From Arcobacter lacus (GTDB lineage: Bacteria > Campylobacterota > Campylobacteria > Campylobacterales > Arcobacteraceae), in contig NZ_MUXF01000016.1 of NCBI RefSeq assembly GCF_003063295.1, positions 93,273 to 157,272 on the forward strand: a stretch of DNA of 64,000 bases, in the 5' to 3' direction. Under the pieces are notes generated by a model. It was not told where the DNA came from and searched no databases. It saw only the letters and a program-made list of their open reading frames with translations. Below are positions 1 to 64,000 of this stretch, piece by piece. Both the position numbers and the translations under genes were made by a program. The first letter of the stretch is position 1, and every line of letters begins with the position of its first letter.

Positions 1-336
1 GGTGAACCAGAAACTTTTACATGGAGAGGAAAACCTATTTTTGTTTTGAAAAAAACAACTGAGATGGAAAATAGTGATAGAGATTTAGTTATCGGTGAAG
101 ATAGATATACTGTTGCTATTGGTCTTTGTACACACTTAGGTTGTATTCCTGCATGGAAAAAAGATAAGTGGAAATGTGCATGTCATGGTGGGGAATTTAA
201 CCCTAGTGCAAAAAATGTTTTTGGACCACCACCAAGACCGCTAGATTTACCTCCATTTGAAGTAAAAGGAACTACAATCGTTTTAGGTAACGAAGGTCCT
301 GAATACAAAAAAATCGCTGATACATTAAAAGCATAA
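1..336 (+). CDS. petA: Ubiquinol-cytochrome c reductase Rieske iron-sulfur subunit, 5' end missing
   Basis: The reading frame is open from base 1, so the N-terminal part (membrane anchor and start of the Rieske fold) lies outside the window; 111 residues remain. The 2Fe-2S ligands are visible as CTHLGC and CHGGEF, each giving one Cys and one His, and the two remaining Cys are placed to form the Rieske disulfide. A PPPRPLDLPP stretch follows, as in the Pro loop of Rieske proteins. The protein passes electrons from quinol at the outer face of the inner membrane to cytochrome c1. petB follows after 10 bp, which completes the usual petABC order. Confidence 0.95.
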   Translation, partial: GEPETFTWRGKPIFVLKKTTEMENSDRDLVIGEDRYTVAIGLCTHLGCIPAWKKDKWKCACHGGEFNPSAKNVFGPPPRPLDLPPFEVKGTTIVLGNEGPEYKKIADTLKA

Positions 337-346
337 GGAGTGATGA

Positions 347-1597
347 ATGGCAAAATTTGAAAAAGCTAACTCTGTTGGAGAATGGTTAGACCAAAGACTA
401 AATCTAACTACATTCAATAAAGTTATGATGACTGAATATTGGATTCCTAAAGATATAAATTTCTTATGGGCAATGGGTGTATTATTAGCTACTACTTTTG
501 GTATTTTAGTAATTTCTGGACTGTTTTTAATGATGTATTACAAACCTGATGTTGCATTAGCATTTGATTCAGTTAACTATACAATTATGCAAGAAGTTGC
601 ATTTGGTTGGTTATTTAGACATATGCATGGTGTTGCAGCTTCTGTTGTATTCTTAATTATTTATATTCACATGTTTACAGGAATTTATTATGGTTCTTAT
701 AAACAAGGTAGAGAAATGATTTGGATTTCAGGTATGTTATTATTTATGACATTCTCTGCTGCTGGATTCTCTGGATATATGTTACCATGGGGACAAATGT
801 CTTATTGGGCTGCAATGGTTATTACTAACTTATTTGGTGGAGTTCCTGTTATTGGTCCTGAATTAGTTGTATGGATTAGAGGTGACTTTAACGTTGCTGA
901 TGCTACATTAACAAGATTCTTTATGTTACACGTATTCTTATTACCAATTACTATTATGGGTATTATTGGACTACACTTTTATACATTAAGAATTCCTCAC
1001 GTTAATAACCAATCTTCTGATGAATTTGATTTTGATGCTGAAGCTGAAAAATATTTAAGTGGAAACAAAAAAGAATCAAAAGTTATTCCTTTCTGGCCAA
1101 TATTTATCTCTAAAGATTTAGCGGTTCTTGGAATATTCTTGATTTTCTATTTCTACTTAGTATTCTTCCATTATAATTTTGCAATGGATCCAGTAAACTT
1201 TGACCCGGCAAATTCAATGGTTACGCCTGCTCACATTTATCCAGAGTGGTATTTCTTATGGTCATATGAAGTATTAAGAGGTTTCTTCTTTGATATTGCT
1301 GGAATTAAAGCTTTTGATATTGGATTAATGGCTTTTGCTTTCGCTAATGGTATTTTCTTAGTATTACCTTGGTTAGATAGAGATCCAAAAATTTTACCAG
1401 CACACAGAAGACCAGCATTCTTTATTTGGTTCTGGATATTAATGGTAGATTTAATTGTTTTAACTGTTTATGGTAAATTACCTCCAACAGGAGCAAATGC
1501 ATGGGTTGGATTCTTTGCAGCTGTAATATTTATTTTATTATTCATTGTACTTCCAATAATTACAAAAATTGATGCAAAAAGAAGGGGAACACTATGA
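347..1597 (+). CDS. petB: Ubiquinol-cytochrome c reductase cytochrome b subunit
   Basis: Membrane cytochrome b (416 residues) of the bc1 complex, carrying the two b hemes and the quinol and quinone sites. His residues in the segments HMHGVAASVV/YIHMFTG and MLHVFLLPI/GLHFYTL provide the two heme pairs across two helices. The PEWYF motif of the Qo site is present near residue 304. At least eight hydrophobic helices can be traced. The start has an AGGAGTG-type ribosome site just upstream, and the 3' end overlaps petC by 4 bp (ATGA), which points to translational coupling. Length and motifs are normal for the family. Confidence 0.97.
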   Translation: MAKFEKANSVGEWLDQRLNLTTFNKVMMTEYWIPKDINFLWAMGVLLATTFGILVISGLFLMMYYKPDVALAFDSVNYTIMQEVAFGWLFRHMHGVAASVVFLIIYIHMFTGIYYGSYKQGREMIWISGMLLFMTFSAAGFSGYMLPWGQMSYWAAMVITNLFGGVPVIGPELVVWIRGDFNVADATLTRFFMLHVFLLPITIMGIIGLHFYTLRIPHVNNQSSDEFDFDAEAEKYLSGNKKESKVIPFWPIFISKDLAVLGIFLIFYFYLVFFHYNFAMDPVNFDPANSMVTPAHIYPEWYFLWSYEVLRGFFFDIAGIKAFDIGLMAFAFANGIFLVLPWLDRDPKILPAHRRPAFFIWFWILMVDLIVLTVYGKLPPTGANAWVGFFAAVIFILLFIVLPIITKIDAKRRGTL

Positions 1598-2622
1598 GAG
1601 AATTTAAAATTTTAGCAGTAGTAATAGTTTTAACACTAATTACTTACTGGGGAGTTGAACCATTTGCTCATTCGCAAATGCATCCACATGTGTCTCCTGC
1701 AAATTTTAATTTTGCTGAAGCTGATAAAGAATCAGCAAAAGAAGGTGTTGAAAAAGCTGAAAAAGCTTTAGCTGAAGCTGAAAAAGCTGGAAATGAAAAA
1801 GCTATTCATACAGCAAAAACTGATTTAGATGCTAAAACAACTTTTGAAAAAGACATTAATGAATTTTGGGCTTCTAACGAAGAATCAATTAAAGCAGTTG
1901 GTGATGTAGCAAATGGTGAAACTTTAGTTACAACAAACTGTACAGCTTGTCATAGTATTGAATCAAAAGGTTTTCCAAAAGTTATGGATAATGCTACTGC
2001 AGCATCAGCTTATGGTGTTACTCCTCCTGATTTAAGTGCAGTAGGAAAACTTTATTCTAAAGAGTATTTAGTTGGATTTGTAAAAAACCCAGTTAAAGCT
2101 TCAAAAGTTGAACACAAATTTGTTGATGGAAAAGTTCATCCAATGCCAGGATATGATTGGATGTCAGCACAAGAAATTGCTGATATAGTTGCGTACTTAC
2201 AATCAATTGCTCCAAAAGAGATGACTAACAAAGAAGTTTTCCATGATGCTTGTCAAAGATGTCACTCTATTAAATATGCTGATATGAAAGGTGGTTCAAT
2301 GACTGCATTTACTCCAAATGCAGATATTAAAACTTATATGGGTAAATTACCTCCAGATTTATCTCAATATATCAGAAGTAGAGGTCATGAGTATTTAGAT
2401 ACATTTATTAATGATCCTCAAAAACAACTTGAAGGTACATCTATGCCAAGAGTTGGATTAACTGAAGAGTCACAAAAACAAGTAATTTCTTATTTAGAAG
2501 AAGTTGGAGATTCTAAAAAATTACAAAGAGAAGAATTAGGACCTAAGTTCTTAATCTATCTAGTAGTTTTTGCAATATTTGCATTCTTATGGAAAGCAAG
2601 TAAATGGAGAGATGTTCACTAA
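1594..2622 (+). CDS. petC: Diheme cytochrome c subunit (cytochrome c1 type) of the bc1 complex
   Basis: Membrane-anchored c-type cytochrome of 342 residues. Two heme attachment sites are visible: CTACH at residues 116-120 and CQRCH at 220-224. This is the diheme form typical of Campylobacterota rather than the monoheme c1 of mitochondria. Hydrophobic helices lie at residues 6-20 and near the C-terminus (about 320-335). Met184 and the Met in the later SMPRVGL segment are candidate axial ligands. Between the first helix and heme 1, residues about 41-90 form a Lys/Glu/Ala-rich stretch with no heme motif, probably a long helix. The operon ends just after this gene at a strong hairpin. Confidence 0.95.
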   Translation: MREFKILAVVIVLTLITYWGVEPFAHSQMHPHVSPANFNFAEADKESAKEGVEKAEKALAEAEKAGNEKAIHTAKTDLDAKTTFEKDINEFWASNEESIKAVGDVANGETLVTTNCTACHSIESKGFPKVMDNATAASAYGVTPPDLSAVGKLYSKEYLVGFVKNPVKASKVEHKFVDGKVHPMPGYDWMSAQEIADIVAYLQSIAPKEMTNKEVFHDACQRCHSIKYADMKGGSMTAFTPNADIKTYMGKLPPDLSQYIRSRGHEYLDTFINDPQKQLEGTSMPRVGLTEESQKQVISYLEEVGDSKKLQREELGPKFLIYLVVFAIFAFLWKASKWRDVH

Positions 2623-2640
2623 GAACATCTTTTCAAAATA

Positions 2641-2676
2641 AAAAAGGTATAGATTTTAAAATCTATACCTTTTTTT
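2641..2676. terminator. Bidirectional terminator between petC and rsmE
   Basis: A perfect 17+17 bp palindrome at 2641-2674 has an A-run on one side and a T-run on the other, so it can end transcription from both petABC (+) and rsmE (-). It sits between two convergent genes with no other room for a terminator. Confidence 0.85.
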
Positions 2677-2681
2677 ATTTA

Positions 2682-3353
2682 TTAAAGAATAATTTTTGAG
2701 CTAGCAGAAATAATTGCTGTTTCAGAACGAAGTATTAAGTTTGAATCAAATCCAACAATAAAATTTTTATTGAATTTATCTCTTTCATTTTTAGAAAACC
2801 CACCTTCACAGCCAATAACTAAAGTTTTTATATTCTCTTTTTTTTCATCAATTGAAGTAGTTGAAAAATCAAGAAAATAAACTTCATCATTTTTTTCCAT
2901 AAATTCATCTAAATTTTTACAAATTTCTAATTTAATAATACTTGAACGACCACACTGAGAAGAAGAATTGATAAGTATTTTTTCTAGTTTTTCTATATTT
3001 ATTTTGAAGTTCTTTTGTGAAAAATCACTATATATAAAAGTGATTTTTTCAATTCCAATTTCATTTAAAGATGTTATATACTTTTCGATAGTTTTTGGAT
3101 CAACAATACACCAACCAAGGTGTAGTTTTTTTTCATTTTCTAAAACTTTTTCTTCTTTTGAAAGTAAGTTTAAAAGAGCTTTTTTCTTATCAATAAAAGA
3201 AATTTTATATAAATAAATATATTTATCTTTTAAATTTCTAAAATAAATTTCATCATCAATCTTATGACGTCTAGCTTTTATTAAATAATTGTAAACTTCA
3301 TCTTTTATTTCTAAAGATTCATTTCCACAAAATTCATCATAAGTAAATTGCAT
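2682..3353 (-). CDS. rsmE: 16S rRNA (uracil-1498-N3)-methyltransferase
   Basis: SPOUT-class methyltransferase of 223 residues that methylates U1498 of 16S rRNA in the 30S subunit. The C-terminal knot motifs are visible: LVIGCEGGFSKNE (AdoMet-binding GPEGG-like loop) and LRSETAIISAS near the C-terminus. The N-terminal half is the PUA-like RNA-binding part. It is slightly shorter than the E. coli enzyme (243). Its ATG shares one base with the TAA of the upstream membrane-protein gene, so the two are probably translated together. Confidence 0.9.
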   Translation of the reverse strand: MQFTYDEFCGNESLEIKDEVYNYLIKARRHKIDDEIYFRNLKDKYIYLYKISFIDKKKALLNLLSKEEKVLENEKKLHLGWCIVDPKTIEKYITSLNEIGIEKITFIYSDFSQKNFKINIEKLEKILINSSSQCGRSSIIKLEICKNLDEFMEKNDEVYFLDFSTTSIDEKKENIKTLVIGCEGGFSKNERDKFNKNFIVGFDSNLILRSETAIISASSKIIL

Positions 3354-3757
3354 TAAAATACCTTAGAAATTGCATAAACAAAAATCAAAACTGAAATTTC
3401 AATAATATAGATCTTTTTTGCATATTTATAAAAATCATTTTGAAGTTCGATTTGTTCACTTTTTATAACTCTCATTTTTTTATATCTTTTTATTTCAATT
3501 ACAAGTAAAAATATTGAAGCTGGAATCATCAAAGCTATTGTAATACTAAAGTGTTGAGCATAAAAAGCTACAATTGTTCCTGTATAAATAACAATTGCGT
3601 TTGTTAAATGATATAAAGGTGTCATAAATTTAAGTCTTTTAGCTAAGCTAATAAAGTTTTTCTGACTTAAAACAGAGTATAAATTAAATAACATTATACA
3701 TAAGAAAAAATATATTGTGTAAACATGAGTTTGAATTGCATCTTGCATTAGTTCCAT
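3353..3757 (-). CDS. Small integral membrane protein of unknown function
   Basis: A 134-residue protein with four hydrophobic segments (about residues 13-30, 50-68, 69-88 and 113-131), separated by short basic loops. I do not recognise a family. It is coupled by a 1-bp overlap to rsmE, but a membrane protein gives no clear link to rRNA methylation. A second in-frame ATG three codons downstream is an alternative start, since no strong ribosome site is visible for either. Confidence 0.75.
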   Translation of the reverse strand: MELMQDAIQTHVYTIYFFLCIMLFNLYSVLSQKNFISLAKRLKFMTPLYHLTNAIVIYTGTIVAFYAQHFSITIALMIPASIFLLVIEIKRYKKMRVIKSEQIELQNDFYKYAKKIYIIEISVLIFVYAISKVF

Positions 3758-3789
3758 TAATCGTTTATCTCACTTTTAAAAAATTTTGG

Positions 3790-3795
3790 TATTAT
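3790..3795 (+). promoter_or_regulatory. Possible -10 element upstream of queC
   Basis: A TATTAT hexamer in AT-rich DNA between divergent genes, about 75 bp before the queC start. A second TATAAT touches the queC ATG (3863-3868) but is too close for the start used. The likely ribosome site is AAAGGA at 3851-3856, with an unusually long 12-nt spacer. Confidence 0.35.
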
Positions 3796-3868
3796 AGCCA
3801 ACTTGTCATAAGTTTTAAATTTTAAATTTTAATATGATTTTAGTGTAATCAAAGGATTTATATATAAT

Positions 3869-4555
3869 ATGAATAAAGTATCAACAAAAAAAGCAATATG
3901 TATTTTAAGTGGAGGAATGGATTCTACTTTAAGTTCATACATTGCAAAAAAAGATGGTTTTGAAATAATTGCTGTACATTTTAATTATGGACAAAGAACT
4001 CAAAATAGAGAATTAAAAGCATTTAGAGATATTTGTAATGAACTAGATATAAAAAGTAAATATGAAATTGATATTCCATTTTTTACTCAAATTGGAGCAA
4101 ATGCCTTAACAGATATGAGTATTGATGTTCCAACTAGTGGTTTAGAAGCTGGTGTTCCTATAACTTATGTTCCATTTAGAAATGGTATTTTTTTAGCAAT
4201 TACTGCAGCAATTGCTGAAAAAGAAGGAGCAACTGCTATGTATATTGGTGTTGTACAAGAGGATAGTTCTGGTTATCCAGATTGTACAGAAGAATTTATT
4301 CAAGATATGAAAAAAGCAATAAATCAAGGAACTAAAGAAGATACAAAAATAGAGATAATTACGCCTTTAGTTCATCTGTCAAAAGCTCAAATTGTTCAAG
4401 AAGCTATAAAACTAAATGTTCCACTTGAACTTACTTGGTCTTGTTACAAAGAGGAAGAAGAAGCTTGTGGAGTTTGTGATTCTTGTAGATTAAGATTAAA
4501 TGGATTTGAACAAGCTGGAAAAAAAGATCCAATAAAATATAAGGAATTTCAATGA
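3869..4555 (+). CDS. queC: 7-cyano-7-deazaguanine synthase
   Basis: ATP-dependent enzyme converting 7-carboxy-7-deazaguanine (CDG) to preQ0 in queuosine synthesis. The PP-loop LSGGMDS lies at residues 13-19. The C-terminal zinc site is complete: Cys192, Cys200, Cys203 and Cys206 in the segment [15 protein letters not shown]. At 228 residues it has the normal length. It heads a three-gene set in which queD overlaps by 4 bp and queE follows with another short overlap, so all steps from the QueD substrate to preQ0 are encoded together. Confidence 0.96.
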
Positions 4556-5076
4556 AATGGGAAATTTCAAAAGAGTTTGACTTTTGTTATGGACATAGAG
4601 TTTGGTCTCAAACTTTAAATATTGATTTTTCTTTAGATGCTTGTTTGAAATGTAGGCATCTTCACGGTCATCAAGGAAAAGTCATTGTATATTTAGAATC
4701 AAATGAATTAAATAATTCAATGGTTACAGATTTTAAACACTTAAATTGGTTTAAAGCTTTTTTAGATGATGTACTTGACCATAAATTTATTTTAGATATT
4801 AATGATCCATTGTTTTCTACTTTGGTTCCAAATATAAAAAAAGAAGACTTAATAAAATTTGATGAAGGTTATTTCTCAATAAATTTAACAAATTTCAAAA
4901 ACGAAGAATTAGAATTGTATGAAAGTTATGTAGTGGTTGATTTTGTACCTACAAGTGAAAATTTATCAGCATGGTTTTTAAAAATCGTACAAGAAAAAAT
5001 GAATGGATTAAATATAAAAGTATCAAAAATTGAATTTTTAGAAACTCCAAAAAGTAAAAGTACTTTTTATGCTTGA
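4552..5076 (+). CDS. queD: 6-carboxy-5,6,7,8-tetrahydropterin synthase
   Basis: Converts dihydroneopterin triphosphate to 6-carboxytetrahydropterin, the first dedicated step towards queuosine. Zinc ligands His15, His38 and His40 are visible, with the catalytic Cys34 in the C-x3-HGH arrangement. The protein has 174 residues, longer than the roughly 120 of E. coli QueD, owing to inserted sequence in the middle (about residues 55-110). The start codon overlaps the queC stop (ATGA). The 3' end overlaps queE by 8 bp. Confidence 0.92.
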
Positions 5077-5833
5077 AATAAATGAGATATTTGGACCAAC
5101 AATTCAAGGAGAAGGAAAACTTGTTGGAACACCTTCTATTTTTATAAGATTTGGAAAATGCAATTTTAGTTGTACTGGTTTTGGTGTCGTTTATGAAACT
5201 CCAAGTGGTATAAAAAAGTGTGCTTGCGATTCTTATTATGCTGTAGATAAAGAGTTTAAAGATACTTGGATGAAATATCAAAGTTATAATGATATTGTGG
5301 CTGAAGTTGATAATTTAATTTCAACATATAATTATAATTACAAAATTGATATTGTAATAACTGGAGGAGAACCTCTTTTATATTGGAATAAAAAAGAGTT
5401 TCAAAAATTATTAAAACACTACATAGAAAATGGGCATAAAGTTACTATTGAGACAAATGCTTCTTTAAATATAAATTTTGAATTTGATTACCAAAAAGAA
5501 ATTTTATTTTCAATGAGTGTCAAATTAAGTAATTCTTTGGAACCTTTAAATAAAAGAATAAATAAAAATACTTTAGTAAAGATTTTAGAAAATACAAAAG
5601 ATTCTTATATGAAATTTGTAATTGGAAAAGATTTTTTGAATAAATCAAAAGCTGAAATTATTGAAATATTAAAAGATATTCCAAAATGTGAAGTTTATTT
5701 AATGCCATTAGGTGATACAGCTGATGAAATAAATAAAAATTGTGAAGATGTTATAAATATGGCAATAGAAAATGGTTTTAAATATTGTGATAGGTTACAC
5801 ATTAGAGTTTGGAATAATAAAAGAGGAGTTTAA
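5069..5833 (+). CDS. queE: 7-carboxy-7-deazaguanine synthase (radical SAM)
   Basis: Radical-SAM enzyme that contracts 6-carboxytetrahydropterin to CDG. The N-terminal IFGPTIQGEG substrate segment and the later ITGGEPLL motif are typical of QueE. The iron-sulfur cluster segment is unusual: Cys31-x3-Cys35 is followed by a long insertion, with the third Cys at 53 (Cys-Asp-Ser) instead of x2 later; an extra Cys sits at 51. Expanded cluster loops are known in some QueE proteins, so this looks like a family variant, not damage. Length is 254 residues. It closes the queCDE operon. Confidence 0.92.
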   Translation: MLEINEIFGPTIQGEGKLVGTPSIFIRFGKCNFSCTGFGVVYETPSGIKKCACDSYYAVDKEFKDTWMKYQSYNDIVAEVDNLISTYNYNYKIDIVITGGEPLLYWNKKEFQKLLKHYIENGHKVTIETNASLNINFEFDYQKEILFSMSVKLSNSLEPLNKRINKNTLVKILENTKDSYMKFVIGKDFLNKSKAEIIEILKDIPKCEVYLMPLGDTADEINKNCEDVINMAIENGFKYCDRLHIRVWNNKRGV

Positions 5834-5852
5834 ACTCTAATAAAAATATTGA

Positions 5853-5858
5853 TATAAT
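5853..5858 (+). promoter_or_regulatory. Putative -10 element of fabG
   Basis: TATAAT lies 33 bp before the fabG ATG, just after a short GAGTTTAAACTC palindrome (5826-5837) that begins at the end of queE. A ribosome site AAAGGA follows at the expected distance from the ATG. Confidence 0.5.
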
Positions 5859-5890
5859 AAGTACGAAATGTAAAAAATAAAAGGATTAAG

Positions 5891-6634
5891 ATGAAATTTA
5901 CTGGTTCAAATGTATTAGTTACAGGTGCAAGCAGAGGAATTGGAGCTGAAATTGCAAAGACACTTGCAAGTTTCGGATTAAAAGTTTGGATAAATTATAG
6001 AAGTGGTGCACAAGCTGCTGAAGCAATAAAAGAAGAGATTGAAAAAGCTGGTGGAAAAGCTGCAATAATTAAAGCTGATGTTACAAATGAAGAAGAGTTT
6101 GTAAATGCTATTAAAACAATTATTGATGCTGATGGAGAATTAGCATATTTAGTAAATAATGCAGGAATTACAAAAGATAAATTAGCTTTAAGAATGAGTG
6201 TACAAGATTTTACTGATGTTATAAATGCAAATTTAACTTCGGCTTTTATTGGATGTAAAGAAGCTTTAAAAGTTATGGGTAAAAAAAGATTTGGTTCTGT
6301 TGTAAATATCTCTTCAATTGTTGGAGAAATGGGAAATCCTGGTCAAACAAATTATTCAGCATCAAAAGGTGGATTAAATGCAATGACTAAATCTTTTGCA
6401 AAAGAAGCAGCGTCTAGAGGTATTAGATATAATGCAGTAACTCCTGGATTTATTCAAACTGATATGACACATGAATTAAAAGAGGAAGTAAAAGCTGAAT
6501 ATGAAAAAAATATTCCACTTTCAAGATTTGGTCAACCAAGTGAAATTGCCGATGCAGTAGCATTTTTATTAAGTGATCATTCTTCTTATATTACAGGGGA
6601 AATTTTAAAAGTAAATGGTGGATTATACGTTTAA
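5891..6634 (+). CDS. fabG: 3-oxoacyl-[acyl-carrier-protein] reductase
   Basis: NADPH-dependent short-chain dehydrogenase (247 residues) that reduces 3-oxoacyl-ACP in fatty acid elongation. The cofactor motif GASRGIG is near the N-terminus and NNAG lies near residue 90. The catalytic Ser is in NISSIVG and the Tyr/Lys pair in NYSASKGG. Full length, with a clean AAAGGA ribosome site. The next genes on the same strand are acpP, fabF and accA, so this is a fatty acid synthesis cluster; other short-chain dehydrogenase functions are unlikely in this context. Confidence 0.93.
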   Translation: MKFTGSNVLVTGASRGIGAEIAKTLASFGLKVWINYRSGAQAAEAIKEEIEKAGGKAAIIKADVTNEEEFVNAIKTIIDADGELAYLVNNAGITKDKLALRMSVQDFTDVINANLTSAFIGCKEALKVMGKKRFGSVVNISSIVGEMGNPGQTNYSASKGGLNAMTKSFAKEAASRGIRYNAVTPGFIQTDMTHELKEEVKAEYEKNIPLSRFGQPSEIADAVAFLLSDHSSYITGEILKVNGGLYV

Positions 6635-6673
6635 TTACTATAATCAAAAAAATATAATTTTATAGTTTAAAAG

Positions 6674-6692
6674 AGTTTTTAAAAACTTTTTT
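6674..6692 (+). terminator. Possible weak terminator after fabG
   Basis: The palindrome AGTTTTTAAAAACT (6674-6687) is followed by a run of T. It is all A/T in the stem core, so it is weak, and it overlaps the -35 region of the acpP promoter. Confidence 0.35.
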
Positions 6693-6700
6693 GCTATAAT
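6692..6700 (+). promoter_or_regulatory. acpP promoter, extended -10
   Basis: TGCTATAAT is a perfect extended -10, 30 bp before the acpP ATG. A strong dedicated promoter is expected because acyl carrier protein is one of the most abundant proteins. The TAAAAGGAAA ribosome site follows. Confidence 0.7.
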
Positions 6701-6730
6701 ACAGCGATAATTTTATAAAAGGAAATAAAT

Positions 6731-6961
6731 ATGGCATTATTAGATGATGTAAAAGCGGTAGTTGTAGAGCAATTAGATTGTGATCCAGCTGAAGTAAAAG
6801 AAGATTCAAAATTCATTGAAGATTTAGGTGCTGATTCACTAGATGTAGTTGAACTAGTAATGGCTTTAGAAGAAAAATTCGACATCGAAATCCCTGATGA
6901 AGATGCTGAAAAAATCTTAACTGTTGCAGATGCTATAAAATACATCGAAAATAACGCGTAA
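6731..6961 (+). CDS. acpP: Acyl carrier protein
   Basis: Small acidic four-helix protein of 76 residues that carries growing acyl chains on a 4'-phosphopantetheine arm. The attachment Ser36 lies in the [10 protein letters not shown] motif. Length and charge are normal. It has its own extended -10 promoter and is followed by an intercistronic hairpin before fabF, which may allow it to be expressed well above its neighbours. Confidence 0.98.
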
Positions 6962-6974
6962 TTTTAACGCTTTT

Positions 6975-6999
6975 AAATAGAAGATTTGATCTTCTATTT
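6975..6999 (+). other. Intercistronic hairpin between acpP and fabF
   Basis: A perfect 11-bp stem (6975-6985 with 6989-6999) has a TTG loop. It is not followed by a T-run, so it is more likely an RNA-stabilising or processing element protecting the acpP message than a full terminator. Confidence 0.55.
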
Positions 7000-7077
7000 A
7001 CATATTTAAAATATTGAGTTTTTATTATTTAAAAATTGAATAATTCGAATAATTAATTTACATTGGAGCATATTTAG

Positions 7078-8337
7078 ATGAGAAGAGTTGTTATTACAGG
7101 TTTGGGTACTATAAATTCAACAGGACACAACGTAAAAGATTCTTTTGAAGCAGTTACAAATGGTGTTTGTGGTATTGATACAATAACATTATTTGACGCG
7201 AGTGAATTTCCTGTACAAATAGCAGGTGAAGTTAAAAATTTTGACCCTGAAACTGTAATGGATAAAAAAGAAGTAAAAAAAGCTGATAGGTTTATTCAAT
7301 TAGGAATTAAAGCTGCATTAGAAGCGATGATTGATTCTGGTTACGTAACACAAGAAGATAAAAAAGTTGATTCTTCTATTGCAGATAGATTTGGAATTAT
7401 TTCAGGTTCAGGAATTGGTGGATTATCTACAATCGAAAAAAATTCTGTGACTTGTGAAAATAAAGGGCCTAGAAAAATTTCACCATTTTTTATTCCATCT
7501 TCTTTAGCAAATATGCTAAGTGGTTTTATCTCAATTGAGCATAATTTAAAAGGACCATCTTTAGGACATGTTACAGCTTGTGCTGCTTCTACTCATGCTT
7601 TAAATGATGCAGTTAAAACAATTGCACTAGGTGGTGCAGATAGAATTTTAGTTGTTGGAGCTGAGTCTGCTGTTTGTGGAGCAGGTGTTGGTGGATTTGC
7701 TGCAATGAAAGCATTATCAACAAGAAATGATAATCCTAAAAAATCATCAAGACCATTTGATATTGATAGAGATGGTTTTGTTATGGGTGAAGGTGCAGGA
7801 GCATTAGTTGTAGAAACTTTAGAATCTGCATTAGCTAGAAATGCAAAAATTTATTGTGAAATTATAGGTTTTGGAGAGTCAGGTGATGCTAATCATATAA
7901 CTTCTCCTGTAATTGATGGACCTTTAAGAGCAATGAAAGCTGCTTTTGAAATGGCTAAAAATATAACAGGAGAATATCCAAAAATTGATTATATCAATGT
8001 GCATGGTACTTCAACACCAGTTGGTGATAAAAATGAAACATCAGCAATAAAAGAATTATTTGGTGGAAAAGAAAAATGTCCTCCAGTTTCTTCAACAAAA
8101 GGTCAAATTGGTCATTGTTTAGGAGCTGCTGGTGCTATTGAAGCAGTTTTTGCAATTAAAGCATTAGATGAAGGAATTATTCCTCCTACGATAAATGTTG
8201 AAAATCAAGATCCTGAATGCGATTTAGACGTAGTTCCAAATGTTGCAAGAAAATTAGAGTTAACTACTGTTATGAGTAATAACTTTGGTTTTGGTGGAAC
8301 AAATGGTTCCGTAATTTTTAAAAAATATACAAAATAA
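7078..8337 (+). CDS. fabF: 3-oxoacyl-[acyl-carrier-protein] synthase II
   Basis: Condensing enzyme (419 residues) that extends acyl-ACP with malonyl-ACP. The Cys-His-His catalytic set is complete: Cys in VTACAAS, His in NVHGTSTPVGD and His in KGQIGHCLGAAG. The C-terminal FGFGGTN motif is present. GGAGC serves as ribosome site 7 bp before the ATG. It lies between acpP and accA, the same neighbourhood found in Campylobacter. Confidence 0.96.
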   Translation: MRRVVITGLGTINSTGHNVKDSFEAVTNGVCGIDTITLFDASEFPVQIAGEVKNFDPETVMDKKEVKKADRFIQLGIKAALEAMIDSGYVTQEDKKVDSSIADRFGIISGSGIGGLSTIEKNSVTCENKGPRKISPFFIPSSLANMLSGFISIEHNLKGPSLGHVTACAASTHALNDAVKTIALGGADRILVVGAESAVCGAGVGGFAAMKALSTRNDNPKKSSRPFDIDRDGFVMGEGAGALVVETLESALARNAKIYCEIIGFGESGDANHITSPVIDGPLRAMKAAFEMAKNITGEYPKIDYINVHGTSTPVGDKNETSAIKELFGGKEKCPPVSSTKGQIGHCLGAAGAIEAVFAIKALDEGIIPPTINVENQDPECDLDVVPNVARKLELTTVMSNNFGFGGTNGSVIFKKYTK

Positions 8338-8355
8338 TTTATAAACCTAACCATT

Positions 8356-8384
8356 AAAGAGCTAATTTATTTAGCTCTTTTTTT
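8356..8384 (+). terminator. Hairpin plus T-run between fabF and accA
   Basis: A 10-bp stem (8356-8365 with 8371-8380) has a 5-nt loop and a T-run. It ends immediately before the accA ribosome site, so it probably attenuates read-through from fabF into accA or ends the fabF transcript. Confidence 0.65.
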
Positions 8385-8395
8385 AAGGAAAAACT

Positions 8396-9331
8396 TTGGC
8401 GACTTACTTAGAATTTGAAGAAAAAATCAAAAAAATAGAAGAGGATATCATTGTAGCAAAAACAAAAGCTGATGAACCTGCTGTGGATATCTTAGAAAAA
8501 AAATTAGAAAAAGAAGTTGAAAAAACTTTTAAAAATTTAAATGACTATCAAAAATTACAATTAGCAAGACATCCTGATAGACCTTATGCTCTTGATTATA
8601 TCTCAGGACTTTTAAAAAATGCCTATGAAGTTCATGGAGATAGACATTATGTTGATGACCATGCAATAGTATGTTATTTTGGTTTTATTGATAATCAAAA
8701 AGTGTTAGTAATTGGTGAACAAAAAGGAAGAGGAACAAAAGAGAAGCTTCAAAGAAATTTTGGTATGCCAAGTCCTGAAGGATATAGAAAAGCTTTAAGA
8801 GCAGCTAAGATGGCTGATAAGTTTCAAATTCCAATTCTTATGTTAGTTGACACTCCGGGTGCATATCCTGGAATTGGAGCTGAAGAGAGAAATCAATCTG
8901 AAGCTATAGCAAAAAATCTATTTGAATTTGCAGATTTAACAACACCAACTATTTCTGTTGTTATTGGAGAAGGTGGTTCAGGTGGAGCTTTGGCTATCTC
9001 GGTTGCTGATAGATTAGCAATGATGAGATATTCAGTTTATGCAGTTATTTCTCCTGAAGGCTGTAGTGCAATTTTATGGAATGATCCAACAAAAGTTGAA
9101 ACAGCAGCAAATGCCTTAAAAATAACAGCTGAAAACTTAAAAGAATTAAATTTAATAGATGATGTTATAAATGAGCCTTTAATTGGTGCTCATAGACAAA
9201 AAGAACAAGCAATTTTTGCTTTAAAAGAGTATTTTATAAAATCTCTAGCTGAGTTAAAAAAACTAACTCCTCAAGAGCGATTAGATAAAAAATATCAAAA
9301 ACTTATGAACTTAGGTTCATTTACAAAATAG
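8396..9331 (+). CDS. accA: Acetyl-CoA carboxylase carboxyltransferase subunit alpha
   Basis: Alpha subunit of the carboxyltransferase that forms malonyl-CoA together with AccD (not in this window). The protein has 311 residues, normal for AccA. It shows the N-terminal helical part (1-60) and the crotonase-like core with [20 protein letters not shown] and [11 protein letters not shown]. The start codon is TTG, chosen because AAGGA lies just upstream (8385-8389) and the protein then begins at the normal position. A terminator-like hairpin upstream suggests reduced coupling to fabF. Confidence 0.94.
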
Positions 9332-9360
9332 ACAAAAAAGATTAAATATCTTCTTTGTCT
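9330..9360. terminator. Hairpin between convergent accA and HIT gene
   Basis: A 13-bp stem with one mismatch (9330-9342 with 9348-9360) has a 5-nt loop. It covers the stop codons of both convergent genes. A short A/T-rich segment in each direction could complete termination. Confidence 0.55.
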
Positions 9361-9686
9361 CTTACTAATCTTCCAACTGATTCTCCACCAATCATATGAA
9401 AATGTAAATGATGCACTTCTTGCCCGCCATGATTTCCTATATTTGTAATTAATCTATAACCACTTTCATCAATATTAAGTTTTGTAGCTACTTTTTGAAT
9501 AAATTCACTCATTGAAGACATGATATTTGTAGGTGTTACTTGAAACGAATCATAGTGTTCTTTTGGAATGATTAGGACATGAACTTTTCTTGTTGGATTT
9601 ATGTCATTAAAAGCTAAAAAATTTTCATCTTCTAATATAGTTTGATTTGGAATTTCACCTTTTACAATTTTGCAAAATATACACAT
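9342..9686 (-). CDS. HIT family nucleotide-binding hydrolase (HinT-like)
   Basis: A 114-residue histidine-triad protein. The triad HLHFHMIGG lies near residue 95, and the N-terminal CIFCKIVKGEIP segment is typical of HinT, which hydrolyses adenosine phosphoramidates and aminoacyl-adenylates. Location next to pheST fits a role around aminoacyl-adenylate clean-up, and the same neighbourhood occurs in Campylobacter as I recall it. Physiological substrate unknown. Confidence 0.9.
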   Translation of the reverse strand: MCIFCKIVKGEIPNQTILEDENFLAFNDINPTRKVHVLIIPKEHYDSFQVTPTNIMSSMSEFIQKVATKLNIDESGYRLITNIGNHGGQEVHHLHFHMIGGESVGRLVRDKEDI

Positions 9687-9746
9687 ATTTTTTCCTTAAA
9701 AATTGGATTAAAAGCGATTATAACCAAACTCTAATAAAATCTTATG

Positions 9747-9752
9747 TATAAT
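9747..9752 (+). promoter_or_regulatory. Putative -10 element of the pheST operon
   Basis: TATAAT lies 50 bp before the pheS start in the short gap between divergent genes. The leader is about 43 nt and has no room for a leader peptide with a Phe run. Confidence 0.55.
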
Positions 9753-9801
9753 CGCAAGCTTATAGTATTCGATAAAATTTTTATAAAAGTCAGGAGAAAA
9801 A

Positions 9802-10794
9802 GTGACTCAGTGGATTGAAAAAATTAACAATGCGAAATCACTTGAAGAGTTAGAAAATTTAAGAATTGACACTTTGGGGAAAAAAGGTGTATTAACTTTA
9901 GAATTTGCTAAAATGAAAAGTGTTCCAAATGAAGATAAAAAAGCTTTTGCAGAAAATTTAAATATACAAAAAACTTTAATAACGCAAGCTTTAGATACAA
10001 AAAAATTAGTTTTAGAAAAAGATGCTTTAAATGAAAAATTAGAAGCTGAAAAAATAGATGTAACAAAATTTAACAATGAATTATCTTGTGGTGCGACTCA
10101 TCCAGTTGTTGAAACAATGAATAAAATTATTACATATTTTCAAAATTTAAATTTTGCAGTAGAAGAAGGACCTCTTGTTGAAGATGATTTTCATAATTTT
10201 GAAGCCTTAAATTTACCAAAATATCATCCAGCACGTGAAATGGCAGACACTTTTTATAATAAAGATTTTACACTTTTAAGAACTCATACTTCTCCTGTTC
10301 AAATTAGAACTATGCTTAGTCAAAAATCTCCTATTAGAATGATTGCTCCAGGAACAGTTTTTAGAAGAGATTTTGATATTACGCATACACCAATGTTTCA
10401 CCAAATTGAAGCTTTAGTTGTTGATGAAGCAGATAAAGTATCTTTTGCTAATTTAAAACATGTTTTAGTTGAGTTTTTACAACATATGTTTGGTGAAGTT
10501 GAAGTTAGATTTAGACCATCGTTTTTCCCATTTACAGAACCGTCAGCAGAAGTTGATATCTCTTGTGTTTTCTGTAAAGGTGATGGGTGTAGAGTTTGTT
10601 CACAAACTGGTTGGCTTGAAGTTTTAGGCTGTGGTGTTGTAGATGAAAATGTATTTAAAGCAGTTGGTTATGAAAATAAATCTGGATATGCTTTTGGATT
10701 AGGTATTGAAAGATTTGCAATGCTTATTCATAATATTGGAGATTTAAGATCACTGTTTGAAAGTGACACAAGATTATTAGGACAGTTCAAATGA
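9802..10794 (+). CDS. pheS: Phenylalanine--tRNA ligase alpha subunit
   Basis: Catalytic subunit of the alpha2-beta2 class II synthetase (330 residues). The N-terminal part is a coiled coil. The class II core follows, with [19 protein letters not shown] (motif 2) and [10 protein letters not shown] (motif 3). The start is GTG with AGGAG at 9792-9796. The 3' end overlaps pheT by 4 bp, so the subunits are made in fixed ratio. Confidence 0.97.
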
Positions 10795-13115
10795 TTATTA
10801 CAAGAAGTTGGTTAGAAGAGTTTATTAATATTTCAAATATTTCTACAAAAGATATTTGTAAAACGCTAAATGCAATAGGTCTTGAAGTTGATAGTCTTGA
10901 AAGCTTTGATATTGCATCAAAAGTTGTAGTAGGAAAAGTTTTAGAAAAAGAAAAACACCCAGATGCTGATAAATTAAATGTTTGTCAAGTTGATTTAGGT
11001 GATAAAACAGTTCAAATAGTTTGTGGAGCTCCTAATGTTGATGCTGGACAATTTGTAGCAGTTGCTACTATTGGCTGTGATTTAGGAAATGATTTTATAA
11101 TAAAAGAAGCAAAATTAAGAGGTGTTGAATCAAATGGTATGATTTGCTCTTCTACAGAACTTGGACTTCCAAAATTAAATGATGGAATTATGGTTTTAGA
11201 TAATTCTATTGGAGAATTAGTTTTAGGAAAAGAGTTAAAAGATTATAAAAAATTATGTGATGATGTTATAGAAATTGGTTTAACTCCAAATAGAGGTGAT
11301 TGTTTAAGTATTTATGGAATTGCTAGAGAATTAAGTGCTTTTTATGATATAGATTTAATAGAGCAGGATAAGCAAATAAGTTATAGTGAATTCAGTATAG
11401 GACAACTCTTAGAAATAAATTCTGATAGTCATATTGATGCTGATTTATCTTATAAAGCTATTGATTTTACTAATTTTAAATTATCATTAATAAATAGGTT
11501 AAGAACAGCAATTATTGGAAAATATGAAAATAGTAATGATATAAAAAATATATTAACTTATACTACTCATGCAATAGGTGTGATATTAAATGCTTATACA
11601 AAAGAAAAAGCAATCAAAAATGGTGAACTATATATTTTAGATGTTAAAAAAGATGAAAATGGTTTTGATGCAGTTTATGGAAATGAAAAATTAAGTACTA
11701 TTTGTGTAGAACATAAAGAAATAGATGTTTCTAATATTAGTGATTTTATAGTTGAAGCTTCATATATAAATCCAGATTTAATATCAAAAAGAGTGTATGA
11801 AAAAAAGATAAAAACAGGTGAAATTTATTACAAAGCAACAAGAGGAAGTGAACCTGATATAGAATTTGGAATGAATTATTTTTCATCATATATTTCTAAA
11901 TTAGGTGCTTTAATTTATAAAGGAAATGAAAATTTCATTGAAGATAAAGAAAAAGCATCAATTGATGTAAATATAAATAAAGTAAATTCTATTATTGGAC
12001 AAGTAATAGATAAATTTGAAATTGAAAGAATTTTAGTATCTTTAGGATTTGAAGTAAAAGAGTCTATTGATGATATTTTAATAGTTAAAATTCCTCATTT
12101 TAGACATGACATAAAAAATATTGCTGATGTTACAGAAGAAATTGTAAGAATAATTGGGATTGATAATATCATTTCAAAACCTTTAGAGATTGATGAAGTA
12201 AATAGAGTAAATAAAACTTCAAAAGATTTAATCAAAAAAAATAAACTTAGATTTAAAGCTATTGAAAATGGTTTTTTTGAAACTTTAACTTATGTTTTTG
12301 CCTCTAAAGAAGATCTTCAAAAATATGGATTCAAAACAGTAAAAGATGATTTAGAACTGATAAATCCTATTGTAAAAGAGTTAAATACATATAGAACAAC
12401 AATACTTTTAAATCTTGTTGAAGCTTGTTCAAATAACTTTAAAACAGGTTCTCGTTCTACAGCTTTTTTTGAAATTGGAACTATATTTGATGAAAATAGA
12501 AATGAAAGTAAAAAAATTGCTTTCATTCAAACTGGAGCAATGGAACTTGAAGATATTTCAAATGCTGGAAAACCAAAAAATATTGATTTTTTTGCTTTTG
12601 CTAAAAAAATACTAAATACTATTGGAAAATTTGATTTAGAACCAATGAGCGAAATTTCAAATTCATTTATTCATCCATATCAAAATGCGAATGTTTTTAT
12701 TGATGGAAAAAATGTAGGGTATATTTGTAAATTACATCCAAGTGTTTGTTTAGATTTTGATTTAAATGATACATTTGTTGCTGAAATTGATTTTGAAGCT
12801 GTAAAAGATGAACTTTTAAAAACTTCTTCTTATTCAAAATTTCAGTCGTCTAAAAAAGACTTAAGTATTATTGCACCAAAATCTCTAGAATATAAAGAGA
12901 TAAAAAAAGCAATAAATTCTTTAAATAATCCAAATATCAAACAATATAACTTAATTGATATTTATAGTGATGAAAAGTTAGGTGAAAATGAAAGTTTAAC
13001 AATTAGATTTGTTTTACAAAGTGATGAAAAAACTTTAGAAGAAGATGATATTAATTCAATAATAAACTCTATCTTAGAAGTTTTAAAACAAAAATTATCT
13101 ATTGGATTAAGGTAA
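10791..13115 (+). CDS. pheT: Phenylalanine--tRNA ligase beta subunit
   Basis: Beta subunit of 774 residues. Domains in order are an N-terminal tRNA-binding OB fold (about 40-150, containing [13 protein letters not shown]), B3/B4 editing domains (about 200-370), B5 (about 390-460) and a C-terminal ferredoxin-like anticodon-binding domain (last 90 residues). The ATG overlaps pheS (ATGA). Length is slightly under the E. coli protein (795). The middle region is rich in Lys, Ile and Asn codons, in line with the AT-rich genome. Confidence 0.96.
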
Positions 13116-13127
13116 AAGGATAAAAAA

Positions 13128-14405
13128 GTGGAAAAATTTAACATCAAAAAATTGACAAAGCCATTCAATATTGAAATAGATTCAATAGCAAGTGACAAAT
13201 CAATATCACACAGATGTGCTATGTTTTCACTTTTTTCAAATCAAACTTCATATATAAAAAATTATTTAACAGCAGAAGATACTTTAAATACTTTAAGCAT
13301 TGTTGAGCAACTTGGAGCAAAAATCAAAAGAGATGGAAGTTATGTTGAGATAACTCCCACTTCAACTTTAACTGAACCATCTGATGTTCTTGATTGTGGA
13401 AATTCTGGAACAGCAATGAGACTATTTTGTGGTCTATTAGCAAGTGTTGATGGAAGTTTTATTTTAACTGGTGATAAGTATCTAAGAAATAGACCAATGA
13501 AAAGGGTTGCAGATCCTTTAAGAAGTATTGGTGCACTTATTGATGGAAGAGAAAATGGAAATAAAGCACCACTTTTTATAAGAGGTGTAAAAGAGCTTAA
13601 ACCATTTACTTATCATTCTCCTGTTGATTCAGCACAAGTTAAATCAGCTATGATTTTAGCAGCTTTAAGAGCAAATGGAATTTCAAAATACAAAGAAAAT
13701 GAATTAACAAGAGATCATACAGAACGAATGTTAAATGGAATGGGTGCAACTTTAGAGTATGATAATGATGGTTTTATAAATATTCATCCTTTAAATGGTC
13801 ATTTAAAACCTTTAAATATTACAGTTCCAACTGACCCTAGTTCAGCATTTTTCTTTGCAGTTGCAGCAGCTATTACTCCAAAATCAAGAGTTTTAATTAA
13901 AAATGTAACATTAAATCCAACAAGAGTTGAAGCATATCAAGTTTTAAAAAGAATGGGTGCAATTGTAAATTTTATTGAAAAAGAGAATGTTTATGAACCA
14001 ATTGGTGATATCGAAGTAATTAACAACGAACTAAATGGTGTTGATGTAAGTGAAAATATCTCTTGGTTGATTGATGAATTACCAGCTCTTTCAATTGCTA
14101 TGAGTTTAGCAAAAGGCAAATCAAAAGTTTCAAATGCAAAAGAGTTAAGAGTAAAAGAAAGCGATAGAATCTCAAGTGTAGTAAATAATTTAAAGCTTTG
14201 TAAAGTTGATTTTACAGAATTTGAAGATGGTTATGAAATAGTTGGTGGTTCTTTACAAAAAGCAGTTATAGATTCACATGGAGACCATAGAATTGCTATG
14301 AGTTTTGCAATTGCTGGATTAAACTGTGATATGGATATTGAAGATATTCAATGTATAGAAACATCTTTCCCAAATTTTAAAGAGATTTTGGACTCATTAT
14401 ATTAA
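13128..14405 (+). CDS. aroA: 3-phosphoshikimate 1-carboxyvinyltransferase (EPSP synthase)
   Basis: Sixth step of the shikimate pathway, joining phosphoenolpyruvate to shikimate-3-phosphate (425 residues). Visible motifs are [13 protein letters not shown] at the N-terminus, [12 protein letters not shown] (PEP-binding region), RDHTERML and the C-terminal VKESDRI and GDHRIAM. The start is GTG with AAAGGA upstream, 12 bp after pheT. The protein feeds aromatic amino acid synthesis and sits between pheT and ispH, as in other Campylobacterota. Confidence 0.96.
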
Positions 14406-14426
14406 AAACAATTCGTTGTTTTTTTT
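14405..14426 (+). terminator. Terminator after aroA with TTCG tetraloop
   Basis: A 7-bp stem (14405-14411 with 14416-14422) is closed by a stable TTCG loop and followed by T. A second small hairpin, GTTCC with GGAAC, lies at 14451-14468 just before ispH. Read-through is likely because no strong promoter separates aroA and ispH. Confidence 0.55.
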
Positions 14427-14485
14427 AGAGAAAGAAATGACTAAATAAAAGTTCCTAAAAATTGGAACAATTTTAAGGGTAAGTG

Positions 14486-15322
14486 ATGGAAGTAAAATTA
14501 GCATCTAATTATGGGTTTTGTTTTGGCGTTAAAAGAGCAATAAAAATAGCAGAAGAACACCAAAATTCAAGTACAATGGGACCTTTGATTCATAATCAAG
14601 ATGAAATAAATAGATTAAAAAATTCATTTAATGTTGGTTTATATTCAAATTTAAGTGATGTAAAACAAAATGATACAGTAATTATTAGAACTCATGGAAT
14701 ACCAAAAAATGATTTAAAAAATTTAAAGGCATTGGATGCAAAAATAATAAATGCAACTTGTCCTTTTGTTACAACTCCTCAACAAATAGTAAAAAAAATG
14801 TCAAGTGAAGGATATTCTATTCTTATCTTTGGTGATGCAGAACACCCTGAAGTAAAAGGTGTACAATCATATGGTGAAGATCAAGAGGATGTTCATATTG
14901 TATTGGAAGTAGCAGATTTAGACAAGATTACTTTTAAAAATAATAAAATTGCTACAGTTGCTCAAACAACAAGAAAAAAAGAAAAATATCTTGAAATTGT
15001 AAATGCATTAATTTTAAAAAACAAAGAAGTTAGAGTTTTTAATACAATTTGTGATGCAACTTTCGAAAATCAAGACTCTGCAAGAGAGCTTTCAAAAGAA
15101 GCAGATGTTATGATTGTAATTGGTGGAAAAAATTCATCAAACACAAAACAGCTTCATTCAATTTGTTTAGAAAATTGTTCAGATTCTTATCTAATTGAAA
15201 ATGAAAATGAGTTAAAAGACGCTTGGTTTTTTAATAAAAAGTTATGTGGAGTAACAGCAGGTGCGAGTACACCAGACTGGATTATAAAACAGGTTATAGA
15301 TAAAATCAAATCAGTCAACTAA
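14486..15322 (+). CDS. ispH: 4-hydroxy-3-methylbut-2-enyl diphosphate reductase
   Basis: Iron-sulfur enzyme that forms IPP and DMAPP in the last step of the MEP isoprenoid pathway (278 residues). The three cluster Cys are visible in GFCFGVKRA (Cys12), NATCPFVT and NTICDAT. THGIP and HPEVKG substrate motifs are present. I chose ATG 14486 over the GTG directly before it because AAGG at 14475-14478 then has a 7-nt spacer. Confidence 0.95.
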   Translation: MEVKLASNYGFCFGVKRAIKIAEEHQNSSTMGPLIHNQDEINRLKNSFNVGLYSNLSDVKQNDTVIIRTHGIPKNDLKNLKALDAKIINATCPFVTTPQQIVKKMSSEGYSILIFGDAEHPEVKGVQSYGEDQEDVHIVLEVADLDKITFKNNKIATVAQTTRKKEKYLEIVNALILKNKEVRVFNTICDATFENQDSARELSKEADVMIVIGGKNSSNTKQLHSICLENCSDSYLIENENELKDAWFFNKKLCGVTAGASTPDWIIKQVIDKIKSVN

Positions 15323-15343
15323 GAGATTTAAGTCAAATTTTTG

Positions 15344-15349
15344 TATAAT
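15344..15349 (+). promoter_or_regulatory. Putative -10 element of rpsA
   Basis: TATAAT in a T-rich context, 40 bp before the rpsA ATG. AAGGA follows as ribosome site. A separate promoter for this abundant protein is expected. Confidence 0.6.
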
Positions 15350-15388
15350 CGTCCCATTTAATAAAACTGGTAAATACGAAGGAATAAT

Positions 15389-17041
15389 ATGGGTATCGAA
15401 GATATAGATTTAGGTGAAGACTTTGATTTTGAGCAAATGCTTAATGAGTCTTTTGAGAATGCGGAAAATAATTCTGTAGTTGATGGTGTAATAGTTGAAA
15501 TTTCTAACGATAGAGTTTTAGTTGATGTTGGTCAAAAAATTGAAGGACAATTATCAGTTTCTGAAATTACAATTGGCGGTCAAGTAAAATATAATGTTGG
15601 TGATGTAATTCCTGTTATGTTAATGGGAAATAAAGGTGAAAGACCTAATATTTCACATAAAAAAGTTCTTCAAAAAGAAAAATTTGACAATTTTGTAAAA
15701 ACTCACGGTGAAGATTTTGAAGATGTTACAATCGAAGGTAAAATAGTTTCAGTTAAACAAAAGGGTGGTTTTGTAATTGAAGACGCTGCTGGTTGTGAAT
15801 ATTTTATGCCAATGGCACAATCTTATTTAAAAACTCAAGGTGCTATTGGAAAAACTGTAAAAGCTAAAGTTATAAAAGTTAACAAAGCTCAAAATTCAAT
15901 TATTGTTTCAAGAAAAAAATTAATTGAAGAATCAAAAAGTGTAAAAGACAATAAAGTTGCAGAAATTTTAGAGAAAAAAGAAGCAATTAATGGAATTATT
16001 AAAAAAATAACTTCTTATGGAATGTTTGTTGATTTAGGTGGAATTGATGGTTTAGTAAACTACAATGAAATCTCTTATAAAGGTCCAGTTAATCCTGCAA
16101 ATTATTATAATGAAGGTGATGAAGTTTCAGTTGTAGTATTAGCTTATGATAAAGCAAAACAACATTTAAGTTTATCAATTAAAGCAGCTCTTTCAAATCC
16201 ATGGAAAGAGATAAAAGATCAATTAGAAGTTGGAGATACAATTACTGTTACAGTTTCTAATTTTGAATCTTATGGAGCATTTGTTGATTTAGGAAATGAT
16301 ATTGAAGGATTATTACATATTTCTGAAATTTCGTGGAATAAAAACTTAAAAAATCCAAAAGAACTTTTAACTATTGGTGATGAAATCAATGTTGAAGTTA
16401 TTGAATTAAATGTTGAACAAAAAAGATTAAGAGTATCTTTAAAAAATCTTCAAGAAAAACCATTTACTAAATTTATAAATGAACATAAAGTTGGAGATGT
16501 TATTAAAGGTAAAATTGCAACTTTAACTGACTTTGGAGCTTTTGTAAATATTGGTGATGTTGATGGATTATTACACAACGAAGAAGCTTCATGGGAACCA
16601 AATGCAAAATGTAAATCATTATTTAAAAAAGGTGATGAAGTTGAAGTAAGAATTATAAAAATTGATAAAGAAAAAGAAAATATTTCTCTTTCAATCAAAG
16701 ATATTTCTGATTCTCCAGCAAAAAGATTTCAAGATGCTTATAAATTAGGTGATATTGTAAAAGGTCCAGTTAAAGATATAAAAGATTTTGGTATTTTTAT
16801 AAAATTAGAAAATAATCTTGATGGATTAATTAGAAATGAAGATTTTGGGCCATTAAAAGTTGATGAAGTAAAAAATGGTGATGAAATTGAAGCTGTAATT
16901 ATAAATATTGATACTAAAAAGAATAGAGTGAGATTATCTGTAAGAAGATTAGAACAACAACAAGAAAGAGAAGTTTTAAAATCTGTAAATGATGATACAT
17001 CTATGACTTTAGGTGATATTATAAAAGATCAAATAAAGTAG
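15389..17041 (+). CDS. rpsA: 30S ribosomal protein S1
   Basis: RNA-binding protein of 550 residues, built from about six S1 (OB-fold) repeats from residue 25 to 525. The repeats carry the typical phrases such as GMFVDLGGIDGLV, GAFVDLGNDIEGLLHISEISW and GAFVNIGDVDGLLH. It binds leaders of weakly structured mRNAs on the 30S subunit. The acidic N-terminal 25 residues are the likely ribosome anchor. Length matches Campylobacterota S1. Confidence 0.96.
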   Translation: MGIEDIDLGEDFDFEQMLNESFENAENNSVVDGVIVEISNDRVLVDVGQKIEGQLSVSEITIGGQVKYNVGDVIPVMLMGNKGERPNISHKKVLQKEKFDNFVKTHGEDFEDVTIEGKIVSVKQKGGFVIEDAAGCEYFMPMAQSYLKTQGAIGKTVKAKVIKVNKAQNSIIVSRKKLIEESKSVKDNKVAEILEKKEAINGIIKKITSYGMFVDLGGIDGLVNYNEISYKGPVNPANYYNEGDEVSVVVLAYDKAKQHLSLSIKAALSNPWKEIKDQLEVGDTITVTVSNFESYGAFVDLGNDIEGLLHISEISWNKNLKNPKELLTIGDEINVEVIELNVEQKRLRVSLKNLQEKPFTKFINEHKVGDVIKGKIATLTDFGAFVNIGDVDGLLHNEEASWEPNAKCKSLFKKGDEVEVRIIKIDKEKENISLSIKDISDSPAKRFQDAYKLGDIVKGPVKDIKDFGIFIKLENNLDGLIRNEDFGPLKVDEVKNGDEIEAVIINIDTKKNRVRLSVRRLEQQQEREVLKSVNDDTSMTLGDIIKDQIK

Positions 17042-17053
17042 GGATTATTTAAA

Positions 17054-18640
17054 ATGAGTAAACATACAATTGTAGTTTGTGACCATATACATGAAGCTGG
17101 TTTAGAGATTTTAAAAAATACTGACGATGTAAATTATGTATATGCAGCAGATATTGATAAAACAGAATTATTAAATGTTATAAAAGATGCTCACGTAGCA
17201 ATTACAAGATCTTCAACTGATGTTGATGAAAAGTTTTTAAATGCCGCTGTTAATCTAAAAGCTCTAATTAGAGCTGGAGTAGGTTATGATAATGTTGATA
17301 TTGATGGTTGTAGTAAAAGAGGAATAATTGCTATGAATGTTCCAACTGCAAACACAATAGCGGCAGTTGAATTAACAATGACGCATATGTTATCTTGTAT
17401 GAGAAAATTTCCTTATGCTCATAATCAATTAAAAAATGATAGAGTTTGGAAAAGAGAAGACTGGTATGGAAATGAACTTTATGGTAAAAAATTAGGTGTT
17501 ATTGGTTTTGGTAACATCGGTCATAGAGTTGCATTAAGAGCTAAATCATTTGAAATGGAAGTAATTACTTACGATCCATATATTCCTTCAACTAAAGCAA
17601 CTGATTTAGGTATCAAATATACAACAAATTTTGAAGATATTTTAGCTTGTGATATTATTACAATTCATACACCAAAAAATAAAGAAACTATCGATATGAT
17701 AAGTTTTGATGAAATCAAAAAAATGAAAGATGGTGTTGTTTTAATTAATTGTGCAAGAGGTGGATTATATAATGAAGAAGCATTATATGAAAACCTAAAA
17801 TCAGGAAAAATTGCAATGGCTGGAATTGATGTATTTAAAAAAGAGCCTGCAACTTCAAATCCTTTATTAGATTTACCAAATATAACTGTAACAGCTCACT
17901 TAGGAGCAAATACAAAAGAATCTCAAAAAGAAATTGCTATTCAAGCAGCAAATAATGCTATTGAAAGTGCACGAGGAATTGCTTATCCAAATGCTTTAAA
18001 TTTACCAATTGATGAGAGTAAAATACCACCTTTTGTTAAACCATATATTGAACTTACTCAAAAAATGGCATTTTTATTAGCTCAAATTAGTAAAAGTGAA
18101 ATTAGATCAATAAATGTTTCAGCTGAAGGTGAATTAGCTGATTATTTAGACTCTTTACAAACTTTTGCAACTTTAGGCATTTTAGCAGTTAGTTGTGGAA
18201 GTGAAGTAAACTATGTAAATGCAAATTTTATAGCAAAAGAAAAAGGTATAGATTTATCAGTTTCTGCTTTAGCAAATCATAGTGGTTATAAAAATAAAGT
18301 AACAATAAAAATAACTACAGTAAATGGTATCAAAACTATATCTGGAACAGTTTTTGCAGATGATGTTCAAAGAGTAATTGAACTTGATGGTTTTGCAATT
18401 GATGTTGATCCAAAAGGTAAAATGATTATTATGAAAAATAAAGATATTCCAGGTGTTATTGGTACAGTTGGAAAACTTTTAGGTGATAACAAAATTAATA
18501 TTGCTGATTTTAGATTATCAAGAGGGAAAGATGGTATAGCTTTAGCTATTGCTTTAATTGATGAAAAAGTAACTTCAGAAATAATAAAAAATCTTGACAA
18601 CTTAGAAGCTACAGTAGCAGTAGCTTATGCAGAAATTTAA
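17054..18640 (+). CDS. serA: D-3-phosphoglycerate dehydrogenase
   Basis: First step of serine synthesis, oxidising 3-phosphoglycerate with NAD (528 residues, the long form). The Rossmann motif GVIGFGNIGHRVA lies near residue 145. The catalytic Arg is in NCARGG, the Glu in FKKEPA and the His in TAHLGA. After the core comes an intervening domain (about 320-450) and a C-terminal ACT domain (about 455-528), which in this enzyme class can mediate serine feedback. It follows rpsA after 12 bp and precedes efp by 12 bp. Confidence 0.95.
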   Translation: MSKHTIVVCDHIHEAGLEILKNTDDVNYVYAADIDKTELLNVIKDAHVAITRSSTDVDEKFLNAAVNLKALIRAGVGYDNVDIDGCSKRGIIAMNVPTANTIAAVELTMTHMLSCMRKFPYAHNQLKNDRVWKREDWYGNELYGKKLGVIGFGNIGHRVALRAKSFEMEVITYDPYIPSTKATDLGIKYTTNFEDILACDIITIHTPKNKETIDMISFDEIKKMKDGVVLINCARGGLYNEEALYENLKSGKIAMAGIDVFKKEPATSNPLLDLPNITVTAHLGANTKESQKEIAIQAANNAIESARGIAYPNALNLPIDESKIPPFVKPYIELTQKMAFLLAQISKSEIRSINVSAEGELADYLDSLQTFATLGILAVSCGSEVNYVNANFIAKEKGIDLSVSALANHSGYKNKVTIKITTVNGIKTISGTVFADDVQRVIELDGFAIDVDPKGKMIIMKNKDIPGVIGTVGKLLGDNKINIADFRLSRGKDGIALAIALIDEKVTSEIIKNLDNLEATVAVAYAEI

Positions 18641-18652
18641 GGAGAGAAATAT

Positions 18653-19213
18653 ATGGCAATAGGAATGAGCGAATTAAAGAAGGGATTAAAAATCGAAGTT
18701 GATGGAGTTCCTTATAAAATTACAGAATACCAACACGTAAAACCAGGTAAAGGTGCAGCATTTGTTAGATGTAAAATAAAATCATTTTTAAATGGAAAAG
18801 TTATTGAAAAAACTTTCCATGCAGGTGATAAATGTGAAGTTCCAAACTTACAACAAAAACAAATGCAATTTTTATATGATGATGGTGAATTATTACAATT
18901 CATGGATACATCAACGTATGAACAAGAAGGATTAACTTACGAGCAAGTTGGTGATGCATTTGATTGGATTATTGATGGAATGCAAGTAGATATGATGTAT
19001 TTTAACGGAAAAGCAATTACTGTTGAACCACCAATGGTTGTTGAACTTAAAATAATTGATACTCCACCAAACTTTAAAGGTGATTCTCAAGGTGGAAGAA
19101 AACCAGCTACTTTAGAATCAGGTGCTGTTGTACAAATTCCTTTCCATATCTTAGAAGGTGATGTAATCAGAGTTGACACTAGAACAGGTGAATACTTAGA
19201 AAAAGTAAAATAG
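18653..19213 (+). CDS. efp: Elongation factor P
   Basis: Translation factor of 186 residues that relieves stalling at polyproline. Three beta-barrel domains are expected; the tip loop [10 protein letters not shown] carries Lys33 in the position of the modified Lys34 of E. coli EF-P. The KPGKG context suggests beta-lysylation by EpmA/EpmB if they are present elsewhere; this is not shown here. GGAGAG serves as ribosome site. The stop codon lies inside the terminator hairpin. Confidence 0.96.
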
Positions 19214-19236
19214 TAGCAAAGCTACTATTTTCTTTT
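19207..19236. terminator. Bidirectional terminator between efp and ribD
   Basis: An 11-bp stem (19207-19217 with 19221-19231) has an AAA loop and T-runs in both directions. Both convergent genes end inside it. Confidence 0.8.
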
Positions 19237-20229
19237 TAGAAAAACTATCTTATCTTTTCCAATAAAATTTTCATGAATTATTTCAAAATCTAAATCAATT
19301 TCATTTAAAGCATTTTGTCCTTTTCTTATTTTTGGACTTATTATTAAAATAAAAAAATCGATTCTTTCTTTTAATTTATCAAGTAGATTATATACGCCTT
19401 CTATCATAATAAATTTATAATCAAGTAATTTATATAAATCATCACTTATCAAGACTTTTCTATTTGGAATTTTAAACAAAGGGATATTAGTATCAAATAC
19501 TTTATTTTTACTATATATAAATATATCAGGATTTTTTCCTTGAATATATCGAGTATCAAGTGTTGGTTTATCAATTCTTACGCTATTTCCACCAATAACA
19601 AGTAAATCAATCTTATCTCTTAATGTATGAACATATGCTAAAGCTCTATTTGAAGATATTTTTCCATCAATACTTCCATTTAATGTTTGTGCCATTTTAA
19701 AAAAAATACAAGATTTATTTTGCCAAGAGATAAATGGTAAAATTAGATTTAAACCATCCTTTTCTAATATGCCTAATGTAACATCAATATTTTCATTTTT
19801 AAGCGTTTCTAAGCCTCCTGTTGCTTGTTTATTAGGATCTTTTACGCTAATAATTACTCTTTTGGGTTTTAACTCTTTTAAAAGGTTTGCACAAGAAGGA
19901 GTTTTGCCTATATGATTGCAAGGTTCAAGTGTTACATATATTTCACAATCATTAAAAAAACCATTATGATTTTGTAATAAATATTGGTGAATATCAAAAG
20001 ATGAATTTTTTGTTTTTAAAATACTATTTGGATTATCTTTTAAATAAGCAGTTTTAAGAGCATTTACTTCAGCATGAGGCATACCAGCTTCTTTATGTGC
20101 TTCAACAGCTAGTAATCTTTGATTTTTTACAATAACACAGCCAACAGCAGGATTAGGATAAGTTAAAAGTTGATGTTTCCAAGCTTCATCAATGGCAAGT
20201 CTCATATAAAAATTATCATCAATTTTCAT
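19225..20229 (-). CDS. ribD: Bifunctional riboflavin biosynthesis deaminase/reductase
   Basis: N-terminal zinc deaminase (about residues 1-145) with PHAEVNAL and EPCNHIGKTPSC zinc motifs, followed by a reductase domain (about 150-334) of the dihydrofolate-reductase fold. It converts the pyrimidine product of RibA to the ribitylamino form. The total of 334 residues is a little short. No FMN riboswitch is visible upstream; the gene is the last of the infB block, 15 bp after rimP, and is probably expressed with it. Confidence 0.92.
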   Translation of the reverse strand: MKIDDNFYMRLAIDEAWKHQLLTYPNPAVGCVIVKNQRLLAVEAHKEAGMPHAEVNALKTAYLKDNPNSILKTKNSSFDIHQYLLQNHNGFFNDCEIYVTLEPCNHIGKTPSCANLLKELKPKRVIISVKDPNKQATGGLETLKNENIDVTLGILEKDGLNLILPFISWQNKSCIFFKMAQTLNGSIDGKISSNRALAYVHTLRDKIDLLVIGGNSVRIDKPTLDTRYIQGKNPDIFIYSKNKVFDTNIPLFKIPNRKVLISDDLYKLLDYKFIMIEGVYNLLDKLKERIDFFILIISPKIRKGQNALNEIDLDFEIIHENFIGKDKIVFLKRK

Positions 20230-20244
20230 AATTTGACTCTATTT

Positions 20245-20673
20245 TTACCATTCAAAATAAGTTGCAGCACTTAAGATATTATCATAAGTTAATTCTTCGT
20301 TCCCAAATTCAGTTTTAATTACAATTTTTTCTTCATCTGCGCAAACCAGCTCTCCTTTGAAAACTTCTGTTGCAAAATTTTTTACTTTTACTTTTTCTCC
20401 AATTGAAGCATGAAAATGATCAACTTTTTTCAATTTTCTTTCAATTCCAGGAGAACTAACTTCTAAAAGATATTCACCATTCATAGGTTCTTCAACATCT
20501 AAAATTGGAGATAACATTCTTGAAATTTCTGCACATTTATCAAGATTAACTCCACCTTCGCAAGTTATGCTAACTCTAAAAATATTTTTGTCATGTTCTC
20601 TTAGAGTTGATATGTCATATAGCTTAGCACCAAGACTTTCAACTGTTAATTTTATTGATTCTTCTAAACTCAT
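20245..20673 (-). CDS. rimP: Ribosome maturation factor RimP
   Basis: A 142-residue protein needed for 30S subunit assembly. The middle [12 protein letters not shown] motif and two-domain layout (alpha/beta followed by an SH3-like barrel) match RimP. It overlaps rbfA by 4 bp. In many bacteria rimP precedes nusA and infB; here it lies after rbfA, as in Campylobacter. Confidence 0.9.
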
Positions 20674-21029
20674 TCTTCACTACTTTTTGTTTTTCTAATT
20701 TGTGCAAATAAATCTTCAATATGTTTTGACTTTTCTAAACTAGTATCATTTACAAAAGTAAAATTAGGACATTTATACCAACTTGTACTTGCTAATACAT
20801 CGCTTTTTATTCTACCATTTGCTCTATTTAATAAAGAAATAATAGCTTTTATTTCATCTTTATCAAAATCACTACCATCAAAATACACTATTGCATCATA
20901 TTTACCATTTTTGCAGTTTACACCTGTAATAGGTAAAGAATTAATTCTTTCATCATCTAAATTAGATAATGCTTGAGGAATTAATTCCATTAAAAGTGAT
21001 TCTGTTCTTTGAAGATTTATACTTTTCAT
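20670..21029 (-). CDS. rbfA: 30S ribosome-binding factor A
   Basis: KH-like RNA-binding protein of 119 residues, involved in late 16S processing and cold adaptation. It begins [21 protein letters not shown], matching the N-terminal helix of RbfA; the VYFDGSD segment lies in the core. One base separates it from infB, and it overlaps rimP, so the three are co-translated. Confidence 0.85.
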
Positions 21030-21030
21030 C

Positions 21031-23700
21031 TTAATCGTCTACTGATACTTTCTCTTCAATTTGAATAAATGTTTCAATAAAATCTCCAACTTTAATATCA
21101 TTAAATTTATCAAACATAATTCCACATTCATAACCATTAGCAACTTCTTTAACGTCATCTTTAAATCTTTTTAAAGATGAAATTTTACCAGTATATGTAA
21201 CAACACCATCTCTAATAATTCTTGCATGACCACCTCTGATTACTTTACCATCAGTTACTAAACATCCTGCAACTGTTCCAACTTTTGGAACAACGAAAGT
21301 ATCTCTAACTTCAGCTTGACCAGTATTTTCTTCTCTTATTACTGCACTCATCATTCCAGAAAGTGCATCTTTAACATCATCAATTAAATCATAAATAATT
21401 GAGTAAGTATTGATTGTAACTCCATCAGCTTTTGCTTTTGCTTTTACTGAACCAGTTGGTCTTACATTAAATCCTAAAATAATACAATCACCACTAGCTC
21501 CTGCTAGTACTAAATCAGATTCAGTTATTCCACCAACAGCTGCATGAACAACTTTTACTTTAACTTCATCATTTGCTATTTTTTCTAAAGAACCTTTAAT
21601 TGCTTCTAATGAACCACCAACATCAGCTTTGATAATTACTGGTAATTGTTTGATTTTTCCTTCGGCAATTAATCCACTCATCTCTTCTAAAGAAACTTTT
21701 GTAGATTTTGATAACTCTTTTGCACGTGCATGTTCAGCTCTTGTTGTTGCGATTTCTCTTACTTCTTTTTCTGTATCCATAGCAACTAAAACAGAACCAG
21801 TAGTTGGAACTTCATTTAATCCTAAAACAGTACCTGTTTGACTTAATCCAAGTTCTTTAACAGGTTTTCCACTATCGTCAGTAATTGCTTTTACTCTACC
21901 AAAAGTAGTATCACAAACTATATTATCACCAATTCTTAAAGTTCCATTTTGAACAATAACATTAGCTACTGGTCCTCTACCTTTTTCTAAGCTAGCTTCT
22001 ATAACAGTTGCTTTTGCTTTTGCAGTAGGATCAGCTTTTAATTCTAAAATTTCTGCTTGTAATAAAATATTTTCAAGTAAATCTTCAATTCCATCACCAG
22101 TTCTAGCAGAAACTCCAATAAATTCTATATCTCCACCCCAATCAATAGGAGTAAGACCTTTTTCTGCCATTTGAGCTTTTACCATATCTGGATTTGCTGT
22201 TTCTTTATCCATTTTATTCATAGCAACGATAATTGGGCAACCACTTGCTTTTGCATGAGAAATAACTTCTTCTGTTTGCATTTTAACACCATCATCAGCT
22301 GCAACAACGATAATAATAATATCTGTTACGTTAGCTCCTCTTGCTCTCATAGCTGAGAAAGCTGCGTGACCTGGAGTATCAACAAATGTAATTTCTTGAC
22401 CATTTTTAGTAACTGTATAAGATGTAATATGTTGTGTAATTCCACCAGCTTCACCAGCAGCAACTTTTGAACTTCTAATTTTATCTAAAAGTGAAGTTTT
22501 ACCGTGGTCAACGTGTCCCATAATTGTAACAACTGGAGGTCTTGTTACAAATGATGATGTATCAATATCTTCTTCATCATTATAAGTTTCAACATAATTT
22601 ACATCTTCTAAAGCATCTTTAACTGTTACTTCAATTCCAAACTCTTCACCAAGAATTTCTAATTCATCTTGTTTTAAAAAGTCATTTTTTGTAACCATCA
22701 TTCCTAAACTAAATAAAACTGTAATAACTTCTGCTGGAGATTTACCACAAGCCTCTGCAAATTCATAAACTCTGATATCTTCAGGAATTGTAACTGATGT
22801 GATTTCAGCTTTTTCTTGAGTTCTAACGATTCTTTTTTTTCTTTTTCCTCTTTTTAAACCTTGAGGAACATTTCCAAATGCAGCTGGTTTTGAACTTCTT
22901 GATTGGTTTACAGGATTTTGAGGTTTTGGTTCATCGAATATTTTATAAGAATCGCTTAAATCCATATCTAATAAAACAATTTCTTCACCTAAAAGTGAAT
23001 CTTCACTGCTTGAAAATTCATCTGAATATTCTCTATCAACATCAAGTTTTTTACCATGATCTTGTGTTTTTATAAGAGTTTTTTTCTTCTCTTTTTTAAC
23101 TTTTTGTTTTCTTATATCATCATTTTCTTTATTTTTTGGTTCATTATATGATTTTTCTTCATCATCTGTTCCACCAAGTATTTCACTTAATGATTTCATT
23201 TGTTTTTTAGCTTGATTTTCTGTTATAGCTTGTTGCTCTTCTAGTTCTTCTTCTTTTGGTCTTTTTTTCTTAATAATAACTAGACCTTTTCTTTTTGGAA
23301 CAATTTTATTTGGATTTTCTATATTTTCAGATTCTTCTTCAGATTTTTGAGGAGTTTTTGAAATTGGCTTTGAAATCACCACTTTTTTTACTTCTGGTTT
23401 TTTAATTTCATTTTCAATTTTTGGAATAGATTCTATATTCTCTTCTTGCGTTTTAACTTCAACTTCTACTTTTTTTTCTTCTTCTTTTTTTATTACTTTT
23501 TTTACTTTTGCAGGTTTGTTAACTAGCTTTTTGCTTTTTCCTGTCATCATATAATTTGTGATCTCTTCTGCATCTTCATAAGAAACTGCTGTTTGAGGAG
23601 ATTTAAGTTCTATTCCTAAATCTTTAGCTTTTGCAATAACATCTTGGCTACTTGCACCTGCTTCTTCTGCAATTTCATAAACTCTTACTGTATCTGACAT
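21031..23700 (-). CDS. infB: Translation initiation factor IF-2
   Basis: GTPase of 889 residues that places initiator tRNA on the 30S subunit. The N-terminal 300 residues are a Lys/Glu-rich, probably flexible extension with an IF2_N-like motif at 1-50 and a second one near 305-355. The G domain follows with [17 protein letters not shown] and NKMD, then the domains II, III and IV to the C-terminus. The ATG lies inside the ylxR gene (26-bp overlap). Confidence 0.97.
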
Positions 23701-23962
23701 CTGTTAGAATCTCCTTAAGTTGTATAACATACTCATCTTTATTTTTACACTCTTTACAAAGAGGTTTTTCATATTTTTTATAATCTTTTTCATTTATAGT
23801 TTGAAATTTCAAAATACAAGCTTCACAGATATAAAAACTTCTTCCTAAATTGTCATAAGAGGACAATTTTTTATCTTTACATTTAAGTCTCAATAACTCT
23901 TTTTGCTCAAACTTCCCTTTACAGAAAATACAAGTTCTTAAGATTTTTTTTAAATTAGCCAA
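23675..23962 (-). CDS. YlxR (DUF448) family RNA-binding protein
   Basis: A 95-residue protein. RTCIFCKGKFEQKELLRLKC and GRSFYICEACI match the YlxR fold, which in other bacteria lies between nusA and infB. Two Cys pairs are visible, plus two more in the C-terminal CKECKNK segment that most YlxR proteins lack. The function in the family is not settled; RNA binding and effects on RNase P have been described. Here the upstream neighbour is thrB, not nusA. Confidence 0.8.
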   Translation of the reverse strand: MANLKKILRTCIFCKGKFEQKELLRLKCKDKKLSSYDNLGRSFYICEACILKFQTINEKDYKKYEKPLCKECKNKDEYVIQLKEILTDVRYSKSL

Positions 23963-23998
23963 GCATTATATCCAAAGTATACTTAATTGCAAAAAATA

Positions 23999-24880
23999 TC
24001 AAAGTTCTATTTTCACACCAGTATTATCAAAATCAACGACAAAAACTCTAAAATGTGGGAATTTACTTTTTAAAGCTTTTTCAAGATTTCTACTGTCATC
24101 AGTGTATGCCATTGAAAATAAAGTTGAACCTGAACCTGATAATGTACTCATTAAAGCGCCTTCTTTTAAAGCAGTTTTTTGTACATCAAAAAGTTCTGGC
24201 ATTTGTTTCATCCTATATTTTTGATGAACTTGATCATTAGAAGCATGCTTTAACATTTCCCAATTTTCACTCATAAAAGCAGCTGTTAAAAGTGAAGAGT
24301 GAGAAATATTAAAAATAGTATCTTCTTTTGAATATTTAAATGGTAAAGCTTTTCTTGACATGGCAGTTGAAATAGCTCTATTTGGTACAACAATAACAGC
24401 TTTTAAACTTTTTGGAATAGCTTTATTTATATATTTTACTTCATTTTCTTGAACACAAGCAACGTTAAATCCACCCATAACTGCTGGAGTTATATTATCT
24501 GGATGACTTTCATAAGCAAGTGCTAAATTCAATAATTTATCTCTTTCTAATTTTATTCCTTCTATTGCATAAGCACTTGCAATTGCTGAAACAATAACAG
24601 CAGAAGAACTTCCTAAACCTCTTGATAAAGGAATTTCATTTTGAAATTCAAATCTAAAAAATCTTTTTTTATGAGATAAATTTTGATAAAAATCATTAAA
24701 AATAGAGATAAACATATTATTATCTTTAAGTGCTGGATTGTTTGCACCTTCACCTTTTAATGATACACTATGAAACTTTGAAGGTCTAATAATTACTTGA
24801 TTTTTTAATGATACTGCAAGACCTAAACAATCAAATCCTGGTCCTAAATTTGCACTCGTAGCTGGAACGCTTACTTTCAT
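23999..24880 (-). CDS. thrB: Homoserine kinase
   Basis: GHMP-family kinase of 293 residues that phosphorylates homoserine on the way to threonine. The N-terminal [16 protein letters not shown] motif and the ATP loop [10 protein letters not shown] are visible, as is the C-terminal LSGSGSTLF motif. It lies between tsaB and ylxR, an arrangement shared with Campylobacter, though there is no functional link to translation factors. Confidence 0.94.
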
Positions 24881-24894
24881 AATGGAGTTTTCCT

Positions 24895-25347
24895 TTAAAC
24901 AGCTGGTAAATTATAAATTGGCAGCGTTTCTTTATTAAAATTATATTTTTCTATACACATAGGTAATTTAAAGTCGCAGATTATACAATCTTTTTCTAAA
25001 AAATCTACTTTAAGGTTATTTGTTTCATTTATAAAGTATTTTTGACCTAAAGCTTTTATTGGTGAATTATTATTGAATTCAAATCCACTTATTGAGTTAA
25101 ATTCTATATTTTTTGTAAGGCAAACGGTTTTTAAAAATATATAAGCTACTTTAATAGCCATAAAAGAACCAGGTGTGTTAACATAGATTATTTTTTCTAT
25201 TTGGTATTCATTTAAAAGTTTTTGAAAAAGAGTCGGTAAAACATCACTTGTTTTACCATCTAATTTATACTCTTTGATTAGTTTTTTATTTTCATAAATT
25301 CCTATTAATAAAGGATTTGAAATAGTTATAACTAAAATTTCTATCAA
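24895..25347 (-). CDS. tsaB: TsaB-like tRNA threonylcarbamoyladenosine biosynthesis protein
   Basis: A 150-residue protein with the ASKHA-type first strand ([16 protein letters not shown]) and the central [18 protein letters not shown] segment that resembles the GPGSFTGLR motif of TsaB. It is much shorter than E. coli TsaB (231), as is usual in Campylobacterota. It would support TsaD in making t6A37 on tRNAs. Identification rests on this motif and gene order, so it is less certain than its neighbours. Confidence 0.7.
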
Positions 25348-25349
25348 TT

Positions 25350-26258
25350 TTATAAACTTTCAACTTTTGAATAAGCCATTTCAAATACACTAGCTTCACT
25401 ACTAGCTTCTTCTAAATCAATTATTTCATAGTTTGCTTCATCTTCATAAAGTTTTTTAGTTAATAAATGGTTTAAATGATGGCTTCCAGCAACCGCATCA
25501 TATTCACCAACTAAAGTATATTCTAAAAGTGCCATATCACCAATTGCATCTAAGATTTTATGTCTAACAAATTCATCATCAAATCTTAAACCTTCTGGAT
25601 TTAAAACTTTTGTTTTATCAAGTACAATAGCATTTTCCATAGAACCACCTTGTGCTAATCCTATACTTCTTAAATATTGTACTTCATGTAAAAATCCAAA
25701 AGTTCTTGCACGACTAATATTATTTTTATATTCTTCAATTGAGTAGTCAAAATGGAACTTTTGTTTTCCAATAGCAGGATGTTCAAAATTTATTTCAAAA
25801 TCATAAACTATTCTATCTGATGGTTTTAAAGTTACTCTTTTTCCATCTTCTGTTGTGATTTCAATCTCTTTTTTGATTTTTATAGCTTTTTTACTTTTTT
25901 CTAACTCTTTTATTCCAGCTTCTTCAATAAGCATACAATAACCAGCAGAACTTCCATCAAGTACAGGAACTTCATCATTGTCTAATACTATTCGTAAATT
26001 ATCTATACCATAAGCATAAATAGCTGATAAAAGATGTTCTATTGTAGAAATAACTACTCCATCTTTTCCAATAACTGTTGCCATTTTTGTATCAACAACA
26101 AACTCTTTTTTTACTGGAATTGTAACACCAGCATCACTTCTATAAAAGATGATTCCCATATCACTATCTAATGGTTCTAGTCTCATTTTAACTGGAACAC
26201 CTTTATGAAGTCCTATTCCAACAATATCTACATTTTTTGCTATTGTTCTTTGTTTCAT
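25350..26258 (-). CDS. lpxC: UDP-3-O-acyl-N-acetylglucosamine deacetylase
   Basis: Zinc deacetylase of 302 residues, the committed step of lipid A synthesis. Zinc ligands are visible as His in STIEHLLSA and as His/Asp in RHKILDAIGD; the catalytic His region GSHHLNH follows. The N-terminal TIAKNVDIVGIGLHKG is typical. Two bases separate it from tsaB. Confidence 0.97.
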   Translation of the reverse strand: MKQRTIAKNVDIVGIGLHKGVPVKMRLEPLDSDMGIIFYRSDAGVTIPVKKEFVVDTKMATVIGKDGVVISTIEHLLSAIYAYGIDNLRIVLDNDEVPVLDGSSAGYCMLIEEAGIKELEKSKKAIKIKKEIEITTEDGKRVTLKPSDRIVYDFEINFEHPAIGKQKFHFDYSIEEYKNNISRARTFGFLHEVQYLRSIGLAQGGSMENAIVLDKTKVLNPEGLRFDDEFVRHKILDAIGDMALLEYTLVGEYDAVAGSHHLNHLLTKKLYEDEANYEIIDLEEASSEASVFEMAYSKVESL

Positions 26259-26261
26259 TTA

Positions 26262-27647
26262 CTATTTTTTCCCATCTATTATTTTTATTGCATCTTTCAT
26301 TGTTTGGTCAACATTTTTATTCATCCAACTAACATCTAACCATTCATTTGGATTTGCTTCTATTCCTTGAATTAAGATTCCAAAGTGTAAGTGATCACCA
26401 AATACTGCACCAGTTGCACCAGTATTTGCTATATGCTGACCAGCTGTTACAAAATCTCCAACTTCAACATTTTGACTACTTGTATGAGCATAAAGTGATG
26501 CAAGACCTAATCCATGATCAACAATAATACTATTTCCATAAATTCCTAAATAGTCTTTAAATATAACTTTTCCAGGATTTGTTATATTTATATCCGCTCT
26601 TTTTACACTTGCCCAGTCCATACCCAAGTGCCAAGCTTCATCAATTTTTTGATCATTATAAAAATAGTGTCTTCTTTCACCAAACATAGCAAAAGTAGCT
26701 GCATTTGGAAGTCTAACGAAAGTTTTTACATTGAAAGGAATTTGTTCACTATTTTTGAAGTTTTGTACTACAACATCTCTCATTGTTTGAACATTTTTTT
26801 GTCTTAATTCTTTATTTGCTTTTACAAAAATTTCTGCAGGTTCTAAAGGAACAGGCATATTACTCTCTTCTAGTACTCTTTTACTTATTGTATTTGCAAA
26901 TTCATCAGAAATTTTTAATTCATCAACTTTTTCTTTAAATGGTTGAATATAGTATGGAATTTTTGTAATAGTTTTATTTCCAGCCATATCAACAGCTACA
27001 AGGTTAACTCTTTTAAACTCTTTTATATCAATAGGCCAAGTAATGATAGCTATATAATAATTTTTTTTGTAAAAAGGAAAAAGTTCAAAGATAACTTCAT
27101 CATTAAAAGTTACATAATAGTCTTTTAGATTGTCATCAGCTACTTCTACAACTAAAACACCACTTCCTCCTTGTCTTAATAAATAAGAGTTTGTAATAAC
27201 ATTTGCAATTGGACTTCTTCTATCAATTATTATGTTAGAAGTTTTAACACTCTCATTTCCTTTAAAAAAATTCCATTTACTATTATCAAAAGCTACAATT
27301 TTTAAAGTACCATTTGTAGCTTTTAAAAACTCAGAATTTTTTGGTGCATAAATTTCAAGAGATACGCTATTTGAATCTTCTTTTACTATTTTTGTGTCTA
27401 AATTTATTTGACTTTGACCATCATTGAAAGTTACTTCATAAGATTTAATTCCACTTGCATCACCTATATCAATTTTTATAGGATTTTGTAAATTCCAATA
27501 AATATCTTTATCCATAACTTCATTTTGAACAATAATCTTTGGAGCACTTCTATCCAAAGTTAAAGCATATGCTAACACACCAACAACAACAAACATAATA
27601 GCTACAAGAACGTATAGCCAACTACTTTTTTTATTTATATAACTCAA
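26262..27647 (-). CDS. M23 family metallopeptidase, membrane anchored
   Basis: A 461-residue cell-wall endopeptidase of the LytM type. A hydrophobic segment at about residues 10-30 anchors it in the inner membrane with the rest in the periplasm. The C-terminal M23 domain (about 325-430) has HLGMD and HLHFG, the zinc and catalytic motifs, so it should be active. The middle part is beta-rich, with no family I recognise. Homologues in Campylobacter and Helicobacter with this layout affect cell shape (Csd/Pgp-type); which one this matches cannot be decided here. It overlaps the upstream phosphoesterase by 17 bp. Confidence 0.88.
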   Translation of the reverse strand: MSYINKKSSWLYVLVAIMFVVVGVLAYALTLDRSAPKIIVQNEVMDKDIYWNLQNPIKIDIGDASGIKSYEVTFNDGQSQINLDTKIVKEDSNSVSLEIYAPKNSEFLKATNGTLKIVAFDNSKWNFFKGNESVKTSNIIIDRRSPIANVITNSYLLRQGGSGVLVVEVADDNLKDYYVTFNDEVIFELFPFYKKNYYIAIITWPIDIKEFKRVNLVAVDMAGNKTITKIPYYIQPFKEKVDELKISDEFANTISKRVLEESNMPVPLEPAEIFVKANKELRQKNVQTMRDVVVQNFKNSEQIPFNVKTFVRLPNAATFAMFGERRHYFYNDQKIDEAWHLGMDWASVKRADINITNPGKVIFKDYLGIYGNSIIVDHGLGLASLYAHTSSQNVEVGDFVTAGQHIANTGATGAVFGDHLHFGILIQGIEANPNEWLDVSWMNKNVDQTMKDAIKIIDGKK

Positions 27648-28617
27648 GAATTTCCTTTAAAACTATATTTTTTGCGATTTCTACATCTTTCATTTCTAAA
27701 GTACAACCAGAGGCATTAAAATGCCCACCACCATTGAACTTAGACGCTATCAAAGCAACATCAATTTTACCTTTTGACCTTAATGATACTCTTGATACAC
27801 CATTTACAATCCTTACAAAAAAAGCTATTCTCACTATAGCCATGCTCATAATCATATCAAGAGCATCTTCACAATCTCTATTGTGAGCTCCTGTTTCCTT
27901 GAACCACTCTTCTTTAGCAATAATTGAAGCAACGGCTCCTTCTTGATAAAGTTCTAAGCTATTTAAAACTTTTGGAATTATTCTATATTTTGCCAAAGAA
28001 TCTCTTCGTAAAAGTTTATTTGCTATATCAGATGGACTAGCTCCACACTCAACTAAAAAATTTATTTTTTGGAAAGTTATCTCATCACAACGATTTAGTG
28101 AAAAAGCTAATGTATCATCATAAATTCCAACATAAAGAGCTGTTGCACTAGCTTTTGTGATATATAATCCATTGTGTTTGAAAAATTCGTAAACAAGTTC
28201 TGCTGTTGAACTTTTCATTGAATCCACAACATTTACTGTTCCAAAATTATCATTTGATTTGTGATGATCAAAATTTATAAGTGGAATATTTGAAGGAAGT
28301 TCAAATCCAAGTCTTCCATAAGTTCCACAATCAACACTAATAGCTAAATCAAAAAAACTAGGAAGTTCTGATGTGATTTTTTCAAATCTTGGTATAAAAT
28401 CAAGGTTTTGTGGTAAATCAGAACTTATATTAAAAACCTTATGCTTTATTTTATTTTCATAAAATAGATTTGATAAAGCTAGAGCTGAACCAATAGAATC
28501 AGGATCTGGATTAACATGAGTAATAATTAGAATATATTTGCTTTTTTCTATTAATTCTAAAGCTTTAGTGTATTCTGACATATCAACTTTATTATTTAGA
28601 ATAAAATCTTTTTTCAA
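27631..28617 (-). CDS. DHH family phosphoesterase (NrnA-like)
   Basis: A 328-residue protein with the DHH domain motifs THVNPDPDSIGSALAL, VDCG and FDHHKSN, followed by a C-terminal DHHA1 domain ending in FNGGGHFNASGC. NrnA-type enzymes degrade nanoRNAs and dephosphorylate pAp. All visible metal ligands are present. It overlaps the M23 gene, forming part of the nadA-to-ribD block. Confidence 0.88.
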   Translation of the reverse strand: MKKDFILNNKVDMSEYTKALELIEKSKYILIITHVNPDPDSIGSALALSNLFYENKIKHKVFNISSDLPQNLDFIPRFEKITSELPSFFDLAISVDCGTYGRLGFELPSNIPLINFDHHKSNDNFGTVNVVDSMKSSTAELVYEFFKHNGLYITKASATALYVGIYDDTLAFSLNRCDEITFQKINFLVECGASPSDIANKLLRRDSLAKYRIIPKVLNSLELYQEGAVASIIAKEEWFKETGAHNRDCEDALDMIMSMAIVRIAFFVRIVNGVSRVSLRSKGKIDVALIASKFNGGGHFNASGCTLEMKDVEIAKNIVLKEILELYK

Positions 28618-28670
28618 TATTAATCCTCCTTTTTCAAAATTAAATCTAACAAAAACTTACTAACCAAAAG

Positions 28671-29492
28671 TTAATCAACTCTCATTGAAAAGTCAAGCCA
28701 AGTTGCTTGATGAATGATACTTCCACTACTAATAGCATCAACACCTGTTAGTGCAAATTCTCTAATTGTTTGAAAATTTATATTTCCACTAGCTTCAAGC
28801 AAAATATGTGGATAGTTTTCATTTCTAAAAGTAACAACACCTTTTATTTGTTCAGGAGTCATGTTATCACACATTATTATATCTGCTCCAGCAGCCATAG
28901 ATTCTTTTACTTGGTCTAAAGTTTCACACTCTATTTCTATTTTTGTAACCCAAGATATTCTTTTTCTAGCTTTTTTTACAAATTCTGCAAGATTATCAAT
29001 AGTTCTTAAATGTGTATCTTTTAACATCAAACAGTCATCAAGTCCAAGTCTATGATTTATTGCCCCACCAATTCTTGAAGCATATTTTTCAAAATCTCTA
29101 AGTTGTGGTCTAGTTTTTCTTGTATCTAGTAATACAACACCAGTATCTTCAATCATCTTAGAATATTTATTTGCCATTGTTGCAATTCCAGAAGCATGTT
29201 GCAACATATTTAAAAGAGTTCTTTCACTTGAAAGTAGTTTTGAAGCTCGACCTTCTAAAGTTGCTAAAACATCACCCGGATGAATAAAATCACCATCTTG
29301 TTTTAAAAATACTATTTTGAATTTTTCAGTTTTAGCCAAAATATCTGCATATTTTACTCCTGCAAGTATTCCTTCACTTTTTGAAATAATTTTTGCAGTA
29401 AAATTTCCTTCAGGAGCTATATCAAAAAATAAATCTCCTCTACCATTATCTTCATTTATTGCATTTTTTACAAATTTTCTTATATTTATCAT
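28671..29492 (-). CDS. nadC: Nicotinate-nucleotide pyrophosphorylase (carboxylating)
   Basis: Quinolinate phosphoribosyltransferase of 273 residues, the third step of de novo NAD synthesis. Motifs include LLNMLQHASGIAT, LDTRKTRPQLR and HRLGLDDCLMLKDTH, which line the substrate site. It overlaps nadA by 4 bp. Together with nadA it covers the last two steps to nicotinate mononucleotide. Confidence 0.96.
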   Translation of the reverse strand: MINIRKFVKNAINEDNGRGDLFFDIAPEGNFTAKIISKSEGILAGVKYADILAKTEKFKIVFLKQDGDFIHPGDVLATLEGRASKLLSSERTLLNMLQHASGIATMANKYSKMIEDTGVVLLDTRKTRPQLRDFEKYASRIGGAINHRLGLDDCLMLKDTHLRTIDNLAEFVKKARKRISWVTKIEIECETLDQVKESMAAGADIIMCDNMTPEQIKGVVTFRNENYPHILLEASGNINFQTIREFALTGVDAISSGSIIHQATWLDFSMRVD

Positions 29493-30478
29493 AATTCAAA
29501 CATCCTTTCTAATGCTACTTTTGCCCATTTTATAGTCTCTTCATCTACATAAATTTCAGTTTCTTTTGAAATGCTATCATCTTTTATAGATTTTAAAGTT
29601 CGATAAACATCTTCTAAAGTAGTTTCATTCATAGTAGGACATTCTGGTTTTGTAGAACTTAAAATATAAGTATTTTTTGTTCTTAATCTATTTACCATAT
29701 TAAACTCTGTTCCAACGGCTATTTTTTGCTCTGGATCCAAACTCTTAATATATGTTATTAATTGAGAAGTTGAACCTACAAAATCAGCTTTATCACAAAC
29801 ACTTGGATCACATTCTGGATGAACAGCAATCAAAATATCAGGAAATTTTTCTCTGTAAAAATCTATATCATCAGTTGAAAATTGTTGATGAACAGAACAA
29901 AAACCGTTATAACAAATAATATCAGCTTCTTTTAAATCACTTCCATCACCAACAACAGCTGATTTTAGATTTAGTGATTTAGCAAAATTTTGTCCTAAAC
30001 AACGGTCAGGTACAAAAAATATTTTTTTACCTGATTTTAAACCTTTTTCTATAATTTTATAGGCATTTGATGAGGTACATACCATTCCTCCCATCATTCC
30101 AACTCTTGCTTTTACTCTCGCACTCGAGTTTATATAAGTAATTGGTAAGATATTTTCATTTGGTATTCCAGCTTCATTAATCTTTTTTAAATTTTGTTCA
30201 AAATAGCCTTCATCAATCATTCTAGCCATTGCACAACAGGCAACTTTTGGCATCAAAACTCTTTTTTCTGGACTCATTATTTTTACACTTTCACCCATAA
30301 AACCAACACCACAAAAAACAACAAATTTTGTATTTGTATTCATAACTTTTTTTGCTAACTCTAAAGAATCGCCAGTAATATCTGCTAATTCAAAAACTTC
30401 ATCTCTTTGATAAAAGTGAGCAACTAAAGTTACATCTAATTCTTCTTTTAGTTTTTTAATCTCTTCTTTTAAATCCAA
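29489..30478 (-). CDS. nadA: Quinolinate synthase A
   Basis: A 4Fe-4S dehydratase (329 residues) that condenses iminoaspartate with dihydroxyacetone phosphate. The three cluster Cys are likely those in FVVFCGVGFMGE, GGMVCTSSNA and TKPECPTMNET. It heads the long minus-strand block; a TATATT -10 candidate lies at 30508-30513 on this strand, 30 bp before the start. Confidence 0.96.
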   Translation of the reverse strand: MDLKEEIKKLKEELDVTLVAHFYQRDEVFELADITGDSLELAKKVMNTNTKFVVFCGVGFMGESVKIMSPEKRVLMPKVACCAMARMIDEGYFEQNLKKINEAGIPNENILPITYINSSARVKARVGMMGGMVCTSSNAYKIIEKGLKSGKKIFFVPDRCLGQNFAKSLNLKSAVVGDGSDLKEADIICYNGFCSVHQQFSTDDIDFYREKFPDILIAVHPECDPSVCDKADFVGSTSQLITYIKSLDPEQKIAVGTEFNMVNRLRTKNTYILSSTKPECPTMNETTLEDVYRTLKSIKDDSISKETEIYVDEETIKWAKVALERMFEL

Positions 30479-30507
30479 AATAAACCTTCATATTTTTATT
30501 AAGTGAG

Positions 30508-30532
30508 AATATAACAAATTTTTAGTTATAAT
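30508..30532. promoter_or_regulatory. Divergent promoters of nadA and plsY
   Basis: On the minus strand TATATT (30508-30513) precedes nadA. On the plus strand TATAAT (30527-30532) precedes plsY by 35 bp. The two -10 elements are only 13 bp apart, so the start regions overlap and may interfere. Confidence 0.5.
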
Positions 30533-30566
30533 CTGATTTATTTTAAACACAAATCAAAGGTTATTT

Positions 30567-31190
30567 ATGGATTTTTTAACAAATCAAAATATAGTTTTTT
30601 ATCTTCTTGCTTATTTAGTAGGTTCTATTCCATTTGGACTAATTTTAGCAAAAACTTTTGCTGGAGTTGATATAAAATCACAAGGTAGTAAAAGTATAGG
30701 TGCTACAAATGTATTAAGAGTTGTAAAACAAACAAACCCATCTTTAGCAAAAAAATTAGGAATTGCTACAGTATTACTTGATGCTTTAAAAGGAACTTTG
30801 GTTTTATTAGTTGGTATATATTATGGAGTAAGTAGCGAAACTCTTTGGGCAATAGCTGTATTGGCTGTACTTGGTCACTGTTATTCTATTTATTTAGGAC
30901 TTGAAGGTGGAAAAGGAGTAGCAACTGGACTTGGTGTGTATATTGTATTAATTCCTTATTCAACACTAATTGGTGCACTCGTTTGGATAGTTTGCGCAAA
31001 AGTTTTAAAAATATCATCATTATCTTCTTTATTAGGATTGGTTGCTGCTGTTATAAGTGCAATATTTATATATGATGATTTAGGAATAAATTCAAATGTT
31101 CCTATGTACTTAATAGCATTTATTATTCTATATAAACACATTCCAAATATTGTAAGACTTATAAAAGGGCAAGAAAGTAAAGTTATATGA
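30567..31190 (+). CDS. plsY: Acyl-phosphate glycerol-3-phosphate acyltransferase
   Basis: Membrane acyltransferase of 207 residues that starts phospholipid synthesis from acyl-phosphate. The conserved loops are visible: GSIPFGLILAK near residue 18, GSKSIGATNVLRV near 42-55, and GGKGVATGLG near 115. About five helices. It overlaps folB by 4 bp. Confidence 0.95.
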   Translation: MDFLTNQNIVFYLLAYLVGSIPFGLILAKTFAGVDIKSQGSKSIGATNVLRVVKQTNPSLAKKLGIATVLLDALKGTLVLLVGIYYGVSSETLWAIAVLAVLGHCYSIYLGLEGGKGVATGLGVYIVLIPYSTLIGALVWIVCAKVLKISSLSSLLGLVAAVISAIFIYDDLGINSNVPMYLIAFIILYKHIPNIVRLIKGQESKVI

Positions 31191-31498
31191 AAATAGACAT
31201 AGAAGATCTTACTTTTAAATGTATTATTGGAATACTTGATTTTGAAAGAGTAAAAAAACAAAAAGTTATTATAAATTTGTCATTTGAGTATAATTTCTCA
31301 AATGATAAGTTCATAGATTATGCCCAAGTAGTAGATTTGATAAAACAAACTATGAAAAAAGAAAAATTTCAATTAATAGAAGATGCAATTTTATATCTAA
31401 CAAAACTTCTAAATCAAACTTATGAGATAAAAAATCTCAAACTAAAAATCTCAAAACCAACAATATTAAAAGATTGTATTGTTAGTTTATCGAATTAA
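31187..31498 (+). CDS. folB: Dihydroneopterin aldolase family protein
   Basis: A 103-residue protein of the tunnelling fold. The IEDLTFKCIIGILDFERVKKQ start matches the FolB N-terminus, including the Glu of the substrate pocket, and the later KLKISKPTIL segment is the usual C-terminal strand. It is a little shorter than the common 115-120 residues. It would cleave dihydroneopterin in folate synthesis; coupling to plsY by a 4-bp overlap gives no functional hint. Confidence 0.8.
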   Translation: MKIDIEDLTFKCIIGILDFERVKKQKVIINLSFEYNFSNDKFIDYAQVVDLIKQTMKKEKFQLIEDAILYLTKLLNQTYEIKNLKLKISKPTILKDCIVSLSN

Positions 31499-31520
31499 AT
31501 AAAAATAAGTTTTTTTTAAT

Positions 31521-31783
31521 TATAATATTTGTAATCAAATTGAAATAAAAGTCAATAAATATATTAATTTTTGAAGCATAAAATACGAGTAAAAAAGTCC
31601 TAAATAGCATTAGTGTAGCATATTTTAAAGGTTAATTGAAATCTAACTTAAATTAACAGTTAATTAACTAAAAAATAACAATTTTAAGAAAACTTTAATT
31701 TTAACTCGTATAAAATGCCCGTCATGGTGTACTAAAACTAACTAGTTCTTGTATATCGATTAGAATTTCGAAATTTTAGGAGA
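31521..31783 (+). promoter_or_regulatory. Long upstream region of the porin gene
   Basis: The 290-bp gap before the porin has at least two -10 candidates: TATAAT at 31521-31526 and TATAAAAT at 31709-31716. The second is 73 bp before the ATG. A small palindrome AATTTCGAAATT (31764-31775) lies just before the strong ribosome site TAGGAGA (31777-31783). No ORF or recognisable RNA family was seen. Confidence 0.45.
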
Positions 31784-31788
31784 AAAAA

Positions 31789-33081
31789 ATGAGAAAGATC
31801 TCAAAATTAAGTTTAGTAGCTGCTGTTGCAGTAGCTGGTTTTTCAACTGCTAATGCTCAACCATTAGAAGAAGCTATCAAAAATGTAGAAACTTCAGGTT
31901 CTGTTGTTTATAGATATGATAACTTTGATGATGACAAAGGTACTTGGGGAAATGAGCACCACAGTGAAAGAAATAAATATAAAATTGGTTTAAATTTAAC
32001 TTCAAAAGTTAATGATTATGTTAAATTCAATTCAAGATTTTTAGTTGCTAGTGGAACAGGTGAATTCGCTGATTTAGATGCGCACAAAGGTTCTGATAGT
32101 AATCCAGATGTAACTTTATCTCATGCTAACTTTGCGTTTACAGGTATCCAAAATACTACGGTTATTGCTGGTAAACAAGGTTTAGCTACTCCATGGACAG
32201 TTGCGATTGATTCTGATGGAAATGAACATACAGGAACAGGGGTTTTAGCTCTTTCTTCTGTTGGACCTGTAACTGCAGGTGCTGGTTACTTTAACCAAAC
32301 TAACTTAGATAGATCTGGAAATATTAATGGTACAAAATTAGTTAGCAATTCTGGTACTAACGTTGCAAATGTAGCTGCTATTTCAGGAACTTTTACAGCT
32401 GGTGAAAATTTAGGAAGTAGAGATTTATATGTTGGTACGTTACAAGCTGACTTAAGTCCAGTTAAACTTGAAGCTTGGTATGTAGATATTGCAGATGCTT
32501 TAGATTCTTATACATTAGTTGCTAAAGCTGATTTCAAACCTTCTACTGATTCAAAAATTGGTGTTGAAGCTAGATATGTTTCTTTAACTTTAGACAATGG
32601 TAAAAAAGTTGGTTTAGATTCAGATGATAATGCAATGTATAGACTTGCTGTTACTGGTAACTTAGGTATTTTCAATGCTAAAGTTTCTTATACAGGAACA
32701 GATAAAGATGGTGGTATAACTGCATTTGACCAAGATGCTGAAAATGCTACTTTAGGATGGAATTTATCATCTAACGGTATTGCAGATGCTGACTATTGGC
32801 AAGGTGTTTTAGGTGTAAATATTTTAGATAACTTAAATTTATCTGCTAACTATGGTAACCTAAAAGCTGATAGACCTTCAAGTGGATTAAATGGTACTAA
32901 AAGTGTACTTACTGATTTAGAAGTTGAAGAAGTATTTGGACAATTAACTTATAAAATGTCTAAAAACTTAAGTACATATTTAAGATATGGTACTTATGAA
33001 GAAAAATACAAAAACAATGGTGATAAAGAAAAATATTCTGACCAAAATAGAGGAAGAATCCAAGTTGAATATACATTCTAA
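31789..33081 (+). CDS. Major outer membrane porin (Campylobacterota MOMP-like)
   Basis: A 430-residue beta-barrel protein. The signal peptide is clear (residues 1-23, ending ANA before QPLEEA). The mature part is rich in alternating strands with Asp/Gly/Asn loops and ends in VEYTF, the C-terminal Phe signature for outer membrane insertion. The start of the mature chain, with VETSGSVVYRYDNF, resembles Campylobacter/Arcobacter major porins. It stands alone with its own promoter and terminator, and its codon choice is more biased towards GGT/GCT/AAC than its neighbours, in line with high expression. Confidence 0.88.
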   Translation: MRKISKLSLVAAVAVAGFSTANAQPLEEAIKNVETSGSVVYRYDNFDDDKGTWGNEHHSERNKYKIGLNLTSKVNDYVKFNSRFLVASGTGEFADLDAHKGSDSNPDVTLSHANFAFTGIQNTTVIAGKQGLATPWTVAIDSDGNEHTGTGVLALSSVGPVTAGAGYFNQTNLDRSGNINGTKLVSNSGTNVANVAAISGTFTAGENLGSRDLYVGTLQADLSPVKLEAWYVDIADALDSYTLVAKADFKPSTDSKIGVEARYVSLTLDNGKKVGLDSDDNAMYRLAVTGNLGIFNAKVSYTGTDKDGGITAFDQDAENATLGWNLSSNGIADADYWQGVLGVNILDNLNLSANYGNLKADRPSSGLNGTKSVLTDLEVEEVFGQLTYKMSKNLSTYLRYGTYEEKYKNNGDKEKYSDQNRGRIQVEYTF

Positions 33082-33111
33082 TATTTTTAGAAGTTAAAAA
33101 ACTTATCTTTC

Positions 33112-33141
33112 AAAGGTTGGGCTTAGCTCAACCTTTTTTTA
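33112..33141 (+). terminator. Porin gene terminator
   Basis: An 11-bp stem with one G-T wobble (33112-33122 with 33126-33136), a TTA loop and a T-run. Placed 30 bp after the porin stop codon. Confidence 0.85.
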
Positions 33142-33154
33142 TGCAAATAAAAAA

Positions 33155-33709
33155 CTATATAAAATACCTAATAGAAGCGAATCCATAAGCTTTTGTTTCT
33201 TCTATTTTACTCACTTGAGTTTCATCTATTATTCCACCTAAAGCTATGATTTTCATATCTTTAAAGCTATTTAATACTAATTCTAAATCTTTGATACCTT
33301 TTGCTTTTCCTTTGTTTGGTGTATCAAAAATAGGAGAATATGTTATATAATCCACTTCATACTCTCTAGCAGTTTCTATATCTTTTGTATTGTGGCAAGA
33401 GATGATTATTTTAAGATTTAACTCTTTTGCTTTTTTTATATCTTCAAATTGTGTTGAAGTTAAATGAACACCATAAAATCCTAATTTTTGAGCTAAAAGA
33501 AAATCTGAATTTAAAAAAGTATTTTTTATGTTTTTTTCATGGCAAGTTTCAATAAAAGTTTTAGCTAAAGCTTCAAAGTTATTTGACTGTTTATCTCTAA
33601 AACAAGCAAAGTCAACGTTATGTTTTTCAAAAACATCTGATAATGTTTGTTTAAATATTAGTTCATTATTTGTGTAGTAGTTTGGGTCTGTTATAAGATA
33701 TTTTTTCAT
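33155..33709 (-). CDS. thiE: Thiamine phosphate synthase family protein (ThiE/TenI-like)
   Basis: A 184-residue TIM-barrel protein. GVHLTSTQ, YITYSPIFDTPNKGKAKGI and ALGGI correspond to the substrate loops of ThiE. The usual QLREK motif at the N-terminus is replaced by CFRDKQ. ThiE couples the pyrimidine and thiazole halves of thiamine; TenI-type relatives isomerise the thiazole instead. Length is slightly short. A dedicated neighbour from the thiamine pathway is absent, so the choice between ThiE and TenI stays open. Confidence 0.75.
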   Translation of the reverse strand: MKKYLITDPNYYTNNELIFKQTLSDVFEKHNVDFACFRDKQSNNFEALAKTFIETCHEKNIKNTFLNSDFLLAQKLGFYGVHLTSTQFEDIKKAKELNLKIIISCHNTKDIETAREYEVDYITYSPIFDTPNKGKAKGIKDLELVLNSFKDMKIIALGGIIDETQVSKIEETKAYGFASIRYFI

Positions 33710-33718
33710 GAAATTAAA

Positions 33719-33748
33719 AAAGGGAATAAGTAAAAACTTATTCCCTTT
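33719..33748 (-). terminator. atpB terminator
   Basis: A 12-bp stem (33719-33730 with 33737-33748), followed on the minus strand by a T-run. It lies just after the atpB stop and overlaps the region immediately upstream of the thiE start. Confidence 0.75.
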
Positions 33749-33770
33749 AATATAAGCCTTATTTTGATTT

Positions 33771-34457
33771 TTAGTGCTCTTCGTGTTCCATCATAATAGA
33801 TCCAGCAATATAAACATAAGTTAATATACTGAAAATAAATGCTTGTAAAACACCAAATGCAGTTAATAAGAAAAATCCAGGTAAAGGTAAAATCCAAGGT
33901 ACTAACATTAAAAGTACCATTAAGAACATATCATCACCTCTGATTGATCCAAAAAGCCTAAATGATAAAGAAACAATTCTTGATAAGTGAGAGATTATTT
34001 CAATAGGGAACATTAAAGGTGCAAGCACAGGCATTGGTCCCATAAAATGTTTAAAATAGTTTACAAAACCATTTTTCTTAATACCTAAATAGTTATAGTA
34101 AACAAATACTATTAAAGCTAAAGATAAAGTGAAGTTAATATTTGAAGTTGGAGCTTCGAAACCAGGAATTACTCCAATCATATTACTAACAAAAATTACT
34201 AAAGCTAATGAACCAATTAGTGGCATATAAGTTCTAGAATTTTTTTCACCCATTGTATCAGCTCCCATAGAGATGATACCACCTACAAAAGCCTCTAATA
34301 CATTTTGGCTTCCAGTTGGAACTAATTGTAATTTTCTAGTAGCAGCTCTTGCTATTATAAAAATAATTCCAATAACTAAAACATAGTGTGATAAGATTAT
34401 CCACTCTTGCCCGTGTCCACCAATAGCACCCAAGAATGTAAACAGTCTTCCTTCCAT
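33771..34457 (-). CDS. atpB: ATP synthase F0 subunit a
   Basis: Membrane subunit a of 228 residues that forms the proton channel with the c ring. The essential Arg is in SLSFRLFGSIRGDD. Five to six hydrophobic helices are visible. The other ATP synthase genes are not next to it; a lone atpB is also the rule in Helicobacter and Campylobacter. Its strong terminator and own upstream gap indicate a single-gene transcript. Confidence 0.95.
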   Translation of the reverse strand: MEGRLFTFLGAIGGHGQEWIILSHYVLVIGIIFIIARAATRKLQLVPTGSQNVLEAFVGGIISMGADTMGEKNSRTYMPLIGSLALVIFVSNMIGVIPGFEAPTSNINFTLSLALIVFVYYNYLGIKKNGFVNYFKHFMGPMPVLAPLMFPIEIISHLSRIVSLSFRLFGSIRGDDMFLMVLLMLVPWILPLPGFFLLTAFGVLQAFIFSILTYVYIAGSIMMEHEEH

Positions 34458-34547
34458 ACTCTTCCTTTTTTGTTTTCTACATTTACTAAATTATGCGCCT
34501 ATTATATTATTTGTTTTCTAAAATTTTTATAAATAAAAAAATTTAGT

Positions 34548-35753
34548 TTAGATTTGTTTAAATCTATAGCCATTTTGTTTCAAATTTTCTCTTATTTGTT
34601 CTTGATGTTCTTCACCTTTTGTTTCAAGAGCAATTGTTACATAAGCTTCACCAAATTCAAGTTTTAAAGAGTTTCTATTAAAATCTATTTCTATTATGTT
34701 TGCAGAACATTGCGTAAATATTTCTGTTAATTTCATCAATGAACCTGGTTTATCCATAAGAGTAACGATTAAGTTCATTTTTCTATAAGATTTTACTAAA
34801 CCTTTTTCAATAATAAGTGACAACATCGTAACATCAATATTTCCACCACTTACAACAGCACAAACTTTTTTGTTTGAAATATCAATTTTATCATGCATAA
34901 TAGCTGCAACTGGAACTGCTCCTGCTCCTTCAACCATAAGTTTATGTTTTTCTAATAAAAATAAAATTGCATTTGCTATTTCATTATCACTTACTTCTAC
35001 AACTTCATCGACATATTCTAAAATCAAATCAAGTAGTTTTGGAGTAACATCTCTTACTGCTATTCCATCAGCGATAGTTTTAACAGAAGCTGAATCAATA
35101 GGAATTCCAGCTAAAAAAGAGTCTTTCATTCCTTTTGCACCACTTGCAACAACACCAGTTATTTTAATCTTTGGATTTATACTTTTTGCAGCAATAGCAA
35201 TACCTGCGATTAGACCACCACCACCAATTGGTACAATGATTTGTTCTACATCTTCAAGTTTTTCTAAAATTTCTAAAGCAATTGTTCCTTGCCCTGCAAT
35301 AACCGCATTATCAGCGAATGGATGAATAAATTCTTTGTTATTTTCTTTTGCAAATTTTGTTGCACTTGCATATGCTTCATCAAAATTTTCACCAGTTAAA
35401 ACAACATTTGCACCATAAGATTTTACTCCTAAAACTTTTGTAAGTGGAGTAGCTTCTGGCATAAAAATAGTAGCTTCACAGTCAAAATATTTAGCTGCAA
35501 AAGCTAAACCTTGAGCGTGATTTCCTGCACTTGCTGCTACAACTCCATTTTTTCTTCTTTTTTCATCAAGTAAAGCAACTCTATTAAATGCACCACGGAT
35601 TTTAAAACTACCAGTTATTTGAAGGTTGTCTTCTTTTAGATAGATTTCTGCATTTTTTTCTTTGCTTAAAATTGGGGCTTTCATCAAAGGAGTTAGAGAA
35701 ATGGCTTTTTCTAACTGTTTTTTTGCGTCTTTTATATCGTTTAATGTAATCAT
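34548..35753 (-). CDS. ilvA: Threonine ammonia-lyase
   Basis: PLP enzyme of 401 residues forming 2-oxobutanoate for isoleucine synthesis. The PLP Lys51 lies in TGSFKIRGAF and the phosphate-binding loop in GGGGLIAGIA. A single C-terminal ACT-like domain (about 325-400) follows. This length is between the short catabolic form and the long two-ACT biosynthetic form, so the feedback behaviour cannot be read from the sequence. Confidence 0.9.
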   Translation of the reverse strand: MITLNDIKDAKKQLEKAISLTPLMKAPILSKEKNAEIYLKEDNLQITGSFKIRGAFNRVALLDEKRRKNGVVAASAGNHAQGLAFAAKYFDCEATIFMPEATPLTKVLGVKSYGANVVLTGENFDEAYASATKFAKENNKEFIHPFADNAVIAGQGTIALEILEKLEDVEQIIVPIGGGGLIAGIAIAAKSINPKIKITGVVASGAKGMKDSFLAGIPIDSASVKTIADGIAVRDVTPKLLDLILEYVDEVVEVSDNEIANAILFLLEKHKLMVEGAGAVPVAAIMHDKIDISNKKVCAVVSGGNIDVTMLSLIIEKGLVKSYRKMNLIVTLMDKPGSLMKLTEIFTQCSANIIEIDFNRNSLKLEFGEAYVTIALETKGEEHQEQIRENLKQNGYRFKQI

Positions 35754-35842
35754 TTTACTTTTCTCGTTTTTTTTATTTAGAAACGAAATAGTATCTAAAA
35801 ATATGTTTTATCATAATTAAGTTATAACAAAACATATTTTTA

Positions 35843-35864
35843 AACTAGAGCAAAAGCTCTAGTT
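35843..35864 (-). terminator. Probable metE terminator
   Basis: A 9-bp stem (35843-35851 with 35856-35864) has an AAAA loop and overlaps the metE stop codon. The T-run that follows on the minus strand is interrupted, so the terminator may be incomplete. Confidence 0.5.
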
Positions 35865-38126
35865 AGAATTTTTTACAATTTTTACAGCTTCAACTAAGTT
35901 TATTAAACTTTGTTTTACTTCTGGCCATTTTCTAGTTTTTAGTCCACAATCTGGATTTATCCATAATTGTTCTTTTGGTAAAACTTCAATTAATGCTTTA
36001 ATTTGATTTACCATTTCTTCAACACTTGGAACTCTTGGGCTATGAATATCATAAATTCCAGGTCCAATTTCTTGTTTATATGCAACTTCTTTAAAGATTT
36101 TTAAAAGTCTATTTCCACTTCTTGCAGTTTCGATTGAAATTACATCTGCATCCATTGCTTCGATAGTTTTTATAATATCATTAAATTCACTATAACACAT
36201 ATGTGTATGAATTTGAGTATCAGCTTTTGCACAACTAACACTTAGACGGAAGTTTTCAACTGCCCAGTTTTCATAAGCTTTTATATTTTCAATTCTTAAA
36301 GGATATCCTTCTTTAAACGCTGCTTCATCAACTTGAATCATTTTAATTCCAGCATTTTGTAAATCATCAACTTCTTTATTAATTGCAAGTGCGATTTGTT
36401 TTGTTACTTCATTTCTTGGAATATCATCTCTTACAAATGACCAATTTAAAATTGTAACAGGTCCAGTTAACATACCTTTCATAACTTTTTTAGTTTTACT
36501 TTGAGCATATTTAATCCACTCAACAGTCATTGGATTTGGTCTTGAAACATCTCCAAAAATTAAAGGTGGTTTTACGCATCTACTTCCATATGATTGAACC
36601 CAAGCATTTTGAGTAAATGCAAAACCTTCCATTAATTCACCAAAATATTCAACCATATCATTTCTCTCTGGTTCTCCATGAACTAAAACATCAAGTCCGA
36701 TTTCATCTTGGAAAGCTACACAATCATCAATATATTTTTTGATTTCTGCAACATATTGCTCTTTTGAAATAGCATTTGCTTTATATTGTTTTCTATTTTC
36801 TCTAATTTCAGGTGTTTGAGGAAATGAACCAATAGTTGTAGTTGTAAGTGCATCATATTTAAAAAATTCTCTTTGAACTTTTATTCTATCTTGGAATTTA
36901 TCAGCTCTTTCAAATACTTTTAAATTTTTGATTTCGTCTTGAACTACTTTATTATGAATTTTTGAAGATATTTTTCTTTGTTTATTTTCTTCAACATTTC
37001 TTTTAATAGTTGCAGTATCTTCTAAAGATAGTTTTAAATCAAAAAATTGTTTTGTTACAAGTGATAACTCTTTTAATTTTTCTACTGCAAAAGCTAACCA
37101 AGATTTGATTTCAGAATCTAATTTTTCTTCATAATTTAAAGTAAATGGAACGTGTAATAAAGAGCAAGAAGTTCCTACAATAATATTTTCTTTAGAAACA
37201 ACATTTGAAATTTTATTTAGTAAAGCTACTTTATCTTCAAAATTACTTTTCCAAATATTTCTTCCATCAATAACTCCAGCAATTAAAACTTTATTTGAGT
37301 TTTTGATAAGTTCTAAAGTTTCAAGATTTTTATTTCCATGAATAAAATCTAAACCTAATGCCCAAATTGGAGTATTAACCAAAATTTTTGTAGCTTCATT
37401 TGAGTGTTCAAAATATGTTGTTACAACAATTTTGATATTTGGTGCAACATTTGTTAAAGCATCATAAACAGGTTTGATTAAAGATAAAACTTTAGTGTCT
37501 AAATCTTTTACAAATAAAGGTTCAGCAAATTCAACAACAATTTCATCATTAAGTTTAGAAATTTCTAATAAAAGTTCTTTATAAACTTCTACTACATTAT
37601 TTATATGTGCAAAAATATCACTATTATCTATACTTTTTGAAAGTCCAAGGTAAGTGATTGCACCAATAAGATTGATTTTTGTTTTTATTCCTAACTCTAA
37701 AGCTTCTTTATACTCTTCAATTACTTTTTTTGAATTTAGAGTAAATTTTGTATCTTTTGAAATTTCTGGAACGATATAGTGATAGTTTGTATTAAACCAT
37801 TTAGTCATTTCCATAGCAACACTAGTTTCATTTCCTCTAGCCATTGCAAAATATAACTCTTCATCTTTTAAGTTTTGGAATCTTTGAGGAATTGCTCCTA
37901 ATAAAATAGTAGTATCTAACATATTGTCATAATATGAAAAATCATTTGATGCAATAAAATCTATTTTTGCCTCTTTTTGATAATTCCAGTGTCTTTTTCT
38001 TAATTGTTCTGCAACATATTTAACTTCATTGAAATCTGTTTGTTTAGACCAATATTGTTCTAAAACTTTTTTTAATTCTCTTTTTTCTCCAATTCTTGGA
38101 AATCCTATTACATAATTTTTTGACAT
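35859..38126 (-). CDS. metE: Cobalamin-independent methionine synthase
   Basis: Methyltransferase of 755 residues that moves a methyl group from 5-methyltetrahydrofolate-triglutamate to homocysteine. Two TIM barrels: an N-terminal half with VIGFPRIGEKRELK, and a C-terminal catalytic half. Zinc ligands are visible in HTHMCYSEF and in NPDCGLKTR. Full length. The gene has a 164-bp upstream region with two hairpins, and AAGGA as ribosome site directly after the second one. Confidence 0.97.
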   Translation of the reverse strand: MSKNYVIGFPRIGEKRELKKVLEQYWSKQTDFNEVKYVAEQLRKRHWNYQKEAKIDFIASNDFSYYDNMLDTTILLGAIPQRFQNLKDEELYFAMARGNETSVAMEMTKWFNTNYHYIVPEISKDTKFTLNSKKVIEEYKEALELGIKTKINLIGAITYLGLSKSIDNSDIFAHINNVVEVYKELLLEISKLNDEIVVEFAEPLFVKDLDTKVLSLIKPVYDALTNVAPNIKIVVTTYFEHSNEATKILVNTPIWALGLDFIHGNKNLETLELIKNSNKVLIAGVIDGRNIWKSNFEDKVALLNKISNVVSKENIIVGTSCSLLHVPFTLNYEEKLDSEIKSWLAFAVEKLKELSLVTKQFFDLKLSLEDTATIKRNVEENKQRKISSKIHNKVVQDEIKNLKVFERADKFQDRIKVQREFFKYDALTTTTIGSFPQTPEIRENRKQYKANAISKEQYVAEIKKYIDDCVAFQDEIGLDVLVHGEPERNDMVEYFGELMEGFAFTQNAWVQSYGSRCVKPPLIFGDVSRPNPMTVEWIKYAQSKTKKVMKGMLTGPVTILNWSFVRDDIPRNEVTKQIALAINKEVDDLQNAGIKMIQVDEAAFKEGYPLRIENIKAYENWAVENFRLSVSCAKADTQIHTHMCYSEFNDIIKTIEAMDADVISIETARSGNRLLKIFKEVAYKQEIGPGIYDIHSPRVPSVEEMVNQIKALIEVLPKEQLWINPDCGLKTRKWPEVKQSLINLVEAVKIVKNSN

Positions 38127-38290
38127 TCTTTATCCTTTTTCAAAGGTTCTTTTTTTAAGAACCATATATAATTTAACTACTTTTATAGAGTGGATTAAAA
38201 ACCACTAAAAAGTATTAAGACCTAAAAAGCTACGAAAACGAAGCCTAAAATAGAAACAAAGGTATCTTATAAATTTATATTGATACGAAA
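38127..38290 (-). promoter_or_regulatory. metE leader with two hairpins
   Basis: On the minus strand an AGTGG/CCACT hairpin (38189-38193 with 38202-38206) is followed by a GGTTCTT/AAGAACC hairpin (38145-38151 with 38157-38163), which ends 18 bp before the metE ATG. The second hairpin stands directly before the AAGGA ribosome site, a suitable place for translational control. I do not recognise a known riboswitch. Confidence 0.4.
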
Positions 38291-38644
38291 TTATAAAGTA
38301 TGTAATGGAGGGTGAACGCCAGTTCTTCTAAAAGCAAAAAATGTACAATAAAATGGACATCTAGGAATATATCTAAAAAGTCTTACTGCTAATGCAGTTT
38401 TTCTTCTAAAAAGACAATCACAATGACAAGGCTTACTTTTTATAGCAAAGCAAGATAATAAACTTTCTTCTAAACCTTGATGAATGGATTCTTCTTCATC
38501 TTCTAATGAAGAAGACAATTGTAATTTTATTTGTAAGTGATTTTTACAAGATATAGCAATATTGTGTAGTGTTATAGCGACACTATATGCTTGAATAGAT
38601 GACAATGAGAAGTATTTTTTTCCAAAACCATTCAATACTTTCAA
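38291..38644 (-). CDS. Small Cys-rich protein of unknown function upstream of metE
   Basis: A 117-residue ORF starting at TTG with AAGG 7 bp before it. Codon use follows that of the genome. Residues 1-45 look like an alpha/beta start, residues 48-60 are acidic, and the C-terminal half contains Cys65, Cys73, Cys75, Cys77, Cys96 and Cys100 among many Arg and Phe residues. The PCHCDC cluster could bind metal. No family is recognised. It lies 164 bp before metE on the same strand and may share its transcript. Confidence 0.55.
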   Translation of the reverse strand: MKVLNGFGKKYFSLSSIQAYSVAITLHNIAISCKNHLQIKLQLSSSLEDEEESIHQGLEESLLSCFAIKSKPCHCDCLFRRKTALAVRLFRYIPRCPFYCTFFAFRRTGVHPPLHTL

Positions 38645-38719
38645 GTAAAAACCTTATAAATATAATTAAAGGTGAAGTTTAAATTAATAATACTTAATAA
38701 TAAATAAAAATAAATATGA

Positions 38720-38725
38720 TATTAT
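38720..38725 (+). promoter_or_regulatory. Possible -10 element of trmD
   Basis: TATTAT preceded by TGA, 26 bp before the TTG start of trmD. Spacing leaves a very short leader with a weak GGA ribosome site. Confidence 0.4.
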
Positions 38726-38750
38726 TCCAAATAAAAATGGATTTGGAATT

Positions 38751-39440
38751 TTGAAATTTACATTTGTAACACTTTTCCCTAGTTTAATCGAACCTTATTT
38801 TCAAGACTCTATTTTAAAAAGAGCTATTGAATCTAACTTTATTAGTTATGAGTTTTACAATCCTAGAGATTTTACAACTAATAAACATAAAAAAGTTGAT
38901 GATGAAATGGTAGGTGGTGGAGCAGGAATGCTTCTATCTTGCCAACCTTTATTTGACTGTTTAGATGAAATAAAAAACAAAAATAAAGATGCTTATATAA
39001 TTTTTCCTTTAGCTGCAGCAAAACCTTTTAAACAAAATGATGCAAAAAGATTAGCAAAGAAAAAAAATATAGTATTTGTAAGTGGAAGATATGAAGGAAT
39101 TGATGAAAGAGTTATAGAAAAGTATGCTAATGAAGTTTTTAGTATTGGAGAATACATACTAACAGGAGGAGAATTAGCTTCAACTGTTATGGCAGATGCA
39201 ATTTCAAGAAATATTGAAAATGTTTTAGGAAATGCTGATTCTTTAGAAGTTGAAAGTTATGAAAACAACCTTCTAGAAGCACCTTCTTTTACAAAACCTG
39301 AAAATTACCAAAATTTAAGTGTCATTAAAGAATATTTAAAGGGAAATCATATTAAAATTCTCGACCTAAAAAAAAACCTGTCTATTTGCAAAACAAAATA
39401 CTTTAGACCAGGTTTAGTTACAAACAAAAAATTTAAATAA
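38751..39440 (+). CDS. trmD: tRNA (guanine-37-N1)-methyltransferase
   Basis: SPOUT methyltransferase of 229 residues that makes m1G37 and prevents frameshifting. [13 protein letters not shown] opens the protein; the knot motifs are [12 protein letters not shown] and [13 protein letters not shown]. The start codon is TTG; no ATG gives a full N-terminus. It is followed by rplS, the conserved order, but rimM and rpsP, which often precede it, are not on its 5' side. Confidence 0.95.
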
Positions 39441-39478
39441 AAGTGTGATACCCCGCAAGTTGCAAATGCGGGCACTTT
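39440..39478 (+). promoter_or_regulatory. Structured RNA element before rplS (candidate ribosomal protein leader)
   Basis: The 55-nt gap between trmD and rplS is unusually G+C-rich for this genome and folds into a two-part stem: AAAGTG (39440-39445) with CACTTT (39473-39478), and CCCGCA (39452-39457) with TGCGGG (39467-39472). A 6-nt bulge TGATAC lies on the 5' side only, with a 9-nt loop. No T-run follows, so it is not a terminator; the rplS ribosome site AAAGGG starts 5 nt later. The form fits a protein-binding leader, inferred only. Confidence 0.5.
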
Positions 39479-39495
39479 CGCCAAAGGGAAATACG

Positions 39496-39852
39496 ATGAA
39501 AAATAGATATATTGCAAGCTTTGAAGCAGCGCAAATTGCAGAAAAACAAATTCCTCAATTCAGATCAGGTGATACTGTAAGAATCGGTGTTGAAATTAAA
39601 GAAGGTGAGAAAAAAAGAATTCAAACTTTCGAAGGTATTATCATTGGAAGAAGTGGTAATGGTGTAGATGCTACTTTCACAATTAGAAAGCTTGGTGCTA
39701 ACTCTATTGGTGTTGAAAGAATTTTCCCATTATATTCTGAATCTTTAAAATCTTTTGAAGTAATCAGAAGAGGAAGAGTAAGAAGAGCTAAACTTAACTT
39801 CTTAAGAGGATTAAAAGGTAAAGCTGCAAGAATTAAAGAGTTAAAAAGATAA
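39496..39852 (+). CDS. rplS: 50S ribosomal protein L19
   Basis: Ribosomal protein of 118 residues at the interface of the subunits. [27 protein letters not shown] and [10 protein letters not shown] are typical. A longer frame opens at 39445, but it would run through the structured element; the ATG at 39496 has AAAGGG at 39483-39488 and gives the normal L19 N-terminus. A terminator follows directly. Confidence 0.97.
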
Positions 39853-39876
39853 ATTAAGGCATCGCCTTAATTTTGA
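39851..39876 (+). terminator. rplS terminator
   Basis: A 10-bp stem (39851-39860 with 39864-39873), a 3-nt loop and a short T-run directly after the rplS stop codon. Confidence 0.75.
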
Positions 39877-39953
39877 CTCTATGTCAACCTTCAAAAAATA
39901 CAAATCTTTTCAAAAAACTTTTTTAAATACAAATCCTAATTCAAGGAAATCTT

Positions 39954-40556
39954 TTGTTATCGAGTATAATTAATTTTATTGTTGAAACTGTTAGTAGCTT
40001 AGGTTACTTTGGAATTTTTATAATGATGTTTTTAGAAAGTTCTTTTTTCCCATTTCCTTCAGAAGTTGTGATGATACCTGCTGGTTATTTAGCTTCAAAA
40101 GGTGAAATGAATATCTATCTAGTTTTATTATTTGGAATATTAGGTTCGCTTGCAGGTGCGTTATTTAACTACTATTTTGCCATAAAACTTGGACGAGCAT
40201 TTTTATTAAGATATGGAAAATATATTTTAATAAGTGAAGAGACTATTTTAAAAATGGAAGAATTTTTTAAAAATCATGGACATATTTCAACATTCTCAGG
40301 AAGATTAATTCCTGGCGTTAGACAATATATTTCACTCCCTGCAGGTTTGGCAAAAATGAATATTTTTGTATTTAGTTTATATACAAGTTTAGGTGCAGGA
40401 ATTTGGGTATTGATTTTGACAATTTTAGGATATTTTTTAGGGAATAATCAAGCTTTAGTAAAAGAGTATTTGCATATAATTGTTATAGTAATTCTAATTT
40501 TATTAGCAATATTTGCCTATTTTTATTATAGAAGAGTTAAAAAAACAAAAGGATAG
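39954..40556 (+). CDS. DedA family membrane protein
   Basis: A 200-residue integral membrane protein. [20 protein letters not shown] near residue 30 and [18 protein letters not shown] near 115 are the DedA/SNARE-associated (VTT) signatures, including the acidic residue and the Arg of the GR-x-IPG-x-R motif. Members flip undecaprenyl phosphate or phosphatidylethanolamine in other bacteria. The start is TTG with AAGGA 6 bp before it. The following membrane gene is 3 bp away. Confidence 0.9.
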
Positions 40557-40559
40557 AAT

Positions 40560-41102
40560 ATGTATAAACGAATAATAAATTTTCTTTTAATATTTTTAGT
40601 ATTTGTTTATATAATTTTTGAAGAGTTAATTTGGGATAAATTTGCAAAACCAATTATCTCTTATATATCAAATTTTCCACTTTTTAAAAATCTAACTCCT
40701 AAAATTTTAGCTTTAAACTCTTATATCATTTTAATTATTTTTATAATTCCATTTTTTTTAGTTGAACTTTTAGGAGTTTATGCAGGATTTGTATTTATAT
40801 CAGGACATATAATTTTAGGAACTTTTTTATATCTTTTAAAAATTCCAATTGCTGCACTTATTTTTTGGTTTTTTAATATAACAAAAGAGAAATTGTTAGA
40901 GTTTATTTGGTTTAAATATATTTATGAAAAGCTTGTTTTATTTATAAATAAAATAAAAAGTTCAAAAGCATATTTGTTGATAAAAGAGAAAGCATCAATT
41001 ATAAAAAAAGAGATAAAAGAAAATCTTTTTATTTCAAAAAGTAGATTAAAAGAGAAGATTGTAAGAATTTATAAATTACTAAAAAGTAAATTTGTAAAAT
41101 AG
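40560..41102 (+). CDS. Membrane protein of unknown function with basic C-terminal tail
   Basis: A 180-residue protein. Hydrophobic segments at about residues 5-25, 52-75 and 77-110 suggest two to four helices. From about residue 128 on the chain is very rich in Lys and Ile/Leu without Pro, so a long basic amphipathic helix on the cytoplasmic side is likely. It starts 3 bp after the DedA stop and the pair share a terminator, which suggests a joint function at the membrane. No family recognised. Confidence 0.75.
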   Translation: MYKRIINFLLIFLVFVYIIFEELIWDKFAKPIISYISNFPLFKNLTPKILALNSYIILIIFIIPFFLVELLGVYAGFVFISGHIILGTFLYLLKIPIAALIFWFFNITKEKLLEFIWFKYIYEKLVLFINKIKSSKAYLLIKEKASIIKKEIKENLFISKSRLKEKIVRIYKLLKSKFVK

Positions 41103-41120
41103 AAAAATCTATTTTACAAA
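41091..41120. terminator. Bidirectional terminator after the DedA operon
   Basis: A perfect 12-bp stem (41091-41102 with 41109-41120) and a 6-nt loop lie between convergent genes. Confidence 0.8.
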
Positions 41121-42226
41121 CAACTTTTAATAAGTTTAATACCTTTTTCAATTTGCTCAAAGTTTGAGTGTGTGTAGTTAAATCTTATCTCACCATTTGG
41201 AATTTTATCTATATAAAATTGGTTTCCAGGAACATAAACTACTTTTTTCTTTAAGCACTCTTGAACAAGTGCAAAAGTATCAACTCCTTGTCCAAAAGTT
41301 CCATATAAAAACATCCCACCTTTTGGTTTTTCGTGTTTAAACTCTGGCATTATTAAGTTTAATTGTTCTGAAAAATAAGATGCTTTTTTATTGTAGTCAT
41401 CTCTTATTTCTTGAAGATGTTTTTCATATTTAGCTTCATCTTTTAAATATTCTGCAAGTATATATTGTGAAAATCCACTTGAGTGTAAATCAATACTCTC
41501 TTTTATAATCATAATAGATTGAATTAATTTTTCATCAGCTCTTATCCAACCAATTCTATAACTTGGAACTAAAGTTTTAGAAAAACTTCCTAAATGAAAA
41601 GAATTTTTTGGTAATTTTGCACTGATATAAGGCATTTTTTTATCAAAAAATAGTTCACTATAAGGACTATCTTCTATCAAATATCCATCATTTTTTTCTA
41701 CTATTTTTACAATTTCATCTCTTTTTTCTAAACTATAAGTTGTTGCACTTGGGTTTTGAAAATCTGGAATTAGATATGCTAATTTTGTATTTTTAAAACT
41801 TTTTTCAAATTCTTGAATATTTACTCCATCATTTTCAAGTTTAACACCTTTCATTTTTAGATTATTTAGTCTAAAAATATTCATAGCTCCTAAATATGAT
41901 GGTTCTTCAATAGTAATATCTTTATTTTCAAAAAACTTTGCCAAAATATACATGGCTTGTTGGCTTCCTGTTGTTATCAAAATATTATCTTTAGTTGTTG
42001 GAAAGCCTTCTTTAGTATATCTTAGTGCAATTTGTTCTCTTAATTCATTTATTCCATTACTAACTGTGTATTGATAAACCTTTGGATTATCTAGTATTTT
42101 TAATGTTGCTTCTTTTAAATCTTGTGTTGGAAATAGATTTTCACTTGGAAGTCCACCAGCAAATGAAATAGTTTTTTCATCGATTGCTTCTAGGATTTCT
42201 CTAATAAATGATCTTTTGATACTCAT
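41114..42226 (-). CDS. PLP-dependent aminotransferase (class I/II, LysN/2-aminoadipate type)
   Basis: Fold-type I aminotransferase of 370 residues. FAGGLPSENLFP at the N-terminus and TTGSQQAMYILAKFF near residue 85 are typical of the MocR-related branch without the HTH domain. The PLP Lys lies in GSFSKTLVPSYRIGW. Relatives act on 2-aminoadipate, aromatic or branched-chain amino acids; the substrate cannot be read here. The AraC-type gene is divergently placed 130 bp away and could regulate it. Confidence 0.85.
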   Translation of the reverse strand: MSIKRSFIREILEAIDEKTISFAGGLPSENLFPTQDLKEATLKILDNPKVYQYTVSNGINELREQIALRYTKEGFPTTKDNILITTGSQQAMYILAKFFENKDITIEEPSYLGAMNIFRLNNLKMKGVKLENDGVNIQEFEKSFKNTKLAYLIPDFQNPSATTYSLEKRDEIVKIVEKNDGYLIEDSPYSELFFDKKMPYISAKLPKNSFHLGSFSKTLVPSYRIGWIRADEKLIQSIMIIKESIDLHSSGFSQYILAEYLKDEAKYEKHLQEIRDDYNKKASYFSEQLNLIMPEFKHEKPKGGMFLYGTFGQGVDTFALVQECLKKKVVYVPGNQFYIDKIPNGEIRFNYTHSNFEQIEKGIKLIKSCL

Positions 42227-42341
42227 GGATAAAAATTCCCTTATATATTATTTTTTAAAAGTCTACAAAAAAACTTTGAATTATACTTTACAAAAAATGC
42301 TTTTATTATTATCTATTTTTGCTAATTTTATATACATAAAA

Positions 42342-42350
42342 TGCTATACT
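42342..42350 (+). promoter_or_regulatory. Extended -10 directly before the AraC/GyrI gene
   Basis: TGCTATACT is an extended -10 whose last base is 6 bp from the ATG at 42357. The expected transcript start coincides with the ATG, and no ribosome site is visible. This predicts a leaderless mRNA. Confidence 0.5.
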
Positions 42351-42356
42351 CTATTT

Positions 42357-43235
42357 ATGAAAAGAGTTACCTTCGAAAAACGAGCCAAAATATCAAATGA
42401 TGTGATGAATTATATTTATGAATATATAGATACAGATATAAATATAGATGAGTTATGTTTGACTTTGAAAATAAGTAAATTTCATCTTCATAGAATTTTT
42501 AAAGAAGAGTTTGGTAAAAATATTTATGAAAGTATAAAATCAATAAGATTGCAAAAAGCTGCAAATTTGCTTATTACAAATAAATATTCAACTATAACAG
42601 ATATTTCAAAAATGACAGGATATAGCTCTCAAACTTCATTTTTAAGAAGTTTTAAACAAAGATTTTTAATGACACCAAAAGAGTGGAAAAATGGTGGTTA
42701 TAAAGAGTATTCAAATAAAATAGTTGAAAAAATATCTACAAATAGTCAAACAATAGATTTTTCAAATATAGAACCAAGTATTGTAAAAATGCCAGAAATA
42801 AAAGGGTATTATATAAGACATAAAGGATATGATAAAAGTATTAAAAAAACTTGGCAAAAACTTCAAACTTGGATATATACAAATGATATAAAAGAGTATA
42901 AACAAATGGCTCTTCATCATGATAATCCTATTATTACACCACTTGAAGATTGTCAATATATTGCGATTGTTGTTCTAGAAGACAAAGAAAAAGCTTATCA
43001 AGATTTTTTACTTCCAAGTTTAATTATTCCAAAAGGAATTTATGCAAAATTTTCTTTAAGTGGAAAATATGGAGATGTTATAAAGCTAATTCAGTGGGTT
43101 TACCATACTTGGCTAATAAAAAGTGGTTATGAAACAACACCTAGCCCATCTTATACGATTTACCATAAAAACCATTTTTTAAGTGATGATGGAGAGTTTA
43201 TTTTGGATTATTATTTACCTATTAGGTATGTTTAA
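42357..43235 (+). CDS. AraC family regulator with GyrI-like effector domain
   Basis: A 292-residue transcription factor. Two HTH motifs lie at the N-terminus (about residues 10-110), including ISKFHLHRIFKEEFG and FLRSFKQRFLMTPKEW. The C-terminal half (about 135-290) is a GyrI/Bacterial effector-binding domain, as in Rob and SbmC relatives. A longer frame opens at 42216, but it adds a hydrophobic non-conserved lead and overlaps the divergent aminotransferase start; the ATG at 42357 begins right at the HTH domain. The Nudix gene follows after 12 bp. Confidence 0.85.
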   Translation: MKRVTFEKRAKISNDVMNYIYEYIDTDINIDELCLTLKISKFHLHRIFKEEFGKNIYESIKSIRLQKAANLLITNKYSTITDISKMTGYSSQTSFLRSFKQRFLMTPKEWKNGGYKEYSNKIVEKISTNSQTIDFSNIEPSIVKMPEIKGYYIRHKGYDKSIKKTWQKLQTWIYTNDIKEYKQMALHHDNPIITPLEDCQYIAIVVLEDKEKAYQDFLLPSLIIPKGIYAKFSLSGKYGDVIKLIQWVYHTWLIKSGYETTPSPSYTIYHKNHFLSDDGEFILDYYLPIRYV

Positions 43236-43247
43236 AAAGGGCATATT

Positions 43248-44021
43248 ATGAATAATACAAGTATTGAATATATATTCGATTTTAAAACAAGTCTTGATCC
43301 ATATAATGGTTTGACTATACAAAGTGAAGATTTACCTAAAACAAAAGAAGAGTTTGAAACTAATTTAGCTAATTTGATAGATGAAGTAAAAGATAAAAGA
43401 AATCTAATTTGGATTTATATAGATATAAAAAAATCATCATTTATTTCAATAGCTACAAATTTTGGTTTTACTTTTCACTCTTGTAATAGTGATTATTTAC
43501 TTTTAGTAAAAGTTTTAAAAGAAAATGCAATAGTTCCAACTTTAGCAAATCACACTTTAGGAGTTGGTGCGGTTGTTATAAATAAAAAAAATGAGATACT
43601 TTTGATAAAAGAGCAAATACGAAATGAGTATTATAAACTTCCTGGTGGACATATTGATGATGCTGAGATGATAACAACTGCTTTAAGTAGAGAAGTTTTT
43701 GAAGAAACTGGAGTTGTTGTAGAATTTGAGAAGATTATCTCTTTGGGACACTTTTATCCACATCAATTTCATAAGTCAAATTTGTATGTTTTATGTAAAG
43801 CTATTCCCAAAAGTACAAAAATTGATATAAAAGATAAAGAAGAAATTAGTGAAGCTATTTGGCTAAATGTTGATGAAATGTTTATTCGAGATGATATTCA
43901 TAACTATACAAAAGCTATCGTAGAAGCTGCTGTAAAAAGTGGTGGTTTATATATGAGTGAAACTCCAATTTTAAATCATCTTAAAAATGAATTTGAACTG
44001 TTTTTTTCTAAAAACAAGTAA
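43248..44021 (+). CDS. Nudix hydrolase with N-terminal pre-domain
   Basis: A 257-residue protein. The Nudix box is complete: GGHIDDAE followed after seven residues by REVFEETGV (about residues 137-160). Residues 1-95 form a separate domain resembling the N-terminal part of NUDT6-type proteins. Substrate unknown. An AGGGC-type ribosome site precedes the ATG. It lies 12 bp after the AraC/GyrI gene and is probably transcribed with it. Confidence 0.85.
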   Translation: MNNTSIEYIFDFKTSLDPYNGLTIQSEDLPKTKEEFETNLANLIDEVKDKRNLIWIYIDIKKSSFISIATNFGFTFHSCNSDYLLLVKVLKENAIVPTLANHTLGVGAVVINKKNEILLIKEQIRNEYYKLPGGHIDDAEMITTALSREVFEETGVVVEFEKIISLGHFYPHQFHKSNLYVLCKAIPKSTKIDIKDKEEISEAIWLNVDEMFIRDDIHNYTKAIVEAAVKSGGLYMSETPILNHLKNEFELFFSKNK

Positions 44022-44029
44022 AAACTAAA

Positions 44030-44035
44030 TATAAT
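44030..44035 (+). promoter_or_regulatory. Putative -10 element of the RidA gene
   Basis: TATAAT lies 26 bp before the RidA ATG, with AAAGGA as ribosome site in between. Confidence 0.5.
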
Positions 44036-44061
44036 ACAAATTTTAAAATAAAGGATAAAAA

Positions 44062-44445
44062 ATGAAAAAAATAGTAAGTACACCAGATGCACCAAGCGCA
44101 ATAGGACCCTATAATCAAGCAACAACTTTTGAAAAGTTAGTATTTACTTCAGGACAAATCGCACTTGACCCAAAAACTATGGATATAGTAAGTGGTGGAG
44201 TTCAAGAGCAAACAAAACAAGTTATGGAAAATCTAAAAGCTGTATTAGAAGAAGCTGGAAGTTCTTTTGAAAATGTTTTAAAAACAACTTGTTATTTATC
44301 TGATATGGATAACTTTGTAGCTTTCAATGAAATCTATGGTCAATACTTCAAAGGTGAAACTGCACCTGCAAGAAGTACAGTTGCTGTTAAAACATTACCA
44401 AAAAATGTTTTAGTTGAAGTAGATACAATAGCTTTTAAAAACTAA
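44062..44445 (+). CDS. ridA: RidA family enamine/imine deaminase
   Basis: A 127-residue trimeric enzyme that hydrolyses reactive enamines made by PLP enzymes such as IlvA (encoded at 34548-35753). The motifs PSAIGPYNQA, SGQIALDP, and the C-terminal APARSTVAVKTLPKN with the catalytic Arg are present. Length is standard. Confidence 0.95.
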   Translation: MKKIVSTPDAPSAIGPYNQATTFEKLVFTSGQIALDPKTMDIVSGGVQEQTKQVMENLKAVLEEAGSSFENVLKTTCYLSDMDNFVAFNEIYGQYFKGETAPARSTVAVKTLPKNVLVEVDTIAFKN

Positions 44446-44454
44446 AAAATATTT

Positions 44455-44811
44455 ATGTTTTTAGGAAAATGCCCATATTGTGATGATGGACAAATAGAAG
44501 TTAGAAAAAAAGAAGTTCGAGGTAAAAAAGTCGAACTTTATGCTTGTTCAAATGCTTCTTGGGTAAGTGAAGATGGCGAACTATTTGAATTGAGTGCAGA
44601 TTCTAAATGTGGATTTAAGATTTGGCAAAATGCATTAAGTCGATATGGTCACTATCTAAAACATAGTGAAGTAAGAGCTATATTAAATGGTGAAGAATTA
44701 GAGTTAAAGTTCAAATCTCAAAAAAGATATGGACAAAAACAAAGAGTTGATTACTTTAAAAAAGTAATCCTTCATCCTGAATATGGTGTTGAGGTTTTGT
44801 TTGGTGATTAA
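44455..44811 (+). CDS. Unknown protein with topoisomerase-type zinc ribbon
   Basis: A 118-residue protein. KCPYCDDGQI, YACSN and KCGFKIWQ supply four Cys in the pattern found in C-terminal repeats of type IA topoisomerases. Residues 60-118 are basic and lack a motif I recognise. It may bind single-stranded nucleic acid, by analogy. It follows ridA by 9 bp, with no clear functional tie. Start at ATG 44455; the ribosome site is weak. Confidence 0.7.
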   Translation: MFLGKCPYCDDGQIEVRKKEVRGKKVELYACSNASWVSEDGELFELSADSKCGFKIWQNALSRYGHYLKHSEVRAILNGEELELKFKSQKRYGQKQRVDYFKKVILHPEYGVEVLFGD

Positions 44812-44854
44812 AAAATAAAAAACTAATATATTTTTATTGTTTTTTATTTTTTAA
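44808..44854. terminator. Bidirectional A/T terminator
   Basis: A perfect 16-bp inverted repeat (44808-44823 with 44839-44854) with a 15-nt spacer lies between convergent genes. The stem is nearly all A/T, so it may be weaker than its length suggests. Confidence 0.65.
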
Positions 44855-45718
44855 ACTATTTATTAATCCTGCAAATATTACAAAAGCAAGTCCTACAAAA
44901 TAAATCATTAAAATTGGTTCATCAAAAACTAAAATTAGAAAAAATGCTGATAAAATAGGAATTATAAATGTAAATGGTGCTACTTTTGAAGCATCAAAAA
45001 TTTGAAGTCCTTTTATCCAAAATACATAAGATATACCGTTTATAAAAATTCCATTTACTAAAATACTAATCCAATCTTTTGATGTTGGTAAAACAAAACT
45101 TGAAAAAGTTTGCATACTTATAAATGAATAAATTGTTGCCGCAAAAAAATAAATCATAACGGCGTTTATGGCATCAATTTTAACTTTTTTACTTAAAACA
45201 GAAAATAGAGCAAAACAAAAAGCAGATAACATAACTATCAACAAAACATCTACGGATTCAAAACTAAGAGATGAAATATTGCCTTTTGTTATAACTAAAC
45301 TAACTCCAATAAATCCTAATATAACAGCGAAAAGTTTTCTTTTTGTGAACTCTTCTTTTAAAATGATTAAAGATAAAATTACTATAAAAATTGGCCAAGT
45401 ATATTGGATAACTAAGACTTCTAAAGAATTTGCATGGTGATATCCAAAATATAGAAGTAAATAAAATGTAAAATCTAAAAATCCTAATGCAAATAAAAAT
45501 AAAAGAATTTTTTTCGAATATGTAAAAATTTCTTTTAAATTTTTATTTATGATTGATAAAACTAACAGTGATAAAAATGAAAAAGCTGATGAATAAAACA
45601 TATATTGATAATGGTCTAGGTTTGATTGTGCAAATTTTACAAAAATGCCAAGCAGTGACCAAAGAAAAATACATAATCCAATATATATTATTCCTATATT
45701 TGATTGTGATATTTTCAT
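44834..45718 (-). CDS. EamA/DMT family transporter
   Basis: A 294-residue inner-membrane protein with about ten helices arranged as two EamA repeats. The motif VIQYTWPIFIVILSLIILKEEF near residue 103-124 is typical. Members export amino acids or other metabolites; the substrate is unknown. Its ATG overlaps the tex stop by 4 bp. Confidence 0.88.
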   Translation of the reverse strand: MKISQSNIGIIYIGLCIFLWSLLGIFVKFAQSNLDHYQYMFYSSAFSFLSLLVLSIINKNLKEIFTYSKKILLFLFALGFLDFTFYLLLYFGYHHANSLEVLVIQYTWPIFIVILSLIILKEEFTKRKLFAVILGFIGVSLVITKGNISSLSFESVDVLLIVMLSAFCFALFSVLSKKVKIDAINAVMIYFFAATIYSFISMQTFSSFVLPTSKDWISILVNGIFINGISYVFWIKGLQIFDASKVAPFTFIIPILSAFFLILVFDEPILMIYFVGLAFVIFAGLINSLKNKKQ

Positions 45719-47820
45719 TTTAAACTCAACCCAACTCTTTGTTTTTCTAAATCCACACTTATTACTTTTAGATTTTCAAGATTTTGATTTATACTTAAAA
45801 CTTCACTTGCATGAGAGATTCTTTTTTCACTTATTTGTGAGATATGAAGTAGGGCATCATTTTTTAGTCCAATATCAACAAAAGCACCAAAATCAGTAAT
45901 GTTTCTTACAATTCCACTTAAAACATAGCCTTCTTTTAAATCATTTATATCTAAAATATCATTTGCAAATTTTACTTGATTAAACTCAGTTCTTACATCA
46001 TATCCAGGTTTTAAAAGTTCAGTTACGATATCTTTTAGTTTTAGTAAACTTGTATTTATCTCATTTGAAACTTTTTCAAAATCTTTTATCTCTTCAATTT
46101 TATAAGATTTTTGTAGTTTTGCAGTTACTTCATAATCTTCTGGGTGAATTGCAGTGTTATCCAAGATAGAGTTCCCATCTTTGATTCTTAAAAATCCAAC
46201 ACATTGTTCATATGCTTTTTCTCCAATACCTTTTACTTTAAGTAGTTCATTTTTAGTATTAAACTTTTTGATTTTATTTCTATGTTCTACTATATTTTTT
46301 GCTAACTTTTCAGTAATACCAGATATAAAAGATAGAAGTTTATATGAAGCAGAGTTTAAATCAACTCCAACTTTATTTACCAAATCAATTGTTATATTTT
46401 CAAGTTTTAAAGCTAACTCTTTTTGGTTTACATCATGTTGATATTGACCAATACCCAAAGATTTTGGGTCGATTTTTACTAAAGCTGCCATAGGATCTCG
46501 AAGCCTTGAAGCAATAGAAATAGCACCTCTTATTGTAACATCAAGGTTTGGATACTCTTCAATAGCAATTTTTGAAGCAGAATAAACACTAGCTCCTATT
46601 TCACTAACGATTGCATAGTTTATTTTTAAATCATTTTGTTTGATTAATTCATTTATAAAATTTGCAGTTTCTCTTGAAGCTGTTCCATTTCCTATTGCAA
46701 TAGTTGTGATTTTATATTTTTTGATTAAATCTAATACAACTTTTGATGAGCTTACTATATCCTCTTTTGGTTTTGTTGGATAGATAACAGCACTATCTAA
46801 ATAAAGTCCATTTTCATCAATAACTGCCAATTTACAACCAGTTTTATATCCTGGATCCATTCCTAAAATCACTTGATTTACAAGTGGTGCAGTAAGAAGT
46901 AACTCTTTTAGATTTTTTCCAAAAAGTTCTATGGCTTCACTACTTGCTTTTTCTTTTAAAGCTGTTATTGCTTCTCTTTTTAGACTTGGAAGAAGTAGTC
47001 TTTTTAGTCCATCTTTGTAAGCATCAAAAACCAACTCTTTTGAAGAGGCTGAATTTGTTGGGATTTTATATTTTTTAATATTTTCTAAAATATGATTCTC
47101 ATCAATTTCAACTTTTATTAAGAGTTGTTTTTCATTTACACCTCTTAATATTGCTAAAACTCTATGAGATTTTATATATTTTATTTTTTCATTACTATCT
47201 ACAAATGAAGCATAAAGACCATTTTTATCAAGCTCTTTAGTTGCTTTAACTTCAAGTATTCCCCAATTTGCTATTAGGTTTCTTAAAACCTCTTTTGATT
47301 TAAAATCATCTGCATATCTTTGTGCGATGATATCTTTTGCACCATTTATTGCTTCATCAATATTTGAAACATTTTCATTTAAAAATTGTTTTGCTTTTTG
47401 ATTTATCTCTTCAAGTGAGTATTTCATACTTTGAATTATATTTGCCAAAGGTTCTAAGCCATTTTCAATAGCAGCTGTTGTTCTTGAAGATTTTTTCTCT
47501 TTAAATGGAGCATAAATATCTTCACAAGCTTGAAGTGTTGTTGCACTTTCAAGGTTTTTTAAAACTTTCTCATTTAAAAAATTTTTCTCTTTTAAAAGAG
47601 CTATTATCTCTTCTTTTCGCACAAGAAGTTTTTTAGAGTATTCATAAACTTCTTCAAAGATACGAAGTTGTTCATCTGTAGCACCATCTGTAAAATCTTT
47701 TCTATATCTTGCGATAAATGGTATAGTACAACCTTCATCTAAAAGTTTTATGATATTTGAAATTACTTTAGATGAAAAATTTGTTTTTTCTTTTAAATTT
47801 TCTATTAAATGATTGTTCAA
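45715..47820 (-). CDS. tex: Tex family RNA-binding transcription accessory protein
   Basis: A 701-residue protein. Domains in order: N-terminal helical Tex_N (about 10-190) with IPFIARYRKDFTDGATDEQL, an RNase H-like YqgF domain (about 310-440) with ILGMDPGYKTGCK, helix-hairpin-helix motifs (about 480-560), and a C-terminal S1 domain (about 630-701). Tex acts on transcription and RNA decay in other bacteria. It is slightly shorter than the usual 750-780 because the C-terminus ends right after the S1 domain. Confidence 0.94.
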   Translation of the reverse strand: MNNHLIENLKEKTNFSSKVISNIIKLLDEGCTIPFIARYRKDFTDGATDEQLRIFEEVYEYSKKLLVRKEEIIALLKEKNFLNEKVLKNLESATTLQACEDIYAPFKEKKSSRTTAAIENGLEPLANIIQSMKYSLEEINQKAKQFLNENVSNIDEAINGAKDIIAQRYADDFKSKEVLRNLIANWGILEVKATKELDKNGLYASFVDSNEKIKYIKSHRVLAILRGVNEKQLLIKVEIDENHILENIKKYKIPTNSASSKELVFDAYKDGLKRLLLPSLKREAITALKEKASSEAIELFGKNLKELLLTAPLVNQVILGMDPGYKTGCKLAVIDENGLYLDSAVIYPTKPKEDIVSSSKVVLDLIKKYKITTIAIGNGTASRETANFINELIKQNDLKINYAIVSEIGASVYSASKIAIEEYPNLDVTIRGAISIASRLRDPMAALVKIDPKSLGIGQYQHDVNQKELALKLENITIDLVNKVGVDLNSASYKLLSFISGITEKLAKNIVEHRNKIKKFNTKNELLKVKGIGEKAYEQCVGFLRIKDGNSILDNTAIHPEDYEVTAKLQKSYKIEEIKDFEKVSNEINTSLLKLKDIVTELLKPGYDVRTEFNQVKFANDILDINDLKEGYVLSGIVRNITDFGAFVDIGLKNDALLHISQISEKRISHASEVLSINQNLENLKVISVDLEKQRVGLSLK

Positions 47821-47895
47821 AATAAGCCTTTGTTTTATATAAAAGTGAGTGTTTATTGTTAAAAAAGATTTATAAATCTTTCATAAACATTAAGT

Positions 47896-48300
47896 TTATG
47901 AAAGTTGTTGAATAAGTGTTTTTAAATCACCAAGTACCCAAATATCTATGATTTTTCCATCTTTAAATTTAAAAAATGAAGCACCATTATAAGTGATTTT
48001 ATTGTTAGTTGGTTCATAATCAAGTAATTTACCCGTGTGTCTTCCATTGTATAAAGCTCTTACAGCGATATTATCTTCTTCACAAACCATTGTTATAATA
48101 CTATGAAAAAGATTTGGAATAGCAGTTATCATACTATCCATATATTTTTCAAACTCTTTTTTCCCTTTTACAGTTATATCTAATGAACCGTGAAAAGTGA
48201 TATTATCATCAAATACGATATCAATATACTCTTTTTTGTGTTTATTCCATAATTCATCATAATATAGTTTTACTAATTCTTTATTAGTCAATTTCTTCAT
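47896..48300 (-). CDS. SnoaL-like/ester cyclase family protein
   Basis: A 134-residue protein with an NTF2-like fold. The ELVKLYYDELWNK, FHSIITMVCEEDNIAVRALYNGRHTG and FFKFKDGKIIDIWVLGD segments match SnoaL-type cyclases. The frame opens further upstream, but those residues are Met/Thr-rich and come from the overlapping gene; the ATG at 48300 has AGGGAA as ribosome site. Function unknown. Confidence 0.78.
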   Translation of the reverse strand: MKKLTNKELVKLYYDELWNKHKKEYIDIVFDDNITFHGSLDITVKGKKEFEKYMDSMITAIPNLFHSIITMVCEEDNIAVRALYNGRHTGKLLDYEPTNNKITYNGASFFKFKDGKIIDIWVLGDLKTLIQQLS

Positions 48301-48511
48301 AATTTCCCTTGCTTGTAGGACTATAATCATCATAATTGTAGTTGTCATAGTCATCGTAATCAACAGTGAATATTTTAGGATAACCTAACTTTACAAGTTC
48401 TTTATCGATGTTATCTTCAGTCAATCTATTTTTTACTCTATCCATAATTAATTCAATATGTTCTTCACTTACATCATTTGCTCTTAATTCGTAAATAATA
48501 GCTAAATTCAT
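48284..48511 (-). CDS. Small acidic protein with Tyr/Asp-rich tail
   Basis: A 75-residue protein. Residues 1-42 look helical (IELIMDRVKNRLTEDNIDKELVK region) and may be a DNA- or protein-binding unit. From residue 50 on, the chain is dominated by Tyr, Asp and Asn (DYDDYDNYNYDDY) and is likely unstructured. GAGGA precedes the ATG. Its 3' end overlaps the SnoaL-like gene by 17 bp, which supports real translation. No family recognised. Confidence 0.65.
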   Translation of the reverse strand: MNLAIIYELRANDVSEEHIELIMDRVKNRLTEDNIDKELVKLGYPKIFTVDYDDYDNYNYDDYSPTSKGNYEEID

Positions 48512-48541
48512 AATTTTAATTTCCTCTAAATTAAATTGTAT

Positions 48542-49633
48542 TTATTTTTTTAAGCATTTATCAATATATAAACTGCTTAAGATGTGTAAAATTGCTTTAA
48601 CAGACTTTATTGAAGCTGTTTCTTCAACAGTGTGATAACCAGTTGTTGGTATTTGTAAAGTTGTACCTTGAATAGTTCCGCCTGATTCCATAACTATTCT
48701 TCCAAGTTCTGTACTTCCCAAAGATAAAATTGGTAATCCTTTTTCTTCTCTAATTTTATTTTTTTCTTCAATAAAAGTATCTTTACAAGAAAAATCAATA
48801 TCATTTTTATGACAAAACTCTTTTAGCTGTTTTAATATTGGAGATTTAAATTTTGCATTTACATCTTTATTCCTCAAAACAACTAACTGTTTATCTGCTT
48901 CTTCTCTTGTATCATAAGGACTTGTATCTAAAACTAATAATTCATTTGTTGATAGATTATTTTTTTTAAACCATTCATACACATACCTCCAAGATTTTCC
49001 AGCTTCTTCTTGTGCTGTAAAAAATGCAGTACCTTGAAATCCATTTTGATATAAATGGATTATTATTGCAGCAGAGATAACATTATCAAGTTGAGCAGAT
49101 ATTAAATCATCTTTTCTTTTTAATTTGTCACTAAAAGCTATAGGTGTTCCTGGTTGTAAGTGAGATAAACCTTCAATTTCAAAAATAAGATTGTTTATTT
49201 CTTCGCACATAAAAGCATCTTTTATTTGACCAATTCCAAGATAACTTCCACTCCAAGGTTCGTAAGCAAGAACTTGTTGATTTATATATCTTTTAGCAAT
49301 CAATTGATATGTTTGTTCTGATAGTGAATTTCCTCTTAAATCTGAACGATTTTTAGCCAAAAATGCAGCAAACTGAAATTCATTTGGTCCAGTACAAATA
49401 ACTCCGTGTCTATCGATGTGTGCACTTAATATTCCTTTTGTAGGACTATTTCCTTGTGCAACGAGTAAACCATCGTAATATTGTGTTTTTATTCCTATTT
49501 CTTCTAATTCTCTTTTTAAATATAGCAAAAAAGAGTGTTCAGCACCAGTTACTGATGGAACTCTTATTAGCTGTTTTAAAAGGTCAAGAAAAGGAACAAA
49601 ATTTTCTGGCTCATTTATAAATGAAGCGCTCAA
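48542..49633 (-). CDS. Zinc aminopeptidase of the M42/M20 type
   Basis: A 363-residue hydrolase. Metal-site motifs can be followed: SAHIDRHG, SAQLDNVISA, TAQEEAG with the catalytic Glu pair, LDTSPYD, and TTGYHTVEE near the C-terminus. These match M42-type aminopeptidases, although overall similarity to the standard FrvX type is not clear, so the family assignment is to the clan rather than to a precise substrate. It has its own GGAGAA-type ribosome site. Confidence 0.8.
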   Translation of the reverse strand: MSASFINEPENFVPFLDLLKQLIRVPSVTGAEHSFLLYLKRELEEIGIKTQYYDGLLVAQGNSPTKGILSAHIDRHGVICTGPNEFQFAAFLAKNRSDLRGNSLSEQTYQLIAKRYINQQVLAYEPWSGSYLGIGQIKDAFMCEEINNLIFEIEGLSHLQPGTPIAFSDKLKRKDDLISAQLDNVISAAIIIHLYQNGFQGTAFFTAQEEAGKSWRYVYEWFKKNNLSTNELLVLDTSPYDTREEADKQLVVLRNKDVNAKFKSPILKQLKEFCHKNDIDFSCKDTFIEEKNKIREEKGLPILSLGSTELGRIVMESGGTIQGTTLQIPTTGYHTVEETASIKSVKAILHILSSLYIDKCLKK

Positions 49634-49792
49634 TATATTCTCCTGAAAAATTTAGATAGAATAAAGAAATTGTTTTATTCTATGACGTAATTATAAACTA
49701 TAAAAAATTAAAAAATTTCAATTTTTATAATTAAAATTATATTATACTAATTTAATCAAGATTATTTTAATACTTATTTAAAGTTAAAGGAA

Positions 49793-49798
49793 TATAAT
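49793..49798 (+). promoter_or_regulatory. Putative -10 element of the nitrite/sulfite reductase gene
   Basis: TATAAT lies 45 bp before the ATG in a very AT-rich 209-bp gap between divergent genes. A second candidate, TATACT, lies at 49743-49748. GGAG serves as ribosome site. Confidence 0.45.
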
Positions 49799-49842
49799 AT
49801 CACATTTTAAAACAAAAAATTTAACTATTTTGTGGAGTTATT

Positions 49843-51429
49843 ATGGAAAAAGAATTATCAGCTTTAGAGCAACTAAAAGCTTCAAGAAATCCATTAAGAG
49901 TAATAGATGATTTATATAAAGAGGCAAATGAAGGAATACCATTAAAAGATGAGTATATTGGACTTTTAAAATGGTATGGAATGTATCCTCATGTAAATAG
50001 TGATGGAACAGAAGATAAAAAATATTTTATGAAAAGAATCAAATTAGTTGATACTAAAATGAATTTAGAGCAACTAAGAGTTATGAGTGAAATAGGGCAA
50101 AAATATGCTCAAGGACTTGTTGATTTTACAACAAGACAAAATGTTCAATTTCACTATATTGAAATAAAAGATATTCCGGCGATATTTGATTTATTAGGTA
50201 GTGTTAATTTAACTTCAAGAATGGCATCAGGAGATGGACCAAGACCAATTATGACTTGTCCTGTTAGTGGAGTAGATGAAGGTGAAATTTATGATGTAAG
50301 AGAACTTGTAAAAGAAGTTGATAACTATTTTGATAAAAATGATGATAGATTCTGTAATTTTCCAAGAAAATATAAAATAGGTATAAGTGGCTGTAAATGT
50401 CACTGTGCATCTCATGAAATTCAAGATGTTGCTTTTACTGCATTTAAAAAAGAAAATGGTGAAGTTGCTTTTGATTTAACTATTGGTGGAGGTTTATCAA
50501 AATCTAAACAAATAGCAACAAGAGCTTCAAGATATGTAAAACCTGAGCAAGTTTTAGATGTAGCAGTTGCTTGTGCTGAGATTTTTAGAGATAATGGAAA
50601 TAGAAGTAATAGAAATAAAGCAAGAGTTAGACATCTTTTAAATGATTGGGGAATCGAAAAGTTTGTTGATGAAATAGAAAAAGTTATTGGTTATAAACTT
50701 GAAGTTGGGGAAAAAGAACCAAAGATTGCATCTTTTGAAAATAGAAATCACTTTGGAATAAATAAAGAAAAAACAAAAGGTTACTCTTATGTTGGATTTG
50801 CAACAAATTCTGGAAGAGTTGCTGGAAGTGATTTTGCTAAATTTTATGAAATCTGTAAAAAATATAATGCAGGTGGAATAGCTTTAACTGCAACTCAAAA
50901 TTTTGTAGTTTATGATGTAAAAGATGAGGTTGTTCAAGATTTAGCAAATGAATTTGTAGCTTTGGGTTATCCTTATGAACCAACACCATTTAGAGCAAGA
51001 TTACAATCATGTACAGGAAAAGAGTTCTGTAAATTTGGAATTACTGAAACAAAAGAGTACGCAAAAAAAGTTGTAGTTGAACTTGAAAATAAATTCCCAG
51101 ATTTTAAAGAAGATGTAACTATTTCATTTTCTGGATGTGGAAATGGTTGTTCTCATCCTCAAATTGCTGATATTGGATTTGTTGGTTGTATGATGAGATA
51201 TGAAGGTGAAAGAGTTGAAGGATATGAAGTTTTATTAGGTGGAAATTTAGAAGGTACATTAAATAGTAGAATTTCAAGAAAAATTGGTATTAAAGTTCCT
51301 TCAACTAAAGTTATAGACTATATAGGAACTCTTATAAGTGATTATAAAACTGACAATTTAGGACAAAAAAGATTTAAAGATTATTTAGCAGCACTAGAGC
51401 CCGTTGGTACAGTTAGCGATGATGAATAA
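49843..51429 (+). CDS. Siroheme nitrite/sulfite reductase (ferredoxin-type, NirA-like)
   Basis: A 528-residue enzyme with two NIR/SIR half-repeats. The 4Fe-4S/siroheme ligands are in the second half: CTGKEFC (Cys-x5-Cys) and CGNGC (Cys-x3-Cys). The first half has SGCKCHCASHE at the matching place. The layout is that of single-chain assimilatory reductases that reduce nitrite to ammonia or sulfite to sulfide; which one is not decidable from motifs. No flavoprotein partner is adjacent, so ferredoxin is the likely donor. It is transcribed alone and ends in a strong terminator. Confidence 0.88.
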   Translation: MEKELSALEQLKASRNPLRVIDDLYKEANEGIPLKDEYIGLLKWYGMYPHVNSDGTEDKKYFMKRIKLVDTKMNLEQLRVMSEIGQKYAQGLVDFTTRQNVQFHYIEIKDIPAIFDLLGSVNLTSRMASGDGPRPIMTCPVSGVDEGEIYDVRELVKEVDNYFDKNDDRFCNFPRKYKIGISGCKCHCASHEIQDVAFTAFKKENGEVAFDLTIGGGLSKSKQIATRASRYVKPEQVLDVAVACAEIFRDNGNRSNRNKARVRHLLNDWGIEKFVDEIEKVIGYKLEVGEKEPKIASFENRNHFGINKEKTKGYSYVGFATNSGRVAGSDFAKFYEICKKYNAGGIALTATQNFVVYDVKDEVVQDLANEFVALGYPYEPTPFRARLQSCTGKEFCKFGITETKEYAKKVVVELENKFPDFKEDVTISFSGCGNGCSHPQIADIGFVGCMMRYEGERVEGYEVLLGGNLEGTLNSRISRKIGIKVPSTKVIDYIGTLISDYKTDNLGQKRFKDYLAALEPVGTVSDDE

Positions 51430-51465
51430 AATAGATATGTGATTTTCACATATCTATTTTTGTAT
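51428..51465. terminator. Bidirectional terminator after the reductase gene
   Basis: A perfect 15-bp stem (51428-51442 with 51446-51460), a TTT loop and a T-run. The minus-strand iron cluster also ends inside it. Confidence 0.85.
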
Positions 51466-51957
51466 CTCTTTTAAAAGTTTATTTGTATTTTTTATACTTA
51501 TAAAAATTGTTGCAAAAAGTAAAACAAAAGCTAAAACTATACTGATAGTTACAGCAGGACTAGAAGATATTTGCATCAAATTTCTACTTGGTTTTTCTTC
51601 TTTTTTAGTTTCAGTTTTTAGCTCTTTTTTTTCTTCTACTTTTTCAAAACCATTTTGTGGAGCAATTCCCATTTTTTCTTGTGTATGACCTTCTCCTCCA
51701 TCTAAAATAACTTTATATGGAATTTTTGGAATTGTTATAACCATTTCATCATCAGTTAATCTTTGCTGAAAAAGGATTTCTCCTGAATGAATAGCTTCAA
51801 GTTTTACTAAAGCTCCAGCAGCACTTTCACCTGTATTAAACTCTCCTACAACACTTATTGTTCCATCATTGTTATCATATAAACTCAAAACTAAAGAGTG
51901 AGCAAAAAGATATATAGGTGTAAATAATATAAGTGAAATTTTAAATAGTTTTTTCAT
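51454..51957 (-). CDS. Small exported and membrane-anchored protein of the iron cluster
   Basis: A 167-residue protein. A signal peptide (1-19, ending LFAHS) precedes a short beta-rich domain (about 20-95), which resembles the periplasmic part of NikL/CbiL-like proteins. Then come a Lys/Glu linker (about 105-125) and a C-terminal helix (about 133-155). It overlaps the PepSY gene by 17 bp. It probably works next to the PepSY protein in the periplasm; no precise family is assigned. Confidence 0.7.
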   Translation of the reverse strand: MKKLFKISLILFTPIYLFAHSLVLSLYDNNDGTISVVGEFNTGESAAGALVKLEAIHSGEILFQQRLTDDEMVITIPKIPYKVILDGGEGHTQEKMGIAPQNGFEKVEEKKELKTETKKEEKPSRNLMQISSSPAVTISIVLAFVLLFATIFISIKNTNKLLKEIQK

Positions 51958-53515
51958 CTGTTTTTCCTTTGTTAAATATTTTAGTTAATGTAAAATCTTC
52001 TCTATTTTTTGGTGATTTTTTTGAAATATAAATCAATAATAATCCAAATAAAACTAAAGTTATATCAACTCCAAAATAGCTATTTAAAAGTGTTTGAAAA
52101 TTGAAACTTGTTAAGTGCATGAAAACAGCTACAATAAATAAAACTCCACCAATAAATAAAAACTCTTTACTTGCTTGATACGAATTTATTCTATAAAATG
52201 ACCAAAATAGAGTGAAAAGCCAAACATTATAAAAAAGTCCTTGTTGCCATAAAACTCTATCTTCTAAAGTAAATGGTAAAGTCCATTGTAATATAAATAA
52301 AATTGCAGTTGCAGGAATAACTCCGACCATTGTTGCTAAAGATAATTTCCCCATCCAATGATAAAAAGTGATTTTCCCTTCAAATTTTTTTGCTTTTTTT
52401 TCAAGCCATAACATTACCCCAAATCCAATAGCAACTCCACAAAGTGCCATTATAATTGCTACTATAGTTCTTGAAAAGATATCAATACCAAATAAAAAAT
52501 GTAAGAAAAATAGTCCTTCTCCTATAAATACAGGAATTATATTATCAAGAACTTTTTTATTTTCAAGTAATTCTCCTGTGTGTGCATCTAAGGCTACATA
52601 AGGAATATTGAATATTCCACCGTTAAAAAATGGTTTATAAGGGTTATATCCTATAAACTCAACTCGTGCTGTTTTATCATTCCAGTTTATAAGTTTTATT
52701 TGTTTAAATGTTAGTTGTGGATTTATCTCTTGTGCTTTTATCAAAAGTTCATTCAAAGGTAACATTGAAACTTCAATATTCTCTTTTTTTATAGGTTTAT
52801 TTTGTGGGAAAAGTGTACTTCCTACAAGTTCATCTATTGCTTTTGCTTCACCATGAGTTAACATTTTTGCCATTGGTGGAGCAGAAATAAGTCCTACATT
52901 CATAACTGCACCACTAATTGTAATAAGTAAAAATGGCACAAAAGCCCAAGTAAAAATTTTTACATGAATTGTAGAGAATAGGGCTTGTCTATTTTTTGCT
53001 TGATATTTAAATTTAAATAAATATATTAAAATAAGTCCAGTTACTACTAAAGCCAAAGTTCCAACAGCTGTAAATCCAAAAGCCAATCTTCCAATAAGTT
53101 TTAAAGGTTGTCCATAATGAAGTTCATTTAAAAAAGCTGCTAAATATGTAATTTCTTTAGATTCATCTTCTATTTTTTCATTTGTATTAGGATTAAATAC
53201 TATTGGTTTTACAAATCGATTTTGTACACTAACTGCTGTATCTCCAAGTCTTCCTGGAAGATTTATAAGAATATTATCTCTTGGGAAATCTGGATTTTTT
53301 AAAACTTCTTCTACCATATAGTTATAGTCGATTTTTGTGATATCACTTTTTTCTATATAACGAGATGGTTTTTCCCAGTTTTGAATATATGGTAAAAATA
53401 TAGCAAATACTCCAAAAAATATTGCTAAATACATAATAATAGAAAAAGTAATACCAGCTGCTATATGCAGAGAAAAAAGTCTTTGTTTAAATAGTTTTAA
53501 TTTTGATTCTTTCAT
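51941..53515 (-). CDS. PepSY-associated transmembrane protein (possible ferric-siderophore reductase)
   Basis: A 524-residue inner-membrane protein with an N-terminal helix (about 12-38), a periplasmic part (about 40-140), and further helices at about 148-170, 187-212, 330-362 and several towards the C-terminus. His residues near helices, such as in FSTIHVKIF and FFLHFLFGI, could hold heme. PepSY_TM proteins in siderophore clusters, such as FpvG of Pseudomonas, reduce iron in the periplasm. Cluster position here agrees, but the activity is inferred. Confidence 0.82.
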   Translation of the reverse strand: MKESKLKLFKQRLFSLHIAAGITFSIIMYLAIFFGVFAIFLPYIQNWEKPSRYIEKSDITKIDYNYMVEEVLKNPDFPRDNILINLPGRLGDTAVSVQNRFVKPIVFNPNTNEKIEDESKEITYLAAFLNELHYGQPLKLIGRLAFGFTAVGTLALVVTGLILIYLFKFKYQAKNRQALFSTIHVKIFTWAFVPFLLITISGAVMNVGLISAPPMAKMLTHGEAKAIDELVGSTLFPQNKPIKKENIEVSMLPLNELLIKAQEINPQLTFKQIKLINWNDKTARVEFIGYNPYKPFFNGGIFNIPYVALDAHTGELLENKKVLDNIIPVFIGEGLFFLHFLFGIDIFSRTIVAIIMALCGVAIGFGVMLWLEKKAKKFEGKITFYHWMGKLSLATMVGVIPATAILFILQWTLPFTLEDRVLWQQGLFYNVWLFTLFWSFYRINSYQASKEFLFIGGVLFIVAVFMHLTSFNFQTLLNSYFGVDITLVLFGLLLIYISKKSPKNREDFTLTKIFNKGKTDEKTI

Positions 53516-53524
53516 TTATAATCC

Positions 53525-53827
53525 TTAATATAAAATATAAAGTGATATAGAAAAAATCACAGTTGGTATTAGAACTTTTAACAAAGCACTAAGTTTTGTG
53601 TAAGATAAAGCAATCCAAGTAGCAGTACAGGCCCAAGCAAAAGTATTAAACATAATTGAGATAATTCCAGATTGTGAAACTTTCATTGGTAGTAAAAAAG
53701 CTACGAGAGTCATACCTAAATAAGCAACAATTAAACCGCCAAAAATGGCGGCTAATGTTCTAAATAATCCTATTGTTTTTCCTGAAACTTCTGGAATAGC
53801 TAAATAATTAAAAAATCTTTTTAACAT
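53525..53827 (-). CDS. DUF3649-like small membrane protein of iron clusters
   Basis: A 100-residue protein with three hydrophobic helices (about 22-48, 52-75 and 82-98). The layout and the position between receptor and PepSY genes match DUF3649-type 'iron uptake' proteins. Function is unknown in the family. Gaps of 9 and 11 bp to its neighbours indicate an operon. Confidence 0.7.
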   Translation of the reverse strand: MLKRFFNYLAIPEVSGKTIGLFRTLAAIFGGLIVAYLGMTLVAFLLPMKVSQSGIISIMFNTFAWACTATWIALSYTKLSALLKVLIPTVIFSISLYILY

Positions 53828-53838
53828 AATTTATTCTT

Positions 53839-56019
53839 TTAAAACTTGTAGTTTAAAGATAAAGTGTAATTTCTTTCGTCACCATAACCACCTTCACCAG
53901 GATAGTATCGATATTCTTCATCAAATAAGTTATTTACATTTAAAATTACATCAAAATCTTTTTTAACTTCATATTTTGCCATAGCATTTACTACAGCATA
54001 ACCCTTTTGTTGTATATTTTTATTTGCATTCCTATTTAATGCATTAATTTCACTTTGCCAATTAACTCCTCCACCAAGAGTGAATTTATTATATTTATAA
54101 CTTGTAAATAGTTTAAATGTTTGTTTTGGAACAAAGCCAGAATTTAATCTTATTCCATCCTTATCTTTTGCATCTGTATATGTATATCCACCAGACATAT
54201 TCCAGTTTTCTAAAATTTCACCACCAACAGTTAAATCCCAACCTTTAATTTTTGCACCATCTGTTGTTGTAAAGGCATCTTCACCATCTGGAGTTAATTC
54301 TAAAGGATTTGTTTTAACAGCTAAATTATCTTGTTTTGTTATAAAGTAAGCAATACTAGTATTTAAGTTTCCATCATAAAACTCTGATTTTAAACCGAAT
54401 TCTACTGTACTTCCTTCTTCTGGATCAAGATAATTTCCACTTGAATCTTTATTTGTAGAAGTTGGATTAAATATAGATGTGTAACTTGCATATGTAGAGA
54501 AGTTTTCATCTATATCATAAACTAAACCAAGATAAGGTATTACTTCTCCATCATATTTTTGTTCTTGTTGACTTGTTTTTCCTTTATTATTTATTCTCTC
54601 GAATTTAGTTATTCTACTTCCAATAATAAGATGTAAAGGGTCAGATAATTCTATATTCAAGGCTGCAAAGGCACCTATTTCTTTTTCATCTACTTTATTT
54701 CTTCCATTTTCTGTAATATTTGGTTTTTCTACATTTCCATTCCATCCTTTATATGGTACTGTTATATTTGCATTTCCTGTTGATGGGAATTTTACAACAA
54801 AATTTGGATCATCAGATTTTAAACTATAACCATTTACTCCAAAAGATAATTTGTGTTCTCTATCTAATGCTTTTATATTTCCACTTGTATATAAATCAAT
54901 AGAATGTACTTCAGGAGTATTCTCAGCTCTTAGTGCCATTCCTTGTATATTCCCAGTGTTAGTATTTAATACAGTTCTCGAAAGTCCTACTAGTCTATCT
55001 GTTTTTGATTTTGAAAAAGAGTAGTTTGCAACTGCTTTCCAATCATTATTAAAATAGTGTTCTAATCCTAAAGATAAATTAGTTTTTTCTGTTTCTGTAT
55101 ATGTCCAATTTGCTGCTGGATTATCATGTCTTCCAAAAATATTTTGAGAATTTCCATTTGTGTCAAGAGGATTAAAGTGATGTACAGCAACATTATCAGC
55201 ATTAACTTTTTGGTGAGATAAAGAAGTTGTTAGAAGTGTATTATCAGATAAATCAAAATCTAAAGCACTGTATAATAAACTATTATCTTGGTGATATCTA
55301 TCTTGTTGATTATCACCTTCTCCATAAGAAGCTACAAGTTTTCCTCTTATACTTTTATCTTCATTTAATCCACCAGAGATATCCATAGTTCCTTTATAGT
55401 TATCCCAACTTCCATAAGAAACTTTTGCATTACCTTCAAATTCTTTTGTTGGTTTTTTTCTTACATAATTTATACTTGCACTTGGATTTCCACTACCATT
55501 TGTAAGTCCTGTAGAACCTCTTGTAATTTCAACTTTTTCATATAAAGCTGAACTTTCTAATCCCATTGATTCTGGCGTCCCAAAAGATTTTATTGATGTA
55601 GGAACACCATCTCTTTGAACATTTGTAATTTGCATTCCTCTAGCATAGTAAGTATTAAAACCAGATGTTTTTTGTCCCATTTGAGTTATACTCACTCCTG
55701 GAGTTTGCATAAGCACATCATTAATATCTTGAAGATTTTGATCTTCAATTTGTTTTTGAGTGATTACTGTTATAGATTGAGGAGTCTCTTTTAAAGATAA
55801 ATCTAGTTTTGTAGCTGATGTTGTCTCTTTCACTGTATATGAAGTTGACGCTGAAGATTGATTTTCATTTACTGAAATTTCCTCCAGTAAAGTTGTATTT
55901 CCAACAGAGTTTGTTTTACTTGTTGTAGTTTGTTGCTCTTGTGCAAATAGAGTTGAACTTGTCAATAAAATAGCACAAAGTTTAATTGATAGATTTTTTT
56001 TAATAAAATCATTTTTCAT
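53839..56019 (-). CDS. TonB-dependent siderophore receptor
   Basis: Outer membrane receptor of 726 residues. A signal peptide (about 1-26, ending LFA) precedes a TonB-box-like LEEISVNE segment. The plug domain follows (about 60-170), with KETPQSITVITQKQIED and DVLMQTPGVSITQ, then a 22-strand barrel ending in LSLNYKF. No N-terminal signalling domain is present, so it cannot act through a FecR-type cascade. The upstream frame is open to 56073, but the ATG at 56019 has AAGGAG and starts the signal peptide. The siderophore cannot be named. Confidence 0.93.
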   Translation of the reverse strand: MKNDFIKKNLSIKLCAILLTSSTLFAQEQQTTTSKTNSVGNTTLLEEISVNENQSSASTSYTVKETTSATKLDLSLKETPQSITVITQKQIEDQNLQDINDVLMQTPGVSITQMGQKTSGFNTYYARGMQITNVQRDGVPTSIKSFGTPESMGLESSALYEKVEITRGSTGLTNGSGNPSASINYVRKKPTKEFEGNAKVSYGSWDNYKGTMDISGGLNEDKSIRGKLVASYGEGDNQQDRYHQDNSLLYSALDFDLSDNTLLTTSLSHQKVNADNVAVHHFNPLDTNGNSQNIFGRHDNPAANWTYTETEKTNLSLGLEHYFNNDWKAVANYSFSKSKTDRLVGLSRTVLNTNTGNIQGMALRAENTPEVHSIDLYTSGNIKALDREHKLSFGVNGYSLKSDDPNFVVKFPSTGNANITVPYKGWNGNVEKPNITENGRNKVDEKEIGAFAALNIELSDPLHLIIGSRITKFERINNKGKTSQQEQKYDGEVIPYLGLVYDIDENFSTYASYTSIFNPTSTNKDSSGNYLDPEEGSTVEFGLKSEFYDGNLNTSIAYFITKQDNLAVKTNPLELTPDGEDAFTTTDGAKIKGWDLTVGGEILENWNMSGGYTYTDAKDKDGIRLNSGFVPKQTFKLFTSYKYNKFTLGGGVNWQSEINALNRNANKNIQQKGYAVVNAMAKYEVKKDFDVILNVNNLFDEEYRYYPGEGGYGDERNYTLSLNYKF

Positions 56020-56040
56020 ATTTACTCCTTGTTTTAAAGG

Positions 56041-56072
56041 TGAGATATTACAAAAAATGATTGTAGTTATCA
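56041..56072 (-). promoter_or_regulatory. Promoter and Fur-like box of the siderophore receptor gene
   Basis: On the minus strand TGATAAC-T-ACAATCA (56058-56072) resembles the 7-1-7 Fur consensus with three mismatches; a -10 candidate TAATAT lies directly downstream (about 56043-56048). Binding would cover the promoter and repress it when iron is plentiful. Confidence 0.4.
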
Positions 56073-56087
56073 ATATTTAAAAATCAT

Positions 56088-56125
56088 AAAAAGGAAAAAA
56101 TTAACTAAAAAAGGGAAAAGTTAAC
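56088..56125 (-). promoter_or_regulatory. Direct repeat, candidate AraC-type operator
   Basis: Two copies of GTTAAY-TTTT-type sequence in the same orientation have a 20-bp period (TTAAC at 56101-56105 and 56121-56125, each preceded by an AAGG-containing A-run on the plus strand). They lie about 40-75 bp before the -10 candidate, the usual place for an AraC-type activator. One copy overlaps the stop codon of the AraC gene. Confidence 0.4.
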
Positions 56126-57101
56126 AGTTAGTAAACTGTTTTTTGTATGAACTTGGAATAATATTAAAATACTCAAAAAAAAGTTTACTAAAATGACCAG
56201 TGTGTTTATATCCAACTTTCGTAGCAACTTCATTTATACTAAAATCATCTTTTAGTAACTCTTTTGCAACTTCTAGCCGTCTTTTTTGAAGCATCTCTAA
56301 TATAGTCATTCCATAATATTTTTTAAAATCTTTTTTTAAATAACACTCATTTATGGCAGATTTATAAGCTATATCTTTTATAGAGAGATTTGAACTATAT
56401 TCACTCATTATTATCTCTTTTGCTCTTTCCAAATTTGAAACTCTATTTTTATCATAGTTTGTTGATAAAGCATTTAGGTTTTTTGCTATTTTTTCAATTG
56501 TGTAGTGAAGTAAATTCATCCCTTTTGATTCTAAATATAAATTTTTTAATATATCTTCATCAAAACAACTGCTATTAAGTGTATTTAAAATTTCAAATTG
56601 TTCTAAATCTACATTTCCATTATAAATGTGATATCGATTTTTTTCATAAGCTTTAGTCATATAATCTTTTATATTTTTTATAGGAGAACCAAGTTTTAAA
56701 AAAAGTTCTTCTTTTATTGCTATCATCAAAGTTATGTATTTTTTGCCTTTTTTTAGATGATTTTGGGCATAAAATTTATCAGAAATAAGTTCTAAGAAAA
56801 AGTCTTTATTTTTAAGGGTGAAGTTTTTATCTTCAAATGAGTAATTTAGTTCTTCTCCAAGATTAAAAATAAAAGTAGCTCCAGCAACTCCACCACTTTC
56901 TTCTATTAGAGTGATATTTTGATTTGGTATAAAATTTCTAATTAAAACACCTATTCCATTTCCCATATCGTACCAAAAATAAGTTCCTTTGCCTAAACTT
57001 TTATTTATAGTTCTTATATGAATCAATCTTTCAAATGGATTTAATATCTCTTTTTGCAACTCTACCCAATTGTGAAAATCAACTTTTAAATTACTACTCA
57101 T
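56121..57101 (-). CDS. AraC family regulator of the iron cluster (PchR-like)
   Basis: A 326-residue transcription factor. The C-terminal 100 residues carry the two HTH motifs, including LSIKDIAYKSAINECYLKKDF and VGYKHTGHFSKLFFEYF. The N-terminal 215 residues form the sensor part, similar to PchR/YqhC-type regulators, which respond to ferric siderophores in Pseudomonas. It lies between fbpC and the receptor gene and probably activates the latter. Confidence 0.86.
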   Translation of the reverse strand: MSSNLKVDFHNWVELQKEILNPFERLIHIRTINKSLGKGTYFWYDMGNGIGVLIRNFIPNQNITLIEESGGVAGATFIFNLGEELNYSFEDKNFTLKNKDFFLELISDKFYAQNHLKKGKKYITLMIAIKEELFLKLGSPIKNIKDYMTKAYEKNRYHIYNGNVDLEQFEILNTLNSSCFDEDILKNLYLESKGMNLLHYTIEKIAKNLNALSTNYDKNRVSNLERAKEIIMSEYSSNLSIKDIAYKSAINECYLKKDFKKYYGMTILEMLQKRRLEVAKELLKDDFSINEVATKVGYKHTGHFSKLFFEYFNIIPSSYKKQFTNC

Positions 57102-57119
57102 AAAATATCCTAAACAAAT

Positions 57120-58052
57120 CTAAAATTTCAAAATTTTATTTTCAAAACTTAAGTTTACTTTTTGTCCAATCTCTAAAGTATCATTAAAGCTATGCAATAT
57201 AAAATGTTTTTCATCTGCTAAAACAGTTATTTCATAAAAACTTCCATAAAAAATGATATCTTTTATTAGACCTTTTATTTTTCCATCTGGCGAAATTTTT
57301 ATACTTTCAGGTCTTATATAAGAATTTTCATCAATTTTTGTAATTTTACCTAAGAAATTTGCACAGTATAAATCTATAGGATTATTATAAATCTCTTTTG
57401 AAGTACCAACTTGTAGTATATCTCCTCCATAAATTATAGCAATTCTATCTGATAGATAAAAAGCATCTTCTTTATCATGAGTTATAAATATAGCTGTAAT
57501 ATTAAAAGCTTTTATCATCTCTTTTAATTCAGCTCTTAAGTGAGTTCTTAATTCTGTGTCAATATTACTTAAAGGCTCATCTAAAAGTAAAATCTTTGCT
57601 TTATTGATTAAAGCTCTTGCTAGGGCAACTCGTTGTTGTTGACCACCACTTAATTCATGGGGAAATTTATTTTCTTGCCCTTTTAGTTTCGTTTTTTTTA
57701 AAATTTCTTCTAAATCTTCTTTTGAAGCATCACTTCCAAAAGTTATATTTGAAGCAATTGTTAAGTGAGGTAAAAGAGCATAGTTTTGAAAAACAATAGC
57801 GATTTTTCTATTTTTGGGTTCAACATTTGTATCTTCTGAAAAAACTACTTTATTATCAATGATTATCTCTCCATTATCAGGAGTTTCAAGTCCAGATATC
57901 ATTCGTAAAAGTGTAGTTTTACCACTACCACTTCTTCCTAAAATTGTAAAAATTTCACCTTCTTTTATAGATAGGTTTATTTTATTTGCGACACAAATAT
58001 TTCCTTTACAGAATACTTTTCTTAAATTTTTTATTTGAACTATTTCATTCAT
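57120..58052 (-). CDS. fbpC: Ferric iron ABC transporter ATP-binding protein (FbpC-like)
   Basis: A 310-residue ATPase. Walker A GRSGSGKTT, signature LSGGQQQR and Walker B ILLLDEPL are complete, with the H-loop His in ITHDKED. The C-terminal TOBE-like part (about 240-310) is short, so the protein is smaller than most FbpC (about 350). It overlaps fbpB by 4 bp (ATGA). Confidence 0.92.
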   Translation of the reverse strand: MNEIVQIKNLRKVFCKGNICVANKINLSIKEGEIFTILGRSGSGKTTLLRMISGLETPDNGEIIIDNKVVFSEDTNVEPKNRKIAIVFQNYALLPHLTIASNITFGSDASKEDLEEILKKTKLKGQENKFPHELSGGQQQRVALARALINKAKILLLDEPLSNIDTELRTHLRAELKEMIKAFNITAIFITHDKEDAFYLSDRIAIIYGGDILQVGTSKEIYNNPIDLYCANFLGKITKIDENSYIRPESIKISPDGKIKGLIKDIIFYGSFYEITVLADEKHFILHSFNDTLEIGQKVNLSFENKILKF

Positions 58053-59617
58053 TTTTTTCTTCTCACAAATTTAGAGTTTAATAATAAAACAGCAATAGCT
58101 GTTGTAAGTACAAGAACAAGAGATGGAAAACCTGTTTTATAAAGCATTTCATTACTTGCAAGTTCACTAATTCTAATAGCTAAAGTATCAAAATTAAAAG
58201 GTCTTAATATCAATGTAGCTGGTAATTCTTTTGCAATATCTATATAAAGAATCAAAAAACCACTTAATAAATAAGGTTTCATCAAAGGCAAATATACTTT
58301 TAAAATATTGCTAAATTCACTTTTCCCAAAAATTTTGCTTGTATCATCGATACTACTATCAATTTTACTAAAACCATTTTCAACAGAACCAATACTTGAA
58401 GCGAAATATCTTGTTGTATAAGCAAATACTAAAAGTATAAAAGTTCCACCTAAAACAACATGGTTTAGTGCTTTATCAACAAAATTACTTATTACTAATA
58501 ATCCAATACCAACAATAGCACCAGGAATTGAATATCCTAAAATTGATAATTTATGAGTAAAAACTCCAATTTTTGAAGGATAAAATCTAAGCATATATAC
58601 TACAAAAAAAGATAATAAAATTATACAAATAGATGATATTAAGTTTAAAGTTAATGTATTTGATAAGTAATTAAAAGTTGTAAAATCAAGAGTATGAATA
58701 TCTAAAATAAACCAATATATCAAAACAGCTGTTGGAATAAATAAAGTTGTAGTTGCGATTATAAAAGATATAAAAAATGCAATAAAATTGTATTTTCCTT
58801 TTAACTTTATTTTATTAGATTTTTTTTCACTAAAAGTTGAACTAGCAAATCTATATTTTTTTCTAATCAAACTTTCAGTCCATAAAATAGCAAATACAAA
58901 AATCAATAATACTATTGCTACATTTATAGATTGAATAAAATCTCCATATCCGAACCAACTTTTAAATATTCCTATACTAAAAGTGTCTATACCAAAATAT
59001 AAAACTGTTCCATAGTCACTTAAAGTTTCAAGAATTGCTAGAAGACTTCCTGCAAAAATAGCTGGGTAAGCAAGTGGAAGATATACAGTAAAAAAAGCTT
59101 TTATTGGATTTATTTTGTATAAAGAGATTAATTCTGTAACTGTTGAAGATATTGAAGCAAATGATACTCTTGCTAAAATATAAACATAAGGAAACATTCC
59201 AATTCCAAAAATGAATATTGCTCCATACATATTTAAAATATCAAGTCTTGCACTTGTACTTCCAACAATTTCAGATAAAATTCCTCTATATTCAAAAAAA
59301 CCTACATAAGCATATCCTAAAATATATGTTGGATAAGCAAGAGGTAAAATAAAACAAATAGAGAAAAATTTACTACCAAAGTATTCAAACTTAGCACTTA
59401 AATAAGAAGTTGTTGTTCCGATGATTAAAACTAAAAAGAAAGTTCCTATAACTAAAATTGTTGTATTAGTTAAATATTGACTCATTAATTTTCCAAATAG
59501 AAAATCAAAGTCAAATTCATTTGTTAGTACAAAATATATTAGAAGTGCTAGTATAGGTGAGGCTATGAATAGCCCAAAAAATGGAGCTACATAGTTTTTA
59601 TATTTACTTATTTCCAA
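58049..59617 (-). CDS. fbpB: Ferric iron ABC transporter permease (FbpB-like)
   Basis: A 522-residue membrane protein with two fused permease halves, about twelve helices. EAA-type loops are visible in SLYKINPIKAFFTVYLPLAYPAI (in the first half) and KIFGKSEFSNILKVYLPLMKPY (in the second). Single-chain fused permeases are the rule in FbpABC systems. It overlaps fbpA by 10 bp. Confidence 0.92.
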   Translation of the reverse strand: MEISKYKNYVAPFFGLFIASPILALLIYFVLTNEFDFDFLFGKLMSQYLTNTTILVIGTFFLVLIIGTTTSYLSAKFEYFGSKFFSICFILPLAYPTYILGYAYVGFFEYRGILSEIVGSTSARLDILNMYGAIFIFGIGMFPYVYILARVSFASISSTVTELISLYKINPIKAFFTVYLPLAYPAIFAGSLLAILETLSDYGTVLYFGIDTFSIGIFKSWFGYGDFIQSINVAIVLLIFVFAILWTESLIRKKYRFASSTFSEKKSNKIKLKGKYNFIAFFISFIIATTTLFIPTAVLIYWFILDIHTLDFTTFNYLSNTLTLNLISSICIILLSFFVVYMLRFYPSKIGVFTHKLSILGYSIPGAIVGIGLLVISNFVDKALNHVVLGGTFILLVFAYTTRYFASSIGSVENGFSKIDSSIDDTSKIFGKSEFSNILKVYLPLMKPYLLSGFLILYIDIAKELPATLILRPFNFDTLAIRISELASNEMLYKTGFPSLVLVLTTAIAVLLLNSKFVRRKK

Positions 59618-60615
59618 TCTGCTTCCGTTGCTATTTCTACTGCTCTTTTAGTATATTTACCAACTTCATTTAGTGAAATTGGATCTTGCTTAAATGTTCC
59701 CCATGATTGAACAATTTCAGAAGCTTTTGCATTTGGATTTACAGGGAACTCTTGGTTTGCTTCAGCGAAAACTTCTTGTGCTTCAACTGAACTTAGATAT
59801 TCTATAAATTTAATAGCATTTTGTTTATTTGTTGCAAAGTTTGTAACACCAGCACCTGTAATATTCATATGAGTTCCAGTTGTTTTTTGTGCAGGGAAAA
59901 AGATTTTTAAACTTTTTGCAATTTCTTGATCTTTTTTATCTTTACTTATTAACATAACACCTAAATAATAAGTGTTTACAATAGCAATATCAGCATCTCC
60001 AGCTCCAACAGCTATAATTTGATCTTTATCTGCACCTTTTGGATTATGTGGCATGTTTTCAACTAATCCTTTTGCAAAAGCTAAAGCTTTTTCTTCTCCA
60101 TAGTTTGCAATTATTGAAGCTAATAAAGATTTATTATAACCGCTTGTTGATGAACGTGTAACAATTTTATTTTTAAATTTTGGGTCAGCAAGACTTAAAT
60201 AATCACTTAAATCATCTGGATTTACTTTTTTAGGATTATAAACAAAAACTCTTGCTCTTTGAGTAAGTGCAAACCAATTATTATCTGGATCTCTTAATTT
60301 TTCAGGTACATTTTCTGTTAATATTTTTGATTCAATTGGTTGAAGAAGATGTCTTTTTTTTGCTTGATATAAATTTCCAATATCTGCAGTTATAAGCACA
60401 TCAGCAGGAGTATTTGCCCCTTCAATAGCCAGTTTTGCTACAAGTTCTTCTGCTTGAGCTGTTATTACATTTACTTTTATTCCTGTTTCTTGTTCAAATT
60501 TTTTATATATTATTTTATCTGAATCATAATGTCTTTGAGAATATACATTTACTTCATTCGCAGCAAATAGTGAAGATGCAAGTAAAATAGTGCTTAGTGT
60601 TAATTTTTTTATCAT
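59608..60615 (-). CDS. fbpA: Ferric iron ABC transporter substrate-binding protein (FbpA-like)
   Basis: A 335-residue periplasmic iron-binding protein. The signal peptide is at residues 1-19 (ending LFAA), followed by EVNVYSQRHYDSD, the typical FbpA start with the Tyr/His ligands. The paired Tyr of VNTYYLGV, which hold Fe3+ in the family, are present. The frame stays open to 60732, but the ATG at 60615 begins the signal peptide and has GAGAG upstream. Fur-like DNA lies before it. Confidence 0.93.
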   Translation of the reverse strand: MIKKLTLSTILLASSLFAANEVNVYSQRHYDSDKIIYKKFEQETGIKVNVITAQAEELVAKLAIEGANTPADVLITADIGNLYQAKKRHLLQPIESKILTENVPEKLRDPDNNWFALTQRARVFVYNPKKVNPDDLSDYLSLADPKFKNKIVTRSSTSGYNKSLLASIIANYGEEKALAFAKGLVENMPHNPKGADKDQIIAVGAGDADIAIVNTYYLGVMLISKDKKDQEIAKSLKIFFPAQKTTGTHMNITGAGVTNFATNKQNAIKFIEYLSSVEAQEVFAEANQEFPVNPNAKASEIVQSWGTFKQDPISLNEVGKYTKRAVEIATEADWK

Positions 60616-60689
60616 TTTAAACTCTCTATAAATAATTTTAAAATTTAGGTCGAATGATACACTTTCTAAACTTTGATAACTCTTAATAC

Positions 60690-60714
60690 TAAGAATGATT
60701 ATCAAATGTTGATA
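60690..60714 (-). promoter_or_regulatory. Fur-box candidate upstream of fbpA
   Basis: TTTGATAATCATTCTTA on the minus strand contains GATAATCATT, an exact match to ten positions of the Fur consensus; its flank TATCAAC adds a partial third hexamer. It lies about 80-100 bp before the fbpA ATG. Confidence 0.55.
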
Positions 60715-60922
60715 AACTTTATCATAAAGCATATTATTGCTATAATAACTAAATTAAAAATTAGGAAAATAAATATGGTACTGATGATTGATAATCATTA
60801 AAATCATTAAATACATAAAACTACATAATACTATAAAGCCCCATATTTAAGTACTTTGTAAATCTTTTTCAAATATAATAAAATCTATAAAAATGTACAA
60901 AAATGGCTTAAAATATAAAGAA

Positions 60923-60941
60923 AGGGTAGCTATAGGGTAGC
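60923..60941 (+). repeat. Tandem 8-bp repeat before the integrase gene
   Basis: AGGGTAGC occurs at 60923-60930 and again at 60934-60941, an 11-bp period, so both copies face the same side of the helix. The second copy ends 7 bp before the ATG and its AGGG may double as a ribosome site. Confidence 0.6.
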
Positions 60942-60948
60942 ACGATTT

Positions 60949-62091
60949 ATGTCAAAAAGAATCAAATCAAAAAAGTATATAGGCGTTTATTATCGGGACT
61001 TAGCTAATAATGATAGAGTATTTGAATTTACCTATAAAGATATAAATGGGATTAAGAAATGGGTAAAAGTTGGATTAGCTTCGCATAATATTAACGAAGC
61101 ATATGCAAATAGAAAGAGAATTGAGACTATTAGTAAAATAAAATTAGATGGAGATGAGCCTGATTTTATAAAGAAAAGAAAAGCAGTTAAAAAGCTTATG
61201 TTAAATACTGTAGCTGTTGAGTATTTCAAAGATTATGAAACACGCTCTAAGCCAAACATATTTAAAGAGTCACTTTTTAAATATCAAAATAAAATAGAGC
61301 CATATTTTGGTAGCAAAGCAATAGATGAAATAAATAAAGAGTCCATAGATAAATGGTTAAATGCTTTTAAGGGTGAGTATAAACAGGCTTCTATAAATAG
61401 TTATCATGCAACATTTAAGGCTATAATTAATTTTGGTATTAAAGAATTTAAAGAGTTAGAAAATATTGCTAATCCCCTTAGCAAAATATCTATAAAAGAT
61501 CCACAAAATGAGAGAGAACGAGTTTTATCTACAAATGAAATCAAACATCTCTTTGATTGCTTAATTCATAAGCCAAAAGCATATTTATATGTTTCGGTTG
61601 CTCTTGGTACAGGAGCTAGACCACAAGCAATAATCACCACACAAAAAAAAGATTTGGATATTCCTAATAGAACATTGACATTTCCAGCACTTAAAAAAGG
61701 GAAAAGATATCCAGTTCCACTTATAGAGTCTTTATTTCAGAAACTAATAGAAGCAACAAAAGATTTAAAACCAGATGACTATATTTTTCATCCTGATAAT
61801 CCAAAAACTGACACAACTAGACCAATTACTTATGAAGGAATGAAAGGTCAAATACAACCACTTCTTGATGATTTGTTTAATAGAGGATTTGATAGTAATG
61901 ATAGAAAACATCGAGTAACATTTTATACTTTTAGGCATACATTTGCGACGCATTTAGTAAAAAATTCAAATGTAAATATTTTAGATGTTAAAAAGCTTAT
62001 GAGTCATAGCAGATTACAAATGACTGAAAGATACACAAAAGTTGAGTTACATAAAGGTACTCAAGATGCATTAAATAATTTGTACTCATGA
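60949..62091 (+). CDS. Tyrosine recombinase/integrase
   Basis: A 380-residue phage-type integrase. The N-terminal part (about 1-85) is an arm-binding-like domain, then a SAM-like core-binding domain (about 85-180) and the catalytic domain. Catalytic residues: Arg224 in GTGARPQ, Arg329 in YTFRHTF, His353 in LMSHS and the nucleophile Tyr362 in TERYT. The first His of the usual H-x-x-R box is replaced by Tyr326. It marks the left part of a small mobile insertion. No tRNA gene was found next to it. Confidence 0.92.
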   Translation: MSKRIKSKKYIGVYYRDLANNDRVFEFTYKDINGIKKWVKVGLASHNINEAYANRKRIETISKIKLDGDEPDFIKKRKAVKKLMLNTVAVEYFKDYETRSKPNIFKESLFKYQNKIEPYFGSKAIDEINKESIDKWLNAFKGEYKQASINSYHATFKAIINFGIKEFKELENIANPLSKISIKDPQNERERVLSTNEIKHLFDCLIHKPKAYLYVSVALGTGARPQAIITTQKKDLDIPNRTLTFPALKKGKRYPVPLIESLFQKLIEATKDLKPDDYIFHPDNPKTDTTRPITYEGMKGQIQPLLDDLFNRGFDSNDRKHRVTFYTFRHTFATHLVKNSNVNILDVKKLMSHSRLQMTERYTKVELHKGTQDALNNLYS

Positions 62092-62138
62092 TGTTAATTA
62101 TTTAAAATAAAAGTCTTTTAATAAAAGAGTTTTAAAGA

Positions 62139-62144
62139 TATAAT
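62139..62144 (+). promoter_or_regulatory. -10 element of the zeta-like gene
   Basis: A perfect TATAAT overlaps the first in-frame ATG (62143). If used, transcription starts near 62151, so translation must start downstream. Confidence 0.5.
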
Positions 62145-62175
62145 GTTATTTACATTTAGTATAGAGGATTTTAAG

Positions 62176-62835
62176 TTGAACAAATTTGAAAAAATTGCAA
62201 TTGATTATTTAAACAAAAATAAGAATGCTTTTTTACAAGAGTATACAGTAAATATAAATCCTATTGATGAAAAAATTGCTATTTTTACTGCTGGTATGAG
62301 TGGAGTTGGCAAAACCGAATTAAGTATTTTCTTTAAAGAGACAAATCCAAATTTTTTACATATTGACACAGATAATATAAGAGATTTTTTTAAATCTGTT
62401 GGGTATGATGGACAAAATTCAGATTTATTCCAAAAAGCTTCAAGCCGAGGATTCAATGAACTCTTTAATTACTCTTTAAAGCAGGGCTTTTCAATAATTT
62501 TAGATTCAAATTTATCTAACGTTGATTTGGCTATTCAAAATATTGAAAGATTATTAAAAAGAGACTATAATGTAGACATATATTATATTTATAACGATCC
62601 AAAAGTTTGCTTTGAATATGCAACCAGACGAGAAGTTGTAACACATAGGAAAGTTCCAAAGGATGTATTTATAAGAAGTAATATTAACTCTTATAATACG
62701 GTTTTGGAGTTAAAATCAATATTTAAAGAGAGTATAAATTTACATTTTATAGACAAGGAAAATGATTCTTTTTATAAAAATGTTGATGATACTTTTATTA
62801 TAAATAAAATCGGAGAAAATTTTGAAATTAGATAA
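62176..62835 (+). CDS. Zeta-toxin-like P-loop kinase
   Basis: A 219-residue protein counted from TTG 62176, preferred because AGAGGA (62163-62168) is 7 bp before it, while the ATG at 62143 overlaps a -10 element. The Walker A motif GMSGVGKT is at residues 40-47. IDTDNIRDFF, ILDSNLSN and the downstream RREVVTHRKVPKDVF segment match the UNAG-kinase (zeta) fold. Zeta toxins phosphorylate UDP-N-acetylglucosamine. No epsilon or PezA antitoxin gene lies upstream; a small gene overlaps the 3' end instead. Confidence 0.82.
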   Translation: MNKFEKIAIDYLNKNKNAFLQEYTVNINPIDEKIAIFTAGMSGVGKTELSIFFKETNPNFLHIDTDNIRDFFKSVGYDGQNSDLFQKASSRGFNELFNYSLKQGFSIILDSNLSNVDLAIQNIERLLKRDYNVDIYYIYNDPKVCFEYATRREVVTHRKVPKDVFIRSNINSYNTVLELKSIFKESINLHFIDKENDSFYKNVDDTFIINKIGENFEIR

Positions 62836-63034
62836 TAATTTTATGGAAAATGCACTAAATAGAATAAATGAATTACAACAGGAAATAATTAATAAATCTA
62901 AAAATATAGCTGGTGCTGAAGAGTTTGTAAAACAAAAAATGGCTCTTTATGAAGAAGATGAAAAAATTAGACAAATGGCTAAAAATATTCAGTTACAAGA
63001 AAAAATAATCACAGAAAAATTTTTTAATAAATAA
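62822..63034 (+). CDS. Small helical protein coupled to the zeta-like gene (candidate antitoxin)
   Basis: A 70-residue protein starting at TTG, with GGAG (62813-62816) 5 bp before it, overlapping the zeta-like gene by 14 bp. An ATG seven codons later is an alternative but has no ribosome site. Nearly the whole chain is charged and heptad-like (NALNRINELQQEIINKS; AEEFVKQKMALYEEDEKIRQ), so one or two long helices are expected. There are no Cys or Pro. No family is recognised. It could be an antitoxin in reversed order or a plasmid/phage accessory protein. Confidence 0.6.
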   Translation: MKLDNNFMENALNRINELQQEIINKSKNIAGAEEFVKQKMALYEEDEKIRQMAKNIQLQEKIITEKFFNK

Positions 63035-63039
63035 AAAAA

Positions 63040-63065
63040 GGAGACTGTTCAGAGTTTTGTGTCAG
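63040..63065. mobile_element. Possible terminal inverted repeat of an IS256-type element
   Basis: GAGACTGTTCAGAGTTTTGT followed by GTCA resembles, from memory, the ends of IS256-family elements. No transposase and no second end are in the window, so it would be a solo remnant or chance similarity. Confidence 0.3.
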
Positions 63066-63163
63066 TAACTGATAGTTCCTAGAATTTTAGCATATTTAAT
63101 CTTACTAATCCTAATTTGCGCCAAAAACTACAGGTTGAGGGACTTAATTTGAAATATAAATAT

Positions 63164-64000
63164 TTAAAAGCCATTTCTAAGTATATTTTCAAACTCATCA
63201 GCAGGAATAGGCTTAGAGTAAAAATAACCTTGAATATTTTCACATCCATTTTCAACTAGGAAATCTCTTTGTGCTTTAGTCTCAACACCCTCAGCAATAA
63301 CTTTTAGATGTAAACTTTTAGCAAGTGCTATCACTGCTTTTGTAATACCTACATCCTCTTCATCCTCGGGTAATTCTCTTATAAATGCTTGATCGATTTT
63401 TAATTTATCTATTGGTAATCTTTTCAGATATGCTAATGAGGAGTAACCTGTACCAAAGTCATCAACTGCTAACTCTATACCTAAATCACTAATCTTTTGG
63501 AGTATAAGAATAGCTTTTTCAGGATGAGTCATAATCTGACCTTCTGTAACTTCTAATTCTAACCATCCTGCTTTACAGTTTGTCTCTTTCATTAACTGTT
63601 TAAGTATAAGGATAAAGTCTTTTGTTTGAAGTTGTTTCATAGCAAGGTTCATTGCTAATACTCCAGGATTCAATCCTTCTTTATACCATTGTGATGTTTG
63701 TGCCATTGCAGTTTTCATAACATATCTATCCAACTCGATTATGAGCCCTGTTGATTCAGCAAGAGGGATAAATTTAGATGGAGAGACTAAGCCCATAGTT
63801 GGGTGTTGCCATCTTACTAGTGCTTCCATACCAATTATAGTGTTAGTAACACCATTTACTTGTGCTTGATAGTATACGACAAACTCTTCATTTTCCAGAG
63901 CAGCTCTTAGGTTAGATTCCATTACAACTCTTTCAAATGCAAGTTCAGTTAATGTTGAATTATAATATTGGAAATTATTTCTTCCCTCGTCTTTTGCTTT
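63164..64000 (-). CDS. GGDEF-EAL domain protein, 5' part outside the window
   Basis: The frame is open to the window end, so the gene continues beyond base 64000; 278 C-terminal residues are seen. The first visible residues, KAKDEGRNNFQYYN, are the typical end of a GGDEF domain. A short linker leads to the EAL domain: EALVRW, the DDFGTGYSSL motif, KIDQAFI, AEGVET and GYFYSKP. All main metal and catalytic residues of a c-di-GMP phosphodiesterase seem present. Whether the GGDEF part is active is outside view. Confidence 0.92.
   Translation of the reverse strand, partial: KAKDEGRNNFQYYNSTLTELAFERVVMESNLRAALENEEFVVYYQAQVNGVTNTIIGMEALVRWQHPTMGLVSPSKFIPLAESTGLIIELDRYVMKTAMAQTSQWYKEGLNPGVLAMNLAMKQLQTKDFILILKQLMKETNCKAGWLELEVTEGQIMTHPEKAILILQKISDLGIELAVDDFGTGYSSLAYLKRLPIDKLKIDQAFIRELPEDEEDVGITKAVIALAKSLHLKVIAEGVETKAQRDFLVENGCENIQGYFYSKPIPADEFENILRNGF

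What the first reader, a model, noticed from the sequence alone, without database searches (positions are those of the whole stretch)
62139..63034. Zeta-like kinase with a coupled downstream small helical protein: a reversed-order toxin-antitoxin candidate
Seen: a P-loop kinase with zeta motifs (62176-62835), and a 70-residue helical, charged ORF (62822-63034) that overlaps its 3' end by 14 bp and has its own GGAG site. Known: epsilon and PezA antitoxins are encoded upstream of zeta/PezT. No ORF fits that place here (gap 62092-62175). Inference: the downstream protein may be the neutralising partner of a new type, carried by an integrase-borne insertion.
Basis: partly seen in the sequence, partly recalled or inferred. 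Interest (0 to 1): 0.65.

Follow-up and report, generated by a model that had tools for sequence, protein, structure and literature searches.

The report
Zeta kinase with downstream small partner
A zeta-toxin-like kinase in a mobile island of an Aliarcobacter-like bacterium is followed by a tiny helical protein that travels with this kinase across many bacteria and is probably its antidote, so this looks like an unnamed, widespread toxin-antidote pair with the two genes in the unusual order.

Summary
A 219-aa Zeta_toxin kinase (62176-62835) overlaps by 14 bp a 70-aa ORF (62822-63034) that has its own GGAG site. The small ORF is real: it is under purifying selection (dN/dS about 0.15-0.26 in most close pairs).

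The pairing is general. Of 47 non-redundant kinases, 37 have one of four small-protein families (49-99 aa) directly downstream and none upstream. Distances within the two genes correlate (Mantel r 0.85 and 0.89). Three of the four small families appear related to each other; the tested members match no Pfam, NCBIfam, PHROGs, PADLOC or PDB family at trusted scores.

The kinase model resembles zeta/PezT and AvrRxo1. It keeps the tested ATP/catalytic residues, but all five UDP-GlcNAc-binding residues are changed, so its substrate probably differs.

Best reading: a mobile zeta-superfamily toxin-antitoxin module whose uncatalogued antitoxin is encoded downstream. Reversed order has a precedent (AvrRxo1:Arc1), so this is a new variant of a known kind. 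In two genomes the same small protein follows a Fic gene instead, joined exactly at its ribosome-binding site, which suggests a toxin swap.

Toxicity and neutralisation were not testable here. The cassette lies at the left end of a roughly 33-kb island inserted at trpG.

The parts
60775..60801 (+). 5' fragment of trpG (MVLMIDNH*), left boundary (attL-like) of the island; intact trpG lies on the same contig about 32.8 kb to the right (C16:186860)
60924..60942 (+). GGGTAGCTATAGGGTAGCA, a 19-mer also found just upstream of intact trpG in this genome and in L015; candidate integrase-related end sequence
   Evidence: read by eye
60949..62091 (+). tyrosine integrase, 380 aa
   Evidence: Phage_integrase PF00589 E=6.7e-17
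62176..62835 (+). zeta-superfamily P-loop kinase, 219 aa from TTG; candidate toxin
   Evidence: PF06414 84 bits; AlphaFold2 pLDDT 91; best PDB fold matches zeta 1gvn, PezT, Ng zeta1, AvrRxo1
62812..62815 (+). GGAG ribosome-binding site of the small ORF, inside the kinase gene
   Evidence: conserved in sA homologues
62822..63034 (+). 70-aa helical small protein, candidate antitoxin of an uncatalogued family (sA)
   Evidence: dN/dS; co-occurrence and tree; single helix, pLDDT 80; no family match over cut-off

Best explanation
This is a two-gene, protein-protein (type II-like) toxin-antitoxin module of the zeta kinase superfamily with the antitoxin encoded second. The kinase is the candidate toxin: it would phosphorylate a small-molecule substrate that is probably not UDP-GlcNAc. 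The small helical protein, translated from an overlapping start at the kinase's 3' end, would bind and block it, presumably at the ATP side as epsilon, PezA and Arc1 do. Translational coupling would tie antitoxin synthesis to toxin synthesis. The module would stabilise the integrase-borne island that carries it. Shown here: gene anatomy, coding conservation, obligate-like pairing, co-inheritance, kinase fold and retained catalytic residues. Inferred: toxicity, neutralisation, binding mode and the island-stabilising role.
For: Kinase is Zeta_toxin with PF06414 84 bits against a cut-off of 22.3; the AlphaFold2 model matches zeta, PezT, Ng zeta1 and AvrRxo1 best in PDB. Residues equivalent to zeta K46, T47 (one Ser), D67 and K/R70 are kept in all 37 paired kinases. 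37 of 47 non-redundant kinases carry small family sA, sB, sC or sD immediately downstream (gap -68 to +21) and none upstream; sA, sB and sC each form one supported clade of the kinase tree. Kinase and small-protein distances correlate, r=0.85 (n=25) and 0.89 (n=12), 0 of 2000 permutations. Of 67 distinct small-ORF loci with upstream sequence, 50 follow an intact kinase, 11 a broken one, 4 none and 2 a Fic gene, while only one subfamily kinase (L021) lacks the small ORF. Purifying selection on the small ORF. Families sA, sB and sD appear related: profile scores exceed all 150 column shuffles for A-B, B-D and A-D. Searching with the small protein alone leads to a Zeta or Fic gene, apart from one decayed copy. 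By established practice, a small gene in a conserved pair with a known toxin is strongly suggested to be an antitoxin (Makarova 2009, PMC2701414).
Against: No toxicity, binding or complex model. The small protein has no recognisable DNA-binding domain, so autoregulation is unexplained. The excess of broken or absent kinases over absent small ORFs is not significant once gene length is considered (own estimate, p about 0.1), and some breaks may be sequencing errors. Family sC shows no detectable relationship to the others. A 95-aa upstream ORF is shared by L004 and L005, so a third component exists in some relatives, though not in the window clade.
Confidence: 0.72

Rival explanations
1. The small protein is an obligate positive subunit or chaperone of a non-toxic zeta-fold kinase (nucleotide or polynucleotide type), for instance part of an island-encoded defence or metabolic function; the pair is not a toxin-antitoxin system.
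For: The UDP-GlcNAc-binding residues are all changed in the window clade. The fold search also hits polynucleotide kinases, though lower, and PHROGs polynucleotide kinase matches at 1.5e-5. Strict pairing is equally expected for an obligate subunit.
Against: Small ORFs persist beside broken or missing kinases and beside a Fic gene, which an activating subunit would not need. The best Pfam and PDB matches are toxins. AvrRxo1 also lacks the UDP-GlcNAc residues and is still toxic with a downstream antitoxin (PMC4938570).
Confidence: 0.17
2. The antitoxin lies elsewhere: an upstream small ORF, an antisense RNA, or a cis-acting N-terminal domain as in EzeT; the downstream ORF is an accessory protein.
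For: A 95-aa upstream ORF is shared by L004 and L005.
Against: The window gap holds no plus-strand ORF of 20 aa or more, no Rfam hit and no repeat array. The upstream ORF is absent from the sA clade and reduced to a remnant in L006, beside a kinase nearly identical to that of L005. The P-loop starts at residue 40, leaving no room for an EzeT-like domain of about 82 aa.
Confidence: 0.08
3. The small ORF is a spurious or non-functional reading frame.
For: AT-rich genome, TTG start, overlap with the kinase gene.
Against: dN/dS 0.15-0.26 in most close pairs, conserved GGAG-TTG context, homologues in other species and genera.
Confidence: 0.02

Closest known systems
epsilon/zeta of pSM19035 and PezAT of Streptococcus pneumoniae
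   Same: Zeta_toxin fold, P-loop and catalytic residues; small partner protein
   Different: Their antitoxin is upstream and belongs to the epsilon/PezA family; here the partner is downstream and unrelated at trusted scores, and the UDP-GlcNAc-binding residues (E100, T118, R120, T121, T128) are all substituted in the window clade
AvrRxo1:Arc1 (Xanthomonas and others)
   Same: Zeta-fold kinase with a small neutralising partner encoded immediately downstream; UDP-GlcNAc-binding residues also not conserved
   Different: AvrRxo1 is about 380-420 aa and partly a secreted effector; Arc1 (81-98 aa) has a KExFD...YY motif not seen here; no sequence match between the small proteins at E up to 5 in PDB
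EzeT of E. coli (solitary zeta with an N-terminal antitoxin domain)
   Same: Zeta kinase without an upstream antitoxin gene
   Different: EzeT carries its antitoxin as an N-terminal domain of about 82 aa; the window kinase has none
Fic toxin with inhibitory antitoxin (VbhT/VbhA, Fic3/Fti3)
   Same: Two sA relatives sit downstream of a Fic gene and contain SKRIEG / SKQIEG, matching (S/T)xxxE(G/N)
   Different: The window protein reads SKNIAG at that place; known Fic antitoxins are usually upstream; 20 of the 22 Campylobacterota mob_myst_B loci examined lack the small ORF

Membership tests
Zeta_toxin kinase superfamily (PF06414) | Curated profile score | tested here: met
   84 bits against a cut-off of 22.3
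Zeta_toxin kinase superfamily (PF06414) | Walker A Lys/Thr, catalytic Asp67 and Lys/Arg70 | tested here: met
   K46, T47, D66, R69 in the window protein; kept in all 37 paired kinases apart from one T to S
Zeta_toxin kinase superfamily (PF06414) | Zeta fold | tested here: met
   AlphaFold2 pLDDT 91.4; PDB top hits zeta 1gvn E=6e-11, PezT, Ng zeta1, AvrRxo1
UDP-GlcNAc kinase (zeta/PezT substrate type) | UDP-GlcNAc-binding residues E100, T118, R120, T121, T128 | tested here: not met
   N, N, S, N, N in the window protein
epsilon/zeta or PezAT module | Antitoxin gene upstream of the kinase | tested here: not met
   No plus-strand ORF of 20 aa or more in 62092-62175; 0 of 47 relatives have the small families upstream
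epsilon/zeta or PezAT module | Antitoxin of epsilon or PezA family | tested here: not met
   No epsilon or PezA match in Pfam, NCBIfam or PDB
AvrRxo1:Arc1 | Small partner encoded directly downstream | tested here: met
   precedent PMC4938570
AvrRxo1:Arc1 | Arc1 homology and KExFD(x25-27)(Y/L)ExxYY motif | tested here: not met
   Motif absent by reading; the PDB profile searches with families sA and sD do not find Arc1
EzeT | N-terminal cis antitoxin domain of about 82 aa | tested here: not met
   P-loop begins at residue 40
Type II toxin-antitoxin system | Conserved two-gene pair on mobile elements | tested here: met
Type II toxin-antitoxin system | Toxicity of one product and neutralisation by the other through binding | not testable with these tools
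   Needs expression and pull-down experiments
Fic antitoxin (class I) | (S/T)xxxE(G/N) inhibitory motif in the window small protein | tested here: not met
   Window SKNIAG; only the two Fic-linked relatives L174 and L175 have SKRIEG / SKQIEG

The most novel reading that the evidence does not exclude
The small proteins form a new antitoxin superfamily that serves two unrelated toxin folds, a zeta-type kinase and a Fic protein, by toxin replacement upstream of a retained antitoxin gene, and the kinase branch has a substrate other than UDP-GlcNAc.
Probability: 0.18. Interest if true: 0.75.

Novelty: new variant of a known kind. Interest (0 to 1): 0.55.

Why it matters
Zeta-fold kinases annotated only as 'zeta toxin family protein' are common, and many look solitary because the expected upstream antitoxin is missing. 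If this is right, a large set of them, in Campylobacterota and in proteobacterial prophage-like contigs and plasmids, has an overlooked partner just downstream. That gives a simple co-expression test, adds an uncatalogued antitoxin family and points to a non-UDP-GlcNAc substrate. The Fic-linked copies would be a natural case of one antitoxin changing toxin partner.

Tried and rejected
Spurious ORF: rejected by dN/dS. Antitoxin in the upstream gap, as RNA or peptide: nothing found. EzeT-like cis domain: no room. Fic antitoxin motif as a general property: rejected, because it is present only in the two Fic-linked members and that alignment position is variable; 20 of the 22 mob_myst_B loci examined lack the small ORF. 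Kinase loss with small-ORF retention as strong evidence: weakened, since the kinase gene is about four times longer and some breaks may be sequencing errors. Internal promoter 62543-62571 (11 of 12 bases): its -10 hexamer is TACAAT, not TATAAT, in L072, L074 and L075 and such matches are expected by chance. Small-protein scan of viral contigs with family sA found nothing. Scans of plasmids for P0002, of phages for zeta (one unannotated record) and of E. coli genomes gave little. No natural kinase-small fusion was noticed, so no complex could be modelled.

Full report
Observation. The window holds, on the + strand, a tyrosine integrase (60949-62091), a kinase (TTG 62176-62835; the frame is open from ATG 62143) and a 70-aa ORF (62822-63034) overlapping the kinase by 14 bp. 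Homologues L072, L074 and L075 begin where TTG 62176 would start. GGAG lies at 62812-62815, six bases before TTG 62822, and this context recurs in the sA relatives. The gap 62092-62175 has no plus-strand ORF of 20 aa or more, no Rfam match and no conspicuous repeat array.

The kinase. It scores 84 bits to Pfam Zeta_toxin (cut-off 22.3), and the small protein has no match over any cut-off. A profile of nine relatives finds PezT and zeta first among solved structures. AlphaFold2 on 32 natural sequences gives pLDDT 91.4, and Foldseek ranks epsilon/zeta 1gvn (E 6e-11), PezT, gonococcal zeta1 and, at rank 13, AvrRxo1:ORF2. Mapping zeta numbering onto 37 relatives by alignment: K46, T47 (one Ser), D67 and the K/R70 position are kept in all. 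The five UDP-GlcNAc residues named in PMC4938570 are N, N, S, N, N in the window kinase. In the proteobacterial branch T118 is kept throughout and E100 in 18 of 25, while T128 is Asn in all. The ATP machinery is thus intact but the acceptor pocket differs, as in AvrRxo1; the substrate is probably not UDP-GlcNAc (inference).

The small protein is real. Across six relatives dN/dS is 0.15-0.26 for most pairs (higher, 0.36-0.63, with L074), against 0.73 for an out-of-frame control. AlphaFold2 predicts one long helix at moderate confidence (pLDDT 80), as often seen for an antitoxin segment without its partner (established knowledge, not tested).

The pairing is general. Relatives came from Campylobacterota genomes, GTDB contigs, IMG/VR and plasmids. 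Of 47 non-redundant kinases, 37 have a member of one of four small-protein families within -68 to +21 bp of their stop codon, none upstream. Families sA (window, 6 rows), sB (3) and sC (3) are each one supported clade on the kinase tree. sD (25) covers IMG/VR contigs and Shewanella and Polaromonas plasmids, with consensus FSDFxRNASSxEKKRVYxxVLxxATERQNxV. The ten without a partner are mostly longer or divergent kinases, including plasmid ones from Kosakonia and Enterobacter that are followed by a 210-217-aa protein. Only L021 sits within the sD branch without a small ORF. Pairwise distances in the two genes correlate strongly (Mantel 0.85 and 0.89; 0 of 2000 permutations).

Are the families related? 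Profile alignments place the sA stretch ALNRINELQQEIINKSKNI over the sB stretch AIKAINTKQEETIQKANKI and the sD stretch VLxxATERQNxVIxxAE. Scores exceed all 150 column shuffles for A-B, B-D and A-D; sC gives no convincing signal. A single origin for A, B and D is likely; for C it is open.

Reverse test. Searching 397 and 399 Campylobacterota genomes with the small protein or its profile returned clear hits beside the kinase (G000, G187, G285), beside a Fic gene (G177, G335), and one decayed copy (G266). Among 67 distinct small-ORF loci with enough upstream sequence, 50 follow an intact kinase, 11 a broken one, 4 none and 2 a Fic gene. The direction fits an antitoxin that may outlive its toxin, as arc1 does beside avrRxo1 pseudogenes. 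The kinase gene is, however, a fourfold larger target for damage and sequencing errors, so I treat this as weak support.

The Fic case. In G177 and G335 the order is integrase, HTH protein, Fic (mobile mystery protein B, 164 bits over a cut-off of 124), then the small protein. Fic genes of this family occur in 23 of 397 genomes; of 22 loci read, only these two have the small ORF. Their Fic proteins end in ...GDDFEL or ...GDNFVL, unlike other members, and the DNA GGAGATGATTTTGAA matches the kinase ending GGAGAAAATTTTGAA that carries the ribosome-binding site and start of the small gene. The toxin was apparently exchanged exactly at the small gene's translation start. The Fic-linked small proteins read SKRIEG and SKQIEG, matching the Fic inhibitory motif (S/T)xxxE(G/N) (motif as given in PMC5651007), while the window protein reads SKNIAG. 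That alignment position is variable, so the match could be chance. Whether the small protein restrains Fic is unknown.

Context. A trpG 5' fragment lies at 60775-60801, left of the integrase. Intact trpG lies on the same contig at C16:186860, so the integrase, kinase and small gene form the left end of an island of about 32.8 kb. From reading the ORFs, the island also appears to hold transposase, resolvase, RecT-like and type I restriction-modification genes (not family-tested). The sequence GGGTAGCTATAGGGTAGCA occurs near both ends. In G410 the same integrase (98% identical) precedes the pair. A Shewanella plasmid shows integrase, zeta, small ORF independently.

Host. By kinship, the closest named relative is Arcobacter (Aliarcobacter) cryaerophilus gv. 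crypticus (L015, 93% kinase identity). The genome itself is unnamed.

Mechanism and novelty. Best explanation: a type II-like module in which the second gene encodes the antitoxin, coupled by overlap, stabilising its island. Confidence is 0.72 for antitoxin function. Novelty was checked by ten literature searches in an open-access library. None described this pair; subscription papers and preprints are not covered. The reversed order alone is not novel because of AvrRxo1:Arc1. What is new is an uncatalogued partner family attached to a widespread kinase branch.

Noticed in passing
L188, L189 (G335:C60:3950-4691, G177:C42:10582-11350): Relatives of the window small protein overlap the 3' end of a Fic (mobile mystery protein B) gene, with the junction at the small gene's ribosome-binding site: an apparent toxin swap.
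   Followed up: yes
window 60775-60801 and G000:C16:186860: trpG fragment and intact trpG bracket an island of about 32.8 kb; the 19-mer GGGTAGCTATAGGGTAGCA occurs near both ends.
   Followed up: partly
L004 1193-1477, L005 1145-1426: A roughly 95-aa ORF (56% identical between the two) lies upstream of the kinase in an sB and an sC locus, with a remnant in L006; possibly a third component.
   Followed up: partly
L019 2157-2810, L020 2120-2749: Kosakonia and Enterobacter plasmid zeta genes are followed by a 210-217-aa protein without family matches, another possible downstream partner type.
   Followed up: partly
L159 1100-1805: An sD small ORF sits downstream of a HigBA-like pair (read by eye) rather than a zeta kinase.
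   Followed up: no
window 63040-63100: The sequence just after the small ORF resembles the end of an insertion sequence; an IS256-like transposase ORF lies further right in the island (C16:163602). Read by eye only.
   Followed up: no
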